A stretch of DNA of 64,000 bases, taken from positions 1 through 64,000 of the forward strand of contig CANDBT010000004.1 of the NCBI GenBank assembly GCA_947383005.1, written 5' to 3'. A program made the position numbers and the translations under genes. The notes under the pieces are model-generated. The model saw nothing but the letters and a program-made list of their open reading frames with translations, was not told where the DNA came from and made no database searches. This DNA comes from an uncultured bacterium (GTDB lineage: Bacteria; Bacillota; Clostridia; Lachnospirales; Lachnospiraceae). Positions 1 through 64,000 of this stretch are shown one piece after another (position 1 is the first letter of the stretch; every line of letters starts with the position of its first letter).

Positions 1-2
1 TC

Positions 3-1232
3 GCGATCAGCGACATCTATTACGGAGACTGGAGCAGCGTCGTGTCATTATATGAAAAGACGGGGAAACCCATATACATCCAGGCAGCAGGGGATTGTTT
101 GGGAAAAAGTTCATATGTCTATTTTTCGTCTATGTTTTTGCATGAGGGAAACGTATATGGTTTTGCCTGTCAAAAAAATATGCTCATGAAAATCGACTTT
201 AAAGGCCAGGGCACACACTATTTTATGAAGCTGAATAATGAATCAGAGGATAATCGGGAATTGTATTTTGCTTCCATTGCCTGCCGGGATAAATTATTTA
301 TGATCCCGGCATCGGATCCCAATATGATGGTTTATGATTTTGCTTCCGAAAGATATGAAAAGATACAATTGTGCTCCGGGAATCCGGGACAAAGGGGATT
401 TTTCTTTATGGATGTGCGGGAATACGGGAATTATTTGTATCTGATCCCTTTTCATTACGGATATATCGTCCGTTATGACTTAGATACGAAAAAGTTAAAA
501 TCAATTCCGCTGTTCAAAAAAACGGATGATACCAGTTCTTTACAGTTTGGGTTTGCAGAATCTGTTGATGAAGACCGGATTGCCATTCCGGCGGGAAAAG
601 CGGTAATCCTATTTGATCTTGCGTCAGAGACATGGGAAAAATACCCTGTTTCAGAGGAAAACGGAGAAACCTTTAATATTGAGAGGATTTTCTACTATAA
701 ACAGCATTTATGGCTGCTGCCTACAGATGCGCTTGTACTTTTGAAATGGGATTATTTGAACGGAACTATAGAGCAATACGCGGATTTTCCCCCAGGATGC
801 AGAGAGACGGATAATAATTTTGGAGGGAAGCTGGCACATAGGATAGATAACTATCTTTATTGTTTTCCCGCAAATACAAATATGGCTGTCAAAGTAAATC
901 TGGATAATGGAGAGATTACGGAATTGACTTCATTAAGGCCGTTTTGCCAATCAGATGGCTCTTTAGAGGGGCAGAGGGTGTTTGCGAACCTGGTTGCGGT
1001 GGAGAAGAAAATCCTGCTCCAGCATCGGGAAAACCAGATGGTCGTTTATGATACGCAGGAGGATACCGTTTATGCTTTCAGCAGGGGAATGGCCAATACT
1101 TTAGGGGAAAGACGGAAGATGTACAAGGATTTTATGGACAAAATATTTCGTCCGGGAACGAAGCCAATAATCACCGATGGAGAGAGTGCGGGAGAAAAGA
1201 TACATAAACAGATGAAAATGGAAGCAGGATAA
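3..1232 (+). CDS. C-terminal part of a beta-propeller-like protein with a CDP-glycerol-transferase-like end (5' partial)
   Basis: The frame is open from the first bases of the window, so the start lies upstream; the GTG at 42 is only an internal codon. The first visible residues (SDIYYGDWSSVVSLY, then TGKPI) resemble the end of CDP-glycerol glycerophosphotransferase-like proteins of Lachnospiraceae, which I recall rather than can check. The remaining roughly 380 residues form about six repeats of a pattern in which an aromatic/aliphatic strand (LFMIP, LYLIP, LWLLP, LYCFP) is followed by a VYD/VRYD/LFD strand and a short turn. This is typical of a beta-propeller (kelch/WD-like) fold. No catalytic residues can be named. 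The gene is separated by a single base from the DUF4422 gene, so the two are surely co-transcribed. Function is probably in wall or capsule glycan assembly, by context only. Confidence 0.6.
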   Translation, partial: AISDIYYGDWSSVVSLYEKTGKPIYIQAAGDCLGKSSYVYFSSMFLHEGNVYGFACQKNMLMKIDFKGQGTHYFMKLNNESEDNRELYFASIACRDKLFMIPASDPNMMVYDFASERYEKIQLCSGNPGQRGFFFMDVREYGNYLYLIPFHYGYIVRYDLDTKKLKSIPLFKKTDDTSSLQFGFAESVDEDRIAIPAGKAVILFDLASETWEKYPVSEENGETFNIERIFYYKQHLWLLPTDALVLLKWDYLNGTIEQYADFPPGCRETDNNFGGKLAHRIDNYLYCFPANTNMAVKVNLDNGEITELTSLRPFCQSDGSLEGQRVFANLVAVEKKILLQHRENQMVVYDTQEDTVYAFSRGMANTLGERRKMYKDFMDKIFRPGTKPIITDGESAGEKIHKQMKMEAG

Positions 1233-1233
1233 A

Positions 1234-2328
1234 ATGGAAAGCGTTGTTGATGATTTGAAAAAGATAAAGGCGGTTGCGATTTATGGGGCGGGGATTGTCG
1301 CATATAATATCGCATGCGTGTTGAAAGCCGTTTATGGGATAAAAATCCTTTGTTTTTTTGTGTCGGACCTGTCGGATACCCATTTTTTTGGCGGGATCCG
1401 GGCAGAAGTATATTCGGAAGAAAAATTTTATCAGTATAAAAAACCTTTGATTATTGTCGCGACACCAGAGGAGTACCATGAAGAAATTATCAAACGTCTG
1501 TCTTTTGGCAGTAAGAAAAAATATTATCTTGTAAACTCTTCTTTAGAATATGATCTCATGAAAATGTTTTATAAGAAAAGAAGGCCATTTATGACCGTTG
1601 AAGATCTCCCGGAAGACGCGACGACGGAGAATACGGCCGATGGTAAAACTATTGAAGTTTATATGGCCAAAAGCATATGGGATAAACCTCTTAAAAAGAC
1701 ATATGAAATTCCAAACTGGACGATTCCGGTTCATGCGGGAAGGAAATTGACGAAGCAGAAACTGTCAGATAATACAGATGATTTTATTGGAGGGATATCC
1801 GGGCGAAATAAGAATTATTGTGAACTGACCGTGACCTATTGGGCGTGGAAAAAGAGACATTCCTCGTATATGGGGATTTGTCATTATCGGAGAATATTTG
1901 CATTATCTGCGCAAGATATAAAAAAAATTATAAAAAATGATATTGATGTGATACTCCCGGTTCCGTTTCTGTGTAGCCCGGACGCCTCCGAACAGTATTT
2001 CCGGTATATAACAAAAGAAGACTACACCGTCTTTATGAAAATTATATCGGAATTATACCAGGAAGCGGAAACAAAAATTATTCAAATATTACATTCAGAC
2101 TATGTTTATAATTATAATATGCTGATCGCGAAAGAAGAGATATTCCATCAGTACTGTGAGTTCCTGTTTTCTGTTCTGTTTGAGATGGAAAGCTATTTTA
2201 AAAGACAGGGGATCCGGCGGGAAGATCGGTATTTGGGATATTTTGGGGAATTGCTTACCACGATCTTCTTTTCATTGCATGATAAAGATTTTAAAATCGC
2301 ACATGCGAAGAGATTGTGGCTGGTATAA
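1234..2328 (+). CDS. DUF4422 family glycosyltransferase with N-terminal Rossmann module
   Basis: The 364-residue product has two parts. Residues about 10-110 are a Rossmann-like module (AIYGAGIVAYN, then a strand ending in FFVSD). Residues about 128-364 match the DUF4422 family of capsular polysaccharide glycosyltransferases: IEVYMAKSIWDKPL at the front, then IPVHAG, a DNTDDFIGGISGRN segment, TYWAWKK and MGICHYRRIF. DUF4422 enzymes are predicted GT-A-like cytosolic glycosyltransferases; donor and acceptor cannot be read from sequence. The start ATG lies one base after the upstream stop. The N-terminal module is the same kind found in most neighbours, suggesting a shared cofactor or sugar-nucleotide-binding or assembly function. 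Confidence 0.8.
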   Translation: MESVVDDLKKIKAVAIYGAGIVAYNIACVLKAVYGIKILCFFVSDLSDTHFFGGIRAEVYSEEKFYQYKKPLIIVATPEEYHEEIIKRLSFGSKKKYYLVNSSLEYDLMKMFYKKRRPFMTVEDLPEDATTENTADGKTIEVYMAKSIWDKPLKKTYEIPNWTIPVHAGRKLTKQKLSDNTDDFIGGISGRNKNYCELTVTYWAWKKRHSSYMGICHYRRIFALSAQDIKKIIKNDIDVILPVPFLCSPDASEQYFRYITKEDYTVFMKIISELYQEAETKIIQILHSDYVYNYNMLIAKEEIFHQYCEFLFSVLFEMESYFKRQGIRREDRYLGYFGELLTTIFFSLHDKDFKIAHAKRLWLV

Positions 2329-2421
2329 GGTCAATTTCAAAGAGAACCGCGCGCATTTTCCAGAGGGGATATGTCTGGAGGGCACATATCATAATAATAT
2401 CCAGGAAGGAATAAGGAATAT

Positions 2422-2787
2422 ATGATAGTGAGAAAATGGCTGGAAAACCAATGTAACGGAAAGTATTGGAAGGACTATTTACATACATACGGATACAGCA
2501 AAATTGCACTATACGGCGCAGGGGAATTGGGGCGATACCTTGCGATGGAATTGCGGTCCAGCGAGATAAAAGTTATTGTCTATGTAGATCGGAACGCACA
2601 TGAATTGAAGGAAGTTTACCATATCCCTGTTGTTACATTGGAAGAATTTATCCGTACGTTTGGACATGAAGTAGATGCCCTTATCGTTACGGCAGTTTCT
2701 GCAGATCGGGAGGTGCTGCATGAAATGGTATGCAGGCTTCCAGAGCTGCCAGTGATGTCACTGCGGGATATGATATTTGAAATGTGA
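2422..2787 (+). CDS. small stand-alone Rossmann-fold protein
   Basis: This 121-residue protein consists of little more than one Rossmann unit: IALYGAGELGRYLAMEL at residues about 28-45 (GxGxxG type), a second strand ending in the acidic VIVYVDRN, a switch region PVVTLEEF and a further strand ALIVTAVSA. The same module is fused to the glycosyltransferases and methyltransferases around it, so this looks like the unfused version. It resembles the N-terminal domain of PglD-type sugar O/N-acyltransferases and the NAD-binding unit of nucleoside-diphosphate-sugar enzymes, but no catalytic half is present. The 93-base gap upstream contains no recognised gene. The downstream glycyl radical enzyme begins 15 bases after its stop. 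Confidence 0.65.
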   Translation: MIVRKWLENQCNGKYWKDYLHTYGYSKIALYGAGELGRYLAMELRSSEIKVIVYVDRNAHELKEVYHIPVVTLEEFIRTFGHEVDALIVTAVSADREVLHEMVCRLPELPVMSLRDMIFEM

Positions 2788-2802
2788 GAGGTGAACGACA
2801 AA

Positions 2803-4812
2803 ATGAAGGATATATATATTCCTGGTTTGGATGAGGATGCCCGGCTGCATAAAAAGAAGCAGGACGGAAGCCTTTTGCGGGAAAGGGAGGATTACAAAAA
2901 AATCTACGCAAAAGAATTTTTCAATGTATATAATGAGGGCACGGTGGCTGACGGGTTTGTCTGCATGTGCCGAAATCAAAGAATATATATTGATGAAAAT
3001 TGGCAGTTTGTGTATTTTATTGATTACGCCTACGCATTGGATAAGATAAGAGGGTATCGCTTTGGAAATCTAACACCGTCCTATGAAATCCTTTTGTCAC
3101 ACAGCCTGTCCGAACTGAAATATTCCGATCCAGCTACACCGTTTTGTGTTGATTATAATAAGATAATAGACGGAATGGAGTGTATGGTTCAAAGGATTAT
3201 TGAGGAAATCAGGCACAGCAATACAAAAAGATTAGCAGATAAAATAAAGTGGTTTGAAAATTTGAGGATAAAGCCGGCAAAACATTTCGAGGAAGCGCTG
3301 CAAAGGATTTTGTTTGTCAATCAGATTATGTGGCAGACAGACCACTATTTGACCGGATTGGGCAGCTTAGATCAATTATTATATCCGTATTATGAACGGG
3401 ATGTAAAAACCGGATACACTGATGAAAAGACGGTGAAAGAACAACTTAGAGAATTTCTTCAGATTTTACATCAGTATTATTGGTATAAGAGCAGTATGCT
3501 AATGGGGGATACCGGGCAGATTATTGTTTTAGGAGGGTCAGAAAAAGAGGGAAACTATCGATATAATATATTGACAGAGCAGTTTTTGGATTTAGTTCAG
3601 GAACTGCAGCTTCCAGATCCAAAACTGCTGTTGCGGGTAAATGAGAAAACTCCGGAAAAAATATGGAAAAAGGCGCTGACCTGTATCGGGACAGGTGTGG
3701 GATCGCCGATTTTTTCCAATGACCAGGTAATCATTCCGGCTTTGGAGGCTTTTGGAATAGAGGAAGAGGATGCACGCAGTTATGGCGTATCTGCGTGTTG
3801 GGAACCTTTGATTGCAGGGAAAAGCGTTTCATTGAACAATATGACAACCCTTAATTATATGAGGCCCATGGAGAATCTGTTCAGACGGGAACAACTGTCA
3901 AGACTGGAAACCTTTGATGAGTTTACGGAATGTTATATTACTTATTTGGGAAGGAATCTCAATGCAGTCAAGCGTGTTTTGACAAACGCACGTTTTCAGT
4001 ATGATCCGGTTTTGTCTGTATTTATTGACGGCTGCAGGGAAAAACAAAAGGATGCTTCGTGGGGAGGAGCGAAATATTTTCATGCAGGCATTACCTCTGT
4101 TGCATTAGGAAATGTGATTGAGGTGTTACTTAATATCAAGAAATATGTTTATGAAGAGAAAAACTATTCTCTTATTGAAATTAAGCGGATGATTCTGACA
4201 AATTATGAGGGGATGGAAAGTGAACAGAAAAAACTGAAATCGAAGAAGCGTTATTTTGGTACGGATGAAGAAGAAGTGATTCAATTAACAAAGAAAATCA
4301 TGGCTGCGACAACGCGTTTCACCAAAGATTACAGAAATGAATATGGGGGAAAGCTTAAATTTGGATTAAGCGCTCCCACATATATCGATGCAGCCGTTGA
4401 CATGTATGCGTCTTTCGATGGCAGAAAATACGGGGCTCCTTTCGTTGTCCATATCTCGAATGAAACGGCGGATTCTTATACGGAGATTCTGAATTTCGCG
4501 TCGGCTCTTGATTATGGGGAAAACCGCTTTAATGGGAATGTGATTGATTTTATGGTTACGCCTGATTTTATTCGGAATAACATGGATAAATTTGTCACTC
4601 TCATGAAGGTTGGAATAAAAAAAGGAATTTTCCAGCTTCAGATGAATGTTGTCAGCAGCGAAACGCTGATTCGTGCCAAAGAGAATCCGGAGGCATTCCC
4701 CAATTTGATTGTCAGAGTTTGGGGATTTAGCGCGTTTTTTATTGACCTGCCGGATAATTACAAGGATATGCTGATCAGCAGGGCTCTGAAAAACGAAGGG
4801 AAAGAGGGATAA
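2803..4812 (+). CDS. glycyl radical enzyme (PFL/dehydratase superfamily), substrate unknown
   Basis: I start it at the ATG at 2803, which has GAGAGG 5' of it at a good distance; the GTG at 2791 sits inside that ribosome binding site. The product is about 669 residues, short against pyruvate formate-lyase (about 760) and choline lyase (about 850). Both hallmark sites are present. The glycyl radical loop RVWGFSAFF has its radical glycine near residue 641, about 28 residues from the end. The thiyl-radical cysteine lies in SACWEP near residue 332. The Cys-x-Glu-Pro pattern is that of eliminating lyases and dehydratases; PFL has Cys-Cys. Known glycyl radical eliminases act on glycerol, propanediol, choline, isethionate or hydroxyproline. 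Here the neighbours are glycan genes, so a glycan precursor or linked polyol is a reasonable but unproven substrate. The cognate activase follows after 5 bases. Confidence 0.85.
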   Translation: MKDIYIPGLDEDARLHKKKQDGSLLREREDYKKIYAKEFFNVYNEGTVADGFVCMCRNQRIYIDENWQFVYFIDYAYALDKIRGYRFGNLTPSYEILLSHSLSELKYSDPATPFCVDYNKIIDGMECMVQRIIEEIRHSNTKRLADKIKWFENLRIKPAKHFEEALQRILFVNQIMWQTDHYLTGLGSLDQLLYPYYERDVKTGYTDEKTVKEQLREFLQILHQYYWYKSSMLMGDTGQIIVLGGSEKEGNYRYNILTEQFLDLVQELQLPDPKLLLRVNEKTPEKIWKKALTCIGTGVGSPIFSNDQVIIPALEAFGIEEEDARSYGVSACWEPLIAGKSVSLNNMTTLNYMRPMENLFRREQLSRLETFDEFTECYITYLGRNLNAVKRVLTNARFQYDPVLSVFIDGCREKQKDASWGGAKYFHAGITSVALGNVIEVLLNIKKYVYEEKNYSLIEIKRMILTNYEGMESEQKKLKSKKRYFGTDEEEVIQLTKKIMAATTRFTKDYRNEYGGKLKFGLSAPTYIDAAVDMYASFDGRKYGAPFVVHISNETADSYTEILNFASALDYGENRFNGNVIDFMVTPDFIRNNMDKFVTLMKVGIKKGIFQLQMNVVSSETLIRAKENPEAFPNLIVRVWGFSAFFIDLPDNYKDMLISRALKNEGKEG

Positions 4813-4817
4813 ACGCA

Positions 4818-5579
4818 ATGGAGCATCTGGTCACCAATATTCAGAGAATGTGTATGCAGGATGGCCCGGGAATACGGACTACGGTGTTTATGAAAGGATG
4901 CGGCATTCATTGCCCATGGTGTTCCAATCCGGAAAACCTGTTATTTGAAAAAGAGGAATATGCCCGTGCGGACGGTAAAGGAGTGTACGGCAGAAGTTAT
5001 TCAATTGATGAGCTTTACCAGGAGATAATAAAGGATAAAGCTTATTGGAACCCGGATGGCGGAGTGACTTTTTCCGGGGGAGAGGCTTTGCTGCATATGG
5101 ATTTCCTTCGGGCGCTTTTTCAACGTTTCAAAGATCAGGGGGTCCATCTGGCTGTCGAGACGTCATTGTTTGTTCCGGAAAGATTGGTGCAGGATGCGTT
5201 GAAATATGTTGACTTTTTTTATGTGGATGTCAAAATTCTCGATGCGGAAAAATGCAGGACGCTGTTGGGCGGGGATAGCATGCTGTATCGCAGGAATGTG
5301 GATACCTTGTCTCACAGCGGAAAAAAAATTTGTTTCCGGATACCATGTGCGGAGCAATATACTTTGCAAGAAGATAATAAAGAATTGGTTTTGAAGTTTG
5401 TCAAACAATACAGGGAAATCCCGATAGAAATCTTTAAGCTACATAGGATGGGAGAATCCAAGTATCAAAGCCTGAGGAAACAAATGATCGAGGACGATGA
5501 TTGCAGTGATATGGCATTTAAGGATTTTTTTGAACATTTAAAACAGCAGGGAAATCATGTATCTGTGATCCGATTGTAG
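4818..5579 (+). CDS. glycyl radical enzyme activating enzyme (radical SAM)
   Basis: The 253-residue product carries the CGIHCPWC (CxxxCxxC) 4Fe-4S motif at residues 28-35, the position it has in pyruvate formate-lyase activase. It is preceded by GPGIRTTVFMKGC and followed by CSNPEN and the SAM-contacting GGVTFSGGEALL around residue 85. It is the short activase type without the inserted ferredoxin-like 8-Cys domain common in dehydratase activases. It cleaves S-adenosylmethionine and abstracts hydrogen from the glycine of its partner, certainly the enzyme just upstream (spacing 5 bases, same strand). Both proteins are cytosolic and need anaerobic conditions. Confidence 0.9.
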   Translation: MEHLVTNIQRMCMQDGPGIRTTVFMKGCGIHCPWCSNPENLLFEKEEYARADGKGVYGRSYSIDELYQEIIKDKAYWNPDGGVTFSGGEALLHMDFLRALFQRFKDQGVHLAVETSLFVPERLVQDALKYVDFFYVDVKILDAEKCRTLLGGDSMLYRRNVDTLSHSGKKICFRIPCAEQYTLQEDNKELVLKFVKQYREIPIEIFKLHRMGESKYQSLRKQMIEDDDCSDMAFKDFFEHLKQQGNHVSVIRL

Positions 5580-5591
5580 ACAGGGAGAAGA

Positions 5592-7124
5592 ATGAAGGAT
5601 ATTTTTGAACGAATAAAAGGAAAAAAGCTGGCTATTTGGGGAGTAGGTATTTTACAGACAGATTTGGAAGGATTGTTTTCATTGGAAAAGATTTCTTACT
5701 ATATTGATGATGATATTCAGGATAAGAATCTGATCAGTGTACAAAGAGAAGATATCTGCTCATCTACAGTATTTGCGCAGGAAAAAGGACAGGATGTCTT
5801 TGTTATCATATGCACAGACGATCAGGATTACGCAGTTGCCAGCCTGGTCAATATGGGCTTTACGAAAGAAGATTATATATTTGGCGAGGAACTTCTGATC
5901 AATTATGATATTTATAAAAAAATACATAGCCAGAAAAGTTCAATTTGGGGAACAGGCAACACCTATTCTTATTTTGAAGAGGAGATCAGGGAGTATCTTC
6001 CCGGAGTGGAAAACTTTGTTGTTTCCCATAAAACAACGGAAAGCTTTATGGGCAAGCCGGTTATCGGTTGGAATACGCAGGAAAAGAAGGGGAAAGACAC
6101 CTATATTGTGGTGGCCAGTATTTATTACCATGAAATTTACAAGACATTGACAGATTCGGGATGGAAGCCGGGAAAGGATTTTATCCATCTTTATACTCTG
6201 ATTTCATTGGGAAATCTGTCTACCAGAATCCATGCGGCTTATCGGTTCGATGACCGAAGGAAAAAGTCAAAAGATTTGTTAGTGGTTTTGGCCGGATATA
6301 AGGAATTTGTGTGGGAGAGCGTGTTCCCGCGAATTCAAGCATACGTTCCAGCGGAAACCGATGTTTGTGTCGTGACCAGCGGACTGGTTAATGAACGACT
6401 GAGAGAGATGTGCCATTGTTATCAATGGTCTTATATGAGTACGGAAAAAAATCATGTTTCTCTCGTGGTGAATATGGCAATATGGCTGCATCCCGACGCG
6501 GAATACATATATAAGATAGATGAAGATATCTTTGTGACAAAAGGTGTTTTTGAGAGTATGAAAGATACCTACATTCGGGTACAGAAAAGTTCACGGTACG
6601 AAGTGGGGTTTGTAACTCCGCTGATACCGGTTAATGGATATGGGTATGTCCGTGTATTAGAGATTTTTGGAGGCGATAAGCTGTGGGAAGAAAAATTCGG
6701 TGAATTGAAGTATACAGACTGTTACTGTCATCATAAGACCGTCCATGACAATCCCAAAGCTGCGCGCTTTTTATGGGGGGATGAAAATCCTCAAATGGGG
6801 TCCCTGGAATCTATGGCGGACAGATTAAGAAATCTGCCATTTTCTTACTCTGTCTGTCCTATTCGTTATAGCATTGGCTTTATTCTCTTTCGGAGGGATG
6901 ACTGGGTCAGAATGGGGATGTTGCCTGTCTGGGAACACAGCAACATGGGTTCCGATGAAATATATTTGTGCAAATACTGTTTGAACCAGGCCAGAGCAAT
7001 GGTCGTGGATGAAAATTCTATTGCCGGGCATCTTTCATACGGGCCACAGCATAAAGAGATGGAGTCGTTTTATCGGGAACACAGAGAAAAGTTTTTGCTG
7101 CCGGGAGGAGACGAAAATGAGTAG
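5592..7124 (+). CDS. two-Rossmann-module glycosyltransferase, copy 1
   Basis: The 510-residue product has three parts: a first Rossmann module (LAIWGVGILQTDLEGLF, acidic turn YIDDD), a second (SSIWGTGNTYSYF, near residue 115), and a C-terminal region from about residue 225. That region has LLVVLAGYKEFVWE, a strand VCVVTSG, and KIDEDIFVT near residue 307, which looks like a DxD-type metal and nucleotide-sugar site of a GT-A fold. Later landmarks are VGFVTPLIPVNGYGY and AGHLSYG near the end. The next gene encodes a full-length paralogue with the same three-part layout, so the pair arose by tandem duplication. It follows the activase by 12 bases. I do not recognise a named family; the glycosyltransferase call is inferred from the DxD strand and the context. 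Confidence 0.6.
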   Translation: MKDIFERIKGKKLAIWGVGILQTDLEGLFSLEKISYYIDDDIQDKNLISVQREDICSSTVFAQEKGQDVFVIICTDDQDYAVASLVNMGFTKEDYIFGEELLINYDIYKKIHSQKSSIWGTGNTYSYFEEEIREYLPGVENFVVSHKTTESFMGKPVIGWNTQEKKGKDTYIVVASIYYHEIYKTLTDSGWKPGKDFIHLYTLISLGNLSTRIHAAYRFDDRRKKSKDLLVVLAGYKEFVWESVFPRIQAYVPAETDVCVVTSGLVNERLREMCHCYQWSYMSTEKNHVSLVVNMAIWLHPDAEYIYKIDEDIFVTKGVFESMKDTYIRVQKSSRYEVGFVTPLIPVNGYGYVRVLEIFGGDKLWEEKFGELKYTDCYCHHKTVHDNPKAARFLWGDENPQMGSLESMADRLRNLPFSYSVCPIRYSIGFILFRRDDWVRMGMLPVWEHSNMGSDEIYLCKYCLNQARAMVVDENSIAGHLSYGPQHKEMESFYREHREKFLLPGGDENE

Positions 7125-8655
7125 CCTGTTGGAGAAAATCGCGTCAAAAAAAGTGATTATCTGGGGAATAGGGGCGATCCAACTGGATATGGAAGCATTG
7201 TTTCCAGTGATAAAAGCGGCATATTATGTAGATGACCGATTGGAAGAGAAAGGCAGGCGCATCCAGGACAGTGATAAAAAACGGGCTTTTGCCCCTCAAA
7301 ATTTACTGATGGAGAGAAAAGAGGATATATTTATACTTATCTGTGAGCAAAACAGAGATTCCGCCCTTGAGTTTCTTGATCGGAATGGATTCGCAAAAGG
7401 AATCCATTATGTAAGTTACGAGAGAATCCTCTATGAATTTTCTTCGGATAAATTTGCGAAAATATTTTTGGACTCAGAAATTGTGATTTGGGGAGCGGGG
7501 AAAACGTTCAGCGACTATAGGGAATACCTGGAAAAAACGTCAAAGGGAATATCGTTTTTAATTGACGGAGGCGAAGACAGGCCGGAATGGATGAACGGTT
7601 ATCAAGTGTTTGCGCCACAAGAAGGAATGAATATTCTGGCCGGCAGAAAGGTAATCGTAACAAGTACTTATTATCCGGTGATTCTGGAGGAACTACGCCG
7701 ATATGGATATTTGCCGGGAGAGAACTGCCTGTTTGTGGACACGTTTGAGGTTTTATGCAGGTATTACAAATTGTTTGCGCAGGTTTCGTATACGTTTGAG
7801 GACAGACGAAAGCAAGCCCCAAAAATGCTTTTAGTGTTGGCGGGATACAAGCCGGAACTGTGGGATTGTGTATTTGGGAGAATAAAACGTTTTGTGCCGG
7901 CAGAGTATGATATATGTGTTGCCAGCAGCGGATGCTATTTGGAAGAATTAAGTGATTTATGCGGACAGAACGGATGGTCTTATTTAAGTACGCAAAAGAA
8001 TAAGATATCGGTTATTGAGAATATTGCCTGTCACAGACATGACAGCGCCGATTGGGTTATTAAGATGGACGAGGATATTTTCCTTACTGAAAATACCGTT
8101 TCTGTATTGGAAAATACTTATCAGAGAGTTTCCGCCAGGGGGAGATATGAAGTCGGATTTGCCAGTCCGCTGATACCGGTGAATGGTTATGGTTATTCGA
8201 GGATACTTGATTTACTCAATCTGACAGAAGAGTGGGAAGAGGCATTTGGCCCGATTAAAATAACCGATGGCATACATCATCATAAAAAAATACTGGAAAA
8301 CGCAAATACCGCCAAATTTTTATGGAAAAAGATTATGATCGATGATGTAAGCAGGAAATTGGGGGAAAAGAAGTTCAGTTATTCCCTATGTCCGTCCAGA
8401 TATAGCATAGGGATGATTCTTTTTTCAAGAGAGTTATGGATAGACATGGGAATGTTTCCGGATATAGGGGATAATAATTTAGGAATGGATGAAAAGCATA
8501 TTACGGAATATTGCATGATGTCAGGCAAGGCGATGGTGATTGCGGAAAATACGGTTGCGGGGCATTTGGGATATAAGGAACAGACACAGAAAATGATGGA
8601 ATACTATAAAAATTCAATGTTCCAGGGAAAATGGAAATGTAATGGAGAAGCATAG
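7117..8655 (+). CDS. two-Rossmann-module glycosyltransferase, copy 2
   Basis: The start is the ATG at 7117, preceded by GGGAGGAG at 7103-7110. An upstream in-frame ATG at 7009 would add 36 residues with no match in the paralogue. The reading frame overlaps the previous gene by 8 bases, implying coupled translation. The 512-residue product repeats the layout of copy 1: VIIWGIGAIQLDMEALF, a second module with IVIWGAGKTF, then MLLVLAGYKPELWD, KMDEDIFLTEN near residue 315, VGFASPLIPVNGYGY, and AGHLGY near the end. The DxD-type segment and the tryptophan/tyrosine-rich flanks are the most conserved parts between the two copies, which supports them as the active site. The two may add successive residues or work as a pair. 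Confidence 0.6.
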   Translation: MSSLLEKIASKKVIIWGIGAIQLDMEALFPVIKAAYYVDDRLEEKGRRIQDSDKKRAFAPQNLLMERKEDIFILICEQNRDSALEFLDRNGFAKGIHYVSYERILYEFSSDKFAKIFLDSEIVIWGAGKTFSDYREYLEKTSKGISFLIDGGEDRPEWMNGYQVFAPQEGMNILAGRKVIVTSTYYPVILEELRRYGYLPGENCLFVDTFEVLCRYYKLFAQVSYTFEDRRKQAPKMLLVLAGYKPELWDCVFGRIKRFVPAEYDICVASSGCYLEELSDLCGQNGWSYLSTQKNKISVIENIACHRHDSADWVIKMDEDIFLTENTVSVLENTYQRVSARGRYEVGFASPLIPVNGYGYSRILDLLNLTEEWEEAFGPIKITDGIHHHKKILENANTAKFLWKKIMIDDVSRKLGEKKFSYSLCPSRYSIGMILFSRELWIDMGMFPDIGDNNLGMDEKHITEYCMMSGKAMVIAENTVAGHLGYKEQTQKMMEYYKNSMFQGKWKCNGEA

Positions 8656-8693
8656 AAACGAGACAAGGTGTCAATGGATGAAAGGAGATTGCT

Positions 8694-9866
8694 ATGGATT
8701 CAACGATGGAGCTGTTTGAGAAGGAAAGATATGAAGATATCATAAACGTATATAAGATGCTGGAGGACGATTTGTCGAAAAAGGTGTTTTTAAACCGTCT
8801 ATTATATTCTATCAGCGAATTAAAAGAATATCTTATGCATATGGTGCGGGATTCTTATAGAGAAAAACGGGGCAAATATCATGTAAATGAAAAACTACTG
8901 CTGCTGTGCGAAAGAATATGCATGGAACGGAAACCATGCAGAATTGCCCTTTTTGGAACAGGAGATGGAGCGATAACCGTTATTCAGTTACTATATGAAT
9001 ATGGAATGCTTACGAATCCGGATGTAGAGGTGTTTTTTGTGGATAATGACAGAGGCAAACAAGGAACCCTCTATAGCCATCATAATCCGGCAATGAGGCT
9101 TCCGGTTTATCCACCCTCAAAATTGGATAACAAAGACGAAAATTTATATGTTCTGATTTCCGTAATTGATTACAATAATCACGAAGAAATTTATAATCAA
9201 TTGATGGATATGGGAATTCCGGATAATAGGGTTTTTCGCTCTATACCAGGATATGAATATAATCTGGAAAACATTTATTTTGAAAAAGGGATCATGGTTC
9301 CACGAAAAGGGGATGTTTTTTGTGACATTGGCGCATACGATATGTGGAATACGGAGCAGTTCATAAAATTTTGTCCGGAATATGGGAATGTATACGCCTT
9401 TGAGGCGGATCCGGTTTCTTTTGAAAAGTGTCAGGAAAATATAATCAAAAAACAACTATGTCGTGTAGAGGCATTTAATTTAGGCGTTTGGTCTGAGTCA
9501 TCAGAAATTTCCTTTGAAAGCGCTCCAAATGGAGAATATGGAGGATCAAGAATTTCAGAACAGGGGACTTTGGCAGTGAAGACAGTTGCTTTGGATGAAT
9601 TTCTTGCTGATAAGAAGATCGATATTATCAAGATGGATATAGAGGGAGCGGAATGGGAGGCATTAAAAGGCGCCAGAGCGATTATCGAAAAACAGAAGCC
9701 ATGTCTATGCCTGTCTGTTTATCACAAAAAATGGGATATATTGGAGCTGCCTTTATATATCAAATCGCTGAACCCGGGATATAAATTTTATATGCGGCAT
9801 CATACCTGGGGAATTTGGGATACGGTGCTGTACGCGATAGATGAAAAGCAAAGAAAACCCATATGA
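8694..9866 (+). CDS. FkbM family methyltransferase with N-terminal Rossmann module, copy 1
   Basis: The 390-residue protein starts at ATG 8694 behind AAGGAGA at 8682-8688. Residues about 80-180 are a Rossmann module (IALFGTGDGAITVIQLL, then FFVDNDRGKQG). From about residue 205 it is an FkbM-type SAM-dependent methyltransferase: DVFCDIGAYDM (SAM glycine loop), NVYAFEADPVSFEKC (acidic ribose ligand) and KMDIEGAEWEALKGA, the family signature near residue 313. FkbM enzymes O-methylate sugars or polyketide hydroxyls and are common in surface-glycan loci. The adjacent gene encodes a second enzyme of the same architecture. Methylation of the glycan assembled by the upstream transferases is the likely role. 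Confidence 0.85.
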   Translation: MDSTMELFEKERYEDIINVYKMLEDDLSKKVFLNRLLYSISELKEYLMHMVRDSYREKRGKYHVNEKLLLLCERICMERKPCRIALFGTGDGAITVIQLLYEYGMLTNPDVEVFFVDNDRGKQGTLYSHHNPAMRLPVYPPSKLDNKDENLYVLISVIDYNNHEEIYNQLMDMGIPDNRVFRSIPGYEYNLENIYFEKGIMVPRKGDVFCDIGAYDMWNTEQFIKFCPEYGNVYAFEADPVSFEKCQENIIKKQLCRVEAFNLGVWSESSEISFESAPNGEYGGSRISEQGTLAVKTVALDEFLADKKIDIIKMDIEGAEWEALKGARAIIEKQKPCLCLSVYHKKWDILELPLYIKSLNPGYKFYMRHHTWGIWDTVLYAIDEKQRKPI

Positions 9867-9878
9867 TCAGAAGAGAAC

Positions 9879-10973
9879 ATGATGAAAAATAACATGATGA
9901 AAAATAACACGAGAGAGTTATGGGAAAAGGCAGCGTATATCGATAAGAACCTGGCAGATGAAGAGACGAAATTTATTTTTGGGAACAGGCTTCTGTTCAG
10001 TATGACACAAGATATTTCATACATAAGGAACATACTGAAAGAGCTAAGCAGGTTTTCGATGGACAGGATAGCCAAAATTCCACAAAACGCGGATCTGGTT
10101 GTTTATGGCGCCGGGGCAAATTGTGATGCAGCGTTAAGTATCTGCGATTATTTTGGCAAAAAGGTAACATGTATTTGTGACCGTGATGAAAAAAAGCAGA
10201 GGGAAAGCTATTATAGAGGTGGGTTTAAGATTATTTCTCCCGATCAATTGGTGGGTGAATATGACAAGGATAAAACATTTGTTTTGATCAGTTCCACAAA
10301 ATACAAACAAGAGATCCTATGTTGGCTGTCTGGCTATTTTGTTCCGGATCATATTTTTAGCCTGTGTGGGGAAGAAACAATTTCTCCACATGGGGTTCAA
10401 TATTTTGATGAAGGTATTATACAATTAAGAGACAGGGAGGTTTTTGTGGACGGAGGGGCATATGATTTTGCTTCCAGTAAAATGTTATTAAGCAAATGTA
10501 AGGCGGAAAAGATATATGTTTTTGAACCGGACAAAGTGAATTTAGAAAAGATAAGAAACGGAATAAATGAATATAAAAATGTGAATATTTCTTTGTTTCC
10601 TAACGGTTTATGGGATAAGGAAGAAACGCTATGTTTTGAGGCAGACGGAACAATCGGTTCACATATTTCAGAAAAAGGAAATACAAAGATCCATACGGTA
10701 ACACTGGATGAAGTGGTGAAAGAAAAGGTGACTTATATAAAAATGGATATTGAAGGGGCAGAATTGAAGGCATTGACCGGGGCGGCGGGATTGATCAGGA
10801 AATATAAGCCCAAGTTAGCCATATGTGTATATCATAAGCCGGAAGATATTATAGAGATACCGGATTATATTTTGTCAATCGTCCCTGAATACAAATTATA
10901 TCTCAGACATTATTCCTGGAATGCGTCAGAAACTGTATTATATGCTGTTTTGCCAACAGGTAACGGGTATTAA
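9879..10973 (+). CDS. FkbM family methyltransferase with N-terminal Rossmann module, copy 2
   Basis: The 364-residue product has a Rossmann module (LVVYGAGANCDAALSIC, acidic end ICDRDEKKQ) followed by the FkbM domain: EVFVDGGAYDFAS near residue 190, IYVFEPDKVNLEKI, and the signature KMDIEGAELKALTGA near residue 287. The start is ambiguous. The first 30 bases are a perfect tandem duplication of a 15-base unit (ATGATGAAAAATAAC), offering starts at 9879, 9882, 9894 and 9897 with only a weak upstream purine tract. It is paralogous to the upstream methyltransferase and follows it by 12 bases. The role is probably O-methylation of a second position or sugar. Confidence 0.83.
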   Translation: MMKNNMMKNNTRELWEKAAYIDKNLADEETKFIFGNRLLFSMTQDISYIRNILKELSRFSMDRIAKIPQNADLVVYGAGANCDAALSICDYFGKKVTCICDRDEKKQRESYYRGGFKIISPDQLVGEYDKDKTFVLISSTKYKQEILCWLSGYFVPDHIFSLCGEETISPHGVQYFDEGIIQLRDREVFVDGGAYDFASSKMLLSKCKAEKIYVFEPDKVNLEKIRNGINEYKNVNISLFPNGLWDKEETLCFEADGTIGSHISEKGNTKIHTVTLDEVVKEKVTYIKMDIEGAELKALTGAAGLIRKYKPKLAICVYHKPEDIIEIPDYILSIVPEYKLYLRHYSWNASETVLYAVLPTGNGY

Positions 10974-10975
10974 AG

Positions 10976-11986
10976 ATGGATGCGAAAAATGTTTTATTGC
11001 TTACAGGCGCAACAGGTATGATCGGCGGCGCTCTTTTACGGGCTGCATGGGAAAGAAATTCGTTTAGCAGGATTGTTTTGCCGGTTAGAAATATTGATAA
11101 GGCAAAGAAAATTTATCATGATCTGCAAGAGATAAATGATCAGAGGCTGGATTTCGTAGAAACTCAGATAGAGGATCTTTGTACAAAGCAATTTCCTATG
11201 CCGGTCGATTATATTATTCACTGTGCTTGCGTAACCCAGTCCAAAGAGATGGTCACTCATCCTGTGGAAACAGCAGACAGTATTGTCATGGGAACCAAAA
11301 ATATTCTTGAGCTTGCCAAGGACAAGCAGGTTCGTTCTATGGTATATCTATCCTCTATGGAAGTATACGGAAAAACGGAAGATACGGGAACGCTGGTTCG
11401 GGAGGATCAGCTTGGCGAGATTGATTTGAAGTCTGCAAGAAGCAGTTATCCTATGGGAAAACGCATGGCAGAACATTACTGTTATCTTTACCAGCAAGAG
11501 TATGGTGTTCCGGTTAAAATTGCCAGGCTGGCACAGACTTTTGGAAAAGGGGTTAGCCCAGAGGACAAAAGAGTATATGCGCAGTTTGCCCGTGCCGTAG
11601 AAAAAAAAGAAAATATTGTTTTGAAAACGCAAGGAACGTCTATGGGGAATTACTGCTCTTTGGATGATGTAGTAGAAGGAATATTTTTTATTCTTAATAA
11701 CGGGCAGGACGGAGAGGCTTATAATGTTGTAAATGAAGCGAATACTATGCGAATTTGCGAGATGGCGGAATTGGTAGCAAAAAAGGTTGCGGGTGGCAGC
11801 ATAAAAGTGACATATGATGTCCAGGAGGGCAACCCATTTGGTTATGCGCCGGATACCGGGCTTCGATTGTCGGGTGAGAAGTTAAGGAGGCTTGGGTGGG
11901 AAGCGAAAGGAAGCCTTGAAGAGATGTATTGTGTATTGTTGCGTGATTTTGAAAATTGTTCTGTTGAAGGTTATACTTACCGTTGA
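10976..11986 (+). CDS. NAD-dependent epimerase/dehydratase (extended SDR)
   Basis: The 336-residue product is a classical extended short-chain dehydrogenase. The nucleotide-binding motif TGATGMIGGALL lies at residues 9-20, and SSMEVYG supplies the catalytic serine region. The active-site pair is in YPMGKRMAEHY (Tyr-x-x-x-Lys, near residue 157), and the substrate-domain RLAQTFG and YNVVNEAN follow. Such enzymes epimerise, dehydrate or reduce nucleotide-activated sugars in the cytosol; the exact reaction is not readable. It starts 2 bases after the methyltransferase stop and is the last gene of this operon, followed by a strong terminator. Confidence 0.85.
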   Translation: MDAKNVLLLTGATGMIGGALLRAAWERNSFSRIVLPVRNIDKAKKIYHDLQEINDQRLDFVETQIEDLCTKQFPMPVDYIIHCACVTQSKEMVTHPVETADSIVMGTKNILELAKDKQVRSMVYLSSMEVYGKTEDTGTLVREDQLGEIDLKSARSSYPMGKRMAEHYCYLYQQEYGVPVKIARLAQTFGKGVSPEDKRVYAQFARAVEKKENIVLKTQGTSMGNYCSLDDVVEGIFFILNNGQDGEAYNVVNEANTMRICEMAELVAKKVAGGSIKVTYDVQEGNPFGYAPDTGLRLSGEKLRRLGWEAKGSLEEMYCVLLRDFENCSVEGYTYR

Positions 11987-12039
11987 TGAAATCGACAGTG
12001 TCTGAGAGAGCGGTTCCGTTTCCGGCTTTACGACTTTGA

Positions 12040-12083
12040 CCTGCGGCTGTTTGCAATAGGCAGCCGCAGGTTTTGCTGTTTTT
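12040..12083 (+). terminator. intrinsic terminator closing the first glycan cluster
   Basis: A perfect 10-bp stem (CCTGCGGCTG at 12040-12049 with CAGCCGCAGG at 12061-12070) with an 11-base loop is followed directly by a T-rich run (TTTTGCTGTTTTT). This is a textbook rho-independent terminator 54 bases after the epimerase stop. Confidence 0.9.
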
Positions 12084-12209
12084 ACGCACACATTCCTGTT
12101 TGGTTGCCAATGCTGGCCAAAGTTCGTAAAGAAAAGGCAGCAATGTAAAAAATTACATCAGGTGTTGGGCAATTTTAAAAGATAAGAGCTGTATTTCAGC
12201 TATTAATTG

Positions 12210-12218
12210 TGGTATAGT
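12210..12218 (+). promoter_or_regulatory. candidate extended -10 promoter for the NlpC/P60 gene
   Basis: TGGTATAGT at 12210-12218 is an extended -10 box (TGn followed by a one-mismatch TATAAT). The -35 position about 17 bases upstream is poor, as is usual when the TG extension is present. It lies after the terminator and about 210 bases before the next start codon, so transcription from here would include the structured leader that follows. Confidence 0.45.
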
Positions 12219-12257
12219 GTTTGTATCTATAAAGATAATTCGTCCTATGGAGAACAA

Positions 12258-12401
12258 AGAATCCTGATTTGCAGGATTCTCCGCCTGCGGCGGGTCGCTT
12301 TGGCGACATGAACCCTCTCCGCCGCAGTGCGATCCTGCCGGAGGGCTTTTGCTTTATAGGACGCAATTTCCTATGACAGAATAAAGCCCTACGGGCAGGA
12401 T
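12258..12401 (+). ncRNA. highly structured leader or nested-palindrome element upstream of the NlpC/P60 gene
   Basis: Three consecutive structures fill this 144-base stretch. Hairpin 1 pairs AGAATCCTG (12258-12266) with CAGGATTCT (12272-12280). Hairpin 2 pairs CTGCGGCGG (12285-12293) with CCGCCGCAG (12319-12327), with an inner GTCGC/GCGAC stem. Hairpin 3 is a three-tier stem: ATCCTGCC/GGCAGGAT (12332-12339/12394-12401), AGGGCTTT/AAAGCCCT (12342-12349/12383-12390) and ATAGGA/TCCTAT (12356-12361/12369-12374). The ATCCTG and CAGGAT blocks of hairpins 1 and 3 could exchange partners. It may be a cis-acting leader RNA or a dispersed palindromic repeat; I do not recognise a named family. The gap 11987-12429 holds otherwise only the terminator and the promoter. 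Confidence 0.55.
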
Positions 12402-12429
12402 AATACTGTGGAGGAAAGGAAGAGATAGA

Positions 12430-14340
12430 ATGAGACAACGTTTGTGGGCAGTGGTTGCGATGCTGTTTGTGGGCAGCGGAATCTATGCCATTTCTACATA
12501 TTGTACTACCGGCTGGGGACAGGCATTTTTTTACGAGTCGGTTTTGGCAGCAGAGGAGGATCAGGAAGGGGAAGGGAAAGCGGGAACAGAAGCAGCAGAA
12601 GATGTGAAAGAAATTTTGGCAGACGGAAAAGGGGAATTTCCCCTTTCGGGAAGTATACCAAACGAGGATGATCATGTTGTACATGAGCCTGCGCCGGGAG
12701 AATTGAATTTAGCTTATGTTTTTCCTGATGGAGCAGATAGCCAAGATCCGGCGCAAAGCTATGCGGGGATGGTTTATGAAAAACTGGCATCTAAAGATGC
12801 GGATTGGATGGGAAGCGTATATTCCTATGCAGCCAACAGCCCGGAAAAACTTGCTTCCAGGTTAGGATTATCCCGGAACAGGGTGCTGGGAAAGTATAAT
12901 CGCAACAATAAATCTCATGATCGGGAAAATTCCGATAGCTGGGTTATTGATACGTTTCGGGATATCCGGATATCGGTTACAAACGGGGACGGGAAGCCGG
13001 TTCCTGTATGTGCCAACGGAAAAGAAATTATGGCGATGGCGAATGTCTATGGTTTTTTCCACGACGCAAAGGATTGGGAAGCTTTTGAAGATTATTGTAT
13101 GCGGCTCTGGGAAAAATCACATTCTTTTTCCGTGTCTATGTCCGAGATTTATTATTGCGATGGAGATTGTATCAATGAGGAAGGACAAGAGCGGGAAAGC
13201 TGGGCATGGGAGAATGAAGACAGGACAGAAAGAACGGAGAGCGGCGGAATTACGGAAGAAATGGGAAACGGCGAGAACAAGGAAAGAACAGGTAGTGATG
13301 AAAATACAGAAGGTACGGAGAAGCCGGGAAATACAGAAGGTATAGAGAGTTCCGGAAATACAGAAGACAACAGAAAGAAAGAGAATAGCGAAAACAAAGA
13401 AAATAGCGAAAACAAAGAAAATACCGAAAACGAAGAAATTACGGAAAACGAGGAAATTACCCAAAATATAAAGAATACCGAGAATAAAGAGAATACAGAA
13501 AGTAAAGAGAATGCGGAAAATCCAGAAGAGATAAAAAACATAGAAACGGCGATAAGGGAAACATCAAATTTAGCTTCGGATTCCGACGTCAAGCCAATGA
13601 ATGAAAAACCGGAAATATTATGTCCGGGGCACATAGACTTAATTGTCAATATGAAGATTTTGGGGCTGGATGAGAACAGGGGGTTATTTGCGGCAGATGA
13701 CATCGGCAATAAAAAAGAGAGTTTCCGGGAAAACGGATGGCAGGGATGGAACCAATATACAAAGGCATCCGTGAAGCTTTTGGCCAGTCAGGATTGGTAT
13801 AAACGTTATGGATTGTCCCTTCCAGTATTTTCGCTGTCGGCTCCGCTCTCAGAATCAGAAATCGATGCATACATGGCCAATCTGCCCGAAGGGTTGTCCG
13901 AAACCCGAAAAGAGATTGTCCGTTTTGCTTTGGAGTCTGTCGGGCGGGTGCCGTACTATTGGGGAGGTAAAGCGTCTGCACCTGGTTATGACGGCAATTC
14001 TTTCGGGACACCGGTTTTGCCGGATACCAAGGGACGCATACTTAAGGGACTGGATTGTTCCGGGTGGATTGGCTGGGTTTATTGGTCGGCTACAGGAAAG
14101 AGGCTTCCAGAGGAGAGTACTTCCGGTTTGGCAGGATGCGGGACAAGAATATCCAGGGATCAGTTGCAGCCGGGAGATATTATTCTTCATACCGGTACGG
14201 ATGCCCATGTGATTATGTTTTTGGGATGGGCGGAGAATGGCAGTATTCAATGTATCCATGAGAGCAGCGCCGGAATAAATAATGTTACTCTGGCGGTGAG
14301 GGAGGCAAATTGGCCTTATTATATACGATTGGCGGATTGA
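12430..14340 (+). CDS. secreted NlpC/P60 family cell-wall hydrolase with acidic low-complexity linker
   Basis: The 636-residue protein starts at ATG 12430 after GGAGGAAAGGAAG. Residues about 1-30 are a membrane-targeting segment (RLWAVVAMLFVGSGIYAI) without a lipobox cysteine. Residues about 255-380 are a low-complexity Glu/Asn/Thr/Lys linker built from short repeats such as ENSENKENSENKENTEN. The C-terminal 150 residues are an NlpC/P60 papain-like domain: catalytic Cys in GLDCSGW near residue 543, His in DAHVIMFLG near 594, and a third polar position in CIHESS. YYWGGKA is also typical of the fold. It likely cleaves peptide stems of peptidoglycan outside the cell. The linker probably spans the wall. 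The 190-residue open frame seen on the other strand over the linker is a by-product of its repeats. Confidence 0.85.
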   Translation: MRQRLWAVVAMLFVGSGIYAISTYCTTGWGQAFFYESVLAAEEDQEGEGKAGTEAAEDVKEILADGKGEFPLSGSIPNEDDHVVHEPAPGELNLAYVFPDGADSQDPAQSYAGMVYEKLASKDADWMGSVYSYAANSPEKLASRLGLSRNRVLGKYNRNNKSHDRENSDSWVIDTFRDIRISVTNGDGKPVPVCANGKEIMAMANVYGFFHDAKDWEAFEDYCMRLWEKSHSFSVSMSEIYYCDGDCINEEGQERESWAWENEDRTERTESGGITEEMGNGENKERTGSDENTEGTEKPGNTEGIESSGNTEDNRKKENSENKENSENKENTENEEITENEEITQNIKNTENKENTESKENAENPEEIKNIETAIRETSNLASDSDVKPMNEKPEILCPGHIDLIVNMKILGLDENRGLFAADDIGNKKESFRENGWQGWNQYTKASVKLLASQDWYKRYGLSLPVFSLSAPLSESEIDAYMANLPEGLSETRKEIVRFALESVGRVPYYWGGKASAPGYDGNSFGTPVLPDTKGRILKGLDCSGWIGWVYWSATGKRLPEESTSGLAGCGTRISRDQLQPGDIILHTGTDAHVIMFLGWAENGSIQCIHESSAGINNVTLAVREANWPYYIRLAD

Positions 14341-14356
14341 CGGAGGGAAAATAGCG

Positions 14357-14941
14357 ATGAAGGAAGATTTGACGGAGGGGACAGTGAAGCTGTTGGAGGA
14401 ATGGATAGAGGACGCTTACCAAGCGGCTTCTGAGATTTTGGATGCAGGGAAGGTAAAGCCCGGCCAATTATTTGTAGTGGGATGTTCCACCAGTGAAATA
14501 TGCGGGGGAAGGATTGGCAGCGCTTCGAATCCGGAGGTAGCCTTGGCCGTGTTTGACGGGATTTGGCAAGCAGCCCTGGAAAGAAAGGTTTGGCTGGCGG
14601 CTCAATGCTGCGAACATCTCAACCGGGCCTTGATATTGGAACAGGAGGCGGCAGAGCGATATGGCTATGAAGTAGTGAACGTGGTTCCGCAGCCGAAAGC
14701 GGGAGGCTCTTTTGCTACGGTAGCTTACCGGGAATTTTTCCATGCGGTTGCCGTGGAGCATATCCGCGCCCATGTAGGGATGGATATTGGGGACACGCTG
14801 ATCGGTATGCACCTGAGGGATGTGGCTGTCCCGGTGAGAATCGGTATAAAAAAGATTGGCGAGGCGCATGTTGTATGTGCAAGGACCCGGGCAAAATTTG
14901 TAGGCGGGGAACGGGCAATATATGACCAGGAGAAATTGTAG
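14357..14941 (+). CDS. ywlG: YwlG/UPF0340 (TIGR01440) family protein
   Basis: The 194-residue product matches the UPF0340 family: FVVGCSTSEICGGRIGSAS near the front, then CCEHLNRALILE, VNVVPQPKAGGSFA and the C-terminal MHLRDVAVPVR and GGERAIYD. Length agrees with the family. Members are widespread in Firmicutes, cytosolic, with a Rossmann-like fold; no reaction is established. The start ATG follows the hydrolase stop by 16 bases, with GGAGGGAAA in between, so it is in the same transcript. The link to the neighbouring kinases and hydrolase is positional only. Confidence 0.85.
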   Translation: MKEDLTEGTVKLLEEWIEDAYQAASEILDAGKVKPGQLFVVGCSTSEICGGRIGSASNPEVALAVFDGIWQAALERKVWLAAQCCEHLNRALILEQEAAERYGYEVVNVVPQPKAGGSFATVAYREFFHAVAVEHIRAHVGMDIGDTLIGMHLRDVAVPVRIGIKKIGEAHVVCARTRAKFVGGERAIYDQEKL

Positions 14942-14972
14942 CAGATGAAATTTATATATGGGGGAGCAGAAG

Positions 14973-17252
14973 ATGGAACTGAATTTGTGTATGGGGTGTA
15001 TGAAAGAGATGGGGAATCGGGATGTCTGCCCTTATTGCGGCTTCCAAAAGGACAGGTATAAGCCAAATTCTTACCATCTTCCGTTAGAAACGATTTTGGC
15101 CGGTAAGTATTTGGTAGGCAGGGTGATTGGGGAGGGAGGATTTGGGATCACTTATGTCGGGTATGATTTGGTGCAGAGGGATAAAATCGCCATAAAAGAA
15201 TTTTATGTCCGGGAGCTGGCCGTCAGGGATATTCACAGTTCCGGAGGGTTAGCGATAACCGCGGGCTCCCAAAGCGGGATTTTCCAGCAGGAGAAGAGAA
15301 AATTTTTGGAGGAAGCCCAGCGTCTGGCCAGATTTTGGGGCCTTCCGGGAATCGTGGAGGTAAGGGATTTTTTCCAGGAAAACGAGACTGCTTATATTAT
15401 CATGGAATTTGTGGAGGGGCAGACGCTCCAGCAGGTGGTAGACGGGCAGGGCGGGCAGATGAGGCCGGAACAGGTGCTGGAACTGATGAAACCGGTTATG
15501 GAATCCCTGGAAAAGGTGCATCAGGCCGGACTGATCCATCGGGATATCAGTCCGGATAATATCATGATAACACCGGAAAAAAAGGGAAAGCTCATTGACT
15601 TTGGCGCTGCCAGGAATTTCATCCAAAGAGCCCAAAACATGTCGGTGATTTTAAAGCCCCATTACGCCCCGCTGGAACAGTACAGCAGCAATGGAAGGCA
15701 GGGGCCGTGGACAGACGTCTATGCCTTGTGTGCCACGATGTACCAGGCGATTACCGGGCGCCTGCCGGATCTGGCTACGGACCGCCAGGAACAGGACCGC
15801 CTGAAATATCCTTCGGAGTTGGGGATTAAGATGCCGAAAAACCAGGAAGCGGCATTGATGAAAGGGCTGTCTTTGCCCGCCGGGGAGCGTTTTCAGTCTA
15901 TGGGAGAGCTGATGAGGGCCTTGTCATCCCCGCAATTCGGTTTGGATTCCGGGAGGGAGAAAACCGGCCAGGCAGGGCGCGGATTTAAAGCGGAAATGAA
16001 GGCTGGGCAGGCGAAAAACAGAGGAAAAACAGAAATGAAGCCCCAAAGGCCAGGAAGGAGCGGGCAGTCTGCGGAAGAAAAAAAGCTCCCGGGGAAAATG
16101 ATGATAGGAGTGGGAATGTTGTGCGGATGCCTGATCCTGATCTTTTTGCTTGTGCCGGTTCTTTTTTCCCGGGAAGGAAGGCAGAATAGCGATTCGTCTG
16201 CCCGTCCGGAAGAAATGGTTTCTTCGGGAAACAGGGATGGATCTCCGGATGATGCAAAAGGATGGGGAGAAAATATCCTGATGGAAGATTACGTCAAGCC
16301 CCGCGATGAAAATAAGATGGTTTTGGGGAGCGATACCCGCAGGGAAATGATTTCCCGCATCCATTTCCTTCCCAGTTTAGCGGATGCACCGGATGACAGT
16401 TGGGATGTATCGGCCGCCGGGGACGGGGGAGTTATGGCCTGGCTTGAGCCTGACGGCGATAAATATGTTTTATACATAGCCGGGGAAGGCGGGGTCTGCG
16501 CTAACGAGAAAAGCAATGGGATTTTTGCCTTCTATACGGAAATGACGGATATCGATTTTGGATCGTGTTTTGACACTTCCCAGACGAAAGACATGAGTGC
16601 GATGTTCAGCGGCTGTGAAAGCCTGGCCGAACTGGATTTAAGCAGTTTTGACACCCGGCAGGTGACGGATATGGGATTTATGTTCCAGAACTGTAAGAGG
16701 CTGGGCAAATTGGATTTAAGCAGCTTTGACACTTCCCGAGTGACGGATATGACCCATATGTTCCTGGGAATGGAAAAGCTGGCTGATTTGGATATCCGCC
16801 ATTTTGACACTTCCCAGGTGACGGATATGAGCTGGATGTTTGAGAATTGCAGCAGCCTGAAGCGCCTGGATGTCAGCCATTTTGACACTTCCCAGGTAAC
16901 CGGTATGAGGGGCATGTTTTTCTTGTGCGGCGGATTGGAGGAATTGGATGTCAGTCATTTTAATACCTCCCAGGTAACGGATATGGGCAATATGTTTGAT
17001 AATTGCAGCAGTTTGGCACAACTGGACGTCAGCCATTTTGATACCTCCCAGGTGACGGATATGGGGGACATGTTTGAAGAGTGCAGCAGTTTAACGCGGC
17101 TGGATGTCACTCATTTTAATACTTCCCAGGTAACGAATATGAATGGCATGTTTAGGGGATGCAGCGCGTTGGCAGAACTGGATACCAGCGGTTTCGATAA
17201 AACGAAGGTGGAAGATGACGGGCAGATGATGGAAAGGACCATTTGGGAGTAA
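14973..17252 (+). CDS. receptor-like Ser/Thr protein kinase with DUF285 (BspA-like) ectodomain, copy 1
   Basis: The start is ATG 14973, preceded by GGGGGAG at 14960-14966; the ATG at 14958 overlaps that site, and the paralogue downstream begins with the same MELNLCMGCM. The 759-residue protein begins with a zinc-ribbon-like CMGCM/CPYCGF. A Hanks-type kinase domain follows: IGEGGFGITYVG glycine loop, catalytic Lys in IAIKEFY near residue 73, HRDISPDN near 188 and DFGAAR near 208. Then come a basic low-complexity linker and one membrane segment (about 374-398, GMLCGCLILIFLLVPVLF). The C-terminal 225 residues are about eight 24-residue DUF285 repeats of the form FDTSQVTDMxxMF. Topology predicts a cytosolic kinase and an external sensor or adhesion domain, so outer signals could control phosphorylation inside. 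Targets are unknown. Confidence 0.88.
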   Translation: MELNLCMGCMKEMGNRDVCPYCGFQKDRYKPNSYHLPLETILAGKYLVGRVIGEGGFGITYVGYDLVQRDKIAIKEFYVRELAVRDIHSSGGLAITAGSQSGIFQQEKRKFLEEAQRLARFWGLPGIVEVRDFFQENETAYIIMEFVEGQTLQQVVDGQGGQMRPEQVLELMKPVMESLEKVHQAGLIHRDISPDNIMITPEKKGKLIDFGAARNFIQRAQNMSVILKPHYAPLEQYSSNGRQGPWTDVYALCATMYQAITGRLPDLATDRQEQDRLKYPSELGIKMPKNQEAALMKGLSLPAGERFQSMGELMRALSSPQFGLDSGREKTGQAGRGFKAEMKAGQAKNRGKTEMKPQRPGRSGQSAEEKKLPGKMMIGVGMLCGCLILIFLLVPVLFSREGRQNSDSSARPEEMVSSGNRDGSPDDAKGWGENILMEDYVKPRDENKMVLGSDTRREMISRIHFLPSLADAPDDSWDVSAAGDGGVMAWLEPDGDKYVLYIAGEGGVCANEKSNGIFAFYTEMTDIDFGSCFDTSQTKDMSAMFSGCESLAELDLSSFDTRQVTDMGFMFQNCKRLGKLDLSSFDTSRVTDMTHMFLGMEKLADLDIRHFDTSQVTDMSWMFENCSSLKRLDVSHFDTSQVTGMRGMFFLCGGLEELDVSHFNTSQVTDMGNMFDNCSSLAQLDVSHFDTSQVTDMGDMFEECSSLTRLDVTHFNTSQVTNMNGMFRGCSALAELDTSGFDKTKVEDDGQMMERTIWE
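16567..17200 (+). repeat. tandem 72-bp repeats encoding DUF285 units, copy 1
   Basis: About eight successive 72-bp units, each starting near TTTTGACACTTCCCAGGTGA and encoding FDTSQVTDM, lie at the end of the first kinase gene. They differ by point changes but stay in frame, so unequal recombination could change the number. They are coding repeats and not a CRISPR array: there are no unique spacers. Confidence 0.8.
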
Positions 17253-17326
17253 GCCATGGGCGGATACGGCTGCAGGAAAATTGTGTGGACAGGTGATGCT
17301 TGAAACTCTGGGAAAGGAATGCGGAT

Positions 17327-18937
17327 ATGGGAAAATATTTAAACAGCAAGGTGCCATTTGAAGTATACAAAGAAATAGCAGGGACACGGTTCTTTGTGGA
17401 TAAATCGCTGCTCATGGAAGATATTTTAAGTGCGGCGGAGATAGACGGACAGAAATATTTATGCATTACAAGGCCCCGGAGGTTTGGAAAAAGCGTTATG
17501 GCAAACATGGTTGCCGCATTTTTGGGAAAAGCCGTTGATGCCGGAAAATTATTTGAAAGGCTGGCAATTGCCAGGAATGATCATTATAAGGCGCATTTGA
17601 ATAAACATCATGTCATTTACATTGATTTTAGCGAAGTTCCAAGGGATTGCACAAATTATGGACAGTATATTGCCCGAATACAGGATGGGATTAACCATGA
17701 TCTTGCCAGAGCCTATGACGACCTCTTGATTGACGAAACAAGAGCGACCTGGGATATTATGACGGATATTTTTCAGGAAAAAGGTGAAAAGTTCGTCTTT
17801 GTAATGGATGAGTGGGATGCAATGTTTCATATGTCCTTCATCACCCAGGAAGACAAAGAGGCATATCTGCTGTTTTTGAAATCGTTATTAAAAGGAAAAG
17901 TCTATGTGGAACTGGCTTATATGACAGGAGTTCTCCCAATCACAAAATACTCTGGCGGATCGGAACTGAATATGTTTTTAGAATATGATATGGCGACAAA
18001 AAAGAAATTCAGTGAATACTTTGGGTTTTTGGATTCCGAGGTAGATAAACTGTTTGAAATATATGAAAAGGAGACGGATGAACCGGCGATTACCAGAGAA
18101 GAACTGCGAATTTGGTATGATGGCTATTGTACGGCAAAAGGAAAACGGATTTATAACCCCCGGTCAGTGGTATGTGCCCTGACGGAGAATGAATTGTCTA
18201 ATTATTGGACCAGTTCGGGGCCTTATGACGAGATCTTTTACTATATCCGTAATAATATCCAGGATGTAAGGGATGATATTGTCCTGATGGTATCAGGAGA
18301 ACCAGTTTCGATTGCCCTTCAAGGTTATGCTGTCACAGGAACGGAACTGAAAACAAAAAATCAGATTTATTCGGCCATGGTGGTTTACGGGCTTTTAACT
18401 TATGAGAATAAAATGGTTTTTGTCCCAAATAAAGAATTGATGGATAAGTATAATGAACTCCTTCTGAATAATGACAGCCTGGGATATGTTTACAATCTAG
18501 CCAGGGAATCGGAACGGATGCTGGCTGCTACGCTGGCGGGAGACACAGATACGATGGCGGCTGTCCTTGAATTTGCCCATAATACCGAGTCACCGGTCTT
18601 CTCTTATAATAGCGAAATTGAACTGGCAGCCGTGATTAATCTTGTATATCTTGCAGCACGGGACAGATACCGTGTGGAACGGGAGGATAAGGCAGGAAAA
18701 GGGTATGTGGATTTTATCTTTTATCCAGAGGTAAAGAGTTCGGATGCCATAATTTTAGAATTGAAAGCAGGAAGTACACCTTCAAAAGCAATCCAGCAGA
18801 TTAAGGATAAGAATTATGTGCTGCGGCTGAGGGGAAAGCTGGGGGAGGAACCTAAATATACAGGGAGAGTCCTGGCGGTCGGGATCAGCTATAACAAAAG
18901 GACGAAGAAACATTCTTGCAAGGTGGAAGCGCTGTAG
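17327..18937 (+). CDS. AAA-ATPase-like protein with C-terminal PD-(D/E)XK nuclease-like domain
   Basis: The start is ATG 17327, with GGGAAAGGAA at 17310-17319; a TTG at 17300 is in frame but lacks a good site. The 536-residue product belongs to the AAA-ATPase_like (PF09820) plus PDDEXK_9 family. The front has the diagnostic VPFEVYKEIAG and FVDKS, then the Walker A-like RPRRFGKSVMANM near residue 50. A Walker B-like FVFVMDEWDAMF lies near residue 158, and the C-terminal nuclease-like core is YVDFIFYP plus IILELKAG near residue 476. These proteins are highly expanded in gut Firmicutes and Bacteroidetes and their biological role is unclear. Here it separates two closely related kinases, which suggests insertion into, or duplication around, it. 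Confidence 0.87.
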   Translation: MGKYLNSKVPFEVYKEIAGTRFFVDKSLLMEDILSAAEIDGQKYLCITRPRRFGKSVMANMVAAFLGKAVDAGKLFERLAIARNDHYKAHLNKHHVIYIDFSEVPRDCTNYGQYIARIQDGINHDLARAYDDLLIDETRATWDIMTDIFQEKGEKFVFVMDEWDAMFHMSFITQEDKEAYLLFLKSLLKGKVYVELAYMTGVLPITKYSGGSELNMFLEYDMATKKKFSEYFGFLDSEVDKLFEIYEKETDEPAITREELRIWYDGYCTAKGKRIYNPRSVVCALTENELSNYWTSSGPYDEIFYYIRNNIQDVRDDIVLMVSGEPVSIALQGYAVTGTELKTKNQIYSAMVVYGLLTYENKMVFVPNKELMDKYNELLLNNDSLGYVYNLARESERMLAATLAGDTDTMAAVLEFAHNTESPVFSYNSEIELAAVINLVYLAARDRYRVEREDKAGKGYVDFIFYPEVKSSDAIILELKAGSTPSKAIQQIKDKNYVLRLRGKLGEEPKYTGRVLAVGISYNKRTKKHSCKVEAL

Positions 18938-18967
18938 AGGATTCTAGGATATGGTGGGGGACAGGAG

Positions 18968-21244
18968 ATGGAACTGAATTTGTGTATGGGATGTATGAGG
19001 GAAGCCGGGAATCAGGAAATCTGCCCTTACTGCGGATTCTCAAGGAACGGATATAGGCAGAATTCCTATTCCCTTCCGCTGGAAACGATTTTGGCCGGCA
19101 AGTACCTGGTTGGCAGGGTAATCGGGGAAGGCGGATTTGGGATTACCTATGTCGGGTATGATTTGGCGCAGAAGGTGAAAATTGCCATAAAAGAATTTTA
19201 CGTCCGGGAATTGGCTGTCCGGGATATTCACACCCCCAGCGGGCTGGCGGTAACGGCAAGTTCCCAAGGCACGGTTTTTCAGCAGGAAAAGAGAAAATTC
19301 CTGGAGGAAGCCCAGCGCCTGGCCAGATTTTGGGGACTTGCGGGAATTGTGGAGGTAAGGGATTTTTTCCAGGAAAACGGGACGGCTTACATTATTATGG
19401 AGTTTGTGGAGGGTCAGACGTTTCAGCAGGTGATAGACAGGCAGGGAGGACGCGTACCCCCCGGGCAGGTGCTGGAAATGATGAGGCCGGTTATGGAATC
19501 CCTGGAAAAAGTACATCAGGCCGGGCTGATCCACCGGGATATCAGCCCGGATAATATTATGATAACGCCGGACATGAAGGGAAAGCTCATCGACTTCGGC
19601 GCCGCCAGGAATTTTATCCAGAGGGCGCAAAACATGTCCGTGATTTTAAAGCCCCATTATGCCCCGCTGGAACAGTACAGCAGCAATGGAAGGCAGGGCC
19701 CGTGGACGGACGTCTATGGCTTGTGCGCCACAATGTACCGGGCGATTACCGGATGTCTGCCGAATTTAGCCACGGACCGCCAGGAACGGGACTTCTTAAG
19801 ATATCCTTCGGAACTGGGAATTAAGATGCCGGAAAACCAGGAAGCGGCGTTGATGAGGGGGTTATCCCTGCCTGCCAGAGAACGGTTCCAGTCGATGGGA
19901 GAGCTGATGAGAGCCTTGTATTCCTCGCAATTAGGTTTGGATTCCGGGAAAATGAAGGCTGGCCGGGCGGAGCACGGATTCGAGGTTGTGGCGGAAGCTG
20001 GCCGGGCGGAGCGCGGATTCAGGGCCGGGGCGAAGGCTGGCCGGGTGGAACGCAGATTTTCGTGGGTGGGGACGGAGAAGGAACCGAGGAACACACAGCC
20101 AGGGCGGAGCGGGGAGCAGTTTCCGGGAAAAGAGATTATCGGGTTGGGGCTTTTGTGCGGATGCGTGATAGTGGCACTTTTGCGTGCGCCATTTCCTTTT
20201 CCCTGGAGAGAAAGGGAGAATGGAGATACATCTGCCCTTCCGGGAGAAGTGGTTTCTGTGGGAAACGGGGATGCTTCTCCGCTTTATGGGGAGGAACCGG
20301 AGGGAAATATCCTGATGGAAGATTACGCCGAGCCCAACGATGGAAACATGGTGGATTATTACTTTAAGCGCCACGATAAAAATAAGATGGTTTTAGGAAG
20401 TGATATTTACAGGGAAATGGTTTCCAGCATCCATTTCCTGCCCAGTTTGGCAGACGTGCCGGATGATAGCTGGGATGTATCAGCCGCCGGGGACGGGAGA
20501 GTTATGGCCTGGGTTGAACCTGATGGCGATAAATACAATTTATATATAGCCGGGGAAGGCGGGGTCTGCGCCAACGAGAACAGCAGGGGGATTTTTGCCC
20601 ATTATACGGAAATGACGGAGATTGATTTTGGGTCGTGTTTTGACACTTCCCAGGTGAAAGACATGAGCGCGATGTTCAGCGGCTGTGAAAGCCTGGCTGA
20701 ACTGGATTTAAGCAGTTTTGACACCCGGCAGGTGACGGATATGAGCCTCATGTTTGAGGGCTGCCATAATTTGGCGCAACTGGATGTCACCCATTTTGAC
20801 ACCTCGCAGGTGGCAAATATGTTCGGTATGTTTACTAATTGCGTTAGTTTAACGCAATTGGACGTCACCCATTTTGATACCTCGCAGGTAACGGATATGA
20901 GCAGCATGTTTAATGGGTGCGCTGGTTTGGTGCAATTGGATGTCACCCATTTTGATACTTCCCAGGTAACGGATATGGGCAGCATGTTTAGTGGAAATTC
21001 TGGTTTGACGCAACTGGATATCGCTCATTTTGATACTTCCCAGGTGGCGAATATGCATGGCATGTTTGAAGAGTGCAGCAGTTTAACGCGGCTGGATGTC
21101 ACTCAATTTAATACCTCCCAGGTGACGAATATGAATTCCATGTTTAGGGGATGCAGCGCTTTGACAGAACTGGATACCAGCGGTTTCGATAAAACGAAAG
21201 TGGAAGATGACGGGCAGATGATGGAAGGGACCATTTGGGAGTAG
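18968..21244 (+). CDS. receptor-like Ser/Thr protein kinase with DUF285 ectodomain, copy 2
   Basis: This 758-residue paralogue of the kinase 4 kb upstream begins MELNLCMGCM behind GACAGGAG. It keeps all parts: CMGCM/CPYCGF ribbon, IGEGGFGITYVG, IAIKEFY, HRDISPDN, IDFGAARNF, a membrane segment around residues 390-412 (IIGLGLLCGCVIVALL) and C-terminal DUF285 repeats. The kinase core and the last repeat are nearly identical to copy 1. The juxtamembrane linker is different, with three near-copies of an AGRAERGF-like unit, and there are about seven full DUF285 units instead of eight. The catalytic residues are intact, so it should be active. Divergent linker and repeats with constant kinase ends suggest the two sense different ligands but signal alike, or exchange sequence by gene conversion. 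Confidence 0.88.
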   Translation: MELNLCMGCMREAGNQEICPYCGFSRNGYRQNSYSLPLETILAGKYLVGRVIGEGGFGITYVGYDLAQKVKIAIKEFYVRELAVRDIHTPSGLAVTASSQGTVFQQEKRKFLEEAQRLARFWGLAGIVEVRDFFQENGTAYIIMEFVEGQTFQQVIDRQGGRVPPGQVLEMMRPVMESLEKVHQAGLIHRDISPDNIMITPDMKGKLIDFGAARNFIQRAQNMSVILKPHYAPLEQYSSNGRQGPWTDVYGLCATMYRAITGCLPNLATDRQERDFLRYPSELGIKMPENQEAALMRGLSLPARERFQSMGELMRALYSSQLGLDSGKMKAGRAEHGFEVVAEAGRAERGFRAGAKAGRVERRFSWVGTEKEPRNTQPGRSGEQFPGKEIIGLGLLCGCVIVALLRAPFPFPWRERENGDTSALPGEVVSVGNGDASPLYGEEPEGNILMEDYAEPNDGNMVDYYFKRHDKNKMVLGSDIYREMVSSIHFLPSLADVPDDSWDVSAAGDGRVMAWVEPDGDKYNLYIAGEGGVCANENSRGIFAHYTEMTEIDFGSCFDTSQVKDMSAMFSGCESLAELDLSSFDTRQVTDMSLMFEGCHNLAQLDVTHFDTSQVANMFGMFTNCVSLTQLDVTHFDTSQVTDMSSMFNGCAGLVQLDVTHFDTSQVTDMGSMFSGNSGLTQLDIAHFDTSQVANMHGMFEECSSLTRLDVTQFNTSQVTNMNSMFRGCSALTELDTSGFDKTKVEDDGQMMEGTIWE
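20638..21200 (+). repeat. tandem 72-bp repeats encoding DUF285 units, copy 2
   Basis: About seven 72-bp units of the same family as at 16567-17200, at the end of the second kinase gene. Individual units carry VANM in place of VTDM. The final unit and the FDKTKVEDD tail match copy 1 almost exactly. Confidence 0.78.
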
Positions 21245-21252
21245 GTGGGAGT

Positions 21253-21288
21253 AAGCCATGGACAAAAGGATCAGTCCAATGGCTTTTG
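21253..21288. terminator. candidate bidirectional terminator between kinase 2 and yitT
   Basis: AAGCCATGGAC pairs with GTCC-A-ATGGCTT around a 10-base AAAAGGATCA loop, with a T run on the + strand side. It lies between two convergent genes and overlaps the last codons of the YitT gene. The stem has one bulge, hence moderate confidence. Confidence 0.5.
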
Positions 21289-22119
21289 GTAAAACGGCCC
21301 TACAAATGTCTCTGTAGGCAGCACATTAACAATAACTGCCGGATCGACACGTTTCAGATGAAATAAAATATCCTGGACTTCATAGGTAGAGACTACCGTA
21401 TGCAACAGGCTCATGGGCTGGCTGCTGTATCCGCCGTAGCCCTCTACTACGGAAATGCCGTGTTTGCAGGAATTTACGTATTCTTTGATCACTTCTTTAG
21501 GTTTTTGCGTGGTGATTTGCAGCGTTACCCGTTTGAAGCGATGATAGAAGCTGTCGATCGTCCTGGTGGCGATAAATTGGAAGAGGATGGAATACCCGGC
21601 ATATTCCCAGCCGAACAGCGCACCGAAAATACAGAGCAGCCCGCAGTTAAAAACGAATACATACTGCCAGATAGATTTGCCGATTCGGTTGGATACATAC
21701 AGGGCGATAAAATCCATGCCGGCTGTAGAGGCATTGCCTTTGAGGGCGATAGATATGGCCAGCCCATATAAAAAACCGCCGAAACAGATATTTAACAGGA
21801 CGTCATCAAACAGAGGCTCGCTTTTTAATACCTGCAGGAAGATACTGGATAAGACTACCTGTACCATGGAAAAGATGACAAATTTTTTTCCAATATGGCG
21901 ATAGCAGAACAAAGCCACAGGAATATTTAAAAGCACCATGCCAAGCGAAGTGGAAAAGTGAATCCCCACCAATCCTGCGATTCGTGATAATAAAGAAGCG
22001 ATGCCCGTAAAGCCGCTGGGAAGCAGTTCTACCGGCTCTAAAAATGTGTTCATGGAAAATGCCTGTAAAAACGCAGAGGCGATTACCGCGATAATCATGA
22101 TCAGATATCTTTTTTTCAT
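21271..22119 (-). CDS. YitT family membrane protein (DUF161 + DUF2179)
   Basis: The 282-residue product begins MKKRYLIMIIAVIASAFLQA and has about five to six membrane segments: LLPSGFTGIASLLSRIAGL, GMVLLNIPVALF, FSMVQVVLSSIFLQV, LLNICFGGFLYGLAISIA and YVFVFNCGLLCIFGALFG. The family signature GNASTAGMDFIALY follows the fourth. The C-terminal 90 residues are the soluble DUF2179 domain (TLQITTQKPKEV, VSTYEV). YitT proteins are inner-membrane proteins of unproven transport function. It is the only intact gene on the minus strand, convergent with the second kinase. A perfect ATATCAT/ATGATAT palindrome lies about 40 bases upstream of its start. Confidence 0.88.
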   Translation of the reverse strand: MKKRYLIMIIAVIASAFLQAFSMNTFLEPVELLPSGFTGIASLLSRIAGLVGIHFSTSLGMVLLNIPVALFCYRHIGKKFVIFSMVQVVLSSIFLQVLKSEPLFDDVLLNICFGGFLYGLAISIALKGNASTAGMDFIALYVSNRIGKSIWQYVFVFNCGLLCIFGALFGWEYAGYSILFQFIATRTIDSFYHRFKRVTLQITTQKPKEVIKEYVNSCKHGISVVEGYGGYSSQPMSLLHTVVSTYEVQDILFHLKRVDPAVIVNVLPTETFVGPFYQKPLD

Positions 22120-22158
22120 GGCTGTCCCTTTCTCGTCTAAATCATTTCTTTTGTTAAT

Positions 22159-22225
22159 ATATCATGTTATGATATTTTTCTCAACGGCTAATCTTGCTTT
22201 TTTATATACCTGTTTTTAGCCGTTG
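22159..22225. promoter_or_regulatory. two palindromes in the yitT-integrase divergent intergenic region
   Basis: ATATCAT-GTT-ATGATAT (22159-22175) is a perfect 7-bp dyad. CAACGGCTAA (22182-22191) and TTAGCCGTTG (22216-22225) form a perfect 10-bp inverted repeat with a 24-base A+T-rich spacer. They lie between divergent promoters and could be operators or recombinase-binding arms. No T run marks them as terminators. Confidence 0.45.
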
Positions 22226-22261
22226 TTGTCCCAAATATAGATAAGTGATGATTGTCTCTCT

Positions 22262-22293
22262 CTTTGCTATGATAAACGTATCAAATAGCAAAG
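22262..22293 (+). promoter_or_regulatory. operator-like inverted repeat over a candidate extended -10 box before the integrase gene
   Basis: CTTTGCTAT at 22262-22270 and ATAGCAAAG at 22285-22293 are a perfect 9-bp inverted repeat, with inner GATA/TATC extending it. The left arm contains TGCTATGAT, an extended -10 match, and the right arm enters the ribosome binding site AAAGGAG of the recombinase gene. Protein binding or RNA folding here could control recombinase expression. Confidence 0.45.
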
Positions 22294-22303
22294 GAGAAAA
22301 ATT

Positions 22304-23284
22304 ATGGCAAAAAGGAAACAGCAATTAACTTTATCGGCGGGCTGCACATTTTCCCAGTTATGCGGATTGTGGATGGAATCAATCGATCATCAGGTAAAAC
22401 CGAGTACATATGCTTTATACAGGACGATGGTTGAGAAGCATATTTTGCCGGATTTGGGCGGATGTTTGGTGGAGGATTTCGATAACGAGATCCTGAAGCA
22501 ATTTTTGTGGGATAAACAGAATCAGGAATTATCGGGAAATACGCTGCGGCTGCTTGTGTTTCTGCTAAAAGGAATCATAAGCGTTGGGGCGGAAAATGGG
22601 ATTGATACGGCGGAGCGGCTCCGGTATTTTATTCCTAAAGGGAAAAAATCTTATACAAAAATGTTTGACCAGGAAAATTCGGAAAAGCTGCTTCACTATT
22701 TAGAGAATTCCCCGAAAATTTTTGACATCGGTTTGCTGATTTCCATTTGTACGGGGATCCGTGTCGGCGAGTTGTGCGGGCTTCAATGGAGGGATGTGGA
22801 TTGGGCAGGAGGAACGCTTCAAATCAATCGTACAGTTTCCCGGATACGAAATCCTAATGCGGACACTAAATCGGAAAGGGGGCAGGAAAAAGACGGACAC
22901 GAGAACCGGGCAAGAACCATCGTTTATATAGGAACGCCAAAAACAGGAACTTCAATCCGGGAAATACCACTTCCGGATTTTCTTTTATCAAAATTGCAGG
23001 AACGAAGAAGAGAAGAGGATTTTTATATCCTGACTGGGACGACAAAATGTATGGAACCCAGAGGGGTTCAGCGGAAATTCAAGACGATTTTAAGAAAATG
23101 CAGTATTCCGGATATTAATATCCATGCGTTGAGGCATGCTTTTGCATCGAAATGGATACAAAATGGATTTGACAGCAAAGCCTTATCGGAAATTCTTGGG
23201 CATTCTTCCATTAAAATTACGATGGATATTTATGTCCACAGCAACATGCAGCAAAAAAAATCCTATATAAACCGTATGTTGTAA
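22304..23284 (+). CDS. tyrosine recombinase / phage-type integrase
   Basis: The 326-residue product has an N-terminal SAM-like DNA-binding domain (WMESIDHQVKPSTYALY through SGNTLRLLVFLLKGII). The catalytic domain has the first Arg in ICTGIRVGELCGLQW near residue 151, HALRHAFA (His-x-x-Arg) near 273, LGHSSIKIT and the nucleophile in MDIYVH near 308. All catalytic residues are present, so it should be active. It is not next to a tRNA gene or phage genes. Recombinases of this kind in Clostridia capsule loci often invert promoters, or mark an integrated element. Palindromes lie on both sides, in the upstream leader and 50 bases after the stop. Confidence 0.88.
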   Translation: MAKRKQQLTLSAGCTFSQLCGLWMESIDHQVKPSTYALYRTMVEKHILPDLGGCLVEDFDNEILKQFLWDKQNQELSGNTLRLLVFLLKGIISVGAENGIDTAERLRYFIPKGKKSYTKMFDQENSEKLLHYLENSPKIFDIGLLISICTGIRVGELCGLQWRDVDWAGGTLQINRTVSRIRNPNADTKSERGQEKDGHENRARTIVYIGTPKTGTSIREIPLPDFLLSKLQERRREEDFYILTGTTKCMEPRGVQRKFKTILRKCSIPDINIHALRHAFASKWIQNGFDSKALSEILGHSSIKITMDIYVHSNMQQKKSYINRML

Positions 23285-23322
23285 GAAAAGGCGGCGGGAG
23301 TATTGAAAGGCAGGCGTTTCTG

Positions 23323-23375
23323 TGGTATCCTTTTATAAGCCATGTATGCCATACATGGCTTATAAACTTGGTATC
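23323..23375. repeat. perfect 17-bp-arm palindrome flanked by 7-bp direct repeats
   Basis: TTATAAGCCATGTATG at 23333-23348 pairs perfectly with 23350-23365 around a single base, and one more T/A pair extends it to 23332/23366. TGGTATC occurs directly on both sides, at 23323-23329 and 23369-23375. There is no T tract in either direction, so it is unlikely to be a terminator. Its place just after the recombinase gene fits a recombination core site or a regulator-binding site. Confidence 0.6.
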
Positions 23376-23425
23376 AGCATCATCAACTGCTGCGATTTTA
23401 CAAGTTTTAGGAGAAACGGGAGAAA

Positions 23426-24865
23426 ATGAATATCCGTATAGAAGATAAATTCAATAAGATTATCGATCATTATATTCTTGCCTGCCTGTTTTTAAGCCTG
23501 ATTATGCTTACATGGGCAGGAGTGGGGGATGCGGCTGGGGTAAGTATTCTGGGGCTGATATTGTGTATGCTGGGAATGATGCAGCCATCCGCACAGGCAG
23601 ATGTGCGGATCTTAGGGGCATTGATCGTGTATAGTTTGCTGGGAATGGTTTCTGCCTGTGCAGCTTTCGGCTTCCCTGCCGGAGGTTATGCGTCTACACA
23701 TATGATATTTCCGGCATTATATCTTTTGATGGCGGGACTAAACAAAGGGGAACAGATCCTGCTGCGGCGCTGGTGTGCATTTTGGGGAGGATCTGTGGCA
23801 GCGATTGGTGTGTTTGCCTATGTTTTTCATGCGGCAGCCGAAGGACGAGGGGGAAGGCTGGGAGAAGTTTTAGGTAACCCGAATGCACTGGGGATATTTT
23901 TGGTAATCGGATGGTTTGCCTTGATGGGGTGTATGCAAGAAGCGGATGGCAGCCAGCGGAAATTTTTGTTTTATACAGAGCCGGTTCTGCTTGCCGCTCT
24001 TGGCCTTACGCTATCAATGGGAAGTTTTGTAGCCATGGCGGCAGGGATTTTCGTGTTTCTGGCTGAGAAAAAAAAGAGATGTTCGTTTAAGGAGTTATGG
24101 TGGTATGCCTGTTCGCTTTTAGCCAGGGCCAGTCTGGGGGTGGGAACGGGTGTTCTGTTTTATCTGGCGGCTTCGCGCACGGGTCTGGCCTGGAGCTGCC
24201 TGCTGGTGCTGATAGATATGCTGATTATGGTTCCGTGCTGGAAAGATTTCTTACTGTTTTGTGAACAGTGCAAAAGAGAAACTGCCCTGATTGCTGTGTC
24301 GGGCTTCCTGGTAGCTGTCGTAGCTGTATTGATTCGCCCCAGTGCTGTAGATACCTTCGCTGAACGTCTGGAAATGATGAAAAGTGCAATTAACTATCTT
24401 GTATCCAATCCGTTTTTTGGGGTAGGCCCTTATCGCTGGCGGTTACTGGATTTGGCTGATGGCGGGATATATTTTAATACCTGGCATATCCACAACACCT
24501 TTCTTCATGTGGGGGTGGAACTGGGATGGGCTGCTATGGCAGCTTTGGCTGCAGTAGTGGTGTGGTTTTACCAGGAAAGCCCAATGTCCCTCGCCGGACG
24601 GCGCAAAAACGGAACCACGAAGAGGCATGTGGGGTATTGCGGATCTCGAAACATGGCAAAAGCAGGGTTTGCGGCATTTTTGGTTCATAATCTGATCGAT
24701 ACAAGTTTTTTTTATGTAGGGGTTACGGCTTTTGTGCTGATGACTGTGGCCAATCCGGACAAAAACAGATGGATAATAAAAGGTATTGTTTTAAAGCTGT
24801 TGTTTGGTTTTTTTATTCTTGTGTTTGTTCTTGATTTGTACAGCTATTTCATTGTATACTCGTGA
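23426..24865 (+). CDS. O-antigen ligase / polymerase-like membrane protein
   Basis: The 479-residue product has about ten to twelve membrane segments, for example YILACLFLSLIMLTWAG, ILGLILCMLGMM and ALIVYSLLGMVSACAAFG. It also carries the landmarks of the O-antigen ligase (Wzy_C) family: GEVLGNPNALGIFLVIGWF around residue 150 and, in the large outer loop, NPFFGVGPYRW followed by HIHNTFLHVGVELGW. These proteins join lipid-linked glycans to acceptors or polymerise repeat units at the outer membrane face. A second, unrelated-looking Wzy lies at 40127-41272, so this one may be the ligase. Start ATG 23426 follows GGGAGAAA. Confidence 0.8.
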   Translation: MNIRIEDKFNKIIDHYILACLFLSLIMLTWAGVGDAAGVSILGLILCMLGMMQPSAQADVRILGALIVYSLLGMVSACAAFGFPAGGYASTHMIFPALYLLMAGLNKGEQILLRRWCAFWGGSVAAIGVFAYVFHAAAEGRGGRLGEVLGNPNALGIFLVIGWFALMGCMQEADGSQRKFLFYTEPVLLAALGLTLSMGSFVAMAAGIFVFLAEKKKRCSFKELWWYACSLLARASLGVGTGVLFYLAASRTGLAWSCLLVLIDMLIMVPCWKDFLLFCEQCKRETALIAVSGFLVAVVAVLIRPSAVDTFAERLEMMKSAINYLVSNPFFGVGPYRWRLLDLADGGIYFNTWHIHNTFLHVGVELGWAAMAALAAVVVWFYQESPMSLAGRRKNGTTKRHVGYCGSRNMAKAGFAAFLVHNLIDTSFFYVGVTAFVLMTVANPDKNRWIIKGIVLKLLFGFFILVFVLDLYSYFIVYS

Positions 24866-24913
24866 GCAAGCTTATTGGCAAAAATTGGTTGCTGTTGCCG
24901 CATCTGCCGGGGC

Positions 24914-24974
24914 TTACAGTAAATTCTCATGCCTGCCATCAGGTACTGCCATGAATGAAAGGGATTTACTGTAA
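24914..24974. repeat. 11-bp inverted repeat in the ligase-amidase gap
   Basis: TTACAGTAAAT (24914-24924) and ATTTACTGTAA (24964-24974) are perfect inverted copies with a 39-base spacer that itself contains CATG-ended short repeats. The gap 24866-25029 contains nothing else I can support. It could be an operator pair or a small element. Confidence 0.4.
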
Positions 24975-25029
24975 TAACCGGAATATGTTGACAAATTACT
25001 TGGCTTGCGGTACAGCATAGGAGGCGGGA

Positions 25030-25701
25030 ATGAAAGAAGAGAAACAGGTTTTTCGCAGCGTGCGGTTGCTGCTGTTGGGTTTTGGCACAACGGCTTTGAT
25101 TGTTTTTGGCTTATGTATCGCTCACAGAAGGGTGTTGCCGGATAATGTGGGGCGCGTGTTATCTGCTGAAGAAGTTAGGGAGATATCCGCCAGGAACAGC
25201 CCTCTTATCGATTATGTTTATCTTTCACCCAATGCGGATTTTCCCAGGGGAGATGTTATCCGGAAGATTACGGTTCATCATATGGCAGGTGATCTGGCAT
25301 TGGAAGATTTAGGGTTCAATTTTGCCCAGGAAGACCGGCGGGCATCGGCCAATTACGCTATTGACAGCCAGGGGCAGGTGGCTCTTTACGTAGAGGAAAG
25401 CAACCGGGCATGGACTTCCAGCAGCAGGGACAATGACAACCAGTCAGTGACTATTGAGGTTGCTAATGATGAAATCGGCGGCGATTGGCATGTGAGTGAC
25501 AAGGCATATGAAGTACTGCTGGATTTGTGTACCGATATTTGCCGGCGCAATGGTATTGAGTCGTTGGATTTTACCGGGGACAAATCGGGAAATTTGACGC
25601 TGCATAACATGTTCAACAGCCAGACAGAATGTCCGGGGCCATATCTGCAAAGCCGGATGGAAGAGATTGCCACGGAGGTCAACCGGCGGCTGGCTAATTA
25701 A
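25030..25701 (+). CDS. membrane-anchored N-acetylmuramoyl-L-alanine amidase (Amidase_2)
   Basis: The 223-residue product begins with a cytosolic tail, a membrane segment at about residues 12-32 (LLLLGFGTTALIVFGLCIA) and an outer Amidase_2/PGRP domain. Zinc ligands are apparent: the first His in ITVHHMAGD near residue 82, a second in LTLHNMF near 190 and the Cys in TECPGPYL about ten residues later, the H-H-C set of the T7-lysozyme family. ANYAIDSQGQVALYVEE and NDNQSVTIEVAND are further family landmarks. It cleaves the lactyl-peptide bond of peptidoglycan and may clear the wall for polymer export. RBS GGAGGCGGG precedes ATG 25030. Confidence 0.88.
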   Translation: MKEEKQVFRSVRLLLLGFGTTALIVFGLCIAHRRVLPDNVGRVLSAEEVREISARNSPLIDYVYLSPNADFPRGDVIRKITVHHMAGDLALEDLGFNFAQEDRRASANYAIDSQGQVALYVEESNRAWTSSSRDNDNQSVTIEVANDEIGGDWHVSDKAYEVLLDLCTDICRRNGIESLDFTGDKSGNLTLHNMFNSQTECPGPYLQSRMEEIATEVNRRLAN

Positions 25702-25706
25702 AAGAT

Positions 25707-25718
25707 ACCCGTCTGAAC
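25707..25718 (+). repeat. 12-bp direct repeat, left copy (flanking kptA)
   Basis: ACCCGTCTGAAC at 25707-25718 recurs exactly at 26626-26637. The two copies bracket the kptA gene and the inverted-repeat element that follows it. Confidence 0.6.
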
Positions 25719-25749
25719 TGTTGCATTAAAAGGAAAGGAATAGAGAATT

Positions 25750-26316
25750 TTGGAAAGGGATAAATATAAAAAAACCAGCGTTTTTCTTAGTTTGGTTCTT
25801 CGGCACAATCCGGAGGCCGCAGGGATCCGGATTGATGGGCACGGGTGGGCTGACGTGTCTGAGCTGATAGAGGGAGTGAATCAGACAGGGAGAAGGATTA
25901 ATCAGGAAATTTTGGAAGAAATTGTCCGGACTGATGAGAAAGGGAGATACAGCTTTAATGAAGATAAGACGAAAATCCGGGCAAATCAGGGTCACAGCAT
26001 TTCTGTCGATGTGGAGCTGAAAAAAACAGCGCCGCCGCAGGTATTGTATCATGGTACGGCCACCCGGTTTCTTGGCAGTATTTTAGAGAAAAAAGAAGGG
26101 CTGAAACCGGCAGGACGTTTGTATGTCCACTTATCTAAAGATTATCCTACGGCAGTTAATGTAGGCGCGCGCCATGGGATTCCGGCGGTACTTGAGGTAG
26201 AGTCCGGACAGATGGAAAAGGATGGATATTCCTTTTATTTATCGGAAAACGGAGTATGGTTGACAAAAAAAGTCCCTTGTCAATATTTGAAAAAAGTAAA
26301 AAGGCCGGAAATTTGA
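25750..26316 (+). CDS. kptA: RNA 2'-phosphotransferase (Tpt1/KptA family)
   Basis: The 188-residue product starts at TTG 25750, the only sensible start after the in-frame stop at 25741, with AGGAAAGGAA ten bases upstream. Family landmarks are FLSLVLRHNPEAAGIRIDGHGW, the LYHGT motif near residue 98, LYVHLSKDYPTAVNVGARHG and the C-terminal VWLTKKVP. Conserved Arg/His residues in LRHNP, HGT and RHG match the catalytic Arg-His-Arg set. Tpt1 removes a 2'-phosphate from RNA splice junctions using NAD+, releasing ADP-ribose 1'',2''-cyclic phosphate; the bacterial role is uncertain. It sits alone between capsule genes and is bracketed by 12-bp direct repeats, so it may have been inserted. Confidence 0.88.
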   Translation: MERDKYKKTSVFLSLVLRHNPEAAGIRIDGHGWADVSELIEGVNQTGRRINQEILEEIVRTDEKGRYSFNEDKTKIRANQGHSISVDVELKKTAPPQVLYHGTATRFLGSILEKKEGLKPAGRLYVHLSKDYPTAVNVGARHGIPAVLEVESGQMEKDGYSFYLSENGVWLTKKVPCQYLKKVKRPEI

Positions 26317-26397
26317 GACAGGTTCGTTCGCAAAAGGATTTTCGGTTGATTGATGGGAGTATTGCCAAAGATAAGACAATAAGCCGAGAACGGAAAT

Positions 26398-26440
26398 AAA
26401 AAGTGTCGCTTAAATGACAGTTAAGCGACACTTTTTATTT
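26398..26440. terminator. bidirectional hairpin terminator after kptA
   Basis: A 16-bp perfect stem (AAAAAGTGTCGCTTAA at 26398-26413, partner at 26421-26436) with loop ATGACAG is A-rich on the left and T-rich on the right, so it should terminate in both directions. It also serves as the left end of the inverted-repeat element ending at 26619. Confidence 0.75.
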
Positions 26441-26619
26441 ATGACAATCCATAAACATTCAATTTCTATAACGCTACCGATTATATCATCATTTCTAATA
26501 GGTGTCAACCGCATCAAACTTCCATTTTTCCCAGAAAGTATAAAAGGATTTTTAGATTTTGCCACGTTTTATGGGGGAAAGATTCAGCAAGCAGCCGCTT
26601 AACTGTCATTTAAGCGACG
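26403..26619. mobile_element. MITE-like or IS-derived element bounded by inverted hairpin ends
   Basis: The palindrome GTCGCTTAAATGACAG plus TTAAGCG at about 26404-26427 returns in inverted orientation at about 26595-26617, recognisable because the loop reads CTGTCAT there. Each end is a hairpin and the two ends pair with each other. The interior of about 170 bases has an open frame of 62 codons without a recognised domain. No convincing target-site duplication is visible. The gap 26317-26685 thus holds this element, the right copy of the 12-bp repeat and a small TGCCG/CGGCA hairpin before the next gene. Confidence 0.55.
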
Positions 26620-26625
26620 CAATGC

Positions 26626-26637
26626 ACCCGTCTGAAC
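26626..26637 (+). repeat. 12-bp direct repeat, right copy (flanking kptA)
   Basis: Second exact copy of ACCCGTCTGAAC, 919 bases after the first and about 50 bases before the NusG-like gene. Confidence 0.6.
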
Positions 26638-26685
26638 CGATTTATAGCAGTTTTTGCCGATTGATACGGCAGAGTTGTAAAGGAG

Positions 26686-27156
26686 ATGAAAAAAATCTGG
26701 TATTTGGTGAGATGCCCCCAAGGGGACGAGGCGGATTACGCACAAAAATATCAGGAGCTTGCGGATCAAAAGGAGCTGCAGGAGGTAGTCTGCTTTGCGT
26801 ATCACCGGATGATACGTTACGGCGGGAGCTGGCATCTGGAAAGACGTACCCTCCTGCCGGGCTATATCTTTCTGTCAGGGGCTAAGGACATAAAACTGAA
26901 GGAAAACGTAGAGTCCCTGATCCCCTGTGATCCCCCTTATCTGAAAGACCTGTGCCAGGAAGATAACCTGGTTGCCATGTCGAAAGGTGTTATAAGGGAT
27001 GGGAAGACTATTGTGGTCAGCGGCCCCTTAAAAGGAAGAGAAAAGCTGATCAGAAGAATTGACCGGCATAAGAGGACGGCACAGATCGAGGTCCCTTTAG
27101 AAGGCCGGACGGCACAGGTAACTGTAGGCTTGGAGATTTATGAAAAGCAGGATTAG
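26686..27156 (+). CDS. NusG/LoaP-like transcription antitermination factor, first of two
   Basis: The 156-residue product has an N-terminal NGN-like domain (KIWYLVRCPQGDEADYAQKY, then ERRTLLPGYIFLSG) and a C-terminal KOW-like domain (GVIRDGKTIVVSGPLKGREKLI). It is clearly a NusG paralogue rather than housekeeping NusG, since it stands at the head of a capsule locus. The start is odd: the ribosome binding site AAAGGAG at 26679-26685 abuts ATG 26686 with no spacing, while the well-spaced codon at 26695 is ATC, exactly where relatives have the Met before WYLV. It presumably works with, or alternates with, the LoaP-like protein encoded 153 bases downstream. Confidence 0.8.
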   Translation: MKKIWYLVRCPQGDEADYAQKYQELADQKELQEVVCFAYHRMIRYGGSWHLERRTLLPGYIFLSGAKDIKLKENVESLIPCDPPYLKDLCQEDNLVAMSKGVIRDGKTIVVSGPLKGREKLIRRIDRHKRTAQIEVPLEGRTAQVTVGLEIYEKQD

Positions 27157-27220
27157 GAAACGGATCGCTGAAGCATTGGCACAGGGATACGCTTCTTATG
27201 GTCATATTGGCAGAAAAGAG

Positions 27221-27244
27221 GCGCAGTGAAGGTTAAAACTGCGC
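27221..27244 (+). promoter_or_regulatory. candidate LoaP-type RNA hairpin between the two antiterminator genes
   Basis: GCGCAGT (27221-27227) pairs with ACTGCGC (27238-27244) around a 10-base purine-rich loop. It lies in the leader just before the LoaP-like gene and the capsule genes. LoaP proteins are known to need an RNA hairpin in the leader of their target operon; that this is the one is inference. Confidence 0.35.
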
Positions 27245-27309
27245 ATTGGCGGAGCCTGCCCAAAACAAATTTCCATCCAATTTTCAAACACACTCTAGGA
27301 GTGATAGAT

Positions 27310-27849
27310 ATGTGGTATGTGGTACAGACGCTTGGCGGGGAGGAAGAAAGGACTGCCAATATGATCAGGAGACAGGTCCCGTCCTGTTATATGGAGGAAT
27401 GCTTTGTCCCTAAAAGAGAACGGATGAAAAAATTCCATGGTTCCTGGAATAGGACTGAGGAAATTTTATTTCATGGATATGTGTTTGTAGTTTCGGAAAA
27501 ACCAGAGGAATTGTATCAGGAACTTAAACAGATCCCCCGGCTGACTAAGATGTTAGGGCGGGAAAAGGCATTCTTTTTTCCATTAAATGAAGGGGAAGAG
27601 AAAATGGTCCGGGGAATTGGGGATAAGGGGCATAAGACCGTCCTTTCCAAGATTGAACTTGAAGAAGGGAAAAAAATCCGGGTGGTGGAAGGGCCGCTGA
27701 AGGATTATGCAGGCGATGTGGTGAAGGTGAACCTGCATAAGAGGGAAGTGGTGGTGAGGGTAGAGTTTATGGGGAAGCCGGTGGAGCTGTTTATGGGGGT
27801 GGAGATGGTAAAAGATGAAAAGTATCAAAATACGGGGGCTATGAGATGA
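27310..27849 (+). CDS. loaP: LoaP-type antitermination factor
   Basis: I start it at ATG 27310 (MWYVVQTLGGEEERT), preceded by TAGGAG at 27296-27301; an in-frame upstream start at 27226 lies in the hairpin. The 179-residue product has an NGN domain (WYVVQTLGGEE, MEECFVPKRERMKKFHGSW, ILFHGYVFVV) and a KOW domain (GKKIRVVEGPLKDYAGDVVKVN). The length and the F-VP-RER and FHGYVF motifs fit LoaP, the NusG paralogue that promotes processive antitermination of long polysaccharide and antibiotic operons in Firmicutes. Its stop overlaps the ATG of the aminotransferase gene by 4 bases, tying it directly to the capsule operon it is expected to control. Confidence 0.88.
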   Translation: MWYVVQTLGGEEERTANMIRRQVPSCYMEECFVPKRERMKKFHGSWNRTEEILFHGYVFVVSEKPEELYQELKQIPRLTKMLGREKAFFFPLNEGEEKMVRGIGDKGHKTVLSKIELEEGKKIRVVEGPLKDYAGDVVKVNLHKREVVVRVEFMGKPVELFMGVEMVKDEKYQNTGAMR

Positions 27850-29141
27850 ATTTTAAAACAGACCCGCGTTTCAGCGGCATTATGCCATTTCAATATAAAG
27901 TGTGGTTATCAAGCCCAACAATGCACGGAGATGAGCAGCGGTGGGTTGACGAGGCTATCCGGACGAACTGGGTTTCCACAGTTGGCGAGAATATAAATGT
28001 GATTGAGGAAGAAATCCCTGCAAAAATTGGCCGGAAGTATGGCGTGGCGCTGTCTTCCGGTACAGCCGCATTGCACTTGGCCGTCCGGCTGGCAGGGGAA
28101 AGATTGTATGGCCCGCAGCCCGCTAATAAAGGGGTATTGGAAGGATACAAGGTTTTTTGCAGCGATACTACGTTTGATGCGACAGTTAATCCGGTTGCAT
28201 ACGAGGGCGGGGAGGCTGTATTTATTGATACGGAACCGGATAGCTGGAATATGAGCCCTGAAGCTTTAAAAAAAGCCTTTGAGCGGTATCCGGAGGTGAA
28301 ATTGATTGTCCTGGCGCATTTGTACGGCACCCCGGGAAAGTGTGACGAGATAAGAGCCATTGCGGATGCGCATAATGCTTTGATTGTGGAAGATGCAGCG
28401 GAAAGCTTTGGCTCCCTGTATAGAGGGATTCAGACAGGCTGCTTTGGTGATTACAGCGTCATTAGCTTTAACGGCAACAAAATTATAACAGGAAGCGCCG
28501 GCGGGATGCTGTTTACCGATAGTGGGGCAGACGCCCGTAAAATCAGAAAATGGTCCACACAGAGCCGGGAAGATGCAGCATGGTACCAGCATGAAGAACT
28601 GGGCTACAACTATCGGATGAGTAATGTGATAGCTGGCATTGTCCGTGGGCAGGTTCCATATTTGGAAGAACATATTGCCCAAAAAAGAGAGATTTTTAAC
28701 AGATATAAAGAAGGGCTGGCTGCGCTCCCCTTAAGGATGAACCCGATACCATCTTGTACAGAACCTAACTATTGGCTGTCTTGTATCCTTATTGATGAAG
28801 ATGCTATGTGTGAGACTGTGCGTGGGGAGAAAAGGGCTGTATATGTGGAGGAGAGCGGAAAAAGCTGCCCCACAGAAATCCTGTCGGCTATTGCTGCTTT
28901 TAATGCAGAGGGACGTCCTATCTGGAAGCCCATGCATCTTCAGCCTGTCTATAGGAATAACATATTTATTACGGCAGATGGGGTAAACAGGGGACGGAGC
29001 AATGCCTACATAGATGAAGGGAAGATTGTCGATACCGGCGCCGATTTATTCCATAGAGGACTGTGTCTGCCCTCCGATAATAAGATGACCACTGAGCAGC
29101 AGGATATCATTATCAATATTATTCATAGATGCTTTATGTGA
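27846..29141 (+). CDS. DegT/DnrJ/EryC1/StrS family PLP-dependent sugar aminotransferase
   Basis: The 431-residue product has the DegT-family order: SPTMHGDEQRWVDEAIRTNW at the front, YGVALSSGTAALHLAV (PLP-phosphate cup), LIVEDAAESFGS, and the PLP lysine in SFNGNKIITGSAGGM near residue 213. YNYRMSNVIAGIVRGQV is also typical. It transfers an amino group to a keto nucleotide sugar, as PglE and LegC do. An acyltransferase and a PglC-like initiating transferase follow, so the product is probably an amino-deoxy sugar that is N-acylated and then loaded on undecaprenyl phosphate. It is larger than PglE (about 385), with an insertion around residues 320-340. Confidence 0.88.
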   Translation: MNFKTDPRFSGIMPFQYKVWLSSPTMHGDEQRWVDEAIRTNWVSTVGENINVIEEEIPAKIGRKYGVALSSGTAALHLAVRLAGERLYGPQPANKGVLEGYKVFCSDTTFDATVNPVAYEGGEAVFIDTEPDSWNMSPEALKKAFERYPEVKLIVLAHLYGTPGKCDEIRAIADAHNALIVEDAAESFGSLYRGIQTGCFGDYSVISFNGNKIITGSAGGMLFTDSGADARKIRKWSTQSREDAAWYQHEELGYNYRMSNVIAGIVRGQVPYLEEHIAQKREIFNRYKEGLAALPLRMNPIPSCTEPNYWLSCILIDEDAMCETVRGEKRAVYVEESGKSCPTEILSAIAAFNAEGRPIWKPMHLQPVYRNNIFITADGVNRGRSNAYIDEGKIVDTGADLFHRGLCLPSDNKMTTEQQDIIINIIHRCFM

Positions 29142-29159
29142 GAGGTTTTGGAGGTTTAA

Positions 29160-30065
29160 ATGATAAGGGTAAAAGAGATTCTTGATTTCTTAAATGAGTC
29201 TGAAATCAATTATGAGGTGCAGGGGAAGGAATCTGTGCAAATAAGATTATTCTGCCCGCTCAATAACCTGAAGGATCATTGTATTACATGGATTAGGAAA
29301 GGGAATAGAATCCCTGTGGACGAATTAAATCGTTTAAATGAAATGGTTCTCTTTGCTGAAAAGGGGATGTCATGTACGGGTAACGATTTTACCATAATCT
29401 ATGTCGAAAATGTTCATCGGACCTTTTTTCGTGTCACGGAATATTTCTTTGGCTGTCTGAATCCGGAGAATATAACGAAAAAGATTGAAAAATCAGCAAT
29501 TATTGAAACAGAAGATATAGGGACTGGAGTATATATAGGACATCACTCTTTTATCTCGAAGGATGTTATGATTGGAAATAATGTAACAATCATGCATAAT
29601 GTGATAATTGATTGTAAGGCTGAGATCGGAGATAATACTTTTATCGAGTCGGGAACAGTTATTGGCGCTTGTGGATTTGGTTACTTGACTGATGAAGCCG
29701 GAAAGCAGGAAATAGTCCCTCATTACGGAGGTGTGAAGATAGGCAAAAATGTCCGTATTGGCGCTAATAATACAATAATTCGAGGATGTCTTTCGGATAC
29801 CGTGATTGAAGATGACGTGAAGACGGCTGATCTTGTCTGCATCAGCCATAATGATATTATAAAACAGGGGGCAATGATAACTTGCGGAACCGTTATAGCC
29901 GGAAGCACAATCGTTGGCGAGAATACATGGATTGCTCCTGGTGCAGTAATCAACAATGGAATTGCTATCGGCGAAGATGCTTATATCGGGATTGGAAGCA
30001 TTGTGGCTACGAAGATACGAAAGAAAAAGAAGGTATTTGGAAACCCAGCCAGATATATTGATTAG
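29160..30065 (+). CDS. LpxD-like left-handed beta-helix N-acyltransferase
   Basis: The 301-residue protein follows GGAGG (29150-29154). Residues about 1-95 are a mixed N-terminal domain like that of LpxD (sugar-nucleotide-binding). From about residue 105 hexapeptide repeats form a left-handed beta helix: IGTGVYIGHHSFISKDVMIG, IGDNTFIESGTVIGACGFGY, VKIGKNVRIGANNTII, VGENTWIAPGAVI and a C-terminal FGNPARYI. The HHSFI and CISHND histidines are candidates for the catalytic base. LpxD enzymes take the acyl group from acyl carrier protein. Clostridia lack lipid A, so here the acceptor is more likely the amino sugar made by the upstream aminotransferase. A dedicated ACP is encoded two genes later. 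Confidence 0.78.
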   Translation: MIRVKEILDFLNESEINYEVQGKESVQIRLFCPLNNLKDHCITWIRKGNRIPVDELNRLNEMVLFAEKGMSCTGNDFTIIYVENVHRTFFRVTEYFFGCLNPENITKKIEKSAIIETEDIGTGVYIGHHSFISKDVMIGNNVTIMHNVIIDCKAEIGDNTFIESGTVIGACGFGYLTDEAGKQEIVPHYGGVKIGKNVRIGANNTIIRGCLSDTVIEDDVKTADLVCISHNDIIKQGAMITCGTVIAGSTIVGENTWIAPGAVINNGIAIGEDAYIGIGSIVATKIRKKKKVFGNPARYID

Positions 30066-30077
30066 GAGTTTGAGCCA

Positions 30078-30740
30078 ATGGAAGAGTTGCTGCCTAAAGC
30101 GAGGAAAACTTTATATACTGTTTTGATAAAAAGAATATTAGATATCTTGTTAAGCGGGCTTGCAATTATAATTTTAAGCCCGTTATTTTTGATTGTTATA
30201 GTATTGGAACTCGTTTATCACGGATGGCCTGTTTTATTTCAGCAGGAACGCCCTGGGCTGCATGGGAAGATTTTTAAAATCTATAAGTTTCGGTCGATGA
30301 CAAATGAAACGGACGAAAATGGTGAATTACTGCCTGGAGAAGCGCGTCTTACAAAGTTTGGAAAAATTATCAGAAAATATTCCATCGATGAATTACCTGA
30401 GCTTTTTTCTATCCTTAGAGGAGAAATGAGTATTATTGGCCCAAGACCTCTTCTTGTAAAGTATCTTCCTCTATATACAAAAAGGCACATGCAGCGTCAT
30501 GAGGTAAGACCGGGATTGGCCTGTTATTCTTTAAAACCATTAAAATCCTGGAGCTGGAATGACCAGTTTGAGAATGATATTTGGTACATAGAGAATAGTA
30601 GTTTTTTGGTTGATGTAAAAATGATTTTTGTTGTGCTTAAAGAAGCTTTGCACGGAAGCGAGTATCGAATAGATGATACAAGAGAAGAGTTTGACGGGCA
30701 TAACCTGTTTTCAGATCCTAAAAAATCAGCGGATTTATAG
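30078..30740 (+). CDS. PglC/WcaJ-type initiating phosphoglycosyl transferase
   Basis: The 220-residue monotopic enzyme has a re-entrant hydrophobic segment (ILDILLSGLAIIILSPLFLIVIV split around SP) at residues about 15-40, then QQERPG and FKIYKFRSMT. The catalytic Asp-Glu pair is in SIDELPELF near residue 104, followed by LRGEMSIIGPRPLL and EVRPGLACYS. It transfers a sugar-1-phosphate from a UDP-sugar to undecaprenyl phosphate and starts repeat-unit synthesis at the inner membrane. The small size without a large N-terminal membrane domain is that of PglC, which uses acylated diamino sugars, in keeping with the two genes upstream. RBS TAGGAG precedes ATG 30078. Confidence 0.9.
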   Translation: MEELLPKARKTLYTVLIKRILDILLSGLAIIILSPLFLIVIVLELVYHGWPVLFQQERPGLHGKIFKIYKFRSMTNETDENGELLPGEARLTKFGKIIRKYSIDELPELFSILRGEMSIIGPRPLLVKYLPLYTKRHMQRHEVRPGLACYSLKPLKSWSWNDQFENDIWYIENSSFLVDVKMIFVVLKEALHGSEYRIDDTREEFDGHNLFSDPKKSADL

Positions 30741-30753
30741 ATGGAGGACAACT

Positions 30754-30963
30754 ATGGATAAATTTTTAGAGTTTGTAGCAGATATTATGGAAGTTGATGT
30801 TTCGGAAATCAGCATGGATACGGAATATAAAGAAGGGAAATGGGATTCCATTATGATGCTGACCCTTATTATGGAGATAGAAGCTGAATACAAGGTATCC
30901 ATACCAATAGAGAATATCGGTAATGTAAAAACTATAGCTGATCTTTATGCTTTTGTGAAATAA
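30754..30963 (+). CDS. acyl carrier protein
   Basis: The true start is ATG 30754 behind GGAGG at 30744-30748; an upstream frame opening at 30673 lies inside the previous gene. The 69-residue acidic product has the phosphopantetheine attachment serine in KWDSIMML (Ser32) and the three-helix pattern of an ACP (VDVSEISMDTEYKEG, LIMEIEAEYKVSIPIENI, TIADLYAFV). It is a dedicated carrier, not the fatty-acid housekeeping ACP, because it is followed directly by an FkbH-type enzyme that loads such carriers. It likely presents an acyl unit to the LpxD-like transferase. Confidence 0.9.
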   Translation: MDKFLEFVADIMEVDVSEISMDTEYKEGKWDSIMMLTLIMEIEAEYKVSIPIENIGNVKTIADLYAFVK

Positions 30964-31016
30964 AAGCGATACCATGTTGTACAACTCGTTGCTGTTTAAA
31001 GGAGATTTTGCTTACT

Positions 31017-32675
31017 ATGGCTGAAATAAGGAAGAGCATAGCATTATTGTCAAATATAACGGTTGATTTAATTGTTGGTAAATTACACAGGATATACGAT
31101 TTCTATCTGCCAGACGGTTTTGATACATGGGTGCAAGAAGTAATCAATCCTGAATCCGGTATTTACTCTGAAAGATTGGATGCGGCAGTTATCCTTCTGG
31201 ATGGAACGGAAGCACGGTCATGGAAGGATGATAATGAGGGAACAGAGAGACTTGCGCTTTGGAAACAATCATTGACCGTTTTGACAAATCGAATGGTTAA
31301 TATACCGGTCTTTATATCAACTATTGATATCCGTGAGAACAGGATAAAATCTCTATCAGAACGGAAGCAAAAATATGATTTTGAGAATAGCTGGTATCAG
31401 TTTGTGCAGGCATTAGCCGAGTTGAAGAGCAATGTGTATGTTTTAGATATTGCTGATATAATTGCTGAAATTGGACGAAAGCAGTTCTATTCCAATAAGA
31501 TGTGGTATATGAGCAGTATGCCGTATTCAAAAGAAGGGCTGGCTGCCGTTTGTAAAGAGATTGACAGAGCGCTTGAAGCCGCTTTTAAAACCAGAAGAAA
31601 AATCATTGCACTCGATCTTGATAATACGCTCTGGGGCGGAGTCATTGGAGAGGATGGCGTAGAAGGAATAGAACTTTCTGCACATAAGGAAGGGCAGCGA
31701 TATTATGATTTCCAACGTCAGTTCCTCGAAATGAAGAACAGAGGCGTCCTGCTTGCGATTAACAGTAAGAATAATCCAGAGGATGCAGAAGCTGCCATAC
31801 AGAGACATCCTGCTATGCTTATTCGTGACGATGATTTTGTAAGCCGTAAGATCAACTGGAAGAATAAGGATACAAATTTAAAAGATATGGGGAGTGAGCT
31901 GAATCTTACTGAGGGCAGTTTTATCTTTATTGATGATAATCCCGTGGAGAGGGAAACAGTAAAAAATATGTGTCCGGATATTCTGGTCCCGGAGTTTCCG
32001 ACAGATATAACTGAGCTGATAGCTTTTGCTGAAGATATTTGGCTCGATTATTGCCGTCCGTTGAGAGTACTGGGCGAAGACTTGATAAAAACTCAGATGT
32101 ACCAAAACGAGGAGAAACGGAAGCAAGAAATGAGCAAAAGCCTGAGTTTGGATGGCTATATTGAAAAGCTGGAGATAGTTGTTGATATTCATAGAATGCG
32201 GACGGAGGAGCTGGGTCGGGTTGCACAGTTGTGCAATAAGACAAATCAGTTCAATACGACGACAAAGCGGTACACTCAGGCGGAGCTAGAGGAGATCGCA
32301 GAGAATCCTGATAAAGTAATTTATGTTGTCTATGCCAGTGATAAATATGGAGACAGTGGCTTAATTAGTGTGGTCATACTTATCGGGAGTAAAGAAACGA
32401 TAAAGATCGATACGTTTCTCATGAGCTGCCGTGTAATGGGAAGAAAACTGGAAGAAGTAATATTGAATGAATTAACAGCCGAATATTCCGCTAAAAAGAA
32501 AATGATCGGCGAATTTATTCCGACCGCTAAAAATGTTCCGGTGAGAGAACTGTATGACAGATTAGGTTTCAAGCTGATTTCTGATACGAATGGCCACAAA
32601 ATGTATGAGTTAGATATGGCTGGTTATACGAAGAAGTTTTTTAAAAGTTTTAAGGAAATTCGATTTGAAGCATGA
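31017..32675 (+). CDS. FkbH-like HAD-superfamily protein
   Basis: ATG 31017 is chosen (AAAGGAG at 30998-31004); TTG 31008 is too close to that site. The 552-residue product has an N-terminal SGNH-like region (AAVILLDGTEARSW, NVYVLDIADIIAEIG), then the HAD domain with IIALDLDNTLWGGVIGEDG near residue 196. The C-terminal part carries RVAQLCNKTNQFNTTTKRY and FLMSCRVMGRKLEE, which are FkbH landmarks. FkbH enzymes take 1,3-bisphosphoglycerate, dephosphorylate it and load a D-glyceryl unit onto an ACP. With an ACP just upstream this predicts glyceryl-ACP. The unit may then be transferred to a sugar nitrogen or oxygen by the LpxD-like enzyme. The gene begins 53 bases after the ACP stop. Confidence 0.88.
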   Translation: MAEIRKSIALLSNITVDLIVGKLHRIYDFYLPDGFDTWVQEVINPESGIYSERLDAAVILLDGTEARSWKDDNEGTERLALWKQSLTVLTNRMVNIPVFISTIDIRENRIKSLSERKQKYDFENSWYQFVQALAELKSNVYVLDIADIIAEIGRKQFYSNKMWYMSSMPYSKEGLAAVCKEIDRALEAAFKTRRKIIALDLDNTLWGGVIGEDGVEGIELSAHKEGQRYYDFQRQFLEMKNRGVLLAINSKNNPEDAEAAIQRHPAMLIRDDDFVSRKINWKNKDTNLKDMGSELNLTEGSFIFIDDNPVERETVKNMCPDILVPEFPTDITELIAFAEDIWLDYCRPLRVLGEDLIKTQMYQNEEKRKQEMSKSLSLDGYIEKLEIVVDIHRMRTEELGRVAQLCNKTNQFNTTTKRYTQAELEEIAENPDKVIYVVYASDKYGDSGLISVVILIGSKETIKIDTFLMSCRVMGRKLEEVILNELTAEYSAKKKMIGEFIPTAKNVPVRELYDRLGFKLISDTNGHKMYELDMAGYTKKFFKSFKEIRFEA

Positions 32676-32690
32676 TAAGCAGGTGACAGG

Positions 32691-33083
32691 ATGAAGATTG
32701 ATCATATAGGATATGCAGTAAAGAAAATCGATCAGGCACGGGATTCTTTTGAAAAATTAGGGTTTTGTTTTGAACGGCTTATTGAGGATACTGATCGCAA
32801 TATTAAAATCATGTTTGGAGAAAAAGAGGGCTACAGAATCGAACTTGTTTGTCCGCTGAATAAGAAAGAAGCATCTCCCATAGATACCTATCTCCATCAC
32901 GTCGGCCCGGCGCCTTATCACATTTGCTATCAGTCGGAAAAACTGGATGACGATATTGAAAATTTAAAAAAGCAAGGTTTTAAGATGATTATTGAACCAA
33001 GAAAAGCCTTGGCTTTTGGGGGGAAACGCGTTGCATTTCTGATGAATCTTAGTGTGGGGTTGATAGAAATTGCAGAATTGTAG
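32691..33083 (+). CDS. VOC-superfamily protein (methylmalonyl-CoA epimerase/glyoxalase-like)
   Basis: The 130-residue product has paired beta-alpha-beta-beta-beta units: KIDHIGYAVKKIDQARDSFEKLGF, YRIELVCP, APYHICYQSEKLDDDIENLKKQGF and LMNLSVGLIEIAEL. The metal ligands His (DHIGYAV), Glu (IELV), His (YHICY) and Glu (IEIAEL) are all in place, as in methylmalonyl-CoA epimerase. It could epimerise or isomerise an ACP- or CoA-bound acyl unit, which would suit its place after FkbH and ACP. The actual substrate is not readable. Confidence 0.82.
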   Translation: MKIDHIGYAVKKIDQARDSFEKLGFCFERLIEDTDRNIKIMFGEKEGYRIELVCPLNKKEASPIDTYLHHVGPAPYHICYQSEKLDDDIENLKKQGFKMIIEPRKALAFGGKRVAFLMNLSVGLIEIAEL

Positions 33084-33132
33084 GTAAGCGTATATAGAAT
33101 GTTTATGACTAAGAAAAGGAAATTCCGGATAT

Positions 33133-33783
33133 ATGAGAGTAGTAGTAATAGCACCGCATAATGATGATGAAATCCTTGGAGCTGGCGGGACGATGGCAAA
33201 ACTGGTTAAACAAGGCCATGAGGTAATTGTCTGTGAAGTTACCGCTGGTGATTTAAATAATGAAATGGTTCAGCTCCAAAAGCGTGAGGCAATTGCTTCT
33301 CATAAACAGATAGGGGTAAAAACTCATTTTATGGATTTGCCGGTGGTTGGCCTTCGGGAAATGAAGACAACAAAACTGAATCATGCATTTCACCAAACGC
33401 TTTTGGAACTCAAGCCGGATATGGTATTTATTCCGCACAAGGGAGATATGCATATTGATCATAGAATGACAACAGAAGCGGTAATGGTGGCATTAAGGCC
33501 GGTAACGTTTCCGAATCTAAAGGCAATCTACGCCTATGAAACCCTTTCAGAGACAGACTGGAATACGCCTTCTGTTGACAATGCGTTCATCCCTGCATTG
33601 TTTGTGGATATTGCAGATGAGATAGAAATGAAGCTGGAAGCGATGAAATGTCATGCCAGCCAATTATGTGCATATCCGCATCCAAGATCTTTAGAAGCAA
33701 TGAAAGCATTAGCTATGTATCGGGGAAGTATGGTATGTAAAAATTATGCGGAGGCATTTATGGTGATACGAGAGGTTATGTAA
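33133..33783 (+). CDS. PIG-L family zinc deacetylase
   Basis: The 216-residue product begins MRVVVIAPHNDDEILGAGGT, the PIG-L/LmbE zinc motif with Asn in place of the usual Pro (PHPDDE). The third ligand is in DMHIDHRMTTEAV near residue 115. The fold and length agree with N-acetylglucosamine deacetylases such as MshB and BshB. It probably removes an acetyl group from an amino sugar, which would free the nitrogen for a different acyl group such as the ACP-borne one inferred from the neighbours. The upstream gap is 49 bases without a further gene. Confidence 0.85.
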   Translation: MRVVVIAPHNDDEILGAGGTMAKLVKQGHEVIVCEVTAGDLNNEMVQLQKREAIASHKQIGVKTHFMDLPVVGLREMKTTKLNHAFHQTLLELKPDMVFIPHKGDMHIDHRMTTEAVMVALRPVTFPNLKAIYAYETLSETDWNTPSVDNAFIPALFVDIADEIEMKLEAMKCHASQLCAYPHPRSLEAMKALAMYRGSMVCKNYAEAFMVIREVM

Positions 33784-33801
33784 ATGGGAATAGGAGGGGC
33801 A

Positions 33802-35049
33802 ATGGATTATCCGCTGGTCAGTGTTATCGTACCGATTTACAAAATAGAAAGATATCTAGGTACTTGCATTGAAAGCATCATTTGTCAGACATATCAGAAT
33901 CTCGAAATCATTCTCGTGGACGATGGCGGGAAAGACAGATGTCCTGAAATTTGCGACCTTTACAGCAGCAAGGATAGGAGGATTAGCGTTATCCATAAAC
34001 CTAACGGCGGGTTGGTATCCGCCCGCAAGGCAGGGCTTCAACAATCAAGTGGAAAATATATAAGTTATGTAGATGGGGATGATTGGATTAGCCCTGGATT
34101 TATAGAGGCGCTTCTGACAACGGCCGGCTCTTCCGGCGCAGACGTGGTCTGTGCAGGTTTTACACGAGATTTGTTTTCTAAATCCGAGAATTTGATAAAT
34201 GCTTTTCCTACCGGAATATATGAAGGTGAATCATTAAGGGATTTATGGAAGTCTATGATTTCCTGTGGGGATTACTATCGGCCGGGAATCAGTACCTATG
34301 TCTGGAATAAGCTGTTTAAACGGGAAATTTTGATGAGGCAGCAAATCCGTGTGGATTCCAGGATTTCTATTGGCGAAGACGGGGCGGTTACATACCCTGT
34401 CTTGTTACAGTGTAAACGCGTGGCTGTTATAGATAATGTGGCATATCACTATCGCCAGCGCGAGGATTCGATGCTCAAACAGAGTATAGGATATGTGGCA
34501 GAAGCGCGAAAGCTTTTCTATCTTTATGATTACATGATGGAATGGGCCAAGAAAACCGATCCGGAGCTTAAACTGAAGAATCAAGTTTTGGATTATGTGC
34601 TTTCAATCGCGATTATACGATTTGGTGGACGATTACCCCAAAACGATTTTTTAATGTTTGGCAAAGATTGCTACAGAAAAAAGGTGGTTATCTATAGCGC
34701 CGGAACATTTGGCCAGCAGCTTGTCAGCCGCTTTAAAGAAGCTGGACATTGCGAGATAATTGCCTGGTTAGATGACGACTATTGGGAATATAGAAGAGGT
34801 TGCCTGAACGTTGATCCTGTGGAAACCATCACGGATTTGTCCTATGATTACATACTAATAGCTACCGTAGACAGGGCTGCGGCAAACTTAGCTATAAATA
34901 GGCTGCTGGATTTAGGGATTGGCAGAGAAAAAATATTAACTATAGCGATTCCAGAAAATAAAGAGTATCTCATCAAGAGCTTTTTTGATGCGGATGCTCT
35001 TCATTTAGTGGAAGAAAAAGAGGAAAAAGGAATAAATTCTCATGCTTGA
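33802..35049 (+). CDS. GT2 family glycosyltransferase with C-terminal Rossmann module
   Basis: ATG 33802 follows TAGGAGGGG at 33791-33799; the ATG at 33784 precedes that site and is less likely. The 415-residue product opens with the GT2 signature VSVIVPIYKIERYLGTCIES and continues with QTYQNLEIILVDDGGKD and the DxD-type YVDGDDWI near residue 90. The C-terminal 120 residues form a Rossmann module (VVIYSAGTFGQQLVSRF, IIAWLDDDY) of the same type as in the first glycan cluster of this window. It adds one sugar to the lipid-linked repeat unit in the cytosol; donor unknown. It overlaps the next gene by 8 bases. Confidence 0.87.
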   Translation: MDYPLVSVIVPIYKIERYLGTCIESIICQTYQNLEIILVDDGGKDRCPEICDLYSSKDRRISVIHKPNGGLVSARKAGLQQSSGKYISYVDGDDWISPGFIEALLTTAGSSGADVVCAGFTRDLFSKSENLINAFPTGIYEGESLRDLWKSMISCGDYYRPGISTYVWNKLFKREILMRQQIRVDSRISIGEDGAVTYPVLLQCKRVAVIDNVAYHYRQREDSMLKQSIGYVAEARKLFYLYDYMMEWAKKTDPELKLKNQVLDYVLSIAIIRFGGRLPQNDFLMFGKDCYRKKVVIYSAGTFGQQLVSRFKEAGHCEIIAWLDDDYWEYRRGCLNVDPVETITDLSYDYILIATVDRAAANLAINRLLDLGIGREKILTIAIPENKEYLIKSFFDADALHLVEEKEEKGINSHA

Positions 35050-35803
35050 TTTTGCTATAAAAGTGCTTACGGCGAGAGCGGGACAAACCCACTTATTTGC
35101 AGTTGGACAGGCTGGATATATTCTAAAGAGCCGCAGCGGCCAATTACTTGCCATTGATTTGTATTTATCCGACTGTGTAGAAAGAATAGAAGGGCATAAA
35201 GGTTATAAAAGATTACTTCCACAGATTCTTAGCCCCTCAGATTTAATTTTTGATGCGGTAGTTTGCACGCATCCGCATTTCGATCATTTCGATATGGATG
35301 CCGTACCCGAGATGGTGAGCAGAGGTGCAAGGCTTTTTTGTTCTGCGGATTGTGAGAAATTGATCCGCCGGCTGCAAATGGAGTATTACAAAGATTCCAT
35401 TACATATGTAAAACCAAGGGAGAGCTATGATGCCGGAGATTTTCATATTTCCTTTGTAAACTGCGATCATGGCACAAGTGCTCCTGATGCTGTTGGAGTA
35501 GTTGTGAAGGTCGATGGGAAGAGTATCTATGAAGTCGGAGACAGCAGCTTAAGGCTTGACAGGGCTGGTGAGATTCATTGGCCTCTGGATATTCTGATTC
35601 CCCCGATTAATGGAATGTATGGGAATATGGATAGTGAAGAGGCAATAAAGCTGGCGGAAAATCTGCGTCCTGCACTTACTATCCCATGCCATTATGGAAT
35701 GTTTGCGTCGCATGGCGGCGATTTGAAAAAATTTTATGACGGAATGACGGAAAAGAAATTACCATTCCTGCTAATGCAGCAGGGAGAACAATATACGTTT
35801 TGA
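35042..35803 (+). CDS. UlaG-like metallo-beta-lactamase-fold hydrolase
   Basis: The 253-residue product has the MBL metal motif CTHPHFDHFDMDAV (HxHxDH) near residue 80, a later CDHGTSAPDAVGVVV histidine, GDSSLR for the bridging Asp and CHYGMFASHGG for the last His. It is closest in layout to UlaG, the L-ascorbate-6-phosphate lactonase, so a lactone or cyclic ester of a sugar acid is a plausible substrate. Its coupling to the upstream glycosyltransferase (8-base overlap) and to an ATP-grasp gene 16 bases downstream suggests a step in a modified sugar precursor. Confidence 0.8.
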   Translation: MLDFAIKVLTARAGQTHLFAVGQAGYILKSRSGQLLAIDLYLSDCVERIEGHKGYKRLLPQILSPSDLIFDAVVCTHPHFDHFDMDAVPEMVSRGARLFCSADCEKLIRRLQMEYYKDSITYVKPRESYDAGDFHISFVNCDHGTSAPDAVGVVVKVDGKSIYEVGDSSLRLDRAGEIHWPLDILIPPINGMYGNMDSEEAIKLAENLRPALTIPCHYGMFASHGGDLKKFYDGMTEKKLPFLLMQQGEQYTF

Positions 35804-35819
35804 AAGCACAGGAGGGAAA

Positions 35820-37136
35820 ATGGATAAGAATAAAGAATTTGAGGGAAAGAAGCTGCTGATTCTTGGAGGAAATCCTGAGACGGTGCCGCTAGTAGAAATA
35901 GCTAATAGTTGGGGAATCAAGACCATAGTATCCTCCGCCCGCCATACGGACCCGGCAAAACAGGCCGCCTGGAAAGCCTGTGACATAGATGGTATGGATG
36001 TTCCCGGCCTTGTTGCTCTTGCAAAAGAAGAACAGGTTGACGGCGTTCTTGTGGGGGTCGCCGATATTCTTGTCCCCGCCTATTGCAAAGTGTGTGAAGT
36101 ACTTGATCTTCCCTGTTATGCAACACAGCAGATTGTAGATATTTTTGCATTTAAAGATGTCTTTAAAGCAACCTGCGAGCGTTATGGGATTCATGGCATT
36201 CCTGAATTTTATCTGGATGCTGATAGGAAGCGGGAAGACCTTGATAGAATTGTCTACCCAGTCATGGTCAAGCCGGTTGATAATGGCGGCGGAGTAGGGA
36301 TGACTGTGGCTTATAACGAGGAGGAATTGATAGCCGGGGTTGATCTGGCTCTGAAAAATAGCCATAAGAAACGGTTCATTGTAGAGAAGTATATGCAGTG
36401 TGATGATATGGGGATGTATTATACCTTTAAAGACGGATACTGCTCCGCGTCCTGTATCTATGACCGTTATACAACTGACGAGCAGCCAGGGCTTTCTCGT
36501 GTCTGTCTTGGCGGAACATACCCTTCTAAGCATTTGGATGAATATTTTGAACGGATGCATAAAAATGCTGTCAGGATGTTTAGGGAGATTGGCATTGCGA
36601 ATGGCGTACTGATGTTGTCCGCATTTTATGAAAATGGTGAGTTTTATGTCTATGATACAGGATTCCGCCTTCAGGGAGAGGCTCCTCATCTCCTTATGAA
36701 AGCGGTTCATGGCTTTGATCAACGAGAGTTGCTGATTCGGTTCGCACTCACAGGTTCCGAGGGGGATTTGGATTTAAAGACTGCCGACGATACGCGACTG
36801 CGTGGCAAATGGGCGGCCACGCTATGGTTTTTATTGAAGCAGGGAGAAATTGCAAAAATTGAGGGACTAAATGAGCTGGATAAGGATGAGCGTGTAATTG
36901 CAAACGTCCAGAGGCTTCATGAAGGCGATACGGTTTTGCCAGAGTGGGTCGGCAATGAGAAACAAGTGCTGACCCGCTTATATCTTGTATGTAATAGTAA
37001 GACAGAATTGGCTGAAACATTAAAATATTACATGAATACAGTAAAAGTTTTTGATAAATCCGGCATCAATATGCTCCTGGGGGGCTTTAATGTTGATAAA
37101 GCCCTGAATCTCGACAAAAAGAAAGGAAGAGATTAA
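35820..37136 (+). CDS. ATP-grasp family ligase
   Basis: The 438-residue product starts behind AGGAGGG. Residues 1-100 are a pre-ATP-grasp Rossmann domain (LLILGGNPETVPLVEIA, VDGVLVGVADILV). The ATP-grasp core follows: YPVMVKPVDNGGGVGMTVAYNEEEL (ATP Lys and glycine loop) near residue 145, KRFIVEKYM, and FYVYDTGFRLQGEAP as the metal-binding strand. Such enzymes join a carboxylate to an amine or similar via an acyl phosphate. In a capsule locus it could amidate or attach an amino acid to a uronic or glyceric acid. The C-terminal 110 residues have no match I recognise. Confidence 0.82.
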   Translation: MDKNKEFEGKKLLILGGNPETVPLVEIANSWGIKTIVSSARHTDPAKQAAWKACDIDGMDVPGLVALAKEEQVDGVLVGVADILVPAYCKVCEVLDLPCYATQQIVDIFAFKDVFKATCERYGIHGIPEFYLDADRKREDLDRIVYPVMVKPVDNGGGVGMTVAYNEEELIAGVDLALKNSHKKRFIVEKYMQCDDMGMYYTFKDGYCSASCIYDRYTTDEQPGLSRVCLGGTYPSKHLDEYFERMHKNAVRMFREIGIANGVLMLSAFYENGEFYVYDTGFRLQGEAPHLLMKAVHGFDQRELLIRFALTGSEGDLDLKTADDTRLRGKWAATLWFLLKQGEIAKIEGLNELDKDERVIANVQRLHEGDTVLPEWVGNEKQVLTRLYLVCNSKTELAETLKYYMNTVKVFDKSGINMLLGGFNVDKALNLDKKKGRD

Positions 37137-37138
37137 GT

Positions 37139-37909
37139 ATGGGGTTGAAACGATTAAAGAATAAAGTAATTGTAATATCAGGCGGTACAAAAGGCGTTGG
37201 CAGAGCCTTTGCCGAGGTTGCCGGCCGTGAGGGGGCCAAGGTTGTCATTGGCGGCCGCGATGAGAAATCAGGAAAGGAAGCAGTCAGGAATATACAAACA
37301 TTTGGTTCAGAAGGCATCTTTGTACATTGCGATCTTTTAAAGGTTAAGGATTGTCGGCATCTTTTTGAGACCGGATTTGAGAAATACGGGAAGATAGACG
37401 GTTTTTTCAATTATGCAGGCGTAACTCCGGTAAGCCCGTTAGATACATGCGATGAAGATACCTTTGACTGGGTTATGGATGTCAACTTTAAATCCGCATT
37501 CTTCTGCTGCCAGCAAGCGGTGAAATATATGCGGTTAAATGGAAGCGGAAGTATCGTTCTTACCGGCTCCGCCCATGCTTGGGGCGGCCAGAAGGACAGA
37601 GCGGCTTATGCCTGTTCTAAAGGCGTATTAAGAATACTTATGGAGCATATCGCTCATCAATATGCGGCAGAACAAATCCGGTGCAATTACCTGACTCTTG
37701 GATGGACGCCTACCGAGGGGGAAGTTGCCCTGAGAAACAGCCAGGGTGAAAGCGAAGCGGAACTGCGGAAAAGAGCGGCGAAAATACTTCCGATGGGACG
37801 TATGTGCGAGCGCAATGATTACATGGAAGGCCTTATATACATGATGTCCGACGCATCGGCGATGATGACAGGTTCAACATTCAGGCTGACAGCCGGGGAG
37901 TATATTTAA
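37139..37909 (+). CDS. short-chain dehydrogenase/reductase (classical SDR)
   Basis: The 256-residue product has the TGxxxGxG-type motif as SGGTKGVGRAFAE (residues about 14-26) and the catalytic Ser in VLTGSAHAWGG. YACSK gives the Tyr-x-x-x-Lys pair near residue 161, and RCNYLTLGWT follows. Start ATG 37139 is 2 bases after the ATP-grasp stop. It reduces or oxidises a keto/hydroxy group with NAD(P)H; in this operon, a modified sugar or its side chain. Length is standard for FabG-like SDRs. Confidence 0.85.
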   Translation: MGLKRLKNKVIVISGGTKGVGRAFAEVAGREGAKVVIGGRDEKSGKEAVRNIQTFGSEGIFVHCDLLKVKDCRHLFETGFEKYGKIDGFFNYAGVTPVSPLDTCDEDTFDWVMDVNFKSAFFCCQQAVKYMRLNGSGSIVLTGSAHAWGGQKDRAAYACSKGVLRILMEHIAHQYAAEQIRCNYLTLGWTPTEGEVALRNSQGESEAELRKRAAKILPMGRMCERNDYMEGLIYMMSDASAMMTGSTFRLTAGEYI

Positions 37910-37943
37910 ATGCTGCTCAATCAAAAACGAGAGAGGTATTATC

Positions 37944-38867
37944 ATGTATTATGATCAATCGGATGATTTTTTTAATGAAGAAGTAAGGTGTAACTGGACA
38001 ATCGATAAAAAATCAAAAAAAGTCTGGGCGGTACAATTAGATTTAATAAAATATTTTTTGAATATTTGTGATGAAAATAATCTGAAATGCTTTGCCATAT
38101 TCGGGACATTATTAGGGGTTGTACGGCATGGGGGATATATACCATGGGATGACGATATCGATTTTGGAATGCCGAGGAAAGATTATGACCAATTTGTTTC
38201 TATATGCGCGAAAGGATTGAAAGAACCATACTTTTTACAGACAACATTATCTGATATTGACAGTTATGAGATACATTCCAGTTTGCGAAATAGCGATACT
38301 ACAGGAAATTGTGATTTCAATATGTACAAAAGATGCAATAATGGCATAGCTATCGATATCGTACCGTTAGATGGCGTTGATTCTGATTTCAATAAGTACA
38401 AAGCGTTTAGAAGAAGAATCAAATTTTGGTCAACTTTGTGCAATACATATGTAAACGATGTAAATAAAACCAAAAGGGCAGCCGTATTAAGATTTATTTT
38501 AAGACGTGTATTTTTGAACTTTCCGTACAAAAAATATTTCTTAAAAAATGAGGAAAAGCTTAGAGCCAGAGATTATGATACTTCTGAGAAGGTGTCAACG
38601 GTTTTAATAGCAGATAATACTGCTGAGGAATTATTTTGGGACAGGAAAGATTTTGACGAGATTATTTACAAAAAATTTGAAACGATTGAAATACCTATTC
38701 CAGCCGGCTACAACAATAATCTAAAAACAATATATGGAAATTATATGGAATTTCCGCCAGTGGAAAAACGTGGTAATAAACATAAGATTGAATATGAGCC
38801 AGATGTCCCATATAAAGAATACTGCCACCAGCATTATGGGGTGAACTATGATGATATGAAGGGATAA
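37944..38867 (+). CDS. licD: LicD family phosphotransferase (phosphocholine/phosphonate transferase-like)
   Basis: The 307-residue product has the LicD core GTLLGVVRHGGYIPWDDDIDFGMPRKDY at residues about 53-82 (split here only by description: GVVRHGG, then WDDDIDFG, then PRKDYDQF). Metal-binding Asp residues are in WDDDID and a later IDIVPLDGVD. LicD proteins transfer phosphocholine or similar head groups from CDP-activated donors to glycans. This locus makes a CMP-activated phosphonate downstream, so the transfer of aminoethylphosphonate to the polysaccharide is the likely job. The gene marks the beginning of a visibly A+T-richer stretch. Confidence 0.85.
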   Translation: MYYDQSDDFFNEEVRCNWTIDKKSKKVWAVQLDLIKYFLNICDENNLKCFAIFGTLLGVVRHGGYIPWDDDIDFGMPRKDYDQFVSICAKGLKEPYFLQTTLSDIDSYEIHSSLRNSDTTGNCDFNMYKRCNNGIAIDIVPLDGVDSDFNKYKAFRRRIKFWSTLCNTYVNDVNKTKRAAVLRFILRRVFLNFPYKKYFLKNEEKLRARDYDTSEKVSTVLIADNTAEELFWDRKDFDEIIYKKFETIEIPIPAGYNNNLKTIYGNYMEFPPVEKRGNKHKIEYEPDVPYKEYCHQHYGVNYDDMKG

Positions 38868-38871
38868 TTAC

Positions 38872-40092
38872 ATGAATATTTTATTTCTTACAATCGGGAG
38901 ATTAGATAATATAAGTGTTTCTGGCATATATACGGATTTACTCCGAAAGTTCTATAAAGAAGGACATAACGTGTACGCTGTGGGAATGCACGAGAGAAAA
39001 GAAGGACTCCCGACCACATTTAGAGTTGACAAGGGAATCCATGTTCTGCAAGTGAAAACTCTGAATATCCGGGAATGCGGTTTTATAGAAAAAGGGTTGT
39101 CAACTGTTCTGATTGGATATCAATATAAAACAGCAATAAGAAAGTATTTCAGAAGAGAGAAATTTGATTTGGTTTTATATTCCACGCCTCCCATCACCTT
39201 GTTAAGTCCAATAAAATATTTAAAAAGAAATCACGGTTGTATTACATATTTGATGCTTAAAGATATATTTCCGCAAAATGCAGTAGATATGGGCTTATTG
39301 AGTACAGGCGGAATTAAAGGGGTAGTGTATAAGTATTTTCGTTACATAGAAAAAGAATTCTATAAGATATCCGATTACATTGGATGTATGTCTGATGCGA
39401 ATATAACGTATTTACTAGCCCACAATCCAAAGTTAGCTCGTAATAAGATTGAAATTTGCCCGAATGCCATTGAAATTACCGATCAATCCATCGATGAGGA
39501 GGCCAAAACACGTGTAAGAGAAAAATATAATATTCCTTTGGATAAAAAGATATTGATTTATGGCGGAAATCTTGGATTAGCCCAGGATATAGATTTTTTA
39601 ATTAAATGTATAGAAAGCCAATCAGCAAATGACAAAGTTTTCTTTGTGGTTGTAGGAAATGGAACAGAATATAGTAAGTTGGATGGATTTGTAAAAAATA
39701 AAAAGCAAGAAAATTTTATGCTGTTAAATACGCTTCCCAAAGAAGATTATGACATACTTGCCGCAGCATCAGATATAGGTATGATATTTTTGAATCATAA
39801 ATTTACCGTTCCGAATTTTCCCAGTCGTCTATTAGGGTATTTGCAAGCCAAAATACCGGTATTGGCATGTACCGATAAGTCAACAGATGTCGGGAAAATC
39901 TGTGTAGAGAATGGGTTCGGCTGGTGGTGCGAGAGCAATCGTGTCGAAGGATTTGCTGAATGTATAGAGGAAGCGTTGAAGTCGGATCTGGCTGAGTTTG
40001 GGATAAGAGCATATGAGTACTATTGTAAAAATTTTGACGTTTGTTATGTGTACCAAAATATTATTGAAAAGGCAAGTGGTAATTTGTTGTAA
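38872..40092 (+). CDS. GT4 family glycosyltransferase (WbuB-like)
   Basis: The 406-residue GT-B enzyme has an N-terminal LFLTIGRLDNISVSGIY domain and a C-terminal donor-binding domain with KILIYGGNLGLAQDIDFLI near residue 225. FFVVVGNGTEYSKL follows, then SDIGMIFLNHKF and PSRLLGYLQAKIPVLAC, the nucleotide-sugar motif region of GT4 enzymes. It resembles WbuB-type fucosamine transferases, which fits the L-FucNAc genes in this locus, but that resemblance is by overall pattern only. It starts 4 bases after the LicD stop. Confidence 0.85.
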   Translation: MNILFLTIGRLDNISVSGIYTDLLRKFYKEGHNVYAVGMHERKEGLPTTFRVDKGIHVLQVKTLNIRECGFIEKGLSTVLIGYQYKTAIRKYFRREKFDLVLYSTPPITLLSPIKYLKRNHGCITYLMLKDIFPQNAVDMGLLSTGGIKGVVYKYFRYIEKEFYKISDYIGCMSDANITYLLAHNPKLARNKIEICPNAIEITDQSIDEEAKTRVREKYNIPLDKKILIYGGNLGLAQDIDFLIKCIESQSANDKVFFVVVGNGTEYSKLDGFVKNKKQENFMLLNTLPKEDYDILAAASDIGMIFLNHKFTVPNFPSRLLGYLQAKIPVLACTDKSTDVGKICVENGFGWWCESNRVEGFAECIEEALKSDLAEFGIRAYEYYCKNFDVCYVYQNIIEKASGNLL

Positions 40093-40126
40093 CATGTAGA
40101 ATCCGGCATAAAAAGGTGAATCATAA

Positions 40127-41272
40127 ATGATGAAGATAGATATCCAAAAATTGTTTTTAGTGATTTTTTTAATTGCGCTCTTATTTAACGGATTTGTTGC
40201 GGAATTGATTATGTGGTTATGTTTGGTAGCCATGATGATGATCACCAGATATGATTTAAAAAAGCAAATAGGAAGTAAGGGATACAAAATAGCTATATTT
40301 TTTTGTGTTTTTTATATAATATTATATATTGTTCAAATATTAATAGGGAAACATGATATTATTCATACAATAAGGTTATATGGTTTGACAAAAAATATTT
40401 GCGCACCAGCATTAATGTTACTATCGTTCGGGACTATTTGTAAAGATAGATTCCCCATTAAATTTGTAATGTTAATGCTTACTATTTTTAATTTATTATA
40501 TATTAGTGCAATTTTAAATCCTTGTTACGATGATGTGATTAGTTATCAGATGGGGTCTTTGAATGGAGGAAGCGGTATTTCTGTCGTTCTTTTGCCGGCA
40601 TCAATATATTATTTGAAACATTCATATAAAAATAATCCCCTCCCCCAAATGAATATAAGCGTATTATTTATTTTCACAACTTTACTTTTTATTGCCCTCT
40701 CAGATTCTACAACAAGCCAGTTATTATTGCTATTTGAAATACTTGTTTATATTACCTTAAGAATAAGAATGAATAAAAAAACTTTAATGAGAGTTTCACT
40801 TGTGATATTAATTGGGACTGCTATAATATCTCTGTTAATTGCAAGCGGGGGGCTTGCCTTAAATCCTGATAGGCTTAAGACAAGAGTTGGTATATGGACA
40901 AGGGCATATAATTATTTTAGAGAGCAGGAAACGTTTTACGTTATGTTTGGAGCTGGCGATGATATCGTTCAAATGATTACTAAATCTTTGGAAGCACATA
41001 ATGTGTTTATAGAAATATTGCTTATTTATGGTGTTGCAGGCTTATGCTTTTTTATATATTTTTTTTATAAAGTTTCAAAAAGGATATTGGCATTCCAGAC
41101 AGAGAATATGAGATATATTGTAGCCTGCATAGTATCTTATGCAACGATTTGCAGCCTACATCCCTTTTATACAGGGTTGACTACATTCCAAAGCGTTAGT
41201 TCGATAAGTATTATGTTTCTGATTTTTAATGATGAAAACCGTTTAAATAAACTTATTATACGAGGGACATAA
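40127..41272 (+). CDS. wzy: Wzy-like oligosaccharide repeat-unit polymerase
   Basis: The 381-residue product is strongly hydrophobic with about ten membrane segments (LFLVIFLIALLFNGFVAELI, IAIFFCVFYIILYIVQILIG, VSLVILIGTAIISLLIASG). The large loop has LNPDRLKTRVGIWTRAYNYF and the short segment AHNVFIEILLIYGVAGL typical of Wzy/O-antigen ligase proteins. Wzy joins lipid-linked repeat units on the outer membrane face after Wzx export. Sequence is A+T-rich and, as usual for Wzy, not closely matched to anything I know. Starts at 40127 or 40130. Confidence 0.75.
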   Translation: MMKIDIQKLFLVIFLIALLFNGFVAELIMWLCLVAMMMITRYDLKKQIGSKGYKIAIFFCVFYIILYIVQILIGKHDIIHTIRLYGLTKNICAPALMLLSFGTICKDRFPIKFVMLMLTIFNLLYISAILNPCYDDVISYQMGSLNGGSGISVVLLPASIYYLKHSYKNNPLPQMNISVLFIFTTLLFIALSDSTTSQLLLLFEILVYITLRIRMNKKTLMRVSLVILIGTAIISLLIASGGLALNPDRLKTRVGIWTRAYNYFREQETFYVMFGAGDDIVQMITKSLEAHNVFIEILLIYGVAGLCFFIYFFYKVSKRILAFQTENMRYIVACIVSYATICSLHPFYTGLTTFQSVSSISIMFLIFNDENRLNKLIIRGT

Positions 41273-41275
41273 AAA

Positions 41276-42424
41276 GTGTATGAAACAGAAAAAAGAAAGG
41301 CGCTAGATAAATGGGAAAAAAGAATACATAGATTAGGGGTTCCGAAAGATGATTATGACCGGGTATACAGGCATTATGTTGGTTGTATGATTTGGGGAAA
41401 TCATTCTATACCTATAAAAAAACTGGTTTCATTTGTTCTATTTCCAATAGTTTATTATATGACTAAAAGACAAAAAAATGTTGCTCACATAGAGGTAAGA
41501 GATGCTATTCTTACTTGTCCGGACAAAGCCTATATGCTCAGTGATGAAGAATTGCCGACCGCTCTTAAAAATTCCTATAAAGATATAATCAGAGTATATT
41601 ACAATAAAAATTCGGTGATTAGCAGCCTCACAAGTTATGTGTTGGACGATGCTGGAAGAAAGATAGCATTGTCGTGCTTTAAAAAGTTTCCATTTGCGCC
41701 ATTCATGAATTTAAGTGTGTTATTGCATTTATGTAGAATATATAAACTGATTACGCAATATACACCAAAAGCTATTATTACAACTCAATCAGAGCAGGAT
41801 TTTGCTGCAAGTATCATTACTAAATATTGTGAAGATAAAGGCATTAAATATATCTGTATCCAACATGGTGAGTATTGCTACAATCCTTCCATGGCGTATT
41901 TTCGCTTTTCTGAATACTATGCCTGGAATAAAGAAACTATAGATATATTAGAGCTGACCAATACAAAGATAAAATATGCACATATTTATATACCTGAAAA
42001 ATTGAAACCAAGATACAGAAAAAAGGATACACCGGATTTTTATATTACCTACTATTTATCAAGTGAAACAGAGGCAGAGGTAATAGAAATAAAGAAGATA
42101 CTTTTAAAATTTGTTGAATCAGGGTTTCCATGCAGTATTCGTAAACATCCCCGGGCTTTAGATGATAGATTTATTTTTAATACATTTGGACAAACAGAAA
42201 TTAATATTGAAGATTGTAATTTGGTTTCTATTGGTGATTCTATATCTAATACCAGATATATAGTAGCATATAGATCAACTGTTTTGTCAGAAGGTATAGC
42301 TAATTCTATGGATGTTGTTATTGATGATGTTGTAGGTGATGTGGAATTTTTGGCTAGAGTGCATGACATTAATTTAAAGAGAACAGACCTTCGTTTATCA
42401 GTGTTGATGAAGAAGTGTGTCTAG
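41276..42424 (+). CDS. putative GT-B glycosyltransferase of unknown specificity
   Basis: The GTG at 41276 follows CGAGGGA at 41261-41267, 3 bases after the polymerase stop. The 382-residue product has no family I can name. It has a basic N-terminus with a short hydrophobic patch (LVSFVLFPIVYYMT). A Rossmann-like segment AIITTQSEQDFAASIITKY leads into YICIQHGEYCY, which resembles the acceptor-side loop of capsule and sialyltransferase-like GT-B enzymes. Later features are DFYITYYLSSE, SIRKHPRALDDRF and IVAYRSTVLSEGIA, the last resembling the donor-binding Ser/Thr-Glu motif of polysialyl- and KDO-transferases. With CMP-nonulosonate genes nearby it is a candidate nonulosonic acid transferase. 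Confidence 0.5.
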   Translation: MYETEKRKALDKWEKRIHRLGVPKDDYDRVYRHYVGCMIWGNHSIPIKKLVSFVLFPIVYYMTKRQKNVAHIEVRDAILTCPDKAYMLSDEELPTALKNSYKDIIRVYYNKNSVISSLTSYVLDDAGRKIALSCFKKFPFAPFMNLSVLLHLCRIYKLITQYTPKAIITTQSEQDFAASIITKYCEDKGIKYICIQHGEYCYNPSMAYFRFSEYYAWNKETIDILELTNTKIKYAHIYIPEKLKPRYRKKDTPDFYITYYLSSETEAEVIEIKKILLKFVESGFPCSIRKHPRALDDRFIFNTFGQTEINIEDCNLVSIGDSISNTRYIVAYRSTVLSEGIANSMDVVIDDVVGDVEFLARVHDINLKRTDLRLSVLMKKCV

Positions 42425-42440
42425 CTGAAGTGGAGTTAAT

Positions 42441-43841
42441 ATGTTAAAAGAGAACAGTAATATCAATTTGATAGCGTCCTTAAATATTATCAGCACATTT
42501 ATATTACAGGGAATTGCTTTTTTAAGCACACCTATTTTTACGAGAATGCTGGGGACGTCCCAATATGGACAATATGCCGTTTTCAATTCCTGGGTAATGA
42601 TAACTACTTGTTTTATGGGATTAAGCATGCATTCCTCTATAGGCACGGGGCTGTACCATTTTAGCAAAGATTATTTGAGTTTTAGAAATTCAATACTTCT
42701 GTTTAGTACAATAATATGTGTGTTGGAATTTATAATAATTACGATTTCGGGGGTAATACTTTCACGATATACCAGTATTGGCGTATGGTATGCTATTTTG
42801 GTTGCTATTTTATCATTTTCGCATTATATAGTAAATTTTGCTCAAGTTTCATTTATATATGAAAAGAAAGCATGGAATAATTTTTTGCTTTCTGTTGCTA
42901 TAGCTGTTTTAACAACAGGATTATCTATATTCCTAGTATGGAATATGGATGAACTTAGTAGATACTTAGGGAGAGTATATGGCGTAGTAATTCCGTATTG
43001 CATTATTTCTGTTTTGATGTGGATATATCTGTTTCGTTCTAACCCTGCAAGTTTGGAAAAAAAGTACTGTAAATATGCCTTTTTGGTAGGATTTCCAATT
43101 ATTTTCCACTCATTGTCTCAGAATATCTTGTCGCAGTCTGACCGAGTTATGATGCAGTTTATGAATATATCAAATTCTGAGATAGGAATATATAGTTTGT
43201 TTTGTACTCTAACATCGGTGTTAACTGTAATATTGAATGCATTGAATAATACATGGTGCCCTTTCTATTATGATGATCTTAATAGAGCTGATTGGAGTGT
43301 TATTAGAAAAAAATCAAAAAATTATATAGAATTATTTAGTATTTTAACGTTTGGTTTTCTTATGCTGTCTCCTGAAGTATTGTATATTATGGCAGATAAG
43401 AGTTATGGCAGCGGAATGGATATAATTCCTGTTTTGTCATATAGTGTGTATTTTACTTTTATGTATCAATTTCCGGTTAACTATGAATTCTTTAAAAAAG
43501 AGACACGAATAATTGCATTCGGAACAGTGGCTGCTGGTGTTCTTAATATTATTCTAAATTTAATTTTAATTCCTCTAAATGGTATGTTCGGTGCGGGCTT
43601 AGCCACCTGCTTATCATATATGGCGTTATTTATAGCTCATTTTTATATAGTAACCCATTTAGAAGAATTAAGTGGTTACCATTTGGAGATAACCATATTT
43701 CTTCCAGGTATTGTCTTTGTTTTTGTGGGAGTTTGCTTATTTTATATATTCGGTTCATACTGGATTGTCCGTTGGAGTATTGGTATTGTTCTTGGTATAT
43801 TTGAACTGTACAGAGTACTCAAACGAAAATCAATTTTTTAA
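42441..43841 (+). CDS. wzx: Wzx-type oligosaccharide flippase
   Basis: The 466-residue product has about 12 to 14 membrane segments and the MATE/MVF-like polysaccharide transporter pattern. It starts with SLNIISTFILQGIAFLSTPIF and RMLGTSQYGQYAVFNSW, the PF01943 entry motif, and continues with GFPIIFHSLSQNILSQSDR and LIPLNGMFGAGLATCLSY. It flips undecaprenyl-PP-linked repeat units across the membrane for Wzy. It begins 16 bases after the putative transferase. Confidence 0.9.
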   Translation: MLKENSNINLIASLNIISTFILQGIAFLSTPIFTRMLGTSQYGQYAVFNSWVMITTCFMGLSMHSSIGTGLYHFSKDYLSFRNSILLFSTIICVLEFIIITISGVILSRYTSIGVWYAILVAILSFSHYIVNFAQVSFIYEKKAWNNFLLSVAIAVLTTGLSIFLVWNMDELSRYLGRVYGVVIPYCIISVLMWIYLFRSNPASLEKKYCKYAFLVGFPIIFHSLSQNILSQSDRVMMQFMNISNSEIGIYSLFCTLTSVLTVILNALNNTWCPFYYDDLNRADWSVIRKKSKNYIELFSILTFGFLMLSPEVLYIMADKSYGSGMDIIPVLSYSVYFTFMYQFPVNYEFFKKETRIIAFGTVAAGVLNIILNLILIPLNGMFGAGLATCLSYMALFIAHFYIVTHLEELSGYHLEITIFLPGIVFVFVGVCLFYIFGSYWIVRWSIGIVLGIFELYRVLKRKSIF

Positions 43842-43862
43842 CTTATGGAGGTAGATATTTTA

Positions 43863-45464
43863 ATGAATATATTAGCGGTTATTCCAGCAAGAGCAGGGTC
43901 GAGGGGAATTCCAAATAAGAATATAAGAATTGTCGGAGAACATCCATTGATTTATTATTCTATTTATAATGCAATTCATTCCAAATATATCTCTGATATT
44001 GTTGTGTCTACTGACTCTCCTGAGGTTCAAATTATTGCGCAACAGATGGGAGTTAAAGTACATTGGAGGGATGCAAGTCTTTGTGGAGATTCTGTAACTT
44101 TAGATTCTGTAATTGCAGATGCAATTCCTCAAAATGTATCATGGGATTTCATTGTGACAATGCAGCCGACATCGCCAACTCTTCGCGTGGACACACTTGA
44201 TTTGGCTATTCAATATACAATTGATAATGATCTGGATACAGTTATATCCGCTATTAATGCTCCGCATCTTTCATGGGGAGTAAGAGATGGGAAAAAAGTT
44301 CCTAATTATACGGAAAGACTTAATAGGCAATATCTTCCGCCATGTTATTTGGAAACAGGTGCGTTTGTTATTTCTAAGTCATCTGTTGTTACCTCCACAA
44401 CTCGTATTGGCGAGAAGGTTGATATTTTTGAAGTTCCTGAAGATGAATCACAAGATGTTGATACATTTAAAGATCTGCGAAGTGTGGAAGCTGCTTTATC
44501 CCGGCAAAAGGTAGGAATTTATGTAAATGGAAATAATAAACGTGGTATTGGTCACATTTACCGGGCACTTGAAATTGCTGATGAGTTCTATGTAAAGCCC
44601 GATATCTACTATGATACAAATCAGACTGATCCAAAAATATTTGGTAATACCAAACATAATCTAATCCCTGTAGATGGAATTGCAGAGTTATATCAGATAT
44701 GTAAAAAACAGCAGTATACTCTTTTTATTAATGATATTCTTACTACTTCAATTGACTATATGATTGGTCTCAGATCAGTTATGCCAGATGCTAAGATTAT
44801 CAACTTTGAAGATGATGGGGAAGGAGCTATAAAAGCGGACTTAGTGTTTAATGCACTGTTCCATGAAGAAGATTTACCACAAGTGAAAGCAGGGGAGAAA
44901 TACTATATCAGTGGAAAGTTGTTCATGTTTTATAATCCCATTAAAATTAAAGATAAAGTTAAGCGTGTTTTTATCTCTTTTGGGGGAGCAGATCCTCAGA
45001 ATTATTCAGACAGGCTTCTTAATATAATATGTAAATCTGTGTATAGGAAATATGAGTTTGTGATGGTTTTGGGTAGGGCAAAGTTAAACGTAGAAACACT
45101 AATGAAATTCAATGAATATGAGAATATTGAAGTTCTCTATGATATTGCAAATATGCCGGAGCTTATGAGCAGTTGTGATGTTGCAATTACATCTCGTGGC
45201 AGAACTGGATATGAGCTCGCGCTTTTGGGTATTCCATCAATTGCAATGGCACAGAATAAGAGAGAAGAAAAACATGGATTTGTCTGTAATGAAAATGGAT
45301 TTACATATATTGGATTGAATCCGGATAATGAAGTGATTGAAAGCACTTTGAAAATGTATCTTTCATTATCGAGGAAAGCAAGACAAAACTTCCAGGATAA
45401 GTTACTGAGTCACGATCTTCGCGGCGGTAAAAAAAGAGTAATGGGGTTAATAAATGCTCTATAA
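43863..45464 (+). CDS. fused CMP-nonulosonate cytidylyltransferase and PseG-like nucleotide-sugar hydrolase
   Basis: ATG 43863 is chosen because GGAGG lies at 43847-43851; the ATG at 43845 overlaps it. The 533-residue protein is a fusion. Residues 1-215 are a NeuA-type cytidylyltransferase (NILAVIPARAGSRGIPNKN, TMQPTSPTLR, and DTFKDL near the end). Residues about 220-533 resemble PseG, a GT-B-like UDP-sugar hydrolase: NKRGIGHIYRALEIADEF with the GxGH catalytic histidine, RVFISFGGADPQN, and TSRGRTGYELALLGIPSI. PseG releases a 2,4-diacetamido hexose from UDP for condensation by NeuB/PseI-type synthase, encoded two genes later. Together they point to a pseudaminic- or legionaminic-type acid rather than plain sialic acid. 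Confidence 0.87.
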   Translation: MNILAVIPARAGSRGIPNKNIRIVGEHPLIYYSIYNAIHSKYISDIVVSTDSPEVQIIAQQMGVKVHWRDASLCGDSVTLDSVIADAIPQNVSWDFIVTMQPTSPTLRVDTLDLAIQYTIDNDLDTVISAINAPHLSWGVRDGKKVPNYTERLNRQYLPPCYLETGAFVISKSSVVTSTTRIGEKVDIFEVPEDESQDVDTFKDLRSVEAALSRQKVGIYVNGNNKRGIGHIYRALEIADEFYVKPDIYYDTNQTDPKIFGNTKHNLIPVDGIAELYQICKKQQYTLFINDILTTSIDYMIGLRSVMPDAKIINFEDDGEGAIKADLVFNALFHEEDLPQVKAGEKYYISGKLFMFYNPIKIKDKVKRVFISFGGADPQNYSDRLLNIICKSVYRKYEFVMVLGRAKLNVETLMKFNEYENIEVLYDIANMPELMSSCDVAITSRGRTGYELALLGIPSIAMAQNKREEKHGFVCNENGFTYIGLNPDNEVIESTLKMYLSLSRKARQNFQDKLLSHDLRGGKKRVMGLINAL

Positions 45465-45497
45465 TCAACCAACATAAAGGGGAATATCAATGCCATT

Positions 45498-46793
45498 ATG
45501 TATTTACAGAGAAGGAAACAAATATACGTATTTATAATTTTGATAATGCTATTTATTACTTGCATAATTGTTGTTAGCAATGAAAAGACACCTAAAGCTA
45601 TTACATATTATATACAACAAAAGCAGCCAGACAATTCTGAGGATATTATTATTGATAAATCGGTTAATGAATATGCGGGACGTTTTCCTGATATAGTACA
45701 GACGGATAATGGTCTGATTGCAGCATACTATTGGAATAATATGCATGCACCATATAATTTAACAGATTCATTGGGGAGTATACGGATTATTCGCGGAACA
45801 AGTGATGGAAAACAATGGGATTCTGAATCTGTCGATTTTATAAACAAACAATTTTTAATCAGTAATGGGCTTGGCTTATGGAAGGATGAAGAGAAGTTTT
45901 ATTATTCTCAAGATGAGGCTATTGCGAATAATGCAGAGTTTTGCATCGAAGCGAGAGATCCGAACTTTGCAGTAATGGGGGATAAAATTCTGTTTACATT
46001 CTTTACTCGATTGCCTTGGGATTCTGGCTTTGGCGGAAATACATACTACAAATATAGTGAAGATTATGATTATACCTATGGCAGAACTTATATCATGTAC
46101 AGTGAGGATAATGGAAACACATGGAGTTCACCAGTTGAAGTTGAGTGTGGATATTTAGACAGAGGATGTGCAAAAAGAGGGAATATAGCGGTTCTTGATG
46201 AGAATACAATTCTAATTCCGTGTTATGGTTATAATCATGATCTTGAAGATACATTTACCACCGCTAATATACGGGCTGTATTGAAAGAAGGAGAATGGAA
46301 GTTTGAAGAAGAGTACAGCACTCATCAGGAGCAAGGAATCACAGTAAATGGTGCATTTGAAGCAGAAGTAACAGAGGTTTCATTTGTAACAGTTGGAAAA
46401 CGTTTTTATGCTTTGTGCCGTTCTAACGGAGATGTTCTGGTTAGTGATGATTCAGGAAAGTCATGGGGAAAAGTAGAAACTAAAGGCGTTGAAAATTTGA
46501 TTCTTCACCAACCTAGTTTACAGATGATTTCAGAGAGCAAGCAAATTTTGGCTTCTTGGGCTGAACCTAATGGAATTGGAGGAAGAGACATCTATTTATA
46601 TTTGTTTAATCCCAATAAGGACAAGATTTGGAATTACTATGATAAGTATTGTATTTACAAAAATGAAAATGCAGGTGATATGGCTGATCCAACAAGTATT
46701 TTTTTGAGTGATAATAGTGTTTTGACAATTTATTATGATGTGCAGAAAGGGATTGTTGGCTGCACAAAAACAAATTTAATTGAGAATAGATAA
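45498..46793 (+). CDS. membrane-anchored BNR-repeat, sialidase-like protein
   Basis: The 431-residue product starts with an N-terminal membrane anchor (IYVFIILIMLFITCIIVVS). The rest is a six-bladed sialidase-like propeller with an RFP motif in EYAGRFPDIV replacing the usual RIP. Two clear Asp-box repeats are present, SEDNGNTW near residue 200 and SDDSGKSW near 316, and NAEFCIEARDPNF lies between them. True exo-sialidases have an Arg triad, a Tyr/Glu nucleophile pair and an Asp; I cannot assign them all. It sits between the nonulosonate cytidylyltransferase and synthase genes, so it may process nonulosonic acids on the cell's own polymer outside the membrane. The ribosome binding site AAAGGGG is 15 bases away, longer than usual. 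Confidence 0.7.
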   Translation: MYLQRRKQIYVFIILIMLFITCIIVVSNEKTPKAITYYIQQKQPDNSEDIIIDKSVNEYAGRFPDIVQTDNGLIAAYYWNNMHAPYNLTDSLGSIRIIRGTSDGKQWDSESVDFINKQFLISNGLGLWKDEEKFYYSQDEAIANNAEFCIEARDPNFAVMGDKILFTFFTRLPWDSGFGGNTYYKYSEDYDYTYGRTYIMYSEDNGNTWSSPVEVECGYLDRGCAKRGNIAVLDENTILIPCYGYNHDLEDTFTTANIRAVLKEGEWKFEEEYSTHQEQGITVNGAFEAEVTEVSFVTVGKRFYALCRSNGDVLVSDDSGKSWGKVETKGVENLILHQPSLQMISESKQILASWAEPNGIGGRDIYLYLFNPNKDKIWNYYDKYCIYKNENAGDMADPTSIFLSDNSVLTIYYDVQKGIVGCTKTNLIENR

Positions 46794-46807
46794 TGGAGGA
46801 AAAGGAT

Positions 46808-47851
46808 ATGCGAACAAACAAACCCTATTTAATTGCAGAGATTGGCGTTAACTTCTATGATACTGCAAGAGTCATGGGAATTTCTCCGCTTGAGGCAGCA
46901 AAAATATATATTGATAAAGTTGCAGAGGCAGGAATTGACTGTGCTAAGTTCCAATCGTACAAGGCGGGGACAATCGTATCAAAAAATTCTCCGGCTTATT
47001 GGGATATTACAAAAGAACCTACAAAAACTCAGTATGAATTATTTATGAAGCATGACGGCTTTGGTGAGGAAGAGTATTGTGAACTGTGTAAATACACGCA
47101 TTTAAAGGGAATTGATTTTACTTCTACACCGTTTGATTATGCTTCTGCTGACTACTTGGAAAATATGGTGGATTTTTATAAAATCTCGTCTTCTGATCTT
47201 TCAAATATTCCGTTTATTAAATATATTGGCGCAAAAGGAAAACCAGTGCTTATTTCTGTTGGTGCTTCCTATCTTTCCGAGGTTGATGAGGCGATTAGAG
47301 CATTGCAAGAAGTTGACTGTAAGGACATTACGATTCTTCACTGTGTTCTTTCATATCCTACAATCCCTGAAAATGTTAATTTGCGTGTTATTGAAACCTT
47401 GAAAAGAGATTTTCCTGATGTAAGGATCGGCTTTAGTGATCATGTGGCTCCAGATGATATGATGATGACGCTTGCAGTTGCTTATATGCTTGGTGCAGAA
47501 GTTATTGAAAAGCATTTTACGCTGGATAAGACATTAGTGGGGAATGATCATTATCATGCTGGAGAACCAGAAGATTTTAAAAAGGCTATTTCTAATTTCA
47601 AATGGATTGATACTGTGTTAGGCAGTGGTAAAAAGACCGTTTTGGAATGTGAGCGGGTGTCAAGAAGAGAAGCTCGGAGGTCATTAGTTTTGACAAGGGA
47701 CATGAAGGCTGGAGAAGTAATAACAAAGGAAGATCTCATGCCTAAACGGCCAGGCACTGGTATTTCACCTATATATACGGATATTGTTGTAGGGAGAAAT
47801 ATCGTTCGCGATGCGAAAGAGGATACAATCCTTACTTGGGATTTAGTATAA
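46808..47851 (+). CDS. nonulosonic acid synthase (NeuB/PseI/LegI family)
   Basis: ATG 46808 has GGAGGAAAAG at 46795-46804; the ATG at 46793 overlaps the preceding stop and is less likely. The 347-residue product has the NeuB TIM barrel (YLIAEIGVNFYDTARVMG, CAKFQSYKAGTIVSKNS, DFTSTPFDYASADYL, FYKISSSDLSN, RIGFSDHV, VIEKHFTLDKTLVGNDHYHA). A C-terminal SAF antifreeze-like domain follows (SLVLTRDMKAGEVIT, KRPGTGISP). It condenses phosphoenolpyruvate with a 6-carbon amino sugar to give a 9-carbon acid. The PseG-like half two genes upstream supplies the likely substrate, so the product is probably pseudaminic- or legionaminic-like. Confidence 0.9.
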   Translation: MRTNKPYLIAEIGVNFYDTARVMGISPLEAAKIYIDKVAEAGIDCAKFQSYKAGTIVSKNSPAYWDITKEPTKTQYELFMKHDGFGEEEYCELCKYTHLKGIDFTSTPFDYASADYLENMVDFYKISSSDLSNIPFIKYIGAKGKPVLISVGASYLSEVDEAIRALQEVDCKDITILHCVLSYPTIPENVNLRVIETLKRDFPDVRIGFSDHVAPDDMMMTLAVAYMLGAEVIEKHFTLDKTLVGNDHYHAGEPEDFKKAISNFKWIDTVLGSGKKTVLECERVSRREARRSLVLTRDMKAGEVITKEDLMPKRPGTGISPIYTDIVVGRNIVRDAKEDTILTWDLV

Positions 47852-47875
47852 AATTAAGATGAGAGGAACATAAAC

Positions 47876-48916
47876 ATGTCTGAATTTGATGGGGCCACAT
47901 TGATGATTACAGGGGGAACAGGAAGCTTTGGCAACGCTGTTCTTAAGCACTTTCTAAAAACCGATATAAAGCAGATTCGGATATTCAGCCGCGACGAAAA
48001 GAAACAGGATGATATGCGTCACGAACTGCAGGCAAAATATCCTCATTATGCCGGGAAGGTCAAGTTCTATGTGGGCGATGTACGCGCCCCCCGTTCTATT
48101 GCGGATGCTATGCCAGGAGTGGACTACATTTTCCATGCAGCAGCACTAAAGCAAGTGCCAAGCTGCGAATTTTTTCCCATGCAGGCCGTGGAAACCAATG
48201 TTAAGGGGACAGACAATGTGCTGCATGCTGCGGTAGATGCCGGCGTTAAGCGGGTTGTGTGTTTGTCTACGGATAAAGCGGCCTATCCGATCAATGCTAT
48301 GGGGATCAGCAAAGCTATGATGGAACATGTTATCTATGCCAATGCCCGTGTTGCTGCAGAACGAGGAGGCACGGTTATTTGCTGTACAAGATATGGCAAT
48401 GTGATGTGCAGCAGGGGTTCTGTGATTCCCCTTTTTGTTGATCAGATCAGGTCCGGCAACCCGATTACCATTACCAATCCTGCCATGACCCGTTTCCTTA
48501 TGAATCTTGATGAAGCTGTTGAATTAGTCCGTTTTGCTTTTGTACATGCAAATTCCGGAGACTTATTCATACAAAAAGCAGACGCCAGCACGATTGGAGA
48601 TCTTGCAAAAGGTGTTCAGCAGCTTTTTGGAGATACGGGGATAAACATTATCGGCACCCGCCATGGTGAAAAGCTGTATGAAACTTTAATGACGCGTGAG
48701 GAAAGGCTTCGCTCTGAAGATATGGGTAATTATTTCCGTGTTTCTGCTGATAACCGGGACTTGAATTATGATAAGTATTTTGTAGAAGGCCAAGTTAAGA
48801 CAGAGGCAGAAGAAAGCTACACAAGCCACAATACGAACCGGCTTAATGTTGAGGGTGTGGTAAAGAAAATTTTAACAACAGATTATGTGCAAAAAGCATT
48901 GGGCCCCTTCGATTGA
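47876..48916 (+). CDS. fnlA: UDP-GlcNAc 4,6-dehydratase/5-epimerase of the L-FucNAc pathway (FnlA/CapE/WbjB)
   Basis: The 346-residue product is an extended SDR: ITGGTGSFGNAVL at the front, FSRDEKKQDDMRHEL, HAAALKQVPSCEFFP, and the active-site LSTDKAAYPINAMGISKAMME. That last stretch has Met-Gly-Ile-Ser-Lys where other SDRs have Tyr-x-x-x-Lys, the pattern of CapE/FnlA. GTRHGEKLYETLMTREE is also typical. It forms the first intermediate of UDP-N-acetyl-L-fucosamine from UDP-GlcNAc. The second and third enzymes of the pathway are encoded at 53555 and 55009. Four phosphonate genes are placed between. Starts after GAGAGGAA. Confidence 0.9.
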   Translation: MSEFDGATLMITGGTGSFGNAVLKHFLKTDIKQIRIFSRDEKKQDDMRHELQAKYPHYAGKVKFYVGDVRAPRSIADAMPGVDYIFHAAALKQVPSCEFFPMQAVETNVKGTDNVLHAAVDAGVKRVVCLSTDKAAYPINAMGISKAMMEHVIYANARVAAERGGTVICCTRYGNVMCSRGSVIPLFVDQIRSGNPITITNPAMTRFLMNLDEAVELVRFAFVHANSGDLFIQKADASTIGDLAKGVQQLFGDTGINIIGTRHGEKLYETLMTREERLRSEDMGNYFRVSADNRDLNYDKYFVEGQVKTEAEESYTSHNTNRLNVEGVVKKILTTDYVQKALGPFD

Positions 48917-48930
48917 ACGTGGGCCTTTTT
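48902..48930 (+). terminator. weak terminator or attenuator after fnlA
   Basis: GGCCC (48902-48906) can pair with GGGCC (48921-48925) followed by TTTTT, overlapping the end of fnlA. The stem is short. Inside a long operon, such a site would be read through by LoaP-modified polymerase. The gap 48917-49015 has nothing else. Confidence 0.35.
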
Positions 48931-49015
48931 AAATTGATTAAATGAGAGGAATCGGTTAATTTTTGTTCCATTTTTAACTTTGCTATGGGATCGGGAGAAA
49001 CGAAGAAAGGAATAA

Positions 49016-49918
49016 ATGAACATGGAATTGACAAGAAAACAATTTGACATTCTGGTGGCATTAACCAGTTCACATTGCTCTTTGACTCAAAGGGAACTTG
49101 AAAAAACAACGAATTATTCTCTCGGCACAATCAACAGGACAATGAAAGAGTTAAGTGAGGCAGGCTTTGTATCAAACGGCGCAATCACTATGGCCGGTTT
49201 AACTGCTTTGGAGCCGTACAGGGCAAAACGAGCGGTATTCATTGCTGCCGGATTTGGCACACGGCTTGTTCCCATTACATTTAATACCCCTAAACCCTTG
49301 GTTCGTATCCATGGTGTCCGCATTATAGACCGTCTTATCGATGCTTGCCTGGAGGCAGGAATCAACGAGATATATATAGTCCGCGGCTATTTGGCAGAAC
49401 AGTTTGATCAGCTTCTGTATAAATATCCGATGATTAAATTTTTAGAGAATCCCGTATATAATGAGGCCAATAATATCAGTTCCTCTCTGGTTGCCCGCCA
49501 TTTGCTTTCTAATGCTTATGTCTTTGAGGCTGATTTGCTGCTCTCTAACCCTGCAATCATTAAGAAATACCATTATACATCTGATTTTTTAGCCATAAAA
49601 AAGGAGCGTTCGGATGATTGGTGCTTTAAGGTCAAAGAGGGGATTATTGTTGAAGAGATGGTTGGCGCTGAAGGAAATGATATCTGGCAAATGGTAGGAA
49701 TCTCCTATTGGAATGAAATGGATGGACATAAATTATGCCAGGATATCTCAGATGTCTATTTGTCCCCGGGAGGTAAAGAAAGATACTGGGAGCAGGTGCC
49801 TCTGGTATATAGGAAGGAACATTATGCGGTTGAAGTCCGGGAATGCTATGAGGAGGATATTATTGAGATTGATACGTTCAAGGAACTTAAAGCTGTTGAT
49901 AAGACCTATGATGTATAA
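49016..49918 (+). CDS. pntC: phosphonate cytidylyltransferase with N-terminal winged helix (PntC-like)
   Basis: The 300-residue product has a MarR-like winged-helix N-terminus (residues about 5-65, KQFDILVALTSS, SLGTINRTMKELSEAGFVS). A nucleotidyltransferase domain follows: AVFIAAGFGTRLVPITFNTPK near residue 72 (GxGxRxxPxTxxxPK), EANNISSSLVARHLL, VFEADLLL. The second half is LicC-like (CTP:phosphocholine type). Next to complete aminoethylphosphonate genes it is best read as PntC, which makes CMP-aminoethylphosphonate. The winged helix may be structural or could bind DNA and link expression to substrate; that is unproven. Starts ATG 49016 or 49022. Confidence 0.85.
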   Translation: MNMELTRKQFDILVALTSSHCSLTQRELEKTTNYSLGTINRTMKELSEAGFVSNGAITMAGLTALEPYRAKRAVFIAAGFGTRLVPITFNTPKPLVRIHGVRIIDRLIDACLEAGINEIYIVRGYLAEQFDQLLYKYPMIKFLENPVYNEANNISSSLVARHLLSNAYVFEADLLLSNPAIIKKYHYTSDFLAIKKERSDDWCFKVKEGIIVEEMVGAEGNDIWQMVGISYWNEMDGHKLCQDISDVYLSPGGKERYWEQVPLVYRKEHYAVEVRECYEEDIIEIDTFKELKAVDKTYDV

Positions 49919-49955
49919 AAAAGGAAAACAATAAACAATAAAGAAGGAGAGCAAC

Positions 49956-51089
49956 ATGAAACCTGTTAAGAGGAATATATTATTGAATCCCGGACCGTCA
50001 ACCACTACGGATACTGTGAAGTATGCCCAAGTTGTGCCGGATATTTGCCCCAGGGAGAAAGAATTTGGATCGCTCATGAATGGCCTTCGGGAAAATCTGG
50101 TAAAAATTGTACATGGGGATCGGGAAAAATATACAAGCGTTCTGTTTTGTGGGTCTGGGACGATTAATATTGATGTCTGCCTTAATTCCTTACTTCCGGA
50201 AGGAAAGAAAGCTCTGATTGTGAATAATGGAGCGTATTCGGCCCGTGCTGTGGAGATCTGTCGGTATTACGGGCTTCCTCATATCGATCTTCAGTTTTTT
50301 GCAGATGAGAGACCGGATTTGGAGAAAGTAGAGGAAATACTGAAAGCGAATCCCGATATTTCTCTTGTACATACCACTCATAACGAGACGGGTACGGGTA
50401 TTCTGAATCCAATCCGGGAGATCGGTGCTCTGGCTCACAAGTATGGCGCCGTATTCACTGTGGATACTACAAGTACCTATGCTATGAGACCTATTCATAT
50501 TGAAGAAGATAACATTGATTTCTGTATGGCTTCGGCACAGAAGGGACTTATGGCGTTTACCGGTTTGTCTTTTGTGATAGGTAATCGAGCAATTATCGAG
50601 AAGAGCAAGGAATATCCTAAGCGCTCCTATTACTGTAACCTGTTCCTTCAATATGAATATTTTGAAAGGACAGGCGAGATGCATTTTACACCTCCGGTTC
50701 AGACTATTTATGCCGCCGTTCAAGCGCTGAAAGAGTACTGGGCAGAGGGGGAGGAAGCCAAGTGGGCGCGCCATACCCGTGTTTTTAATGCTATTAATGC
50801 TAATCTTGACGAGCTGGGATTTAGGCAGGCAATCAAACCAGAGTGGAGAGCTGGTCTTGTGTCTTCGATAATCTATCCGGATGATGCAAACTGGGACTTT
50901 GAAAAAATACACGATTACTGTTATAAGCGCGGATTTACGATTTATCCTGGGAAAATTTCCAATACGAATACATTTCGGCTCTGTGCACTTGGCGCTATCG
51001 ATGAAGGCGATATTCAAGATTTTTTTGAAATTTTCAGAGAGGCGCTTGCCTTCTGTGGAGTAGCTGTACCAGTAAAATATAGAATTTAA
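49956..51089 (+). CDS. phnW: 2-aminoethylphosphonate:pyruvate aminotransferase (PhnW/AepZ)
   Basis: The 377-residue class V aminotransferase starts behind GAAGGAGAG. It begins with KRNILLNPGPSTTTDTVKYA, the family opening, and continues with LFCGSGTINIDV, HTTHNETGTGILNP and the PLP lysine in ASAQKGLMAFTGLSFVI near residue 199. The LFLQYEYFERTGEMHFTPPVQ segment near 230 is also typical. In the biosynthetic direction it aminates phosphonoacetaldehyde to 2-aminoethylphosphonate. Its placement with PEP mutase and phosphonopyruvate decarboxylase shows that it serves biosynthesis here and not catabolism. Confidence 0.88.
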   Translation: MKPVKRNILLNPGPSTTTDTVKYAQVVPDICPREKEFGSLMNGLRENLVKIVHGDREKYTSVLFCGSGTINIDVCLNSLLPEGKKALIVNNGAYSARAVEICRYYGLPHIDLQFFADERPDLEKVEEILKANPDISLVHTTHNETGTGILNPIREIGALAHKYGAVFTVDTTSTYAMRPIHIEEDNIDFCMASAQKGLMAFTGLSFVIGNRAIIEKSKEYPKRSYYCNLFLQYEYFERTGEMHFTPPVQTIYAAVQALKEYWAEGEEAKWARHTRVFNAINANLDELGFRQAIKPEWRAGLVSSIIYPDDANWDFEKIHDYCYKRGFTIYPGKISNTNTFRLCALGAIDEGDIQDFFEIFREALAFCGVAVPVKYRI

Positions 51090-51099
51090 GGAGAGGCTG

Positions 51100-52395
51100 A
51101 TGAAAACGGTTTACACTTGTTTTTGTACGGATGTGATCCATGATGGACATCTCAATATTATTCAAGAAGCTCGCAGGAGAGGAAAAGTTATAGTAGGGTG
51201 CCTTTCTGATGAAGCATTGATCCGTTACAATAAATTTCCAACAATATCTCAGGATGAGAGGATTAAATTATATAGAAGCATTGAGGGCGTGGAGGATGTG
51301 GTAATTCAAAATGATATGCTCTATGACGATGTGATTACTCTTATTCAACCGGATTATGTCCTTCATGGTGATAATTGGAAGGAGGGCCCTGAGAATGCGA
51401 TTAGAGCTCATGTTGAAGAACGGATTGGGACTTATGGCGGAAAGTTGGTTGATATTCCTTATACATACAGCGAAAGGGTAAAGAAAATTGATATGCAGCT
51501 TCGTGAGAAGCTCGCTATGCCGGAGTACAGAAGAAAAAGGCTGCGCCAGTTGATTAAGATGACTCCGATTGTGAAGGTTATGGAGGCACATAGCGGCTTG
51601 ACAGGATTGATCGTGGAGAAAACCATTGTGGAGCATGAGGGTAAACTGGATCAGTTTGACGCTATGTGGGTATCCAGCTTATGCGATAGTACGGCTAAGG
51701 GAAAACCAGACATTGAGTTGGTTGATATGACATCCCGTTTTCGTACTATAGATGATATTATGGAGGTTACTACCAAACCGATTATCTTCGATGGAGATAC
51801 GGGCGGGCTGTCGGAGCATTTTGTGTATACGGTTCGCAGCCTGGAACGAATGGGCGTAAGCGCAGTAATTATTGAAGATAAGAAAGGGCTTAAGAAGAAC
51901 AGCCTTTTTGGAACCGAGGTTGAGCAGATTCAGGCAACGGTTGAAGAATTTAGTGCAAAGATTACTGCCGGCAAGAATGCACAGCTTACCGACGATTTTA
52001 TGATTATTGCGAGGATTGAGAGCTTAATTCTTGAGCAGGGGATGGAAGATGCTCTCAGACGAGCAAAGGCGTTTACTGCCGCTGGCGCCGATGGTATTAT
52101 GATCCATAGCCGTAAAAAAGATCCTGCGGAAATTCTTGAATTTTGCGACAAGTTCAGGCTATGCGACCAGCTCACACCAATCGTTGTTGTACCGAGCAGT
52201 TTTAATATGATTACAGAAGAAGAGCTGGCGCGGCATGGCGTAAATATTGTTATTTATGCCAATCAGTTGACCCGGAGCGCATTTCCGGCAATGCAGCAGA
52301 CGGCGAAAGATATATTGAAATATCATAGAGCTAAAGAGGCTGATGACCGGCTGATGCCGATCAAGGATATCATCACGCTGATTGATGAATTGTAG
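51100..52395 (+). CDS. pepM: PEP mutase with N-terminal cytidylyltransferase-like domain
   Basis: The 431-residue product is a fusion. Residues 1-130 are a cytidylyltransferase-like domain (VYTCFCTDVIHDGHLNIIQ, with the HxGH-type HDGH motif, and YVLHGDNW). Residues about 140-431 are phosphoenolpyruvate mutase, with MWVSSLCDSTAKGKPD, FDGDTGG and the diagnostic EDKKGLKKNSLFG near residue 260. The mutase interconverts PEP and phosphonopyruvate, the entry into all phosphonate biosynthesis. The fusion to an additional nucleotidyltransferase is known from other glycan-linked phosphonate clusters. RBS AAGGAGAGG precedes ATG 51100. Confidence 0.92.
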   Translation: MKTVYTCFCTDVIHDGHLNIIQEARRRGKVIVGCLSDEALIRYNKFPTISQDERIKLYRSIEGVEDVVIQNDMLYDDVITLIQPDYVLHGDNWKEGPENAIRAHVEERIGTYGGKLVDIPYTYSERVKKIDMQLREKLAMPEYRRKRLRQLIKMTPIVKVMEAHSGLTGLIVEKTIVEHEGKLDQFDAMWVSSLCDSTAKGKPDIELVDMTSRFRTIDDIMEVTTKPIIFDGDTGGLSEHFVYTVRSLERMGVSAVIIEDKKGLKKNSLFGTEVEQIQATVEEFSAKITAGKNAQLTDDFMIIARIESLILEQGMEDALRRAKAFTAAGADGIMIHSRKKDPAEILEFCDKFRLCDQLTPIVVVPSSFNMITEEELARHGVNIVIYANQLTRSAFPAMQQTAKDILKYHRAKEADDRLMPIKDIITLIDEL

Positions 52396-52406
52396 GAGGG
52401 GTTAGA

Positions 52407-53528
52407 TTGAATGTAGAGAAATTTGTGGAAATAATCGGATCAGATTTTTATACGGGAGTGCCAGACAGCCAGCTTAAAGCGCTCTGCAATTATATGATGC
52501 ACAAGTACGGCATTGATCCGAAACATCATATCATTGCCGCGAATGAAGGGAATTGTGTTGCGTTAGCCGCCGGCTATTATCTGGCAACCGGGAAAATTCC
52601 AGTAGTCTACATGCAAAATAGTGGTGAGGGAAATATTATTAATCCCGTAGCAAGTCTTCTGAATGATAAGGTCTATGCTATCCCGATGATATTTATTATT
52701 GGCTGGCGCGGGGAACCAGGGATTCATGATGAGCCGCAGCATATCTATCAAGGCGAGATAACCATTAAGCTGCTAGAGGACATGGGGATAGCGGTATTTA
52801 TTATAGGAAAGGACACTACAGAGGATGAAGTTACGAAAGCTATGAAAGAATTTCAGAATGCGTTAGAGAAGGGCAAAGATGTGGCTTTTGTAATCCGTAA
52901 AGGAGGCTTGACAGATGCACCGGCTGCGGAATATGAGAATGAAAATCGTATGCTTCGGGAGGAAATCATTCAACATATTATTGCTGTTTCCGGTGAAGAT
53001 CCGATTGTAAGCACTACGGGCAAAGCCAGCCGGGAGCTATTTGAGGCACGAGTTGCGAATGGACAAAGTCATAAATATGATTTCTTGACAGTAGGCGCTA
53101 TGGGCCATAGTTCTTCAATTGCCCTCGGGGTGGCTGTCAATAAGCCGAGTCAGCGTATTTGGTGTGTGGACGGCGATGGCGCAGCCCTTATGCATATGGG
53201 AGCTATGGCAGTTATAGGAGCAAATAAACCGGATAATTTAATCCATGTTGTTATAAATAATGGTGCACACGAGACAGTTGGCGGCATGCCCACGGTAGCA
53301 AAATCTATTGATTTAGTGAAGATAGCTCTTGCATGTGGTTATCCTAATGCAGTAGGTGTTGATCATTTTGTTGATTTAGATAAGGCTTTGCAAGTGGCAA
53401 AAAACAGAAGGGAATTGAGCTTTATTGAGGTAAAATGCGCCATAGGAGCAAGGGATGATCTCGGAAGGCCTACAACTACTGCTTTGGAGAATAAAATAAA
53501 CTTTATGGAATATCTGACTATGTTATAA
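52407..53528 (+). CDS. ppd: phosphonopyruvate decarboxylase
   Basis: The start is TTG 52407 with GGAGGGG at 52395-52401; the nearby ATG at 52411 is out of frame and stops at once. The 373-residue product is a thiamine-diphosphate enzyme split into a pyrimidine half (TGVPDSQLKALCNYM, ANEGNCVALAAGYYLATG, YMQNSGEGNIINP) and a diphosphate half (TVGAMGHSSSIALGVAV, CVDGDGAALMHMGAM, then NNGAHETVGG). It decarboxylates phosphonopyruvate to phosphonoacetaldehyde, pulling the PEP mutase equilibrium forward. The length matches the family. Confidence 0.9.
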   Translation: MNVEKFVEIIGSDFYTGVPDSQLKALCNYMMHKYGIDPKHHIIAANEGNCVALAAGYYLATGKIPVVYMQNSGEGNIINPVASLLNDKVYAIPMIFIIGWRGEPGIHDEPQHIYQGEITIKLLEDMGIAVFIIGKDTTEDEVTKAMKEFQNALEKGKDVAFVIRKGGLTDAPAAEYENENRMLREEIIQHIIAVSGEDPIVSTTGKASRELFEARVANGQSHKYDFLTVGAMGHSSSIALGVAVNKPSQRIWCVDGDGAALMHMGAMAVIGANKPDNLIHVVINNGAHETVGGMPTVAKSIDLVKIALACGYPNAVGVDHFVDLDKALQVAKNRRELSFIEVKCAIGARDDLGRPTTTALENKINFMEYLTML

Positions 53529-53554
53529 ATGTTGTAGCTTATTGAGGAGAAAAA

Positions 53555-54778
53555 ATGAACATACTTGTAACAGGAAGCGAGGGCTTCCTCGGACGAAATC
53601 TCTGTGAAAACCTGAAATGTATAAGAGATGGGAAGAACAGAAGCCGTCCAAATATCCATATAACCAATATATACGAATATGACCGCGGCAATACGCCAGA
53701 GCAGCTTGATAGATACTGCCATAATGCTGATTTTATCATACATGCCGCTGGGATAAACAGGCCAAAGGAAACTAGTGAATTTATGGAAGGAAACTTTGGC
53801 TTTACTTCGATTCTTTTGGATACATTAAAGAAGTATAAAAACCGTGCCCCGATTGTAATTACATCTTCTATCCAGGCAGCTCTATCGGGACGTTTTGGCA
53901 ATTCTGAATATGGGAGATCCAAACTTGCTGGCGAAGAGCTGATGTTTGAATACGGAGAGCAGACCAAAACGCCGGTATATATTTACAGATTTCCGAACCT
54001 GGCAGGCAAATGGGTGAAGCCAAATTATAATTCGGCGGTAGGTACATTCTGTAATGCCGTTGCCAATGATTTGGATTTTACCGTGAAAGACCGAAATACA
54101 GAATTGGAAATGCTTTTTATTGAGGATTTACTGGAGGAGTTATACGATTGTATGGAAGGGTATCCCCATAGATGTGATTATCCCAAACCAGGAGAGAATG
54201 GAGGGGATGGCTTAACTCCTAAGAAGGCTGAAACTGGCCGGTACTGTTACTGCCCGATTACATATAAGGCCACATTAGGGGAGATTGTTGATCTTTTGGA
54301 GAAATTCAGGGAGCATCCAAACACGCTCATGCCTCCTGATTTTACCCCTGGTTGTTTTGAAAAGAAATTATATTCGATGTACCTGTCATATCTGCCTTCC
54401 GAGAAAACGATTTATGATTTTCACATGAATGCGGATGAGAGAGGCAGTTTTACGGAATTGCTCCGCACGCCATCCTCCGGCCAGGTATCGGTTAATATTA
54501 CGAAGCCAGGTGTTACCAAGGGGCAGCATTGGCATAATTTGAAGGCGGAGGAGTTTATTGTGGTAAGCGGCCATGGGCTGATTCGCGAAAAGAATCTTTT
54601 GAATGGTGAAGTCCGGGAATACGAGGTGAGCGGTGAAAAGATACAGTCCGTGATTATGCTTCCGGGTTTTACCCACAGTATCACTAATATTGGCGAAGAC
54701 AATCTGGTCACGATTATAACCTGCAATGAGGTATTTGATCAAGGCCATCCGGATACATTTTTTGAGCCGGTAGAATAG
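53555..54778 (+). CDS. fnlB: CapF/FnlB-like reductase-cupin, second enzyme of UDP-L-FucNAc synthesis
   Basis: The 407-residue product has an SDR N-terminal domain (ILVTGSEGFLGRNLCENL, HAAGINRPKE, SSIQAALSG, YGRSKLAGEEL) and a C-terminal cupin (SVNITKPGVTKGQHWHNLKAEEF, VIMLPGFTHSITNIG) with metal-type histidines. This two-domain layout is that of CapF/WbjC, which epimerises and reduces the FnlA product with NADPH. The stop codon TAG lies inside the target-site duplication of the element that follows, so an insertion occurred exactly at the gene end without altering the protein. Confidence 0.9.
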   Translation: MNILVTGSEGFLGRNLCENLKCIRDGKNRSRPNIHITNIYEYDRGNTPEQLDRYCHNADFIIHAAGINRPKETSEFMEGNFGFTSILLDTLKKYKNRAPIVITSSIQAALSGRFGNSEYGRSKLAGEELMFEYGEQTKTPVYIYRFPNLAGKWVKPNYNSAVGTFCNAVANDLDFTVKDRNTELEMLFIEDLLEELYDCMEGYPHRCDYPKPGENGGDGLTPKKAETGRYCYCPITYKATLGEIVDLLEKFREHPNTLMPPDFTPGCFEKKLYSMYLSYLPSEKTIYDFHMNADERGSFTELLRTPSSGQVSVNITKPGVTKGQHWHNLKAEEFIVVSGHGLIREKNLLNGEVREYEVSGEKIQSVIMLPGFTHSITNIGEDNLVTIITCNEVFDQGHPDTFFEPVE

Positions 54779-54983
54779 CGGGTTACTGTTCACACTATGG
54801 CTAATCACTCCGCTGATTAGCCATAGGCAGGTATCGTTATAGGAGCAAAGCATATGCCCCTGTCTACACTCCGTTCCGGTCGGTTCTAAACAAGCGCCAC
54901 TGGCGCTTAGAACCCGAAGGCAATTTGACATGGGCATATGCGGTTACGTTCACAGGGTACCTGTGAACAGTAACAATAGCGGG
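54774..54983. mobile_element. 193-bp MITE-like element with target-site duplication between fnlB and fnlC
   Basis: The element spans 54782-54974 with perfect 12-bp terminal inverted repeats (GTTACTGTTCAC and GTGAACAGTAAC). It is flanked by direct repeats AATAGCGG at 54774-54781 and 54975-54982; the matched run extends to nine bases with the next G. Inside are more perfect stems: TATGGCTAATC/GATTAGCCATA, GCATATGCCC/GGGCATATGC enclosing an AAGCGCC/GGCGCTT hairpin, and GTTCACAGG/CCTGTGAAC near the right end. It contains no plausible gene. Removing it with one repeat copy rejoins fnlB and fnlC with about 33 bases, a normal operon spacing. Confidence 0.85.
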
Positions 54984-55008
54984 CAAGGGAATAGGGGGAT
55001 GAAGAGTT

Positions 55009-56196
55009 ATGAGGACATGGGGAAATAACGGAAAAATTGCCAAATGGAAAGACAACGGTAAGATCAAGCTGGCTTTTATATGCGGAACACGACCGGAGGT
55101 GATAAGGAACGCTGCTATTTTAAATAAGTGCCGTCAATATTTTGATACATTGTTTGTCCATACCGGGCAGAACTATGATTATAATCTGAACGGGATTTTT
55201 TTCAAAGACCTTGGGATTGAAGACGCTGAGGTGTATCTGGATGCTGTTGGCGCAGACCTTGGCGAAACCATTGGAAATATCATTGCCAAGTCTTACCAGT
55301 TCTTTACGGATATGAAGCCGGATGCAGTGTATGTCCTTGGCGATACGAATAGCTGCCTTTCTGTTATCAGTGCAAAAAGATTACATATTCCTATATTTCA
55401 CAATGAAAGCGGTAACAGATGCCGTGATATCTGTCTGCCTGAGGAGACTAACCGGCAAATCGTTGATATTATTTCTGATGTGAACATTACATATTCAGAG
55501 GCGGCAAGGAGATATCTCATTGAGATGGGATTCCCCAAAGAACGGATTTATACTGTAGGCAGCCCAATGGCCGAGGTGTTGACGAATAATCTGACTGCAA
55601 TTAAAAGCAGCGATATCCTTACAAGATTAGGATTAAAGAAGGGAAATTATATCCTTTTATCGGCCCATCGTGAAGAGAATATTGATACGGAAAAAAATTT
55701 CCTGTCTTTATTTAGTGCAATAAATAAGCTGGCAGAGAAGTATGATATGCCTGTTCTCTATTCCTGTCATCCACGCAGCAAAAAAAGGTTGGAGGAGAGC
55801 GGATTCAGGCTGGACAGCCGGATTATCCAGCACGAGCCTCTTGGGTTTCACGATTATAATTGCCTGCAGATGAATGCGTTTGCTGTAGTGTCTGATTCGG
55901 GTACTCTACCCGAGGAAAGTTCATTTTTCACATCGATTAATCATCCATTTCCTGCAGTATGCATCAGGACATCAACCGAGAGGCCGGAAGCCCTTGATAA
56001 AGGCTGCTTCATTATCAGCGGGATTGATATGACAGGACTGCTGCAAGCTGTGGAGGTCGCCGTGGAAATGGTTAGGAATGGCGATAACGGAATCCCGGTT
56101 CCGGATTATACCGATCTGAATGTTTCTTCCAAGGTGGTAAAAATTATACAGTCATATGTTGGTATCGTGAATAAGGTGGTATGGCGTAAGGTTTGA
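55009..56196 (+). CDS. fnlC: UDP-GlcNAc 2-epimerase-type enzyme, last step to UDP-L-FucNAc (FnlC/CapG)
   Basis: The 395-residue product has the WecB-like GT-B fold: KLAFICGTRPEVIRNAAIL at the front, HTGQNYDYNLN, YVLGDTNSCLSV, HNESGNRCRD, ILLSAHREENID and SDSGTLPEESSFF for the UDP-binding end. The split CGTRPE and GDTNS motifs are those of the non-hydrolysing epimerases. Following fnlA and fnlB it is the C2 epimerase that yields UDP-N-acetyl-L-fucosamine. ATG 55009 follows AGGGGG at 54993-54998, just outside the inserted element. Confidence 0.9.
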   Translation: MRTWGNNGKIAKWKDNGKIKLAFICGTRPEVIRNAAILNKCRQYFDTLFVHTGQNYDYNLNGIFFKDLGIEDAEVYLDAVGADLGETIGNIIAKSYQFFTDMKPDAVYVLGDTNSCLSVISAKRLHIPIFHNESGNRCRDICLPEETNRQIVDIISDVNITYSEAARRYLIEMGFPKERIYTVGSPMAEVLTNNLTAIKSSDILTRLGLKKGNYILLSAHREENIDTEKNFLSLFSAINKLAEKYDMPVLYSCHPRSKKRLEESGFRLDSRIIQHEPLGFHDYNCLQMNAFAVVSDSGTLPEESSFFTSINHPFPAVCIRTSTERPEALDKGCFIISGIDMTGLLQAVEVAVEMVRNGDNGIPVPDYTDLNVSSKVVKIIQSYVGIVNKVVWRKV

Positions 56197-56226
56197 TAGG
56201 GGAGCTTGAATTGGGAGGTAACAGAA

Positions 56227-56672
56227 GTGGTTTTTTCTGACACAATTTTCCTGTTTGTGTTTTTACCAATAGTATTTCTGCTATATTTTCTTAGTAAAGA
56301 AGGATACCGCAACTCTATTCTTCTTCTGGCCAGTTTGATATTTTATGCTTTTGGTGAGCCCAAAATGGTTCTGTTGATGATAGTTTCCATTTTCTTTAAT
56401 TATTTTTTTGCGCTTGGAATCAAGAAATATGCTTATAAAAAGGCTATCCTTTTTATCAGTATACTATACAATTTAGGGGTGCTTTTTATTTTTAAATATT
56501 TGGGCTTTTCGGTGGGTATTTTTACCTGCTGTTCAGGACAAAGCTAAAGATTATTGAAAGTGCCCTGCCTATAGGAATTTCTTTTTATACCTTTCAATCG
56601 ATGTCCTATGTCATCGATGTGTATACCGGGAAAGCTAAAGTGCAAAGGAATATTTTAAATTTAGGTTTGTAT
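56227..56672 (+). pseudogene. MBOAT family O-acyltransferase, frameshifted and truncated
   Basis: The original start is GTG 56227 behind GGGAGG. The first 107 residues are normal for AlgI/DltB-like MBOAT proteins (VFSDTIFLFVFLPIVFLLYF, NSILLLASLIFYAFGEP, NLGVLFIFKYLGFSVGIF). Around 56515-56535 the frame shifts by one base: after TCCSGQS comes a stop, while the neighbouring frame continues with RTKLKIIESALPIGISFYTF and SMSYVIDVYTGKAKVQRNI to about 56672. There similarity ends abruptly. About two thirds of the gene, including the catalytic His region, is missing. The locus has thus lost a polysaccharide O-acylation step. Confidence 0.8.
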
Positions 56673-56845
56673 CAAGGGTTTCCAGACACGTTCGGTAGGG
56701 GGGCGGTATGTTTATATGTCCTGTGCACTATTCGTTCCACAAATGCTAATATGAGCTACCATGACGGCTTAAAAGTTTCATCTTGCCTATTGAGAAGATG
56801 GCAGGTTTATGGTACCTGTCTTTCGGAGTTGAATTAAAAAAATAG

Positions 56846-56887
56846 TGCTAAGCCATAGTTTAGAACCTATGACTTAGCATTTTTTTA
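56846..56887. terminator. hairpin terminator at the edge of the transposase remnant
   Basis: TGCTAAGCCATAG (56846-56858) pairs with CTATGACTTAGCA (56868-56880) with one mismatch, followed by seven T on the + strand and preceded by seven A. It should stop transcription in both directions and would end the capsule operon. It probably comes with the insertion-sequence remnant. Confidence 0.7.
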
Positions 56888-56914
56888 TGTCTTCCTTTCC
56901 AAGGAAATAAGAGG

Positions 56915-57375
56915 TCAGTGGCAGGCCGGTTTTGCAGATAGTTCTTTAATAAAAGAGGAACTTCTAGCCAGATTTATATATTTCTGTTCCGATATTTTGG
57001 CAATTTTGAAATCGTGCATGAAGTCAAAAATTTCTTCCGTACCAAAGCTGTCATTTAAAACATGGATCTGGAAAAGCCTTGTCAGCAGTACGGCAAGGTA
57101 GCAAATAAGGAAATGTCCGGTTATTGTATCCCTCTTTTGCAGATAGACCGGTCTGGCATCCAACTGAGATTTCATGATGCGGAAAGACTCCTCAATCCGC
57201 CAGAGGTTATGATAGGCTGTGTATATTTCGGAAGCGCCCATACGAGTTTCAGAAGTTACGGTCATGTTGTATCTGGCAAGTGCTTTGGCCTTTTCTATCG
57301 CTTTTTCGTTTATTTCAACCTTGATCTTCCCATCAGTCTTTTGGCCTTTTTTGTCAGCAGAAATATGCCATAAAA
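56915..57375 (-). pseudogene. C-terminal remnant of an IS1634/IS4-type DDE transposase
   Basis: On the minus strand the frame ends at 56915 and reads back through LARYNMTVTSETRMGASEIY and YHNLWRIEESFRIMKSQL, the segment with the third catalytic Glu of IS4-group transposases. It continues with HFLICYLAVLLTRLFQIHVL to SAKPACH. Upstream the frame is open only to about 57375 (ADKKGQKTDGKIKVEI) and then meets a stop, so the first catalytic residues are lost. An insertion here and its later decay explain the truncated MBOAT gene next to it. No terminal repeats could be assigned with confidence. Confidence 0.75.
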
Positions 57376-57431
57376 ATCACTCTCTTCCATTATAGCCTAT
57401 AACACCATAAATTAAGATATTAAAAAATAGT

Positions 57432-57703
57432 TTGTCAAGTTTTTTAAAATTAGAAAAAGCTAGCAATTATGCTGACAGCGGTCATTTCGTATTAAAAGGA
57501 ACTCTAAAAGATTATAGTGTTAAATCCGAAAGACGGGCAAATGGAAACTTTACACGCATGAAGAGGCGCCTGAGCGGAAGATGGAAAGTCATTTTACTGA
57601 TATCAGCGTGGAATATCATGATGAGTTTAATTTGGGATTGACAGATAGAACGGTAGCATTTATAATGGAAAAAGATAAAATCATAATGATAATATCTCGA
57701 TGA
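57432..57703 (+). pseudogene. decayed fragment of an unidentified gene
   Basis: Between the transposase remnant and the palindrome two overlapping frames look partly protein-like: SGHFVLKGTLKDYSV at the front in one frame and, from about 57555, APERKMESHFTDISVEYHDE through TDRTVAFIMEKDKII in another, ending at TGA 57701-57703. A shift around 57530-57560 breaks it. I do not recognise the protein. The stretch 57376-57431 is A+T-rich and holds nothing I can support. Confidence 0.4.
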
Positions 57704-57743
57704 TAATAATATTGTGATAATATTATTATCATCGAGATATTAT
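57689..57743. repeat. perfect 25-bp-arm palindrome
   Basis: The 25 bases at 57689-57713 (beginning ATAATATCTCGATGA) are exactly repeated in inverse at 57719-57743 around the 5-base loop GTGAT. It is not followed by a T run. It sits 70 bases before the ribosome binding site of a lipoprotein gene. The length and perfection without mismatches are beyond chance even in A+T-rich DNA. Confidence 0.8.
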
Positions 57744-57813
57744 TATGAGTTCAGAAAGTGCGCTTGGCAATTTAACAATTGCTTGTGTAAAAAATTTGTA
57801 GGAGGAATACAAG

Positions 57814-58682
57814 ATGAAAAAAATTTTGTACCGGCACTGATTCTTGGCATGTCTATGATGTTGTCTGCCTGTGGCAAAACGGAAACCGGAAAGACCGCTG
57901 CTGCTCCAGCAGGGACGTCAGCAGAGACTGCTGCTTCTTCTGCAGAGGCGACGACAGAGGCCGCCCCTTCTTCTGCAGAGACGGCAACAGAGACCGCCTC
58001 TTCCCATGCAGCTCCCGGGGATGTGCTGGGAACTTACTTTTATACTGGTCCGGCTTCAGCGGAAGATATAAAGACCGGTAACTTGGCTACGGCGGTTCTT
58101 TCAAAATCAGGCGACGAGTGCACTATGACACTGAGCGGCCTGACACCGGAGATTCAGGAGGTACTGGGACTTTCCGGCACCGATTATACTGTTTCGCTTG
58201 ACAGCTCCATCACACAGGCCGTCAACAGTAGGGGGGATCATCTCACAGAGGCAGAGATCGACGGTCAGTCATATAACGTTGAGGTTCGCAGCAGTGACAC
58301 CTCTGCTTTTGCGTCTCTTGGTATCGGCCTCATAGGTTCCACTTCTTCTAGTTGTTATTTTGCCATGACTTTCCAGGATAATTGGTACAGCGGATTAGTC
58401 GGTGAGTTTGTCTATGAATCGTCCTATGCGGATGACCGGACGCTCACTGTCGGTTCAGACGGAACCGTCGCTTATACGGGCAAAGACGGGGTTTCCTATA
58501 CCGGCAAACTAGAGGATACCGTTCCGGTAATTCCCGTCGCATTGGTTGAGGCCACCGGCGATGACGGCAAGGAATATCTTCTTGCGTTGAGTTATGACAT
58601 ATCTTATGAAACAATAGAGGTTCAGATCGACGACGAAGAAGAACCTATCTACGAAGGGGCTTTTACGAAAAGGGTTCCGTAG
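57814..58682 (+). pseudogene. surface lipoprotein gene, out of frame at a poly-A tract (possibly phase-variable)
   Basis: An ideal start exists: GGAGGA at 57801-57806, then ATG 57814. Read from there it gives MKKILYRH and stops at 57838. The long frame that follows encodes NFVPALILGMSMMLSACGK, a lipoprotein signal with lipobox LSAC, but it is joined to the ATG only if the run of seven A at 57817-57823 had eight, giving MKKNFVPAL. The mature part has a Thr/Ala/Ser/Glu-rich linker (TSAETAASSAEATTEAAPSS) and a beta-rich domain of about 220 residues that I do not recognise. Options are slipped-strand phase variation, a recent mutation or a sequencing error. The coding sequence is otherwise intact to 58682. 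Confidence 0.75.
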
Positions 58683-58822
58683 GAAAGGGAAGGATTGAAA
58701 ACAGCTGGCCTTGGTATTTATGTTCAAAGGGTCGGCTGTTTTTGTACATTTTTCAGGATTTAAGGTGTTTTTGGACGCTGAATTATTGGTGATGAAAGAA
58801 AGGCAGGTGCAGATAGGGGAAA

Positions 58823-59371
58823 ATGGTATATAATCTGGAAGATTTGAGAAAAGAATACGAAAAAGGAAAAATATATAAATTTTTGTTTTTCTGGGGTCAC
58901 ACCCCGGCTGCAGACGGACATATTGGTGAAACATGCCTCAGCCAATGGTGGCAATGTTGTTTTCAGGTGGATGGCATAAAATATTCCTGTGCAGAACAAT
59001 ACATGATGGCAGAAAAAGCGCGGATGTTTGGGGATGAGGAAATGCTTGCTAAAATTATGGGTACCACATATCCCAAAGAAATGAAAGCATATGGGCGGGC
59101 AGTAAAGCATTTTGACAAGGGGATATGGGACGATGCCTGTTACGATATTGTGAAGAAAGGGAATGAGGCAAAATTTTCGCAGAACGCCAAATTGCGGGAA
59201 TTTTTGTCGGGAACGAAAAAGCGCATTCTGGTGGAAGCCAGCCCCAGAGACAGGATTTGGGGAATTGGTATGGGAAAAGATAATCCCCATGCACAAGATC
59301 CACTCAAGTGGCGGGGGAGAAATTTATTGGGATTTGCATTGACGGAAGTGAGAGATAAGCAATTGACTTAA
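58823..59371 (+). CDS. NADAR family protein (YbiA-like N-glycosidase)
   Basis: The 182-residue product has the NADAR (DUF1768) layout: KFLFFWGHTP at the front, CLSQWWQCCFQVDGIKYSCAEQYMMAEKARMFGD (core helix with AEQYMMAEKA), MKAYGRAVKHFDKGIWD, KFSQNAKLREFL and the C-terminal ILVEASPRDRIWGIGMG and RGRNLLGFAL. Catalytic Glu and Asp candidates are in AEQYM and SPRDRIWG. NADAR proteins cleave N-glycosidic bonds, in riboflavin-pathway intermediates or ADP-ribosylated guanine. Start ATG 58823 follows AGGGGAAA. The next gene is a Nudix regulator of the ADP-ribose-sensing type, making an NAD/ADP-ribose role attractive. Confidence 0.87.
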   Translation: MVYNLEDLRKEYEKGKIYKFLFFWGHTPAADGHIGETCLSQWWQCCFQVDGIKYSCAEQYMMAEKARMFGDEEMLAKIMGTTYPKEMKAYGRAVKHFDKGIWDDACYDIVKKGNEAKFSQNAKLREFLSGTKKRILVEASPRDRIWGIGMGKDNPHAQDPLKWRGRNLLGFALTEVRDKQLT

Positions 59372-59372
59372 T

Positions 59373-59448
59373 TATAGTATTGAATATTAACAAAAAATCA
59401 AAAAAACAATAGTATAGTATTGAAACAAAATGAAAATGTCTATATACA
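59373..59448 (+). promoter_or_regulatory. promoter with repeated operator-like sites upstream of the Nudix regulator
   Basis: TATAGTATTGAA occurs exactly at 59373-59384 and 59413-59424, 40 bases apart. The second copy overlaps TTGAAA at 59420-59425, which is 17 bases from TATACA at 59443-59448, a good -35/-10 pair. Binding of a regulator to the repeats would block the promoter. NrtR-type Nudix regulators are known to bind operators at their own genes, so autoregulation is likely. Confidence 0.6.
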
Positions 59449-59506
59449 AACCTAAAAACAAGAAAAATAGAGTGAGTTGTTGCTACAAAATAACGGCGGA
59501 CGGAAG

Positions 59507-60388
59507 ATGGAATGGGAAAGGAGAATAGCAGAAAAAGTGTTGAGGGACAAAAACGGATTGACTGAGGCAGAGTTTCTGGCATCGTATCGGTCCGGAGATT
59601 ATCCAAGGCCATCGGTGGCCACAGATATGGTAATTTTTACGGTAATGGATCAGAAAGAAGAAAATTACCGTAAGCTTCCGGAAAAAGAGTTGTGTTTGCT
59701 GATGATTAAAAGGGGAGGACATCCTTATCTGGGCTGTTGGGCGCTCCCCGGAGGATTTGTAAGGCCGACGGAAACCACGGATGAGGCTGCCAGGCGGGAA
59801 CTGCAGGAAGAAACGGGAGTGGGCCAGGTGTATTTGGAACAGCTTTATACGTTCAGCGACCCTGGCCGGGACCCCCGGACGTGGGTGATGAGCTGCTCTT
59901 ACATGGCTTTGATTGATAGCAGCAAAGTCCAAATCCAGGCAGGGGATGATGCAGCCTGGGCATCCTGGTTTGGCGTACAGTGTAAGATGGCTGAAAAAAG
60001 AGGGGAAACCGAATGCTGGGAGCTGGTTTTTTCTGGTGAGGACGCGACGTTTAAAACGGTTTTGGAAAAAAAGTCCAAAGCTTCTTTTGCTGACAGTAAG
60101 GTTGTGGACAGAGGCGGTCTGGCTTTTGACCATGGACGGATAATCGCTTATGGGTTAGAGCGTTTGCGGGGGAAGCTCCAGTATACGGATTTGGCGTTTC
60201 ATTTAATGCCGGAGTATTTCACTTTGACACAATTGCAGCGGGTTTATGAAACGATTTTAGGCAAGGGGCTGCCAGCGGCGGCTTTTCGCAGAAAGATAGC
60301 GCCGCTGGTAAAGGGAACCCAGCAGTATACACAAAACGAAGGCCATCGGCCTTCCCGGCTGTATCGAAAAAACAGAGAGGGAAATTGA
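59507..60388 (+). CDS. NrtR-like Nudix-domain transcription regulator
   Basis: I use ATG 59507 (GGCGGACGGAAG upstream); TTG 59477 is in frame but has no site. The 293-residue product has a Nudix domain with a complete Nudix box, GFVRPTETTDEAAR then RELQEETGV near residue 95-118. A winged-helix C-terminal domain follows (FHLMPEYFTLTQLQRVYETIL, FRRKIAPLV), the NrtR arrangement. NrtR regulators bind ADP-ribose and control NAD metabolism; a few retain hydrolase activity and the intact box would allow it here. It lies 135 bases after the NADAR gene with its own promoter region. Confidence 0.85.
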   Translation: MEWERRIAEKVLRDKNGLTEAEFLASYRSGDYPRPSVATDMVIFTVMDQKEENYRKLPEKELCLLMIKRGGHPYLGCWALPGGFVRPTETTDEAARRELQEETGVGQVYLEQLYTFSDPGRDPRTWVMSCSYMALIDSSKVQIQAGDDAAWASWFGVQCKMAEKRGETECWELVFSGEDATFKTVLEKKSKASFADSKVVDRGGLAFDHGRIIAYGLERLRGKLQYTDLAFHLMPEYFTLTQLQRVYETILGKGLPAAAFRRKIAPLVKGTQQYTQNEGHRPSRLYRKNREGN

Positions 60389-60438
60389 GCGTGAAAATGC
60401 CCCGGGCTTTTGAGGCGGCAGGGCTTTGAGAGGATTTG

Positions 60439-61962
60439 ATGATGAAAGATGATATTTTTCAGCAAAAAGATTCCGAGAAAAATCTTATCCGTTTTTCTAT
60501 CAATATGAAAATATTGATGTTGTCTGCGGCGGCCGTTTTGCCGTTTATCGTTTTGCTTATCGTCCTTTTAATCTTTATGACGAATTACAGCCGCACATAT
60601 GGCAAAATTGTGAGCGGCATGACCATTGCCAATAATTATAATCTGAATTTTAAGGAAGAAATGGATGAGAGCCTATATAAATTGGTAGTGGGGTATGTGA
60701 AGTTTGAAGATATTTCCAAGGACGGAACGCTGAAGGACCCCTATGTGCTGATTGGCGAACTGCGGCAGGAGTTTACTGCGTTGCGGGATATTACTACTGA
60801 TGAAGAGAGTCAGGTGTGGCTGGATAGCCTGTTGAGAAATATTGACACATTGGAAGACCGGGTAGATGATATTTTGGAAAATATCCGTTTTGGAGGACAG
60901 TATGATGCCAATATTGAAGAATTGGACAATAATATTTACATTCTTACAGAATTGATTCAGGATAACATCCAATATTATATCTATTATCAGACAAGAAGTA
61001 TGGAAACGGTTACGGGTGAACTGAACCACCGGATACAAAGTTTTCTTATTGCCTGTGGGATTTTGGTAGCGCTGTTGACCGTGATGACGATAGTCGTTAC
61101 TTATCTGATAACATCGGGGATTTTGCGGCCGTTAAAAGTACTGTACGACGCTACGCGGAAGGTTTCCCAGGGAGATTTGAAGGCCAGGGCCGATGTGGAT
61201 TCCCATGACGAAATAGAGATTTTGGCCCATGGTTTCAACGATATGGCGGAAAGTATGGAAAAGCTGTTTCAAAAAATCAAAGAGGATGAACAAAAAATGC
61301 GGCAGTTGGATCTGCGTCTGCTGCAGGAGCAGATCAATCCCCATTTTCTGTATAATACCTTGGATACGATTGTCTGGCTTATTGAAGGAGATAAAGCGGA
61401 TGAAGCGGTAAATATGGTTGTTACCTTGTCCGATTTTTTCCGTTTGGTACTGAGCAGGGGGAAAGAATTCATTTCTCTTAGCGAAGAAAAACAGCATATC
61501 AGCAGTTACCTGGAAATTCAGGAAGTACGGTACAGGGATATTTTGGAATATCAGATCGAAATCGATCCGGCACTGTACCAGTATGAAATACCAAAGCTTA
61601 CTTTACAGCCGCTGGTGGAAAATGCCCTTTATCATGGGATTAAATATAAACGTGCTCGTGGCTGTATTTATGTCCGGGGGGAGAAAAATGGGGATGTCCT
61701 TGTGCTGACGGTTAGCGATAATGGCATAGGGATGGAGGCAGGGGAACTCAGGCAACTGCAAAAAGAGATCCGGCGCCCCTGCCGCGAGACAGAGAAGGGA
61801 TTTGGTTTGGCGAATGTCAATGAACGCATCCGCATGTATTTTGGGGCGGAGTATGGGATGGAAATCCAATCAGAAAAAAACAGGGGAACCATAGTAAAGC
61901 TGACTATTCCTGCCGTAAAAAAGGAGAACAGGCAGGCGGCAGATTCGGGAGGCGGCAGATGA
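60439..61962 (+). CDS. YesM/LytS-type sensor histidine kinase
   Basis: The start is ATG 60439 (GAGAGG upstream; a second ATG at 60442). The 507-residue protein has a membrane segment at about residues 25-50 (LSAAAVLPFIVLLIVLLIFM), an outer sensor domain of about 140 residues, and a second segment at about 195-220 (FLIACGILVALLTVMTIVV). Then come a HAMP domain (SGILRPLKVLYDATRKVSQGD), the phospho-acceptor region QINPHFLYNTLDTIVWLIEG (His-Phe-Leu-Tyr-Asn) and an HATPase_c domain (LVENALYHGIK, VSDNGIGM, GFGLANVNERI). It phosphorylates the response regulator encoded two genes downstream. The ATG of the next gene overlaps its stop. Confidence 0.9.
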   Translation: MMKDDIFQQKDSEKNLIRFSINMKILMLSAAAVLPFIVLLIVLLIFMTNYSRTYGKIVSGMTIANNYNLNFKEEMDESLYKLVVGYVKFEDISKDGTLKDPYVLIGELRQEFTALRDITTDEESQVWLDSLLRNIDTLEDRVDDILENIRFGGQYDANIEELDNNIYILTELIQDNIQYYIYYQTRSMETVTGELNHRIQSFLIACGILVALLTVMTIVVTYLITSGILRPLKVLYDATRKVSQGDLKARADVDSHDEIEILAHGFNDMAESMEKLFQKIKEDEQKMRQLDLRLLQEQINPHFLYNTLDTIVWLIEGDKADEAVNMVVTLSDFFRLVLSRGKEFISLSEEKQHISSYLEIQEVRYRDILEYQIEIDPALYQYEIPKLTLQPLVENALYHGIKYKRARGCIYVRGEKNGDVLVLTVSDNGIGMEAGELRQLQKEIRRPCRETEKGFGLANVNERIRMYFGAEYGMEIQSEKNRGTIVKLTIPAVKKENRQAADSGGGR

Positions 61963-62990
61963 ATAAGCGGCAAATAAATAAGAAGGACAGAGTGTGGCGA
62001 TGGATTGCGGCAGCCGCAGTAATGCTCCTGTTGGCTGGCTGCAGCAGAGAATACGGTGAAGCAGAGAAGGAAGATACGCTTACGCCCATGGATGAAAACC
62101 TGATCGTAGTGGGAGTATCGCAGGTGGGGAGCGAATCTGTCTGGCGCACAGCTAATACCATGTCTTTGCAGAAGGTTTTCACCAAAGAGAACGGTTATTT
62201 TATGATTTTTAATAACGCCCGCCAAAAGCAGGAAAACCAAATCAAAGCGATCAGAAGTTTTATTTCCCAGCGGGTAGATTATATCGTGTTTTCCCCCATT
62301 ATGGAAGACGGATGGGAAACGGTGCTCAGGGAAGCCAAAGAAGCAGATATCCCGGTTATCTTGGTTGACCGCAAAGTGAAGCTGCAGGATCAGTCGTTGT
62401 ATACCTGCTGGGTCGGATCAGATTTTAAAAACGAAGGCCGGATGGCGGGTGAGGCTTTGGCATATTGCCTGAGAAAACAGGGACGGCAGAGAGAAAATAT
62501 TCACATCGTATTGCTGCAGGGCACGCAAGGAGCCACGGCTACCATCGGACGGGCCGAAGGGTTTCAGGAGATTGCCCAAAAGCACGAAAACTGGCTGATT
62601 TTGGAGCAGGCTGACGGTGAATTTACTACGGCGAAGGGACAGGAGGAGATGGAACGCCTGCTTCATCGATATAAAGACATTGATGTGGTAGTTTCGCAAA
62701 ATGACGATATGACGTTTGGCGCTTTGGCGGCTATCGAGGAAGCGGGAAAGACAGCGGGGGAGGACGGGGATATCCTGGTGATTTCTTTTGATGCAGTTAA
62801 AGGAGCGCTAAAGCTGGTGGAAGAAGGCAAGATTACGGCGGATATTGAATGCAATCCAAACCAAGGAGAATATGTCGACCAGATTATCCGGAAAATGGAA
62901 GAAGGGGAGGCGGTAGCAAAATTGCATTTTGTGCCGGAGAGGGTGTTCGTTAAAGAAAATGTGGCAGAAGATTTAGGGGAAGATGATTGA
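61959..62990 (+). CDS. sugar-binding lipoprotein (RbsB/LacI-fold, PBP type 1)
   Basis: The 343-residue product has a lipoprotein signal (WIAAAAVMLLLAGCSRE, lipobox LAGC). The mature part is a periplasmic-binding-protein type 1 fold: LIVVGVSQVGSESVWRTANT, QENQIKAIRSFISQRVDYIV, IPVILVDRKV, GTQGATATIGRAEGFQEIA, VVSQNDDMTFGALAAIEEAG and VISFDAVKGALKLVEEGKI, as in ribose and galactose binders. It overlaps the kinase gene by 4 bases and precedes the regulator gene. No ABC permease lies in the window, so it may be a ligand-binding partner of the histidine kinase as much as a transporter component. Confidence 0.88.
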   Translation: MNKRQINKKDRVWRWIAAAAVMLLLAGCSREYGEAEKEDTLTPMDENLIVVGVSQVGSESVWRTANTMSLQKVFTKENGYFMIFNNARQKQENQIKAIRSFISQRVDYIVFSPIMEDGWETVLREAKEADIPVILVDRKVKLQDQSLYTCWVGSDFKNEGRMAGEALAYCLRKQGRQRENIHIVLLQGTQGATATIGRAEGFQEIAQKHENWLILEQADGEFTTAKGQEEMERLLHRYKDIDVVVSQNDDMTFGALAAIEEAGKTAGEDGDILVISFDAVKGALKLVEEGKITADIECNPNQGEYVDQIIRKMEEGEAVAKLHFVPERVFVKENVAEDLGEDD

Positions 62991-63061
62991 GGCATAGAGG
63001 TAACAGTCCAAGAGCTGTCTGAGCGAATACGCAAATAGCGAAAGAGGGAGAAGGATAAAGG

Positions 63062-64000
63062 ATGCTGAAAGTATTTTTAGTTGAAGATGAACTGGTGATC
63101 CGGGAAGGGCTGCGGGATAATATTCCCTGGGAACAGTATGGTTTTAAACTGGCGGGCGAGGCCAGCGACGGGGAGATGGCGCTGCCGCTTATCCGTAAAA
63201 TCAAGCCGGACGTGCTGATTACGGATATCAAGATGCCCTTTATGGACGGGCTGTCGCTGAGCGAGATTGTGAAGGAAGAATTTCCCAAGATCAGAATTAT
63301 CATTATCAGCGGTTATGATGATTTTGAATACGCGCGCCAGGCAATTGCAACAGGGGTGGAACAATATTTGCTTAAACCGATTACCAGAGCTGCCCTGCGG
63401 AAAGTCCTGCTGGAGTTAAAGGATAAAATCGAACAGGAACAGGAGCAAAAAGATTATCAGATTCAGTATCAGGACGAAATGCAGGAATTTGAACAATTTT
63501 CTCTGCGCCGGTTTTTCGAGAAGGTTCTGGACGGAAAGCTGACGGTTAAAGAAATTTATGAAGAGTCATCGGCTCTTTCCCTGAACCTGACTGCTTCCTG
63601 CTATAATTTGCTGTTGTTTTCCGTCTATGAGAAGAGTGAAGGTTCTTCCGTAGAGTACAGAGAGCGGCTAGTGAGAAAGCAGGAAGAGGTATTCCATTAT
63701 TTCCTCCGCCACCCTCAGTATATCCTGTTTCGCCTTAATGTCAATGGTTATGGTGTACTGATAAAGTCGGAAGAATCCCAGATGGAGGAGCTGACAGAGA
63801 ATGCTCTGGCTCATATGCAGAAAATCTGTACGGCAAGGGAAGCTCGTATGGAATGGTATGTGGCGGTGGGAGAACCGGTAGCGCGCCTTAGTCTCCTTCC
63901 TCAATGCTTTAAACAGGTCAACCATTATTTTGCCTATCGGTTTATGATGCCATCCATGCATATTTTTTCGGAGTCCACATTGAAGGGCCAACTGACGGAT
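63062..64000 (+). CDS. YesN-type response regulator (3' partial)
   Basis: ATG 63062 follows GGGAGAAGGA. The frame is open to the window end, giving 313 residues without a stop. Residues 1-125 are a receiver domain: LKVFLVEDELVIREGLRD (acidic pair), phospho-acceptor Asp in VLITDIKMPFMDGLSL near residue 55, IIISGYDDFEYARQAI and the Lys in YLLKPI near 104. The middle part is the variable linker of YesN proteins. The AraC-type DNA-binding domain expected at the C-terminus lies beyond the window. It is the partner of the YesM-like kinase and probably controls sugar-uptake or glycan-use genes downstream. Confidence 0.88.
   Translation, partial: MLKVFLVEDELVIREGLRDNIPWEQYGFKLAGEASDGEMALPLIRKIKPDVLITDIKMPFMDGLSLSEIVKEEFPKIRIIIISGYDDFEYARQAIATGVEQYLLKPITRAALRKVLLELKDKIEQEQEQKDYQIQYQDEMQEFEQFSLRRFFEKVLDGKLTVKEIYEESSALSLNLTASCYNLLLFSVYEKSEGSSVEYRERLVRKQEEVFHYFLRHPQYILFRLNVNGYGVLIKSEESQMEELTENALAHMQKICTAREARMEWYVAVGEPVARLSLLPQCFKQVNHYFAYRFMMPSMHIFSESTLKGQLTD

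What the first reader, a model, noticed from the sequence alone, without database searches (positions are those of the whole stretch)
2803..5579. Glycyl radical enzyme and activase embedded in a surface-glycan operon
Seen: an intact glycyl radical loop (RVWGFSAFF) and a Cys-x-Glu-Pro thiyl site (SACWEP) in a short enzyme of about 669 residues, with a short-type activase, between a DUF4422 transferase/Rossmann pair and two glycosyltransferases. Known: the CxE pattern belongs to eliminating glycyl radical enzymes; the characterised members serve fermentation of small molecules. Inference: this one may dehydrate or cleave a glycan precursor or a polyol linked to it, giving a deoxy or unsaturated building block.
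Basis: partly seen in the sequence, partly recalled or inferred. Interest (0 to 1): 0.75.

Follow-up and report, generated by a model that had tools for sequence, protein, structure and literature searches.

The report
Radical enzyme built into glycan operons
A bacterium of unstated origin carries an oxygen-sensitive radical enzyme, of a kind mostly known from the breakdown of small molecules, among its genes for building sugar chains on the cell surface; distant relatives sit in the same kind of place, so it probably strips an oxygen from a sugar of that chain.

Summary
ORF 2803-4812 (669 aa; 673 from a less likely GTG at 2791) is a complete glycyl radical enzyme (GRE) with C-W-E-P and RVWGFS; 4818-5579 is its activase. 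It fits no NCBIfam equivalog, and in a 61-protein tree it lies in an 18-member clade (support 100, very long stem) apart from glycerol/propanediol dehydratase-type, HypD, CutC, PflD and YbiW rows. Another group of short "CWE" GREs sits in sugar-catabolic loci. In the clade's 19 loci the commonest partners are the activase (18), a Wzx flippase within two genes (11) and a galactofuranosyltransferase-like enzyme within four genes (12: GlfT-like GT2 or DUF4422 = GT111; 0 of 34 control flippase loci). In one genome such a GT2 is fused to the GRE; in another a related GT2 is fused to the activase. My reading: a CxE eliminase in surface-glycan assembly, most likely dehydrating a diol of a furanose unit (Galf first choice) before export. 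Glycan role: strong. Elimination: likely. Substrate: inferred only; 7 of 19 loci lack a Galf-type gene. Eight literature searches with a GRE term listed nothing on GREs in glycan assembly.

The parts
1234..2328 (+). Rossmann-like N-terminus + DUF4422 (GT111) protein, 364 aa: probable galactofuranosyltransferase-type enzyme
   Evidence: PF14393 2.5e-43; phmmer hit WbbM 6u4b E 5.4e-19; DUF4422 = GT111 UDP-Galf transferase domain of WbbM (passages of PMC12269835)
2422..2787 (+). stand-alone small Rossmann-like protein, 121 aa (NeuD/PglD N-terminus-like); a 127-138 aa gene directly precedes the GRE in the other three members of the window's subclade
   Evidence: TIGR03570 9.2e-07, below its cut-off; same place in L005, L041, L042
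2803..4812 (+). short glycyl radical enzyme, 669 aa (673 if from GTG 2791; residue numbers in this report count from the GTG)
   Evidence: Pfam PFL-like + Gly_radical; tree; motifs
3067..3069 (+). N93, where the GD/PD-type, HypD, PflD and YbiW rows have His and CutC Asp
3508..3519 (+). D240-T-G-Q243: Asp and Gln invariant in both CWE groups
3616..3624 (+). D276-P-K278: Lys invariant in both CWE groups, where the reference GREs have QPS/QPN
3796..3807 (+). C336-W-E338-P: thiyl cysteine and CxE glutamate
   Evidence: Cys and Glu in 18 of 18 full-length members
3838..3840 (+). N350, where the GD/PD-type and PflD rows have Asp
4714..4740 (+). glycyl radical loop RVWGFSAFF, radical glycine G645 at 4723-4725
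   Evidence: Gly in 18 of 18 full-length members
4818..5579 (+). cognate radical-SAM activase, 253 aa, short type (no Cys-rich insert)
   Evidence: TIGR02494 209.8 bits; Cys count
5592..7124 (+). two-Rossmann protein with probable GT-A domain, 510 aa; homologues near the GRE in L042 (-2) and L072 (-1)
   Evidence: cluster; no Pfam or PDB hit; transferase label and Rossmann reading are by eye
7117..8655 (+). paralogue of the preceding gene (open frame from 7009; ATG 7117 is my choice of start)
   Evidence: no Pfam hit
8694..9866 (+). FkbM-family methyltransferase
   Evidence: PF05050 1e-18, TIGR01444 over cut-off
9879..10973 (+). FkbM-family methyltransferase
   Evidence: PF05050 9.2e-13, TIGR01444 over cut-off
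10976..11986 (+). NDP-sugar epimerase/dehydratase-type SDR
   Evidence: PF01370 1.2e-39

Best explanation
A dedicated GRE-activase pair for surface-glycan assembly. The activase (4818-5579) uses SAM to put a radical on G645; this makes a thiyl radical on C336; C336 takes a hydrogen from a sugar unit, and E338 helps remove water from the neighbouring carbon, leaving a deoxy carbonyl sugar (radical diol dehydration). The most likely substrate is a furanose unit with an exocyclic 1,2-diol, galactofuranose first, as its activated or lipid-linked form on the cytoplasmic face before flipping by Wzx. Shown here: the complete GRE/activase machinery in sequence, a separate conserved clade, and recurring placement with Galf-transferase-like enzymes and the flippase, including fusions. 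Inferred: elimination chemistry (CxE motif), the substrate, and the stage. My split: role in glycan assembly 0.85, elimination 0.75, Galf or a Galf-bearing glycan as substrate 0.35.
For: Machinery: domains and motifs; activase within three genes, same strand, in 18 of 19 loci (the 19th is a 3.5 kb contig). Clade: 18 rows, SH-aLRT 100, stem 1.35. Context: 16 of 19 loci have Wzx within two genes or a GlfT-like/DUF4422 gene within four. Pfam tally of 121 neighbours in 19 loci gives GT2 13, Polysacc_synt 11, DUF4422 4, Wzy_C 4, GLF 3, pyruvyltransferase 3, LicD 2 (25 of 90 families shown); 51 neighbours of 8 other-group CWE GREs show none of these among the 25 of 47 families shown. Galf link: GlfT-like GT2 or DUF4422 within four genes in 12 of 19 GRE loci versus 0 of 34 Wzx-centred control loci from the same family (Fisher 2e-7); motif-bearing GT2 directly upstream in 6 of 19 (expected 0.8, 0 of 20,000 permutations); the GT2 profile's best PDB hits are galactofuranosyltransferases 9dtp 1.4e-13 and GlfT2 4fix 1.8e-12; DUF4422 hits WbbM, whose DUF4422 domain is a UDP-Galf transferase (passages of PMC12269835). 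Fusions: L044 GT2-GRE, 988 aa; L042 GT2-activase, 746 aa. Basic N-termini (+6 to +14 in the first 60 residues) in 14 of 18 members (L044 counted from the cut behind its GT2), against -4 to +7 in 43 other GREs, fit a membrane-side substrate. CxE marks eliminating GREs; PDB titles show GREs PflD and YbiW bound to 1,5-anhydrohexitol 6-phosphates, so sugar-ring substrates are possible.
Against: No biochemistry and no glycan structure. 7 of 19 loci have no Galf-transferase-like gene within four genes (L005, L041, L043, L048, L050, L073, L007); L005 and L041 carry CDP-ribitol-type genes instead. Single-sequence searches are weaker than the profile: the L044 GT2 alone hits GalT1 best (2.4e-05) and no Galf transferase at E 0.001; the L042 GT2 hits chondroitin synthase best (1.8e-12), then 9dtp (3e-10). 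UDP-galactopyranose mutase is over cut-off in 135 of 150 genomes of the family and within four genes of the GRE in 3 of 19 loci, against 2 of 34 controls, so it adds little. The His and Asp columns of the GD/PD-type rows are Asn here, so diol chemistry of exactly that type is not assured. No aldehyde or alcohol dehydrogenase is among the 25 neighbour families shown; the product's fate is unexplained. The four members of the window's own subclade lack the basic N-terminus. The GlfT motif was defined after looking at the GRE loci.
Confidence: 0.45

Rival explanations
1. The GRE dehydrates a soluble polyol or polyol phosphate (ribitol, glycerol) that then becomes a CDP-activated or phosphodiester-linked decoration; it works on a precursor, not on Galf or a lipid-linked glycan.
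For: The own-genome paralogue (L004/L005) lies with an IspD-SDR fusion, an NTP-transferase/kinase (APH) fusion and ribulose-phosphate 3-epimerase; L041 has a similar set, and its IspD-SDR's best PDB hit is ribitol-5-phosphate cytidylyltransferase 4jis (1.3e-33). LicD in 2 of 121 neighbours. Terminal 1,2-diols are the classical substrates of GRE dehydratases (recalled).
Against: IspD appears in 1 of 121 neighbours within four genes (L005's lies further out), GlfT-like/DUF4422 genes in 12 of 19 loci, and the fusions are to glycosyltransferases. Polyol genes were not searched for systematically.
Confidence: 0.22
2. It removes something other than water, for example the amine from a choline or ethanolamine decoration, or opens a sugar ring, as other CxE GREs do.
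For: CutC and PflD/YbiW are CxE GREs with C-N lyase chemistry or anhydrohexitol-phosphate ligands; LicD and kinase/nucleotidyltransferase genes occur in some loci.
Against: LicD is in 2 of 121 neighbours; the active-site columns differ from both CutC and PflD/YbiW.
Confidence: 0.12
3. An ordinary fermentative dehydratase that happens to sit in a glycan operon.
For: The characterised GRE eliminases that I know of act on small metabolites (recalled); the fold is the same.
Against: 16 of 19 loci at 38-52% identity have Wzx or Galf-transferase-like genes close by, two with fusions to GT2s; catabolic neighbours were seen around the other CWE group.
Confidence: 0.06

Closest known systems
B12-independent glycerol / 1,2-propanediol dehydratase (GRE eliminases)
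   Same: PFL-like barrel, thiyl Cys, CxE, glycyl loop; top Foldseek hits 1r8w and 5i2g
   Different: 113 residues shorter than the 786-residue chain 1r8w_A, W in CxE, Asn for the His and Asp columns, separate clade, glycan context
Short 'CWE' GREs of sugar-catabolic loci (unnamed; L022-L034, L068, L069, L071)
   Same: C-W-E, RVWG loop, GD[TN]GQ, DPK, Asn93 and Asn350 columns, mostly shortened N-terminus
   Different: separate group (support 99; the unrooted tree does not settle whether the two are sisters); neighbours in the 8 loci looked at are sugar transport, kinase, aldolase, aldo-keto reductase; other loop residues, such as WGWSGY and NGGP
PflD / YbiW (bound to 1,5-anhydrohexitol 6-phosphates in PDB entries)
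   Same: CxE GREs with a sugar-like ligand (titles of 8id0, 8id7)
   Different: C-V/I-E, His at the N93 column, full length, beside PTS, sugar-phosphatase and aldolase genes in E. coli
AprD4 and DesII (radical-SAM enzymes on sugars; chemistry recalled, only the start of the DesII abstract seen in the listing)
   Same: radical elimination on a sugar in a biosynthetic pathway
   Different: different fold and radical source; here a GRE with a separate activase
K. kingae pamABC galactan locus (GT111 + mutase + GT2 Galf transferase)
   Same: same kinds of Galf genes as beside many of these GREs (passages of PMC12269835)
   Different: no GRE is mentioned in the passages read

Membership tests
Glycyl radical enzyme superfamily | C-terminal glycyl loop with radical Gly | tested here: met
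   RVWGFSAFF, PF01228 1.1e-12 over cut-off; Gly in 18 of 18 full-length members
Glycyl radical enzyme superfamily | PFL-like barrel with active-site Cys | tested here: met
   PF02901 2e-65 over cut-off; the model matches GREs in the PDB by Foldseek although weak (pLDDT 61, pTM 0.62)
Glycyl radical enzyme superfamily | cognate radical-SAM activase | tested here: met
   adjacent gene, TIGR02494 over cut-off; 18 of 19 loci
Glycyl radical enzyme superfamily | glycyl radical forms | not testable with these tools
   needs anaerobic EPR
CxE eliminase class of GREs | CxE motif in the Cys loop | tested here: met
   C336-W-E338; definition from passages of PMC7077986
CxE eliminase class of GREs | elimination activity | not testable with these tools
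   no assay
Glycerol/propanediol dehydratase | His (GH) and Asp (WHD) columns (their role in substrate binding is recalled) | tested here: not met
   Asn93 and Asn350 instead
Glycerol/propanediol dehydratase | inside that clade | tested here: not met
   the five reference rows were labelled by their Cys-loop motif and length, not by a curated model
HypD, CutC, HpsG/HpfG, PflD-type (PRK09983), HPAD, IAD, PflB, YjjI | NCBIfam cut-off | tested here: not met
   the broad PFL2-3 subfamily scores 244 bits against 678.2 and the equivalogs are all below their cut-offs; Pfam's broad YjjI-like model is over its cut-off (38.5 against 23)
New glycan-locus GRE clade | monophyly with the 17 other full-length members | tested here: met
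   SH-aLRT 100
New glycan-locus GRE clade | glycan-assembly neighbours | tested here: met
   window: DUF4422, FkbM, SDR; clade:

The most novel reading that the evidence does not exclude
A radical enzyme edits carrier-linked sugars: a GRE, coupled to and sometimes fused with a galactofuranosyltransferase-like enzyme, dehydrates the exocyclic diol of a Galf unit in the lipid-linked glycan before Wzx flips it, giving a deoxy-carbonyl furanose that can be made only without oxygen. It would be a first GRE acting in polysaccharide assembly.
Probability: 0.25. Interest if true: 0.88.

Novelty: new variant of a known kind. Interest (0 to 1): 0.74.

Why it matters
GRE eliminases are known as catabolic enzymes. 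A deeply separate clade tied to glycan assembly would carry their chemistry into building the cell surface, predict surface structures that anaerobes can make only without oxygen, and point to sugars not yet seen. The Galf-transferase link makes the substrate question testable with defined compounds.

Tried and rejected
Galf from the mutase alone: UGM is over cut-off in 135 of 150 family genomes, so its presence over cut-off in 14 of 15 GRE genomes means nothing. A good active-site model: the 4-sequence alignment gave pLDDT 61, with the stretches around N93, D240, C336, N350 and G645 under 50; it was used only for fold recognition, so pocket size was not judged. Viral contigs: 56 stretches matched two short patterns, none confirmed. 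Plasmids: 53 records with a match, all under 60% identity; the 15 listed are 24-28%. My GT2-like regular expression is insensitive (3 hits in 34 controls, where Pfam finds 24 GT2 in 20 of those loci) and is not used. A GlfT profile scores controls at best 5e-18, against 3e-33 (L042) and 1e-86 (L044), fused proteins that were not in its training set. Passenger-gene reading: rejected for the reasons under rivals.

Limits: clade members were found in 11 of 397 family genomes, 8 of 392 order genomes (overlapping sample), 1 of 24 congeners (the own genome) and 1 of 398 phylum genomes (the own genome); I sorted clade from the other CWE group by score, and score only two or three candidates per genome. 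Of the five named-contig hits, L009 is an ordinary GRE and L010 (a 68-residue match) was not examined. The Pfam tallies show only 25 families each (of 90, 47 and 128). Of 150 control neighbours from 20 of 34 control loci, 145 were scanned (four large ones left out for the size limit, one more left out). Some control contigs are short (4-10 genes) and the centre of L114 is a fragment. The broken L048 was left out of the tree; 'of 18' counts exclude it and 'of 19' counts include it. The Fisher test treats loci as independent. GD residue roles and AprD4 chemistry are recalled. The organism was not identified.
Full report
What is there. The window's contig begins at window base 1, so the operon's upstream end is not seen. 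From 1234 to 11986 lie nine same-strand genes: DUF4422 with a Rossmann-like N-terminus, small Rossmann, GRE, activase, two paralogous two-Rossmann proteins, two FkbM methyltransferases and an NDP-sugar SDR. Spacing is tight: GRE stop at 4812, activase start at 4818. The GRE has Pfam PFL-like and Gly_radical domains over cut-off, C336-W-E338-P and RVWGFSAFF. Its nearest solved relatives are GREs such as 8id0, glycerol dehydratase and CutC. The start is better placed at ATG 2803.

A second copy. The same genome has a 46% identical paralogue on another contig, again preceded by a small Rossmann-like gene and followed by an activase, in a locus with an IspD-SDR fusion, an NTP-transferase/kinase fusion and ribulose-phosphate 3-epimerase. 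A similar gene set, read by eye, stands in L041, where the IspD-SDR's best PDB hit is ribitol-5-phosphate cytidylyltransferase.

The family. Eighteen GREs are full length; L048 is broken. The gene is patchy: 11 of 397 genomes of the family, 1 of 24 congeners, namely the own genome, and 1 of 398 in a phylum-wide sample, again the own genome. One member lies on a 3.5 kb contig labelled Methanobrevibacter (L007); mis-binning was not excluded.

Tree. Of 61 GREs (LG+C20, SH-aLRT, quick method) the 18 form one group with support 100 and a stem of 1.35 changes per column; the 16 short CWE GREs form another (99); GD/PD-type, HypD, CutC, PflD and YbiW rows lie elsewhere. The tree is unrooted, so whether the two CWE groups are sisters is open. 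Ten of the 18 clade rows have unusual amino-acid composition, which the models do not allow for. HypD rows were labelled by the curated cut-off, CutC by annotation, PflD and YbiW by E. coli K-12, GD/PD by motif and length only.

Active site. In both CWE groups, but in none of the reference GD/PD-type (5), HypD (3), CutC (2), PflD (2) or YbiW (3) rows examined, x of CxE is Trp, N93 replaces His (Asp in CutC), D240 replaces Tyr, Phe or Ser, D276-P-K278 replaces QPS/QPN, and the residue before the radical Gly is Trp; exceptions in the clade are Gly at N93 and Cys before the radical Gly in L007, and one Glu at D276. Asn at 350 replaces Asp of the GD/PD-type and PflD rows. R172, N583 and D586 (18 of 18) and E565 (17 of 18) are found in the glycan clade and not in the other rows compared. 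There are 60-113 residues before N93 (L044 counted from a cut), against 155-219 in the reference families, so the N-terminus is shortened next to the active-site loop. That this opens the pocket is inference.

Neighbourhood. The activase lies within three genes on the same strand in 18 of 19 loci. A Wzx homologue is present in 12 of 19 and within two genes in 11. Counting Wzx within two genes or a GlfT-like/DUF4422 gene within four, 16 of 19 loci have one; L005, L041 and L007 do not. The commonest Pfam families over +-4 genes (121 proteins) are glycan genes; the 8-locus comparison with the other CWE group (51 proteins) is catabolic. The loci are not clones: members are 38-52% identical to the window protein.

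Galactofuranose link. Nine of 19 loci have a GT2 with a GGxGGF-type motif within four genes. A profile of nine such GT2s (A6) hits galactofuranosyltransferases best in the PDB. Single sequences are less clear: the L044 GT2 alone hits GalT1 best and no Galf transferase, and the L042 GT2 hits chondroitin synthase first (1.8e-12), then 9dtp (3e-10). Four loci have DUF4422; the window's hits WbbM, and PMC12269835 (passages read) states that DUF4422 is the GT111 domain of WbbM with UDP-Galf transferase activity. Together, 12 of 19 GRE loci have one or both, against 0 of 34 flippase-centred control loci from genomes of the same family, the own genome included; centred on Wzx in both sets, 7 of 11 against 0 of 19. 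The controls are glycan loci: GT2 in 24 of 145 neighbours of 20 of them. In six loci the motif-bearing gene is directly upstream of the GRE. In L044 it is fused to the GRE, and in L042 a GGSGGF GT2 is fused to the activase. The motif was chosen after seeing the GRE loci, so the test is not blind; the profile check supports it. Without L042's GT2 the count stays 12, because L042 also has DUF4422.

Mechanism. Shown: parts, clade, context, fusions. From the literature: CxE GREs are eliminases and the Glu contacts a substrate hydroxyl (passages of PMC7077986). Inferred: radical on G645, thiyl on C336, hydrogen abstraction, loss of water with E338's help. Galf is attractive because it carries an exocyclic 1,2-diol, like glycerol and propanediol (recalled chemistry). 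Gene order GT2-GRE-Wzx, the fusions and the basic N-termini of 14 of 18 members favour action near the membrane on or next to the glycosyl-transfer step. The window's subclade lacks the basic N-terminus but, in 4 of 4, has a small Rossmann-like gene just upstream. Loci without Galf-type genes, above all L005/L041, are best explained by another diol such as ribitol; one enzyme family acting on terminal or exocyclic diols would cover both.

Known or new. Ten searches of an open-access library were made. The eight with a GRE term listed no paper whose title or abstract start describes a GRE in glycan assembly; one search listed 10 of 1,197 papers, 25 of 28. Subscription papers and most full texts were not seen. 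I file it as a new variant of a known kind: GRE chemistry in a new place.

Noticed in passing
L051-L058; also L022-L034, L068, L069, L071: A second unnamed group of short (mostly about 690 aa) C-W-E GREs beside sugar transporters, kinases, aldolases and aldo-keto reductases; far below NCBIfam cut-offs in the three scanned. Function unknown to me.
   Followed up: partly
L004:11197-14132 and L005:11187-11876; L041: A cassette seen in two genomes: IspD-SDR fusion, NTP-transferase/kinase fusion, HAD-like gene and ribulose-phosphate 3-epimerase around the GRE, suggesting a CDP-alditol pathway.
   Followed up: partly
L048:5646-7022: GRE copy whose 458 aa open frame lacks the glycyl loop (stops inside the match), on a contig that ends in a truncated UDP-galactopyranose mutase: a decaying accessory copy.
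   Followed up: no
L072:1-4392: TPP-enzyme-like, Fe-ADH-like and nucleotidyltransferase genes next to a LicD-like gene, resembling a phosphonate decoration pathway (read by eye).
   Followed up: no
window 14958-17252: Protein kinase domain followed by repeated 'FDTSQVTDM' units in one protein (read by eye).
   Followed up: no
L007: A clade member on a 3.5 kb contig of a Methanobrevibacter MAG, directly after what looks like a flippase fragment; either transfer to an archaeon or mis-binning.
   Followed up: no
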